Shown here piece after piece: positions 1 to 10,485 of a stretch of DNA of 10,485 bases (within the stretch, counting starts at the first letter, position 1; each line of letters opens with the position of its first letter). The notes under the pieces are model-generated. The model saw only the letters and a program-made list of their open reading frames with translations, was not told the DNA's origin and did no database searches. Origin of the DNA: an uncultured Peptostreptococcaceae bacterium (GTDB lineage Bacteria; Bacillota; Clostridia; Peptostreptococcales; Anaerovoracaceae); contig CAJOQI010000123.1 of assembly GCA_905236895.1 (NCBI GenBank), forward strand, positions 1-10,485, given 5' to 3'. A program made the translations under genes and the position numbers.

Positions 1-735
1 CTTATCGTATGCACAGAGGAAGGAAATATCTACCAGGGTAAAACCGTAGTCATCGCAACGGGAGTTAAACATAGAATGCTGGGACTCCCCGGCGAAAACG
101 CTCTGGTTGGGGAAGGCATTTCCTTCTGCGCAGTCTGCGACGGAGACTTCTATTCGGGAAAGAGAGTTGCAGTTGCGGGAGGCGGAAACTCTGCTCTCCA
201 GGAAGCAATTCTTCTGGCGGATAAGTGCTCCGAGGTAATCATGCTCCAGGATATGCCCTTCTTTACGGGAGAAGAAAGGCTTCAGGAGGTTCTCTTCTCC
301 AAGTCCAATGTAAAATCCTATGCAGGAGTTAAGATAACAGGACTTAAAATTGCCAACGGTGACGATACCATTCTCTTAAACGAAAGCAATGCGGAAATGG
401 CTGAAGGAGCTGAATTAAGAGCAGTTGAGATTGAGCAGGTTCAGACTCCCGATAATGCTGCTCACAGCGCAGGCGCTATAGGTGAAAAAGCCACCATCGA
501 CTGTGACGGTCTCTTTGTTGCCATCGGACTTATTCCGGAAAACGAGCCCTTCAAATATTTGGCAGAATTAAACGATTTCGGTTATTTCGACTCAGATGAA
601 AACTGCCTAACCAAGACTCCCGGTGTCTTTGTTGCGGGAGACTGCAGAAGCAAATTCGTAAGGCAGATGACAACTGCCGTTGCAGATGGAGCAACCGCAG
701 CCCTTGCAGCCTGCAGGTATATAAACGGTTTATAG
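1..735 (+). CDS. trxB: Thioredoxin reductase-like FAD/NAD(P)-binding flavoprotein (3' part)
   Basis: The frame is open from base 1, so the N-terminal FAD-binding part lies outside the window; 244 codons remain. Seen: a redox-active CxxC (CAVCDGDF, window codons 43-46), a second dinucleotide-binding glycine motif GGGNSALQEA (codons 60-69), and the C-terminal FAD motif GVFVAGDC (codons 208-215) followed by RQMTTAVADGATAA, all in the order found in TrxB. Family role: electron transfer from a reduced cofactor through FAD and the CxxC to thioredoxin in the cytoplasm. Odd points: the usual NADPH-phosphate motif HRRxxFRA is absent (VIMLQDMPFFTGEERLQ instead), GGGDSA reads GGGNSA, and there is an acidic, Ala/Glu-rich insertion around codons 120-165. 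It may therefore use another electron donor, as clostridial ferredoxin-linked relatives do. A terminator follows, so it ends its transcription unit. Confidence 0.9.
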   Translation, partial: LIVCTEEGNIYQGKTVVIATGVKHRMLGLPGENALVGEGISFCAVCDGDFYSGKRVAVAGGGNSALQEAILLADKCSEVIMLQDMPFFTGEERLQEVLFSKSNVKSYAGVKITGLKIANGDDTILLNESNAEMAEGAELRAVEIEQVQTPDNAAHSAGAIGEKATIDCDGLFVAIGLIPENEPFKYLAELNDFGYFDSDENCLTKTPGVFVAGDCRSKFVRQMTTAVADGATAALAACRYINGL

Positions 736-738
736 GCT

Positions 739-765
739 TTCCCAATTAATCTTCCCAATTAATCT
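739..765. repeat. 13-bp tandem duplication after the trxB-like stop
   Basis: TTCCCAATTAATC is present twice head to tail (period 13, starting at 739 and 752) between the stop codon at 733-735 and the terminator at 798. Each copy contains CAATTAATC, a 9-mer that recurs in two other intergenic regions of the window. Confidence 0.8.
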
Positions 766-797
766 ACTGAAGAATTAGGGTAAATAACAATTTTTAC

Positions 798-827
798 CGG
801 GATTTCCCATGGGGAATCCCGTTTTTT
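798..827 (+). terminator. Intrinsic terminator of the trxB-like gene
   Basis: CGGGATTTCCC pairs with GGGGAATCCCG (798-808 with 811-821, one G-T pair; the innermost pairs must open to form a loop), directly followed by six T residues at 822-827. It lies 62 bases after the stop codon. Confidence 0.85.
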
Positions 828-880
828 ATTCGTTTTTCCCAGTTTTTCGCCATTCTTCCCTTACGAGCACAGAGGATTAA

Positions 881-889
881 TGTTATAAT
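881..889 (+). promoter_or_regulatory. Extended -10 promoter with its start at or next to the ATG
   Basis: TGTTATAAT is a perfect extended -10 (TGnTATAAT). The hexamer ends at 889, so a start site about seven bases on falls at 896-897, at the ATG of the next gene. A -35 at 861-866 (TTACGA) is poor, as is common with a TGn element. No Shine-Dalgarno lies in the few bases between; the nearest purine run (GAGG, 872-875) is about 21 bases from the ATG and upstream of the expected start site. This points to a leaderless mRNA. Confidence 0.7.
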
Positions 890-896
890 AACAACC

Positions 897-2324
897 ATGG
901 AAAACATAACAACTTATTACGCCACCAGAAAGAATATCTTTGTCTGGCTGGCTGCTCTGCTTTGCTTAGTCTCTGCAGTAGCCCGAATCGCCTTTGCCTG
1001 CTTGAGCGACATTGGCGGCATGGATATGTTTGTCCGTATTATACTTTTCGTTGCAGCAAATCTATTAATCGCAATTCGGCTGCCTTGGAGAGGCGAGAAG
1101 CAATTTTACGTGACAGTAATACCGGTTGTTCTGATTACCCTGATTCTTATGATATCCGGAATCAAATTCAGCAATTCGATATTCATGACTATTCTGTGTA
1201 TCATTCTATCCCTTATTTTCGCAGCGGTGTATTTCTTGACCTTCACCGGAAAACTGAAGACCAAATGGATTGCCTTCATCATTGCCCTGGGCATAGTTGT
1301 GGCACTGGCCATGGACAAGACCTTGTCCACATCCATTCCCAACGTGAACGGCAGCGGCAAATATCTGGTCATCAGCGACGCAGCCACAATCCTTGGCATC
1401 ATTATAACTATTCTGAGTGCTCGGAAAATGGCTCCCTGGAAAGAAGGCGACCCCTATAGACTTCGCTTCGGTGATCGTCTGGACGGCCGCAGAGTAAGAA
1501 ATATGCCCGTAATGAGTAAGGTCACCCCCTTCTTTATGCCCACCAGACTGGGCAGGAGCAACCAGATTCATGACACGGTGGAAGTCAGCAATATGGAGCA
1601 ATACATCCACTGCAAGAGAAAGGAAGGTCTGAATCATTTCGGCATCCAACATGTAATCGTTGCTTCTTATGTGAGAGCCATTGCGGATTATCCGGAGCTT
1701 AACCGCTTTGTTGCGGGCCAGAGAATCTATCACCGCTATGAGCTTTCCCTCAATATGGTTGTTAAGAAGGAAATGGTTAAGGACGCTCCTGACTCCTCCA
1801 TCAAGGTTCTCTTTGATCCCCACGACACAGCAAAGGATGTCTACGAGAAATTCGATGCTGCCGTTCAGGTTGCAAGAGAAGAGGGAATAGCCAACGGCTA
1901 TGATTCAATCACCCACGTTTTGGACTATCTTCCCAGCATAGTGATGTCACTATTCGGCTTATTGATGAGAGTTCTGGATTATTTCAGCATTATGCCTATG
2001 GCATTGGAAAAGGTCAGTCCCTTCCACGGCTCCCTCTTCATTACATCCATGGGAAGCCTGGGCATTCCACCCATCTACCATCACCTTTACGATTTTGGCA
2101 CCGTGCCCGTATTTATTGCCTTCGGTCATAAATATACCAAGCACGAAGCCAATAAGAACGGTGAGATAGTGACCAGAAAATATCTGGACTATAAGGTGGT
2201 TTGTGACGAAGGAATCTGTGACGGCTTCTACTACGCCTCCGCCATGAAAAAAATGCGAGGCTATATCACCCATCCGGAGAAACTGGATCTTCCGCCGGAA
2301 AAGGTGGTTGAGGATATCATGTAA
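897..2324 (+). CDS. Six-TM membrane protein fused to a 2-oxoacid dehydrogenase E2-like acyltransferase domain
   Basis: 475 residues. The N-terminal part holds six hydrophobic segments (about 13-36, 44-62, 70-91, 94-116, 123-141, 155-176). From about 195 to the end it resembles the E2 catalytic (CAT-like) fold: KVTPFFMPTRLGRSN, HVIVASYVRAIADYPELNRF, SLFITSMGSLG and, near the end, DEGICDG (437-443), which occupies the place of the E2 signature DHRxxDG. The catalytic His is thus Glu here, so classic acyl transfer from lipoamide is doubtful, and there is no lipoyl or E1/E3-binding domain. It is a membrane protein with a probably cytoplasmic acyltransferase-like domain; substrate unknown. ATG at 897 is chosen because the frame starts well there and the promoter abuts it; it ends at its own terminator, so it is likely monocistronic. 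Domain assignment fairly sure, function not. Confidence 0.8.
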   Translation: MENITTYYATRKNIFVWLAALLCLVSAVARIAFACLSDIGGMDMFVRIILFVAANLLIAIRLPWRGEKQFYVTVIPVVLITLILMISGIKFSNSIFMTILCIILSLIFAAVYFLTFTGKLKTKWIAFIIALGIVVALAMDKTLSTSIPNVNGSGKYLVISDAATILGIIITILSARKMAPWKEGDPYRLRFGDRLDGRRVRNMPVMSKVTPFFMPTRLGRSNQIHDTVEVSNMEQYIHCKRKEGLNHFGIQHVIVASYVRAIADYPELNRFVAGQRIYHRYELSLNMVVKKEMVKDAPDSSIKVLFDPHDTAKDVYEKFDAAVQVAREEGIANGYDSITHVLDYLPSIVMSLFGLLMRVLDYFSIMPMALEKVSPFHGSLFITSMGSLGIPPIYHHLYDFGTVPVFIAFGHKYTKHEANKNGEIVTRKYLDYKVVCDEGICDGFYYASAMKKMRGYITHPEKLDLPPEKVVEDIM

Positions 2325-2333
2325 AAAAGCCAT

Positions 2334-2356
2334 CCCCGCGTCTAACGCGGGGTTTT
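2334..2356 (+). terminator. Intrinsic terminator of the E2-like gene
   Basis: CCCCGCG (2334-2340), loop TCTAA, CGCGGGG (2346-2352), then TTTT. It starts nine bases after the stop codon. A 7-bp all-GC stem. Confidence 0.85.
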
Positions 2357-2363
2357 GCTATAC

Positions 2364-2397
2364 AAAAAGGCCTTGGCCATCACTGACCAAAGCCTTT
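2364..2397 (-). terminator. Intrinsic terminator of the clpP operon
   Basis: Read on the minus strand, AAAGGCTTTGGTCA, loop GTGA, TGGCCAAGGCCTTT forms a 14-bp stem with three G-T pairs (2397-2384 with 2379-2366), continuing into a run of T residues (2368-2364). It begins six bases after the clpP stop and faces the plus-strand terminator at 2334-2356, so convergent transcription is blocked from both sides. Confidence 0.85.
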
Positions 2398-2402
2398 GAT
2401 TT

Positions 2403-2975
2403 CTAAATCACCTTATCCACAATGCCGTATTCTTTTGCTTCCTCTCCAAACATCCAGTTGTTTCTGTCCGTATCCTTTTCTATTTCTTCTACAGTTCTGC
2501 CTGTATTCTCCGCCAGGATTTCGTTAAGTCTCTCCTTCACCTTCTTTATGTGGGCAGCTTCGATTTCTATATCGCTGGCCTGACCTTGGGTTCCTCCGAT
2601 TACCTGGTGAATCATGGTCTGACTGTTCTTAAGAGCGTAACGTTTTCCCTTTGTTCCCGCTGATAGGAGCAAAGCACCCATGCTTGCTGCCATCCCAACT
2701 CCGATTGTGGATACGTCACAGCTGAGCTTTTTGATGGTGTCGTAGATTCCAAAGCCCGCTGATACAGAACCTCCCGGACTGTTGATATAAATGAAGATAT
2801 CTCCCTTTGGGTCCACCGATTCCAGATAGAGAAGCTGGGCTATTACCGAGCAAGCCAGGTCGTCCGTTACTTCATTGAACAAAAGAATTATTCTGTCCTT
2901 CAGAAGTCTGGAAAACGGGTCATAATGCTTTTCCGTCATTCCATCTTTTTCAAAAAAAGTTGGTACTGTAATCAT
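2403..2975 (-). CDS. clpP: ATP-dependent Clp protease proteolytic subunit, variant catalytic triad
   Basis: 190 residues, the normal ClpP length. Seen: the nucleophile region GMAASMGA with Ser98, the MIHQ motif with His123, and the oxyanion-hole SPGGSV (66-71). The third triad residue, Asp of DTxRD in E. coli and Bacillus ClpP, is Asn172 here (DTDRNNW). Known: ClpP forms a 14-mer barrel that degrades proteins fed by ClpX/ClpC/ClpA; Listeria ClpP1, as I recall, also has Asn at this site and works with a second ClpP. Inference: this is a second ClpP that may need a partner subunit. No clpX or tig is beside it; it is the last gene after the WYL regulator and an unknown gene. AGGAGGGGAG (2982-2991) lies six bases upstream of the ATG, supporting the start. 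Confidence 0.95.
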   Translation of the reverse strand: MITVPTFFEKDGMTEKHYDPFSRLLKDRIILLFNEVTDDLACSVIAQLLYLESVDPKGDIFIYINSPGGSVSAGFGIYDTIKKLSCDVSTIGVGMAASMGALLLSAGTKGKRYALKNSQTMIHQVIGGTQGQASDIEIEAAHIKKVKERLNEILAENTGRTVEEIEKDTDRNNWMFGEEAKEYGIVDKVI

Positions 2976-3024
2976 ATTTATCTCCCCTCCTTTTGTCTTA
3001 TTATCTCTGTGTATTCCCTAATTA

Positions 3025-4209
3025 TCATGTGGGAATTTCATATTCTCCCACCAGACTTTGATTTATGCCATAGAACTTAGCAATCCTCTTTAGGGTCTCC
3101 ATGACTTCTTCCTTGGTGAATTTCTTGTTTTCCTTATCGATATAGTTGGGATCCGTAAAGAATACGATAAAGGGAAATCTACTCTCCGGATACCAGTTAT
3201 CGGAGTCAATTCCTTCAAAGACAATTCCCAGAGGATTCAGTTCTTTATCGTAATTGATAGATTTCGCTATTTCCGTAATCGCATATTCATCTTCAAATTT
3301 CTTATACATATTGTATTCTTCCATTAACTCTTTCGCTGTTCTGCTTGAAGAATAATATATGGATTCCCATTTTGCATATCCGGGGTCCAAGATACTTTCT
3401 TCACATATTTCATATAACTCCATATCGGATAATATCTCCCTTATGGCTTCCACATTCTTTGCCTTATATATGGGAAGTGCGTATGCAGATAATAGCCAGA
3501 AGCTACCGCGGCTTTTCCCGTATTTATTAACCGCCATCGCTTTCACAAGTCTCTTTGCTTCTCTGTTTATCAGCTTTTCAGGAGCTTCCATCACCAGAAG
3601 ATTGTATAGTCTTTGAGCTCTGATATATATATCAAAGGCAGATGCCCCTCCGCCAATCCTTTTGGATATTTTTGCATTGATACTATCAACAGACGACCAA
3701 TAGCGGAATATTTCTTCATCGGGGGCCACTTGGAATCTGTCAATCCAATGCTTGGGTTTATTGGTTCTTAGCCTTAACATATCGCTATCCATCAGCAGCC
3801 TTCCCAAGCTTCTCTCAATATCCTTTTCAAAAAATCCATCGGAAATATCCTTGATATACTTTTCCCAGATTTCCAATTCCTCTCCACTGAGTATTTCTTG
3901 ATTCTCGTCCCTGGTTTCTCCCAATTCGGGACCCAATTCTGCCATTTTTACAAGGGCTTTGTATAATCGCCTATATTCCTTGATGAGCTGATCCCTATCC
4001 TCTTCGGTCCAGCTCATACGAAACTCCCTCCAGCACTTCCTCTCTTCTCCTCTTGAAATACTATAGGGCTCTTGGGGTAAAACAAGCCACCCCTTCTTAT
4101 CCGTCTTCTCATACATCAGTTTTATTAAAGCGGTAGGGCCAAGCTTTTCATAGCCTTTGTCCACTTCGCTATATGCATAGTTTCTCTCCAGTTTCTTTCT
4201 GATATCCAT
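3025..4209 (-). CDS. Uncharacterised 394-residue charged protein in the WYL-clpP operon
   Basis: I do not recognise a family. It is soluble: no signal peptide and no clear membrane segment. It is rich in Lys, Glu and Arg with helical stretches; notable pieces are SWTEEDRDQLIKEYRRLYKAL (about 66-86), a Gly-rich turn RIGGGASAFD near the middle, and a hydrophobic strand with FPFIVFFTDPNY close to the C-terminus, as in a small alpha/beta domain. The start is secure: AAAGGAGGG lies eight bases upstream of the ATG, right behind the stop of the WYL gene (16-base gap). clpP follows after 49 bases with its own strong ribosome site. The tight order regulator, unknown, clpP suggests co-expression and a role linked to that ClpP (substrate, adaptor or stress factor), which is inference only. 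Confidence 0.85.
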   Translation of the reverse strand: MDIRKKLERNYAYSEVDKGYEKLGPTALIKLMYEKTDKKGWLVLPQEPYSISRGEERKCWREFRMSWTEEDRDQLIKEYRRLYKALVKMAELGPELGETRDENQEILSGEELEIWEKYIKDISDGFFEKDIERSLGRLLMDSDMLRLRTNKPKHWIDRFQVAPDEEIFRYWSSVDSINAKISKRIGGGASAFDIYIRAQRLYNLLVMEAPEKLINREAKRLVKAMAVNKYGKSRGSFWLLSAYALPIYKAKNVEAIREILSDMELYEICEESILDPGYAKWESIYYSSSRTAKELMEEYNMYKKFEDEYAITEIAKSINYDKELNPLGIVFEGIDSDNWYPESRFPFIVFFTDPNYIDKENKKFTKEEVMETLKRIAKFYGINQSLVGEYEIPT

Positions 4210-4225
4210 TGCTCAACCCTCCTTT

Positions 4226-5335
4226 CTATCTTTTCTTGGTTTGAGTTTTCTTTTCGGTTTTCATCTGGGATTCACTCTCGGTTTTGGTTTGTCTTTTGGT
4301 TTGTGTTTTGGTTTGTGTTTTACTTTGGCTTTTCTTGGCCCCATCGGAGGAGTACTTCTTCAGTCCCTCCTCCAAGGATGCACGAATCTTTTCCCTCAAG
4401 GCTATGGGTGTCACCACCTCCACCTGGTCAAGATTCTGCTTGGCCCAGTATTCCATGGCTTGGGGACTGCTCTTGATTGCTACCGTAACCATTGATGAAT
4501 CCTTTCCATCCTCCTGGATGATAAGGTCTTTCCCAAACTTACTGACAATCTGGTCAATAGCAGACCTCTTTGCCTTAAGAACAATAGTCTCGGGCTTATC
4601 GCTATACATATAGGGAAGGTTCCCCGAAATATACTTAAGGTCAATTTCTCCCTCGTAGCCAGGGATGGATTTAAGAGGTCTCTTCTTCTTATCCAGAACC
4701 TTCATATTCTTAATATGGTCCAGTCTGTAGAAAACAAGGTCCTTATAGGTCTCACTGAAGGCAACCATATAGTAGGTCTGATTTCTCATAAAATAGAGAT
4801 AGGGAGATGCAATGTGGTCGCTTGACTTGTGCATCTTCATATCCGCTTCGTATCTGTGGTATTCAAACTCCACCATCTTGGCGGAACGAACGGCCTGAGT
4901 GATGAGGTCCAAGTTAAGGAATATCTCCTTATTGTCAGTCTTGTTCCAGTCATCCGACATTCTCATAACGTCGATTCCAGGGTCAAAGTAAGTTCCCCCC
5001 AGGTCCATCAGCCTGTCAACCAAGTCCCTCGTATACTCCTTGGGAACGGAAGGATTGCAGAGCACGCTGTGAATGAGAAGACGAAGTTCCGAAGGCTCAA
5101 ACTGGCGGTCACTAAAAAAACAGCCTCGCTTCCCCCCATAGGATTCCACGACACCTTCATCAATAAGCATTCTCACATTCCTACTTACAGCTTTTCTCTC
5201 CATATCCAAGTCATACTCATCCATGGTTTCCATCATCCTTTCAATCTCTTGGATGGTAAGAGGATGGTCCTCGTCGGTATGTCTCTTAAGAAGGTCAAAG
5301 ATGTAGATAAGTGCAAGCTTTTTGGATTTCTTCAT
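4226..5335 (-). CDS. WYL-domain transcriptional regulator with Lys/Thr/Gln-rich tail
   Basis: 369 residues from the ATG at 5335, preferred over an in-frame TTG at 5359 because AAAGGAAG sits at the right distance before it and the promoter -10 lies at 5364-5369. Residues 1-75 form a winged-helix reader (KAVSRNVRMLIDEGVVES as recognition helix and wing). About 150-215 is the WYL domain, with FEYHRYE, ASPYLYFMRNQTYYMVAF and FYRLDHI; the name-giving Trp-Tyr-Leu is YYM here. About 250-325 is the C-terminal WCX-like part. Residues 335-369 are a low-complexity tail of KTQT-like units. WYL proteins sense a ligand, often nucleic acid or nucleotide, and act as repressors or activators of stress, repair and defence genes. 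It heads an operon with an unknown gene and clpP. A perfect palindrome lies just upstream of its promoter, suggesting autoregulation. Confidence 0.9.
   Translation of the reverse strand: MKKSKKLALIYIFDLLKRHTDEDHPLTIQEIERMMETMDEYDLDMERKAVSRNVRMLIDEGVVESYGGKRGCFFSDRQFEPSELRLLIHSVLCNPSVPKEYTRDLVDRLMDLGGTYFDPGIDVMRMSDDWNKTDNKEIFLNLDLITQAVRSAKMVEFEYHRYEADMKMHKSSDHIASPYLYFMRNQTYYMVAFSETYKDLVFYRLDHIKNMKVLDKKKRPLKSIPGYEGEIDLKYISGNLPYMYSDKPETIVLKAKRSAIDQIVSKFGKDLIIQEDGKDSSMVTVAIKSSPQAMEYWAKQNLDQVEVVTPIALREKIRASLEEGLKKYSSDGAKKSQSKTQTKTQTKRQTKTESESQMKTEKKTQTKKR
4286..4321. repeat. Three 12-bp tandem repeats in the WYL gene tail
   Basis: GGTTTGTSTTTT occurs three times in a row (4286, 4298, 4310; the first has C for G). 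On the coding minus strand the array encodes KTQT/KRQT units. Such arrays change length by slippage in steps of four codons, so tail length may vary between strains. Confidence 0.85.
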
Positions 5336-5363
5336 ACTTACTTCCTTTCTTATTATCAAAGTT

Positions 5364-5372
5364 ATTATATCA
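5364..5372 (-). promoter_or_regulatory. Extended -10 promoter of the WYL-unknown-clpP operon
   Basis: On the minus strand TGATATAAT is a perfect extended -10. The start would be near 5357, giving a leader of about 22 bases that holds the AAAGGAAG ribosome site before the ATG at 5335. No good -35 is seen; the palindrome at 5401-5418 ends 31 bases upstream of the hexamer, a place that would suit an activator. Confidence 0.75.
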
Positions 5373-5400
5373 CATACGGATTTGCGTCTAATAAATCACG

Positions 5401-5418
5401 TGTACCATTTTTGGTACA
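5401..5418. promoter_or_regulatory. Palindromic operator candidate, site 1 (WYL promoter)
   Basis: TGTACCATTTTTGGTACA: two perfect 6-base arms (7 if the flanking A/T pair is counted) around a T-rich core. Its centre is about 52 bases upstream of the predicted start of the WYL operon. The exact reverse complement is found at 5680-5697. Confidence 0.7.
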
Positions 5419-5444
5419 TACTAGTTATCACGTAAGGCTATTTG

Positions 5445-5511
5445 GATTAATTGTTTTATTTGGATTGAGCTTATGAACGGGACATATTGACTTTTCTAAG
5501 AACAATTAATC
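5445..5511. repeat. 11-bp inverted repeat upstream of the WYL promoter
   Basis: GATTAATTGTT (5445-5455) and AACAATTAATC (5501-5511) are perfect inverted copies 45 bases apart. The right arm together with GGGACATAT at 5479-5487 forms a module that is repeated upstream of the AAA+ gene at 9564-9599. It lies between the terminator at 5538 and operator site 1. Confidence 0.65.
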
Positions 5512-5537
5512 GGGCGACCCGGATAGACTCCGAGCAT

Positions 5538-5563
5538 AAAAAAGAGCTCGATCACTCGAGCCC
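5538..5563 (-). terminator. Intrinsic terminator of the AAA+ unit or of a short transcript
   Basis: On the minus strand GGGCTCGA, loop GTGA, TCGAGCTC (5563-5556 with 5551-5544, one G-T pair) is followed by six T residues (5543-5538). The nearest clear upstream gene ends at 5944, about 380 bases away, so it either ends a long 3' region or serves a short RNA starting near 5632. Confidence 0.8.
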
Positions 5564-5943
5564 TTCCGCCTTTTAATTGTCTTTCATAATGTAATATAGC
5601 ATTTTGGGTTTCAACCTGTAAACAATTTTTTTGGTCGAATTATACAACCCATAGTATAAACAGTGTTTTTTAGAGCCTATGTACCAAAAATGGTACATAT
5701 ATAGTACCTTTGTAGATGGCAGTTTGTAACCGTACCTCCCCTGCCAAAAGGTTTTCGATGCCTTGCTGAGATGCGTGGACGAATTACATAAATCTGTATT
5801 ATCCAAAAACCTTATACCTGCACATTATAATAAATAACTCAGATAATAACGGAAAACAACTAACCTTGAACCGAATCTTCGATCCCGGATTGTGTCCAGT
5901 ATGCCGTCCTTTGCTACCTCTGCCAAAACATCCGGAAGTTTTA
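5564..5943. other. Gene-free stretch between the coiled-coil gene and the minus-strand terminator
   Basis: About 380 bases without a convincing gene. It holds operator site 2 (5680-5697) and a lone TATAAT on the minus strand (5644-5639) with no good -35. A 77-codon minus-strand frame (5573-5806) has a composition unlike a protein and runs through the operator. Just after the coiled-coil gene, the minus-strand frame ending at 5825 reads LPDVLAEVAKDGILDTIRD and on to a stop; this looks coding-like but has no start and could be the tail of a lost gene. Confidence 0.5.
5680..5697. promoter_or_regulatory. Palindromic operator candidate, site 2
   Basis: TGTACCAAAAATGGTACA, the exact reverse complement of site 1. 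On the minus strand the identity extends two more bases (TGTACCATTTTTGGTACATA in both). It lies 36 bases upstream of a minus-strand TATAAT (5644-5639), a geometry close to that of site 1, which suggests a short transcript ending at the 5538-5563 terminator. Confidence 0.65.
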
Positions 5944-6459
5944 TTAGAATTCTACATCTATCTCCATGGTTTCGGTGGTATTCACCTTATCCAAGGAGAG
6001 CTGCAATCTCGAGATTTCTTCGCTTACCTCCTTATACTTCTTCTCCACCTCTTCAATGTCATAGTTGGCAATAGTATACTCTATGATATTGTTTCTACTG
6101 TTAAGACCTGTGAGTCTCTCCTTGGGAAGTCTCTTTACCATACGTTCCAGCTTCATCTTAAGACCGTTAAGTTGGGGAATCTTAACCAAAGCCTGGTCCA
6201 CTGTGAGTCCCGGAAACCCGGGAAGTTCGTGGCTGGTATTGAACATATTTATGGTGTGTTTCACCTTTCTAAGAGCGTCATAAAGTTCTTCCAATCTTTC
6301 CTGGACTGCTGCAAAGTCATACTTGGGGCGAAGATCCTCCGCATCTTCTCCCATGGCAATCACAAAGCTTTTGCTATTCTGCTCATTTGTCTTTATCAAG
6401 AGAATTTCTTCTTCAATTTTTCTGACAAGTTTTCCAGCTTCTGCGGATGTGGATTCCAT
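5944..6459 (-). CDS. Small coiled-coil protein, DIP1984-like
   Basis: 171 residues, no signal peptide or membrane segment. Two amphipathic helical stretches (about 48-70 and 133-160) flank a middle with HTINMFN (68-74), GLTVDQALVKIPQLNGLK (84-101) and NNIIEYTIANYDIE (123-136); it ends with LQLSLDKVNTTETMEI. This pattern (IN-x-N-T, Gly-x-Thr-x-x-x-Ala-Leu, LQ-x-x-LD-x-x-N) recalls the DIP1984/DUF6847 group of small helical proteins, whose function is unknown to me; some are labelled septicolysin-like. The start is well supported by AGGAGGG just upstream. It is the last recognisable gene of the unit led by the AAA+ protein, 24 bases after the VWA fragment and in the same frame. Family call is moderate. 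Confidence 0.85.
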   Translation of the reverse strand: MESTSAEAGKLVRKIEEEILLIKTNEQNSKSFVIAMGEDAEDLRPKYDFAAVQERLEELYDALRKVKHTINMFNTSHELPGFPGLTVDQALVKIPQLNGLKMKLERMVKRLPKERLTGLNSRNNIIEYTIANYDIEEVEKKYKEVSEEISRLQLSLDKVNTTETMEIDVEF

Positions 6460-6483
6460 TCTTTCCCTCCTATTATTCTTCCT

Positions 6484-6618
6484 TCATTCTTTTCGCGCGG
6501 GACGACTGTTTATTACAATAGTTCCTTTGATTTCCGAATAGGCTTGAGCAACCTCCCGCTCACTCATGGATGCGGATGTATCGATCATGAACAAAATATT
6601 CTTGACGGTAGAATCCAT
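6484..6618 (-). pseudogene. Fragment of a VWA (MIDAS) domain protein, 44 codons
   Basis: The minus-strand frame from ATG 6618 reads NILFMIDTSASMSEREVAQA and then EIKGTI before running out into RPARKE and a stop. DTSAS (13-17) is the DxSxS metal-binding motif of a von Willebrand factor A domain, and the flanking strand and helix match the start of VWA-like proteins of the DUF2201 type, which are often paired with AAA+ ATPases. A VWA domain needs about 180 residues, so this is the beginning only; the rest, including later MIDAS residues, is missing. AGGCGG sits before the ATG, nine bases after the AAA+ stop. The fragment is in the same frame as the AAA+ gene (one TAG and three codons between them), so it could also be the tail of a former fusion. 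Too short for ordinary gene callers. Confidence 0.65.
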
Positions 6619-6627
6619 AAGATCCGC

Positions 6628-9477
6628 CTAACTGGCGAATCCTATCCTTCTCTCTTCAACTTTTTCTTCGGACTTCCCGTCGGGAATATCGCATTCTTCG
6701 ATGGTTGTGAGAAGTTCCTTGGTAAAGTCATCCTGAAACTCTTCCAAAACTCTTTCCGCAAGATTCATCTCTGCCTCTTCAAGAATATTACGGACGAAAC
6801 GACCGTTGCCATAATCGCTTTCACCGCATACCCTCTCATAGGTCTTTCTAAGCTTCTTCATAGCCCTATCTGTAATGGTCATTTCTTTCTTTGATGCCAT
6901 AAGCTTAGTGATTTCGCACAGCTCATCTACGCCGTAGTCATCAAATTCAATATTAAATGCTATGCGGGATTTCAATCCGGGGTTTCTGGCAAGGAATTCC
7001 TTCATGGGCTGGGGATAACCCGCAAATATTACAATGGTATCTTCCCTGTGGTTTTCCATTTCCTGGACTATGGTATTGATTGCTTCGTCTCCGAAACTAT
7101 TGTCATAACCATCGCAGAGAGAATAGGCTTCGTCGATGAATAGTACGCCTCCCCTTGCTTCTTTGAACTTTTCTTCAACCATGGGAGCAGTCCAGCCAAC
7201 ACAGGGACCTACCAAATCCTTACGTCCAACTTCCAGGAATTTGCCCGTGGGCAAAACATTTTCATCCTTAAGCATCTCCGCAAGGAGTCTCGCCACGGTA
7301 GTCTTTGCTGTACCCGGGTTTCCGGTAAATACCATATGGAGGGAAGCTCTTTCTCTCTGGATTCCTCTTTCCATGCAAAGCTTGTTCACCTTAAAATTGG
7401 CCACAGCCTTCTTGATGGTCTCCTTTGCTGATGCAAGGCCTATCATCTCCTCCAGTTCTTTCTTCGCACTCCCCTTTTCTCTCTCTTTGCTCATGCCCTC
7501 TTCAAGCATGGTTATATCTTCTTTGGTGAGAAGAAAAATCTTATTTTCTTCCAGTCCCTCTGCATCTTCCCTCCCGGAAAGAAGTCGTACTGCCTGGTTT
7601 CTGGCTGCTCGGTCAATTAAGTTTCTGACAAATCTGCCATTGCCAAAGCCATCTATATATACTGCCTTTTCAAAAATATAGCGAGCTTCCAAAACGGCCT
7701 CTTTCGTTGCGGTAAAACCGCGCTCCTTCAACATCAGCTTAAAAATCTCAGTAAGCTCATCCACATTGTAATCAGGGAAATCAATCCAGTTTGGTATTCT
7801 GCTCTTCAGGCCTTCGTTCTTCTTCATGAAGTCCTTCATTCTTCCGTTATAGCCTGCCAGAATAACAATCACATTGTCTCTGTTGTTTTCCATCTCCTGA
7901 ACCAGAGCGGTGATACTATCCTGAGTGACCATGGCATAGGCTTCATCAATGAAGAGCACCCCTCCCTTTGCTGCGACGAAGGCATTTCTTACCTGAAAAT
8001 CAAAAACCAGGTCCGTTCCTCCCCTTTCCACGCATACTCCGCTTTTGAGAACCCCCTTATCTCTTGCGATTTCAGCAAAGAGTTTAGCCACCGTTGTTTT
8101 TGCGCTTCCGGGATTTCCCGCAAAGACCATATGCATGGCGCCTGATTCATAGTCGCCGCCAAGGGCTTTCTTTCTCTCCTTGTCCACGATGAAATTGGCT
8201 ACCATATCATTTATATGCTTTTTCACAATATCCAGACCGATTAGACTCTGAAGTTTTTCATAGGCAGACTTCCGGTCCGGATCTCTATCCAGCATAAATC
8301 CACCCTGAGGATTATAGTTATAGGCCTTCAAGATATTCTCGTTTAGACACCAGGGCTCGAACTGTTCGTAGGCCTCCATCACCTGTGTCTGTGTGAAGGT
8401 CTTTCCCGAGAAACGCGTCATGAATGTCTCTGCCTGAGATTGATACTTGGCATACTCCGACTTCTTAATCAAAGACTTAAGATAACCGATTGCGGTCTTT
8501 CTGTCTCCACTGCCTTCCTTCAGCGTAAGGGCTATTCCATACTTGCTGAGATTGGGCAGAATATAGTATGCGAATCCCGGCTTATCGATATTATAGGTGA
8601 ATACAAAGAGACATTTATTGCGATAAGTCTTGAAGAGCTTTTCAATATATTCGCTGGCCATTAAATATTCTTCGGGTTTATGCCCAAATCTGGCGGATAA
8701 ATCCACAACCAGCATCCCACCATAGTTGTTTTCTATTATATCTTCCATATAGGAATTGGAACCTGCAACGTCGGGATGAATCGCCTTTATCACCCCAACT
8801 CGCCTGCTTGTTATGCGCTTTGCACCAAGAAGCTTCTGGGCCAGAATCTCGGTCATGTCTTTTGCAGCCTCAATGCTCCTTCCCGAAATAACATAGTGAA
8901 CCAGATTACCTGCTCCCTCCAGGGAATTCTTGTGCTTCTCAATATTGTCCAGCTCATCAACGAAACTTTTGTCATAGATAGGGAGGGCCTTCCGAGGTTT
9001 GTCCGATACGATAAATTCGCTGAAATCATACCTTATAAAAACAGTTCTGTTCTTTTCGTTGTTGCTCCATCGATACATCTCATAAAAGCAATCCTTAAAG
9101 GTATCCCTACACCAGGAATATCCGTTATGATAATCCCTTCTGTAGGCCTCTTGAATATGGTGGTAATAGTCCCTCATAGTAATTTCAATTGGCTCACCCA
9201 TAAACCTCCTTATGCCGAAAGCTGAATTCAGTACATCTCTGAAATAGGAGCAAGCGTCATGATAGGTGAACTTATTGTCATCATAAGCAAAGGCTCCCAG
9301 AAATCCGTCCTCCTCTTCTCTATAAAGGAAGAATGTAGTTCCTCTCTGCAAAGTCCTATACATATAGTCATTCAATCTGTTGACATTGTTTTGATATCCG
9401 TATTGCCTCAGTTCTATTTTGGCCTTTTCCTGAAGTTCTTCTTTGTTTCCTTTAATTGCAAAATTATAATATCTCAT
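6628..9477 (-). CDS. Multi-module AAA+ ATPase of the CbbX/SpoVK type
   Basis: 949 residues, cytoplasmic. Two intact modules: D1 about 405-660 with Walker A GNPGSAKTT (454-462), Walker B GGVLFIDEAY (505-514), GLKSRI with Arg560, and GNGRFVRN (612-619); D2 about 675-920 with Walker A GNPGTAKTT (719-727), Walker B GGVLFIDEAY (776-785), GLKSRI with Arg838 and GNGRFVRN (890-897). Upstream, residues 190-340 echo the same fold in worn form: VHYVISGRSIEAAKDMTE at the Walker A position (no Lys-Thr), NNYGGMLVVDLS (251-261) at Walker B and CLFVFTYN at sensor 1, suggesting a dead third module. D2 keeps the pore loop DLVGPCVGWTA; D1 lacks it. The first 190 residues are unrecognised. Such ATPases remodel proteins as hexamers; the client is unknown. 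Start supported by GGGAGGAG just before the ATG. Confidence 0.93.
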   Translation of the reverse strand: MRYYNFAIKGNKEELQEKAKIELRQYGYQNNVNRLNDYMYRTLQRGTTFFLYREEEDGFLGAFAYDDNKFTYHDACSYFRDVLNSAFGIRRFMGEPIEITMRDYYHHIQEAYRRDYHNGYSWCRDTFKDCFYEMYRWSNNEKNRTVFIRYDFSEFIVSDKPRKALPIYDKSFVDELDNIEKHKNSLEGAGNLVHYVISGRSIEAAKDMTEILAQKLLGAKRITSRRVGVIKAIHPDVAGSNSYMEDIIENNYGGMLVVDLSARFGHKPEEYLMASEYIEKLFKTYRNKCLFVFTYNIDKPGFAYYILPNLSKYGIALTLKEGSGDRKTAIGYLKSLIKKSEYAKYQSQAETFMTRFSGKTFTQTQVMEAYEQFEPWCLNENILKAYNYNPQGGFMLDRDPDRKSAYEKLQSLIGLDIVKKHINDMVANFIVDKERKKALGGDYESGAMHMVFAGNPGSAKTTVAKLFAEIARDKGVLKSGVCVERGGTDLVFDFQVRNAFVAAKGGVLFIDEAYAMVTQDSITALVQEMENNRDNVIVILAGYNGRMKDFMKKNEGLKSRIPNWIDFPDYNVDELTEIFKLMLKERGFTATKEAVLEARYIFEKAVYIDGFGNGRFVRNLIDRAARNQAVRLLSGREDAEGLEENKIFLLTKEDITMLEEGMSKEREKGSAKKELEEMIGLASAKETIKKAVANFKVNKLCMERGIQRERASLHMVFTGNPGTAKTTVARLLAEMLKDENVLPTGKFLEVGRKDLVGPCVGWTAPMVEEKFKEARGGVLFIDEAYSLCDGYDNSFGDEAINTIVQEMENHREDTIVIFAGYPQPMKEFLARNPGLKSRIAFNIEFDDYGVDELCEITKLMASKKEMTITDRAMKKLRKTYERVCGESDYGNGRFVRNILEEAEMNLAERVLEEFQDDFTKELLTTIEECDIPDGKSEEKVEERRIGFAS

Positions 9478-9563
9478 TTACTCCTCCCTATTCCTTTCTC
9501 TTTACTACATGGGCATTCTACCACCCTATATGAAGCTTCACATTCAACTATTGGTGTAATTAT

Positions 9564-9599
9564 GGGACATATATCCCCCGACTTAAGGCTCAATTAATC
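9564..9599. promoter_or_regulatory. Upstream module shared with the WYL promoter region
   Basis: In plus orientation GGGACATAT (9564-9572), then GACTTAAG (9580-9587), then CAATTAATC (9591-9599). The WYL upstream region has the same order: GGGACATAT (5479), GACTT (5489), CTAAG (5496), CAATTAATC (5503). On the minus strand it is followed at 9564-9559 by CATAAT, a possible -10 for the AAA+ gene, though no clear -35 is seen. Confidence 0.5.
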
Positions 9600-9602
9600 C
9601 CA

Positions 9603-9620
9603 TGTCCCAAAAAGGGTACA
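9603..9620. promoter_or_regulatory. Palindromic operator candidate, site 3 (AAA+ upstream region)
   Basis: TGTCCCAAAAAGGGTACA matches site 2 at 16 of 18 positions; the two changes keep the arms largely complementary (CCC/GGG). It lies 126 bases upstream of the AAA+ ATG and 38 bases upstream of a minus-strand CATAAT. Confidence 0.6.
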
Positions 9621-9665
9621 AAAACCGCAAAATAAAAAGACGATTCCAAAATCCACTGCGGTTTT
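9621..9665. repeat. Second inverted repeat interlocking with the terminator hairpin
   Basis: AAAACCGCA (9621-9629) and TGCGGTTTT (9657-9665) are perfect inverted copies. The right copy lies almost wholly in the loop of the terminator hairpin and the left copy lies beyond its T-run, so the two stems interlock: either a pseudoknot or two alternative folds. Operator site 3 ends directly next to it (9620). Confidence 0.7.
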
Positions 9666-9676
9666 TGGAATCGTCT
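9632..9676 (-). terminator. Strong terminator behind the M41 remnant
   Basis: On the minus strand AGACGATTCCAAAA (9676-9663) pairs perfectly with TTTTGGAATCGTCT (9651-9638), an 14-bp stem with an 11-base loop, followed by TTTTTAT (9637-9631). It begins about 80 bases after the M41 remnant stop and separates that unit from the AAA+ gene. Confidence 0.85.
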
Positions 9677-9755
9677 ATCTTGAATTGACTAATGGGAATT
9701 AGAAAGTCAGTCTTGTATTGTTTTCCTTGCTGACCCCCGCAGGATGGTCGTATAT

Positions 9756-10175
9756 CTAAGTATTATCCGATCTTACAGGTGCTTTCATCATTCTATCAAA
9801 GAACTCTCTGTTTTTGGCGATTATTTCTTTGGCCTTTTTATAATACCTCTGTATCATGGCCCCGGCCAGGTCTTCTATCTTTTTCTTTCTATCTTCCGAT
9901 GTGTCATATTCATAACTCTTATAATCGAAGCCAAACACACATCCGGAGGTAATCATATTCCCCACTATTCCAAAGGCCTGGTTCATATCCTTCGAGTTTC
10001 CGATGTCCTCCATTCCCAACACCTGCTCAGTGGCTGCCATTCCCCCAAGGGAGGTTATCGCCCTGCTCTTAATCCACTCTCCGGTAGTGTCCCCCTCGTT
10101 ATAACAGGATGTGAATCCTCCTCCTTTTTCTCCCAACCGCAAAGTCATTCTATCAGTTGGGGAAAAGGATTGCAT
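9756..10175 (-). pseudogene. Truncated FtsH-like M41 peptidase (C-terminal half only)
   Basis: The 139-codon frame matches the C-terminal half of the FtsH peptidase domain in order: MTLRLGEKGGGFTS aligns with VTIIPRGRALGVTF of E. coli FtsH, SLGGMAATEQVLG with the LGG-x-x-AE helix, GNSKDMNQAFGIVGNMI with TGASNDIKVATNLARNM (Asp63 at the third zinc ligand), then FGFDY and a final helix IQRYYKKAKEIIAKNREFFDRM. Everything before this, including the HEXXH zinc motif and any AAA+ domain, is missing, so it cannot be an active protease. No ribosome site precedes the ATGs at 10175 or 10148; homology starts near 10148. The frame overlaps the 3' end of the small gene upstream, as expected for a deletion that joined two genes. 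Confidence 0.7.
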
Positions 10176-10381
10176 TCAACTTGTGGTATAGTTTTGGGAC
10201 AAAAGGTATTGGCAAAAAAGAAAACATCCTCTTGATCCGTCAAGGCGTGAACCTTTGTTACGGAATAGAGCAAAGCCTTATACTCCACGGAGCCCCCATC
10301 TTTGATGCGAATAACCCTAAAGGGAACCAGCAAGGCTATTAATATGATTATTGCGATTATTGCTTTCTTGCTCTTACCCAT
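10145..10381 (-). CDS. Small membrane-anchored protein with an apparently replaced C-terminus
   Basis: 78 residues from the ATG at 10381, chosen because AGAGGAG lies at proper distance before it; a longer frame to 10459 would run into the insertion sequence. Residues 1-24 are a lysine-led membrane anchor (MGKSKKAIIAIIILIALLVP), followed by IRIKDGGSVEYKALLYSVTKVH. The latter matches a common small clostridial family with the pattern KDGG-T-x-YKALxY-x-x-x-KxH, function unknown to me. In that family, as I recall, the end carries a Gly-rich, I-L-G-containing strand; here residues 50-78 (VFFFANTFCPKTIPQ and on) do not resemble it and overlap the M41 remnant. Likely a hybrid left by deletion: true 5' end, foreign 3' end. 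Its native promoter has probably been cut off by the insertion sequence beginning near 10400. Confidence 0.6.
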   Translation of the reverse strand: MGKSKKAIIAIIILIALLVPFRVIRIKDGGSVEYKALLYSVTKVHALTDQEDVFFFANTFCPKTIPQVECNPFPQLIE

Positions 10382-10418
10382 TTTTATCTCCTCTTGTATT
10401 GGATCTATACTAATAAAG

Positions 10419-10448
10419 TGGACACGAAATAGCATAAACTGATACAAT
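10419..10448 (+). promoter_or_regulatory. Promoter of the insertion sequence gene
   Basis: TGGACA (10419-10424, 5/6 to TTGACA), 18-base spacer, TACAAT (10443-10448, 5/6 to TATAAT). The -35 lies inside the probable terminal repeat. It would start transcription near 10455, 20 bases before the ATG at 10476. Confidence 0.65.
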
Positions 10449-10475
10449 TTTGTAGACACAGAAAGGAGCTATCAC

Positions 10476-10485
10476 ATGTCCAATC
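10476..10485 (+). CDS. Start of a probable transposase gene (partial)
   Basis: ATG TCC AAT (Met-Ser-Asn) at the window edge, with AAAGGAG (10462-10468) seven bases before it. Three codons cannot show the family; the call rests on the IS3-like end, promoter and ribosome site upstream, which fit an IS3-family orfA. Confidence 0.5.

What the first reader, a model, noticed from the sequence alone, without database searches (positions are those of the whole stretch)
5401..9620. One 18-bp palindrome at three sites ties the WYL operon and the AAA+ unit into one regulon
Seen: TGTACCATTTTTGGTACA at 5401-5418, its exact reverse complement at 5680-5697, and a 16/18 match at 9603-9620. All are intergenic, and each lies 31-38 bases upstream of a minus-strand TATAAT or CATAAT. 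Known: WYL regulators bind DNA as dimers and commonly control their own gene and neighbours. Inference: this is the operator of the WYL protein encoded at 4226-5335, and the position near -52 to -59 fits activation better than promoter occlusion.
Basis: partly seen in the sequence, partly recalled or inferred. Interest (0 to 1): 0.72.

Follow-up and report, generated by a model that had tools for sequence, protein, structure and literature searches.

The report
WYL regulator operator with local regulon
The repeated 18-base palindrome is very probably the DNA binding site of the WYL-domain regulator encoded beside it; many relatives carry the same site before the regulator gene or before neighbouring genes such as the AAA+ gene, in two promoter layouts that suggest it holds itself down while switching its neighbours on.

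Summary
Confirmed: TGTACC-N6-GGTACA sits at 5401-5418, 5680-5697 and 9603-9620 and nowhere else in the held 1.37 Mb of this 79%-complete genome. Relatives strongly support that it is the WYL protein's operator: in 73 non-redundant loci encoding relatives of this protein (37-51% identity, window not included), TGTACC-N6 is the top palindrome upstream of the WYL gene, 25 of 73 loci against 0.27 in shuffles. It also recurs before neighbouring genes, including 10 of 19 AAA+ relatives in those loci against 32 of 768 unlabelled genes, so the regulon idea holds for the family. Two promoter layouts appear. Before the WYL gene the site often covers the -10 of a promoter with a good -35 (repression-like). 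Before other genes a -10 lies exactly 10 nt downstream in 37 of 46 sites (permuted arms: mean 0.125, maximum 2), so the palindrome sits on the -35 as described for the activator DriD, the best fold match. Direction of control is inferred; no binding or expression was measured.

The parts
5401..5418 (.). operator site 1, upstream of the WYL gene, TGTACC-N6-GGTACA 12/12
5364..5369 (-). candidate -10 of the WYL gene (extended, TGATATAAT), 31 nt from site 1; weak -35 (3 of 6)
4226..5335 (-). WYL-domain regulator, 369 aa (winged-helix-like N-terminus, WYL, weak WCX)
   Evidence: Pfam WYL 36.8 bits (cut-off 21.8), WCX 19.2 bits (cut-off 23.9); model pLDDT 77.5; best PDB fold match DriD
3025..4209 (-). 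ORF394, next gene of the WYL operon; no Pfam family above cut-off; a weak homologue in G279 (28% identity) has a 12/12 site 40 nt upstream
5680..5697 (.). operator site 2 (inverted copy), 12/12
5639..5644 (-). candidate -10, 35 nt from site 2
5538..5563 (-). terminator-like hairpin with T run; with the candidate -10 it would delimit a transcript of roughly 90-100 nt, or it ends the AAA+ transcript
   Evidence: fold (z -2.2); not in the list of the consensus scan
9603..9620 (.). operator site 3, TGTCCC-N6-GGTACA on the plus strand
9559..9564 (-). candidate -10 (CATAAT) of the AAA+ unit, 38 nt from site 3
6628..9477 (-). 949-aa protein with two SpoVK/CbbX-like AAA+ modules
5944..6459 (-). 171-aa protein, weak DUF6847/DIP1984 similarity (below cut-off); homologue next to the AAA+ gene in L203 and 7 kb from it in L129
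6484..6618 (-). remnant of a DUF2201 vWA-domain gene (58% identity over 33 aa to the one in L072)
   Evidence: (below cut-off)
9630..9676 (-). terminator-like hairpin before site 3, separating the AAA+ promoter from the gene upstream
   Evidence: z -4.6
9756..10175 (-). C-terminal remnant of an FtsH-like AAA+ protease gene (53% identity over 118 aa to the 452-aa gene in G011)

Best explanation
The palindrome is the operator of the neighbouring WYL protein, a DriD/PafBC-like dimeric regulator. SHOWN: the palindrome is conserved upstream of relatives of this WYL gene and before some of their neighbouring genes (AAA+ SpoVK-like, FtsH-like, ORF394-like, large helicase-like, others), and it keeps fixed distances to -10 hexamers. 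INFERRED: the WYL dimer binds it; on its own gene, in many relatives, the site covers the -10 of a promoter with a good -35, so the protein limits its own synthesis; on other genes the site replaces the -35 and lies exactly 10 nt from the -10, so the bound dimer helps RNA polymerase as described for DriD. In the window the same operator lies at the WYL operon and at the AAA+ unit, with spacings of 31-38 nt that fit neither main layout, so the sign of control there is open. The window locus has lost most of an FtsH-like gene and of a vWA gene. The confidence given is for 'operator of this WYL protein with a local regulon'; for the model 'represses itself, activates neighbours' I give about 0.5.
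For: Own genome: 3 copies, all here. Same-genus G011: WYL relative 52% identical with TGTACCAATTTACGTACA upstream. 80 loci fetched by protein similarity alone; in 73 non-redundant WYL-upstream regions 25 have 10/12 or better and 13 have 11/12 or better; TGTACC is first of 4096 arms at gap 6 and no arm at any of gaps 0-12 has a higher count; 30 rounds of shuffles gave mean 0.27, maximum 1. Sites of 10/12 or better outside the WYL promoter: 55 in 142 kb non-coding against 42 in 1,004 kb coding. Sites within 200 nt upstream: 10 of 19 AAA+ relatives, 5 of 11 U147 relatives, 2 of 4 ORF394 relatives, 3 of 17 FtsH-like, against 32 of 768 unlabelled genes. 46 sites before other genes in 29 loci, 37 with a -10 (score 6 or more) at exactly +10, next best offset 7 of 46; 40 permuted arms gave mean 2.5 sites and mean 0.125, maximum 2, with that geometry. 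WYL-own sites: 17 of 27 with a -10 (score 5 or more) at -4, mean -35 match 4.35 of 6, against 3.14 for 240 generic promoters of the same loci and 2.46 at random positions. Helix RKA[IV][SG]RN in 52 of 73 proteins. Fold: DriD E 8e-14, PafBC 5e-12, BrxR and CapW from 5e-8. DriD half-sites flank the -35 at one distance from the -10, with 1-2 of 6 matches to the -35 (PMC12340889, section 11).
Against: 28 of 73 loci have no 10/12 site upstream of WYL or before a neighbour; in the first look G142 and G172 reach only 8/12 upstream of WYL. 0 of 10 DUF2201, 0 of 7 MoxR and 0 of 2 homologues of the 171-aa gene have a site, and 2 of 19 U508 genes. The window's spacings fit neither main layout. The poor -35 in the +10 class is forced by the operator sequence and is not independent evidence. 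12 of 27 WYL-own sites also score at +10 and 11 of 50 other-gene site orientations score at -4, so the layouts are not cleanly separated. At 1 mismatch the motif is rarer than its reversed control in 12 of 13 relatives' genomes, and operator-N10-TATAAT at 2 mismatches gave 44 hits in 39 of 296 family genomes against 21 control hits, only 6 of the 44 within 15 kb of a WYL match listed. No binding data. TM-scores to DriD are low (0.37-0.41) and the domain arrangement is uncertain (pTM 0.43).
Confidence: 0.88

Rival explanations
1. Pure repressor of the BrxR/CapW kind: the WYL dimer occludes each promoter it binds and is released by a ligand made during stress or phage attack.
For: WYL-own sites have a -10 at -4 in 17 of 27, as CapW operators overlap the -10 (PMC9122588, passages); BrxR has one operator by its own gene and a second, putative one in the defence island (PMC9122601, passages); sites at +10 cover the -35 region; GmrSD, NADAR and a GajB-like helicase occur in some loci.
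Against: +10 promoters leave no room for a -35 (mean 1.95 of 6; extended -10 in 13 of 40), so most would be weak even when free; the fold is closer to the activators DriD and PafBC than to BrxR and CapW.
Confidence: 0.3
2. Activation from an upstream position in the window, as the first reader proposed (site centre near -52 to -59).
For: The window sites lie 31-38 nt above -10-like hexamers with weak -35 boxes (2-3 of 6); 4 of 27 WYL-own sites in relatives have a -10 at 30.
Against: Spacing varies by 7 nt, about two thirds of a helical turn; site 3's -10 is unremarkable (score 5.4); the 30-nt class in relatives has fair -35 boxes (mean 4.25 of 6, n = 4) and would not need an activator.
Confidence: 0.35
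3. The palindrome is an RNA hairpin (terminator or processing site) or a mobile repeat, not an operator.
For: The consensus scan lists 5418-5401 as terminator-like; it is an inverted repeat.
Against: Fixed distance to the -10 in 37 of 46 sites in relatives, three copies in the held genome, no Rfam match there.
Confidence: 0.03
4. The operator belongs to another regulator that happens to control this locus.
For: No binding data; not every WYL relative has a site.
Against: The loci were found with the WYL protein only and the motif is the top palindrome upstream of it; AAA+ relatives fetched without regard to the WYL clade lack it in 15 of 16; in G090:C50 a diverged WYL (27%) goes with a changed palindrome, TGTCCA-N6-TGGACA, at two places, both 10 nt from a -10 (spacing read by eye).
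Confidence: 0.07

Closest known systems
DriD (Caulobacter WYL activator)
   Same: Best PDB fold match; homodimer on a 20-bp pseudo-palindrome centred on the -35 at one distance from the -10, with poor -35 (PMC12340889: passages, sections 11 and 10), as in the +10 class of relatives.
   Different: Distant sequence; operator TGTACC-N6-GGTACA; local regulon with AAA+, FtsH-like and other genes; the window's own spacing differs; ssDNA sensing not tested.
PafBC and SiwR (mycobacterial WYL activators)
   Same: PafBC fold match; both act at the -26 region of sigma-A-type promoters (PMC10693628 and PMC11804915, passages); SiwR uses a 19-bp imperfect palindrome.
   Different: PafBC is a heterodimer with more than 150 target genes; here one gene, a palindrome and neighbouring targets.
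BrxR and CapW (WYL repressors of BREX and CBASS)
   Same: Local control through inverted repeats; CapW sites overlap the -10 (passages), as many WYL-own sites of relatives do.
   Different: Weaker fold match; no BREX or CBASS hit among the five window proteins scanned; most target sites of relatives are at +10 without a -35.

Membership tests
WYL-domain transcription regulators | WYL domain above the Pfam gathering score with N-terminal winged helix | tested here: met
   WYL 36.8 bits vs 21.8; three helices and a small hairpin at the N-terminus of the model
WYL-domain transcription regulators | C-terminal WCX domain | tested here: inconclusive
   19.2 bits, below the 23.9 cut-off
DriD/PafBC-type activator | operator over the -35 at constant distance from the -10 in target promoters of the clade | tested here: met
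   in relatives 37 of 46 sites at +10
DriD/PafBC-type activator | the same layout in this window | tested here: not met
   31, 35, 38; score at +10 below 0 for all three sites; composite pattern 0 hits in G000
DriD/PafBC-type activator | ssDNA binding and contact with RNA polymerase | not testable with these tools
   needs biochemistry
BrxR/CapW-type repressor | operator overlaps the -10 of the controlled promoter | tested here: not met
   not in the window; present in 17 of 27 WYL-own sites of relatives
BrxR/CapW-type repressor | linked to a known phage defence system | tested here: inconclusive
   no complete system among five window proteins scanned; GmrSD, NADAR and a GajB-like gene in some relatives' loci

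The most novel reading that the evidence does not exclude
A clade of DriD-like WYL regulators in gut and rumen Clostridia reads one palindrome in two promoter layouts: over the -10 it represses its own gene, and in place of the -35, exactly 10 nt from the -10, it switches on a changing set of neighbours (AAA+, FtsH-like, helicase-like and unknown genes). The operator alone would then mark the members of an undescribed stress or defence island.
Probability: 0.45. Interest if true: 0.76.

Novelty: new variant of a known kind. Interest (0 to 1): 0.62.

Why it matters
Characterised WYL regulators are reported as activators (DriD, PafBC, SiwR) or repressors (BrxR, CapW). Here one conserved operator appears in both layouts within one clade, which makes the question of what decides the sign of a WYL regulator testable with two promoters and one protein. 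The operator also gives a sequence tag for genes of an uncharacterised AAA+/FtsH-like locus, among them relatives of ORF394, which has no Pfam family above cut-off and no PDB fold match.

Tried and rejected
Terminator or mobile-repeat reading of the palindrome: rejected on geometry and copy number. Global regulon: not supported; at 1 mismatch the motif is rarer than its reversed control in 12 of 13 relatives' genomes, and a 34-bp operator-N10-TATAAT pattern at 2 mismatches gave 44 hits in 39 of 296 family genomes against 21 control hits (counted from the table), 6 of the 44 within 15 kb of a WYL match, whose list was cut. Copies without a close WYL relative: L006 lies inside a coding region; L009 lies before a YjjI-like glycyl radical gene. 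Motif carried by the AAA+ gene itself: 15 of 16 AAA+ relatives in loci fetched through the AAA+ protein have no 10/12 site (of the fetched AAA+ loci L139 was left out because its gene starts at the contig end, and the second AAA+ gene of G142 was judged by eye only, 10/12 with loosened arms). Short RNA between site 2 and the hairpin at 5538-5563: not followed beyond folding and Rfam (no match there). Coevolution of recognition helix and operator: RKA[IV][SG]RN in 52 of 73, so only the G090 case bears on it. ORF394: 10-sequence model of good confidence (pLDDT 85.7), no PDB match with E of 0.001 or less. Another shared palindrome in the 28 loci without a site: none stood out. First look at 44 loci, 600 bp upstream: 8 reach 10/12, the window's own included; two of the 8 (G080, G141) have WYL proteins of 29-32% identity. 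Papers: searches; among the entries listed (20 of 323, 10 of 775, 10 of 19, 10 of 19, 10 of 2,389) I saw none on this motif or regulon; unlisted entries were not seen. Rows dropped before counts: of 80 loci, L201 and L218 for short upstream sequence and five near-duplicates (L168, L197, L199, L210, L211), leaving 73. Overlap: L146, L151, L157, L162 and L175 have the contig lengths of, and appear to be, G011, G142, G094, G245 and G172, so the 73-locus test is not independent.
Full report
Observation. In the held part of the genome (1.37 Mb, 78.8% complete) TGTMCC-N6-GGKACA occurs nowhere else. Minus-strand -10-like hexamers lie 31, 35 and 38 nt downstream of sites 1-3, with scores 10.9, 8.9 and 5.4.

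Surroundings. Minus-strand genes run: FtsH-like remnant (9756-10175), terminator-like hairpin, site 3, 949-aa AAA+ gene (6628-9477; SpoVK/CbbX-like modules), vWA remnant (6484-6618; 58% identity over 33 aa to a DUF2201 gene in L072), a 171-aa gene, site 2, a terminator-like hairpin, site 1, the WYL gene, ORF394 and ClpP. Same-genus G011 has a 452-aa FtsH-like gene, then WYL with a site upstream, then the ORF394 homologue; between the first two a short stretch reads MRYYNF, like the start of the AAA+ protein (read by eye). The window looks like one member of a conserved locus with partial gene loss.

Is it the WYL operator? The first look covered 44 loci from family searches, the window's included. 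Of the seven relatives of 39-52% identity, five have 10/12 or better upstream of WYL (G011, G279, G094, G245, G046); G142 and G172 reach 8/12. Among the more distant ones G080 and G141 have 10/12. A protein-only scan of GTDB genomes gave 80 loci. After dropping two with short upstream sequence and five near-duplicates, 73 remained. Among 4096 six-base arms TGTACC ranks first at gap 6, and its count is the highest at any of gaps 0 to 12: 25 of 73 loci at 10/12 or better, 13 at 11/12 or better, against a mean of 0.27 (maximum 1) in 30 rounds of dinucleotide shuffles. The window was not in this set; five of the 73 appear to be genomes already looked at.

Is there a regulon? In the 73 loci, sites of 10/12 or better outside the WYL promoter number 55 in 142 kb of non-coding and 42 in 1,004 kb of coding sequence. 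46 of them lie before another gene, in 29 loci. Genes with a site include AAA+ relatives (L147, L148, L151, L158, L171, L172, L189, L203), FtsH-like genes (L177, L207, L225), ORF394-like genes (L161, L164), relatives of the G142 protein U147 (L155, L180, L194, L215, L219; helicase models match the two examined, L180 and L155), a NADAR gene (L151) and a GajB-like gene (L200). With denominators (site within 200 nt upstream): AAA+ 10 of 19, U147 5 of 11, ORF394 2 of 4, FtsH-like 3 of 17, U508 2 of 19, DUF2201 0 of 10, MoxR 0 of 7, homologues of the 171-aa gene 0 of 2, unlabelled genes 32 of 768. Of 16 AAA+ relatives in loci fetched through the AAA+ protein, only that of G142 has a 10/12 site. 45 of 73 loci have a site before WYL or before a neighbour, 9 have both, 28 have neither.

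Two layouts. For sites before other genes, a -10 hexamer of score 6 or more begins exactly 10 nt after the palindrome in 37 of 46; the next offset, -4, has 7. Forty permuted arms gave a mean of 2.5 sites and a mean of 0.125 (maximum 2) with that geometry. The palindrome's centre then lies where the -35 should be, and a -35 is lacking (mean 1.95 of 6 over 40 of 50 site orientations), which is forced in part by the operator sequence. For sites before the WYL gene, 17 of 27 have a -10 of score 5 or more at -4, inside the palindrome (typically TGGTACAAT), with a -35 matching 4.35 of 6 on average; 12 of 27 score at +10 and 4 of 27 at +30, with overlap. Generic promoters of the same loci match the -35 at 3.14 of 6 (n = 240), random positions at 2.46.

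Mechanism. The structure model (pLDDT 77.5, pTM 0.43) matches DriD best (E 8e-14), then PafBC (5e-12), then BrxR and CapW (from 5e-8). DriD half-sites flank the -35, at one distance from the -10, with 1-2 of 6 matches to the -35 (PMC12340889, section 11). CapW, a repressor, binds palindromes over the -10 (PMC9122588, passages). The relatives' layouts thus suggest activation of neighbours and repression of the own gene by one protein. This is inference from position; binding and expression were not measured.

What this means for the window. All three sites are good copies of the operator. Their 31, 35 and 38 nt spacings fit neither main layout; only site 1 resembles a minor class (30 nt, 4 of 27 WYL-own sites, one of them G011).

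Novelty. WYL regulators with local palindromic operators are known (BrxR, CapW, SiwR, DriD). New here are the operator of this clade, its recurrence over an AAA+/FtsH-like locus, and the two layouts. The searches showed no paper on this motif with a WYL protein among the listed entries; the library is open-access only and longer lists were not seen.

Noticed in passing
window 3025-4209: ORF394 family: 9 database proteins (one is the window's own), none with a precomputed Pfam domain; good model (pLDDT 85.7) and no PDB fold match with E of 0.001 or less.
   Followed up: partly
window 5538-5697: Site 2, a -10 and a terminator-like hairpin could delimit an RNA of roughly 90-100 nt with no gene; alternatively a promoter left after gene loss.
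   Followed up: partly
window 6484-6618 and 9756-10175: Remnants of a DUF2201 vWA gene and of an FtsH-like protease gene, with an unbroken AAA+ gene between them.
   Followed up: yes
L128:1993-2010 and L128:3979-3996: Variant palindrome TGTCCA-N6-TGGACA at two places, each 10 nt from a -10 (one before the AAA+ gene), beside a WYL protein of 27% identity.
   Followed up: partly
L161, L180, L220, L225: Three to six operator copies per locus before neighbouring genes (4, 3, 4, 6); several of these genes have no Pfam match.
   Followed up: partly
L068:1099-1496: Short WYL relative of 111 aa (only the N-terminal region matches) followed by a 12/12 site and an ORF394 homologue.
   Followed up: no
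window 4226-4330: Lysine-, glutamine- and threonine-rich C-terminal tail of the WYL protein, absent in the seven relatives aligned.
   Followed up: no
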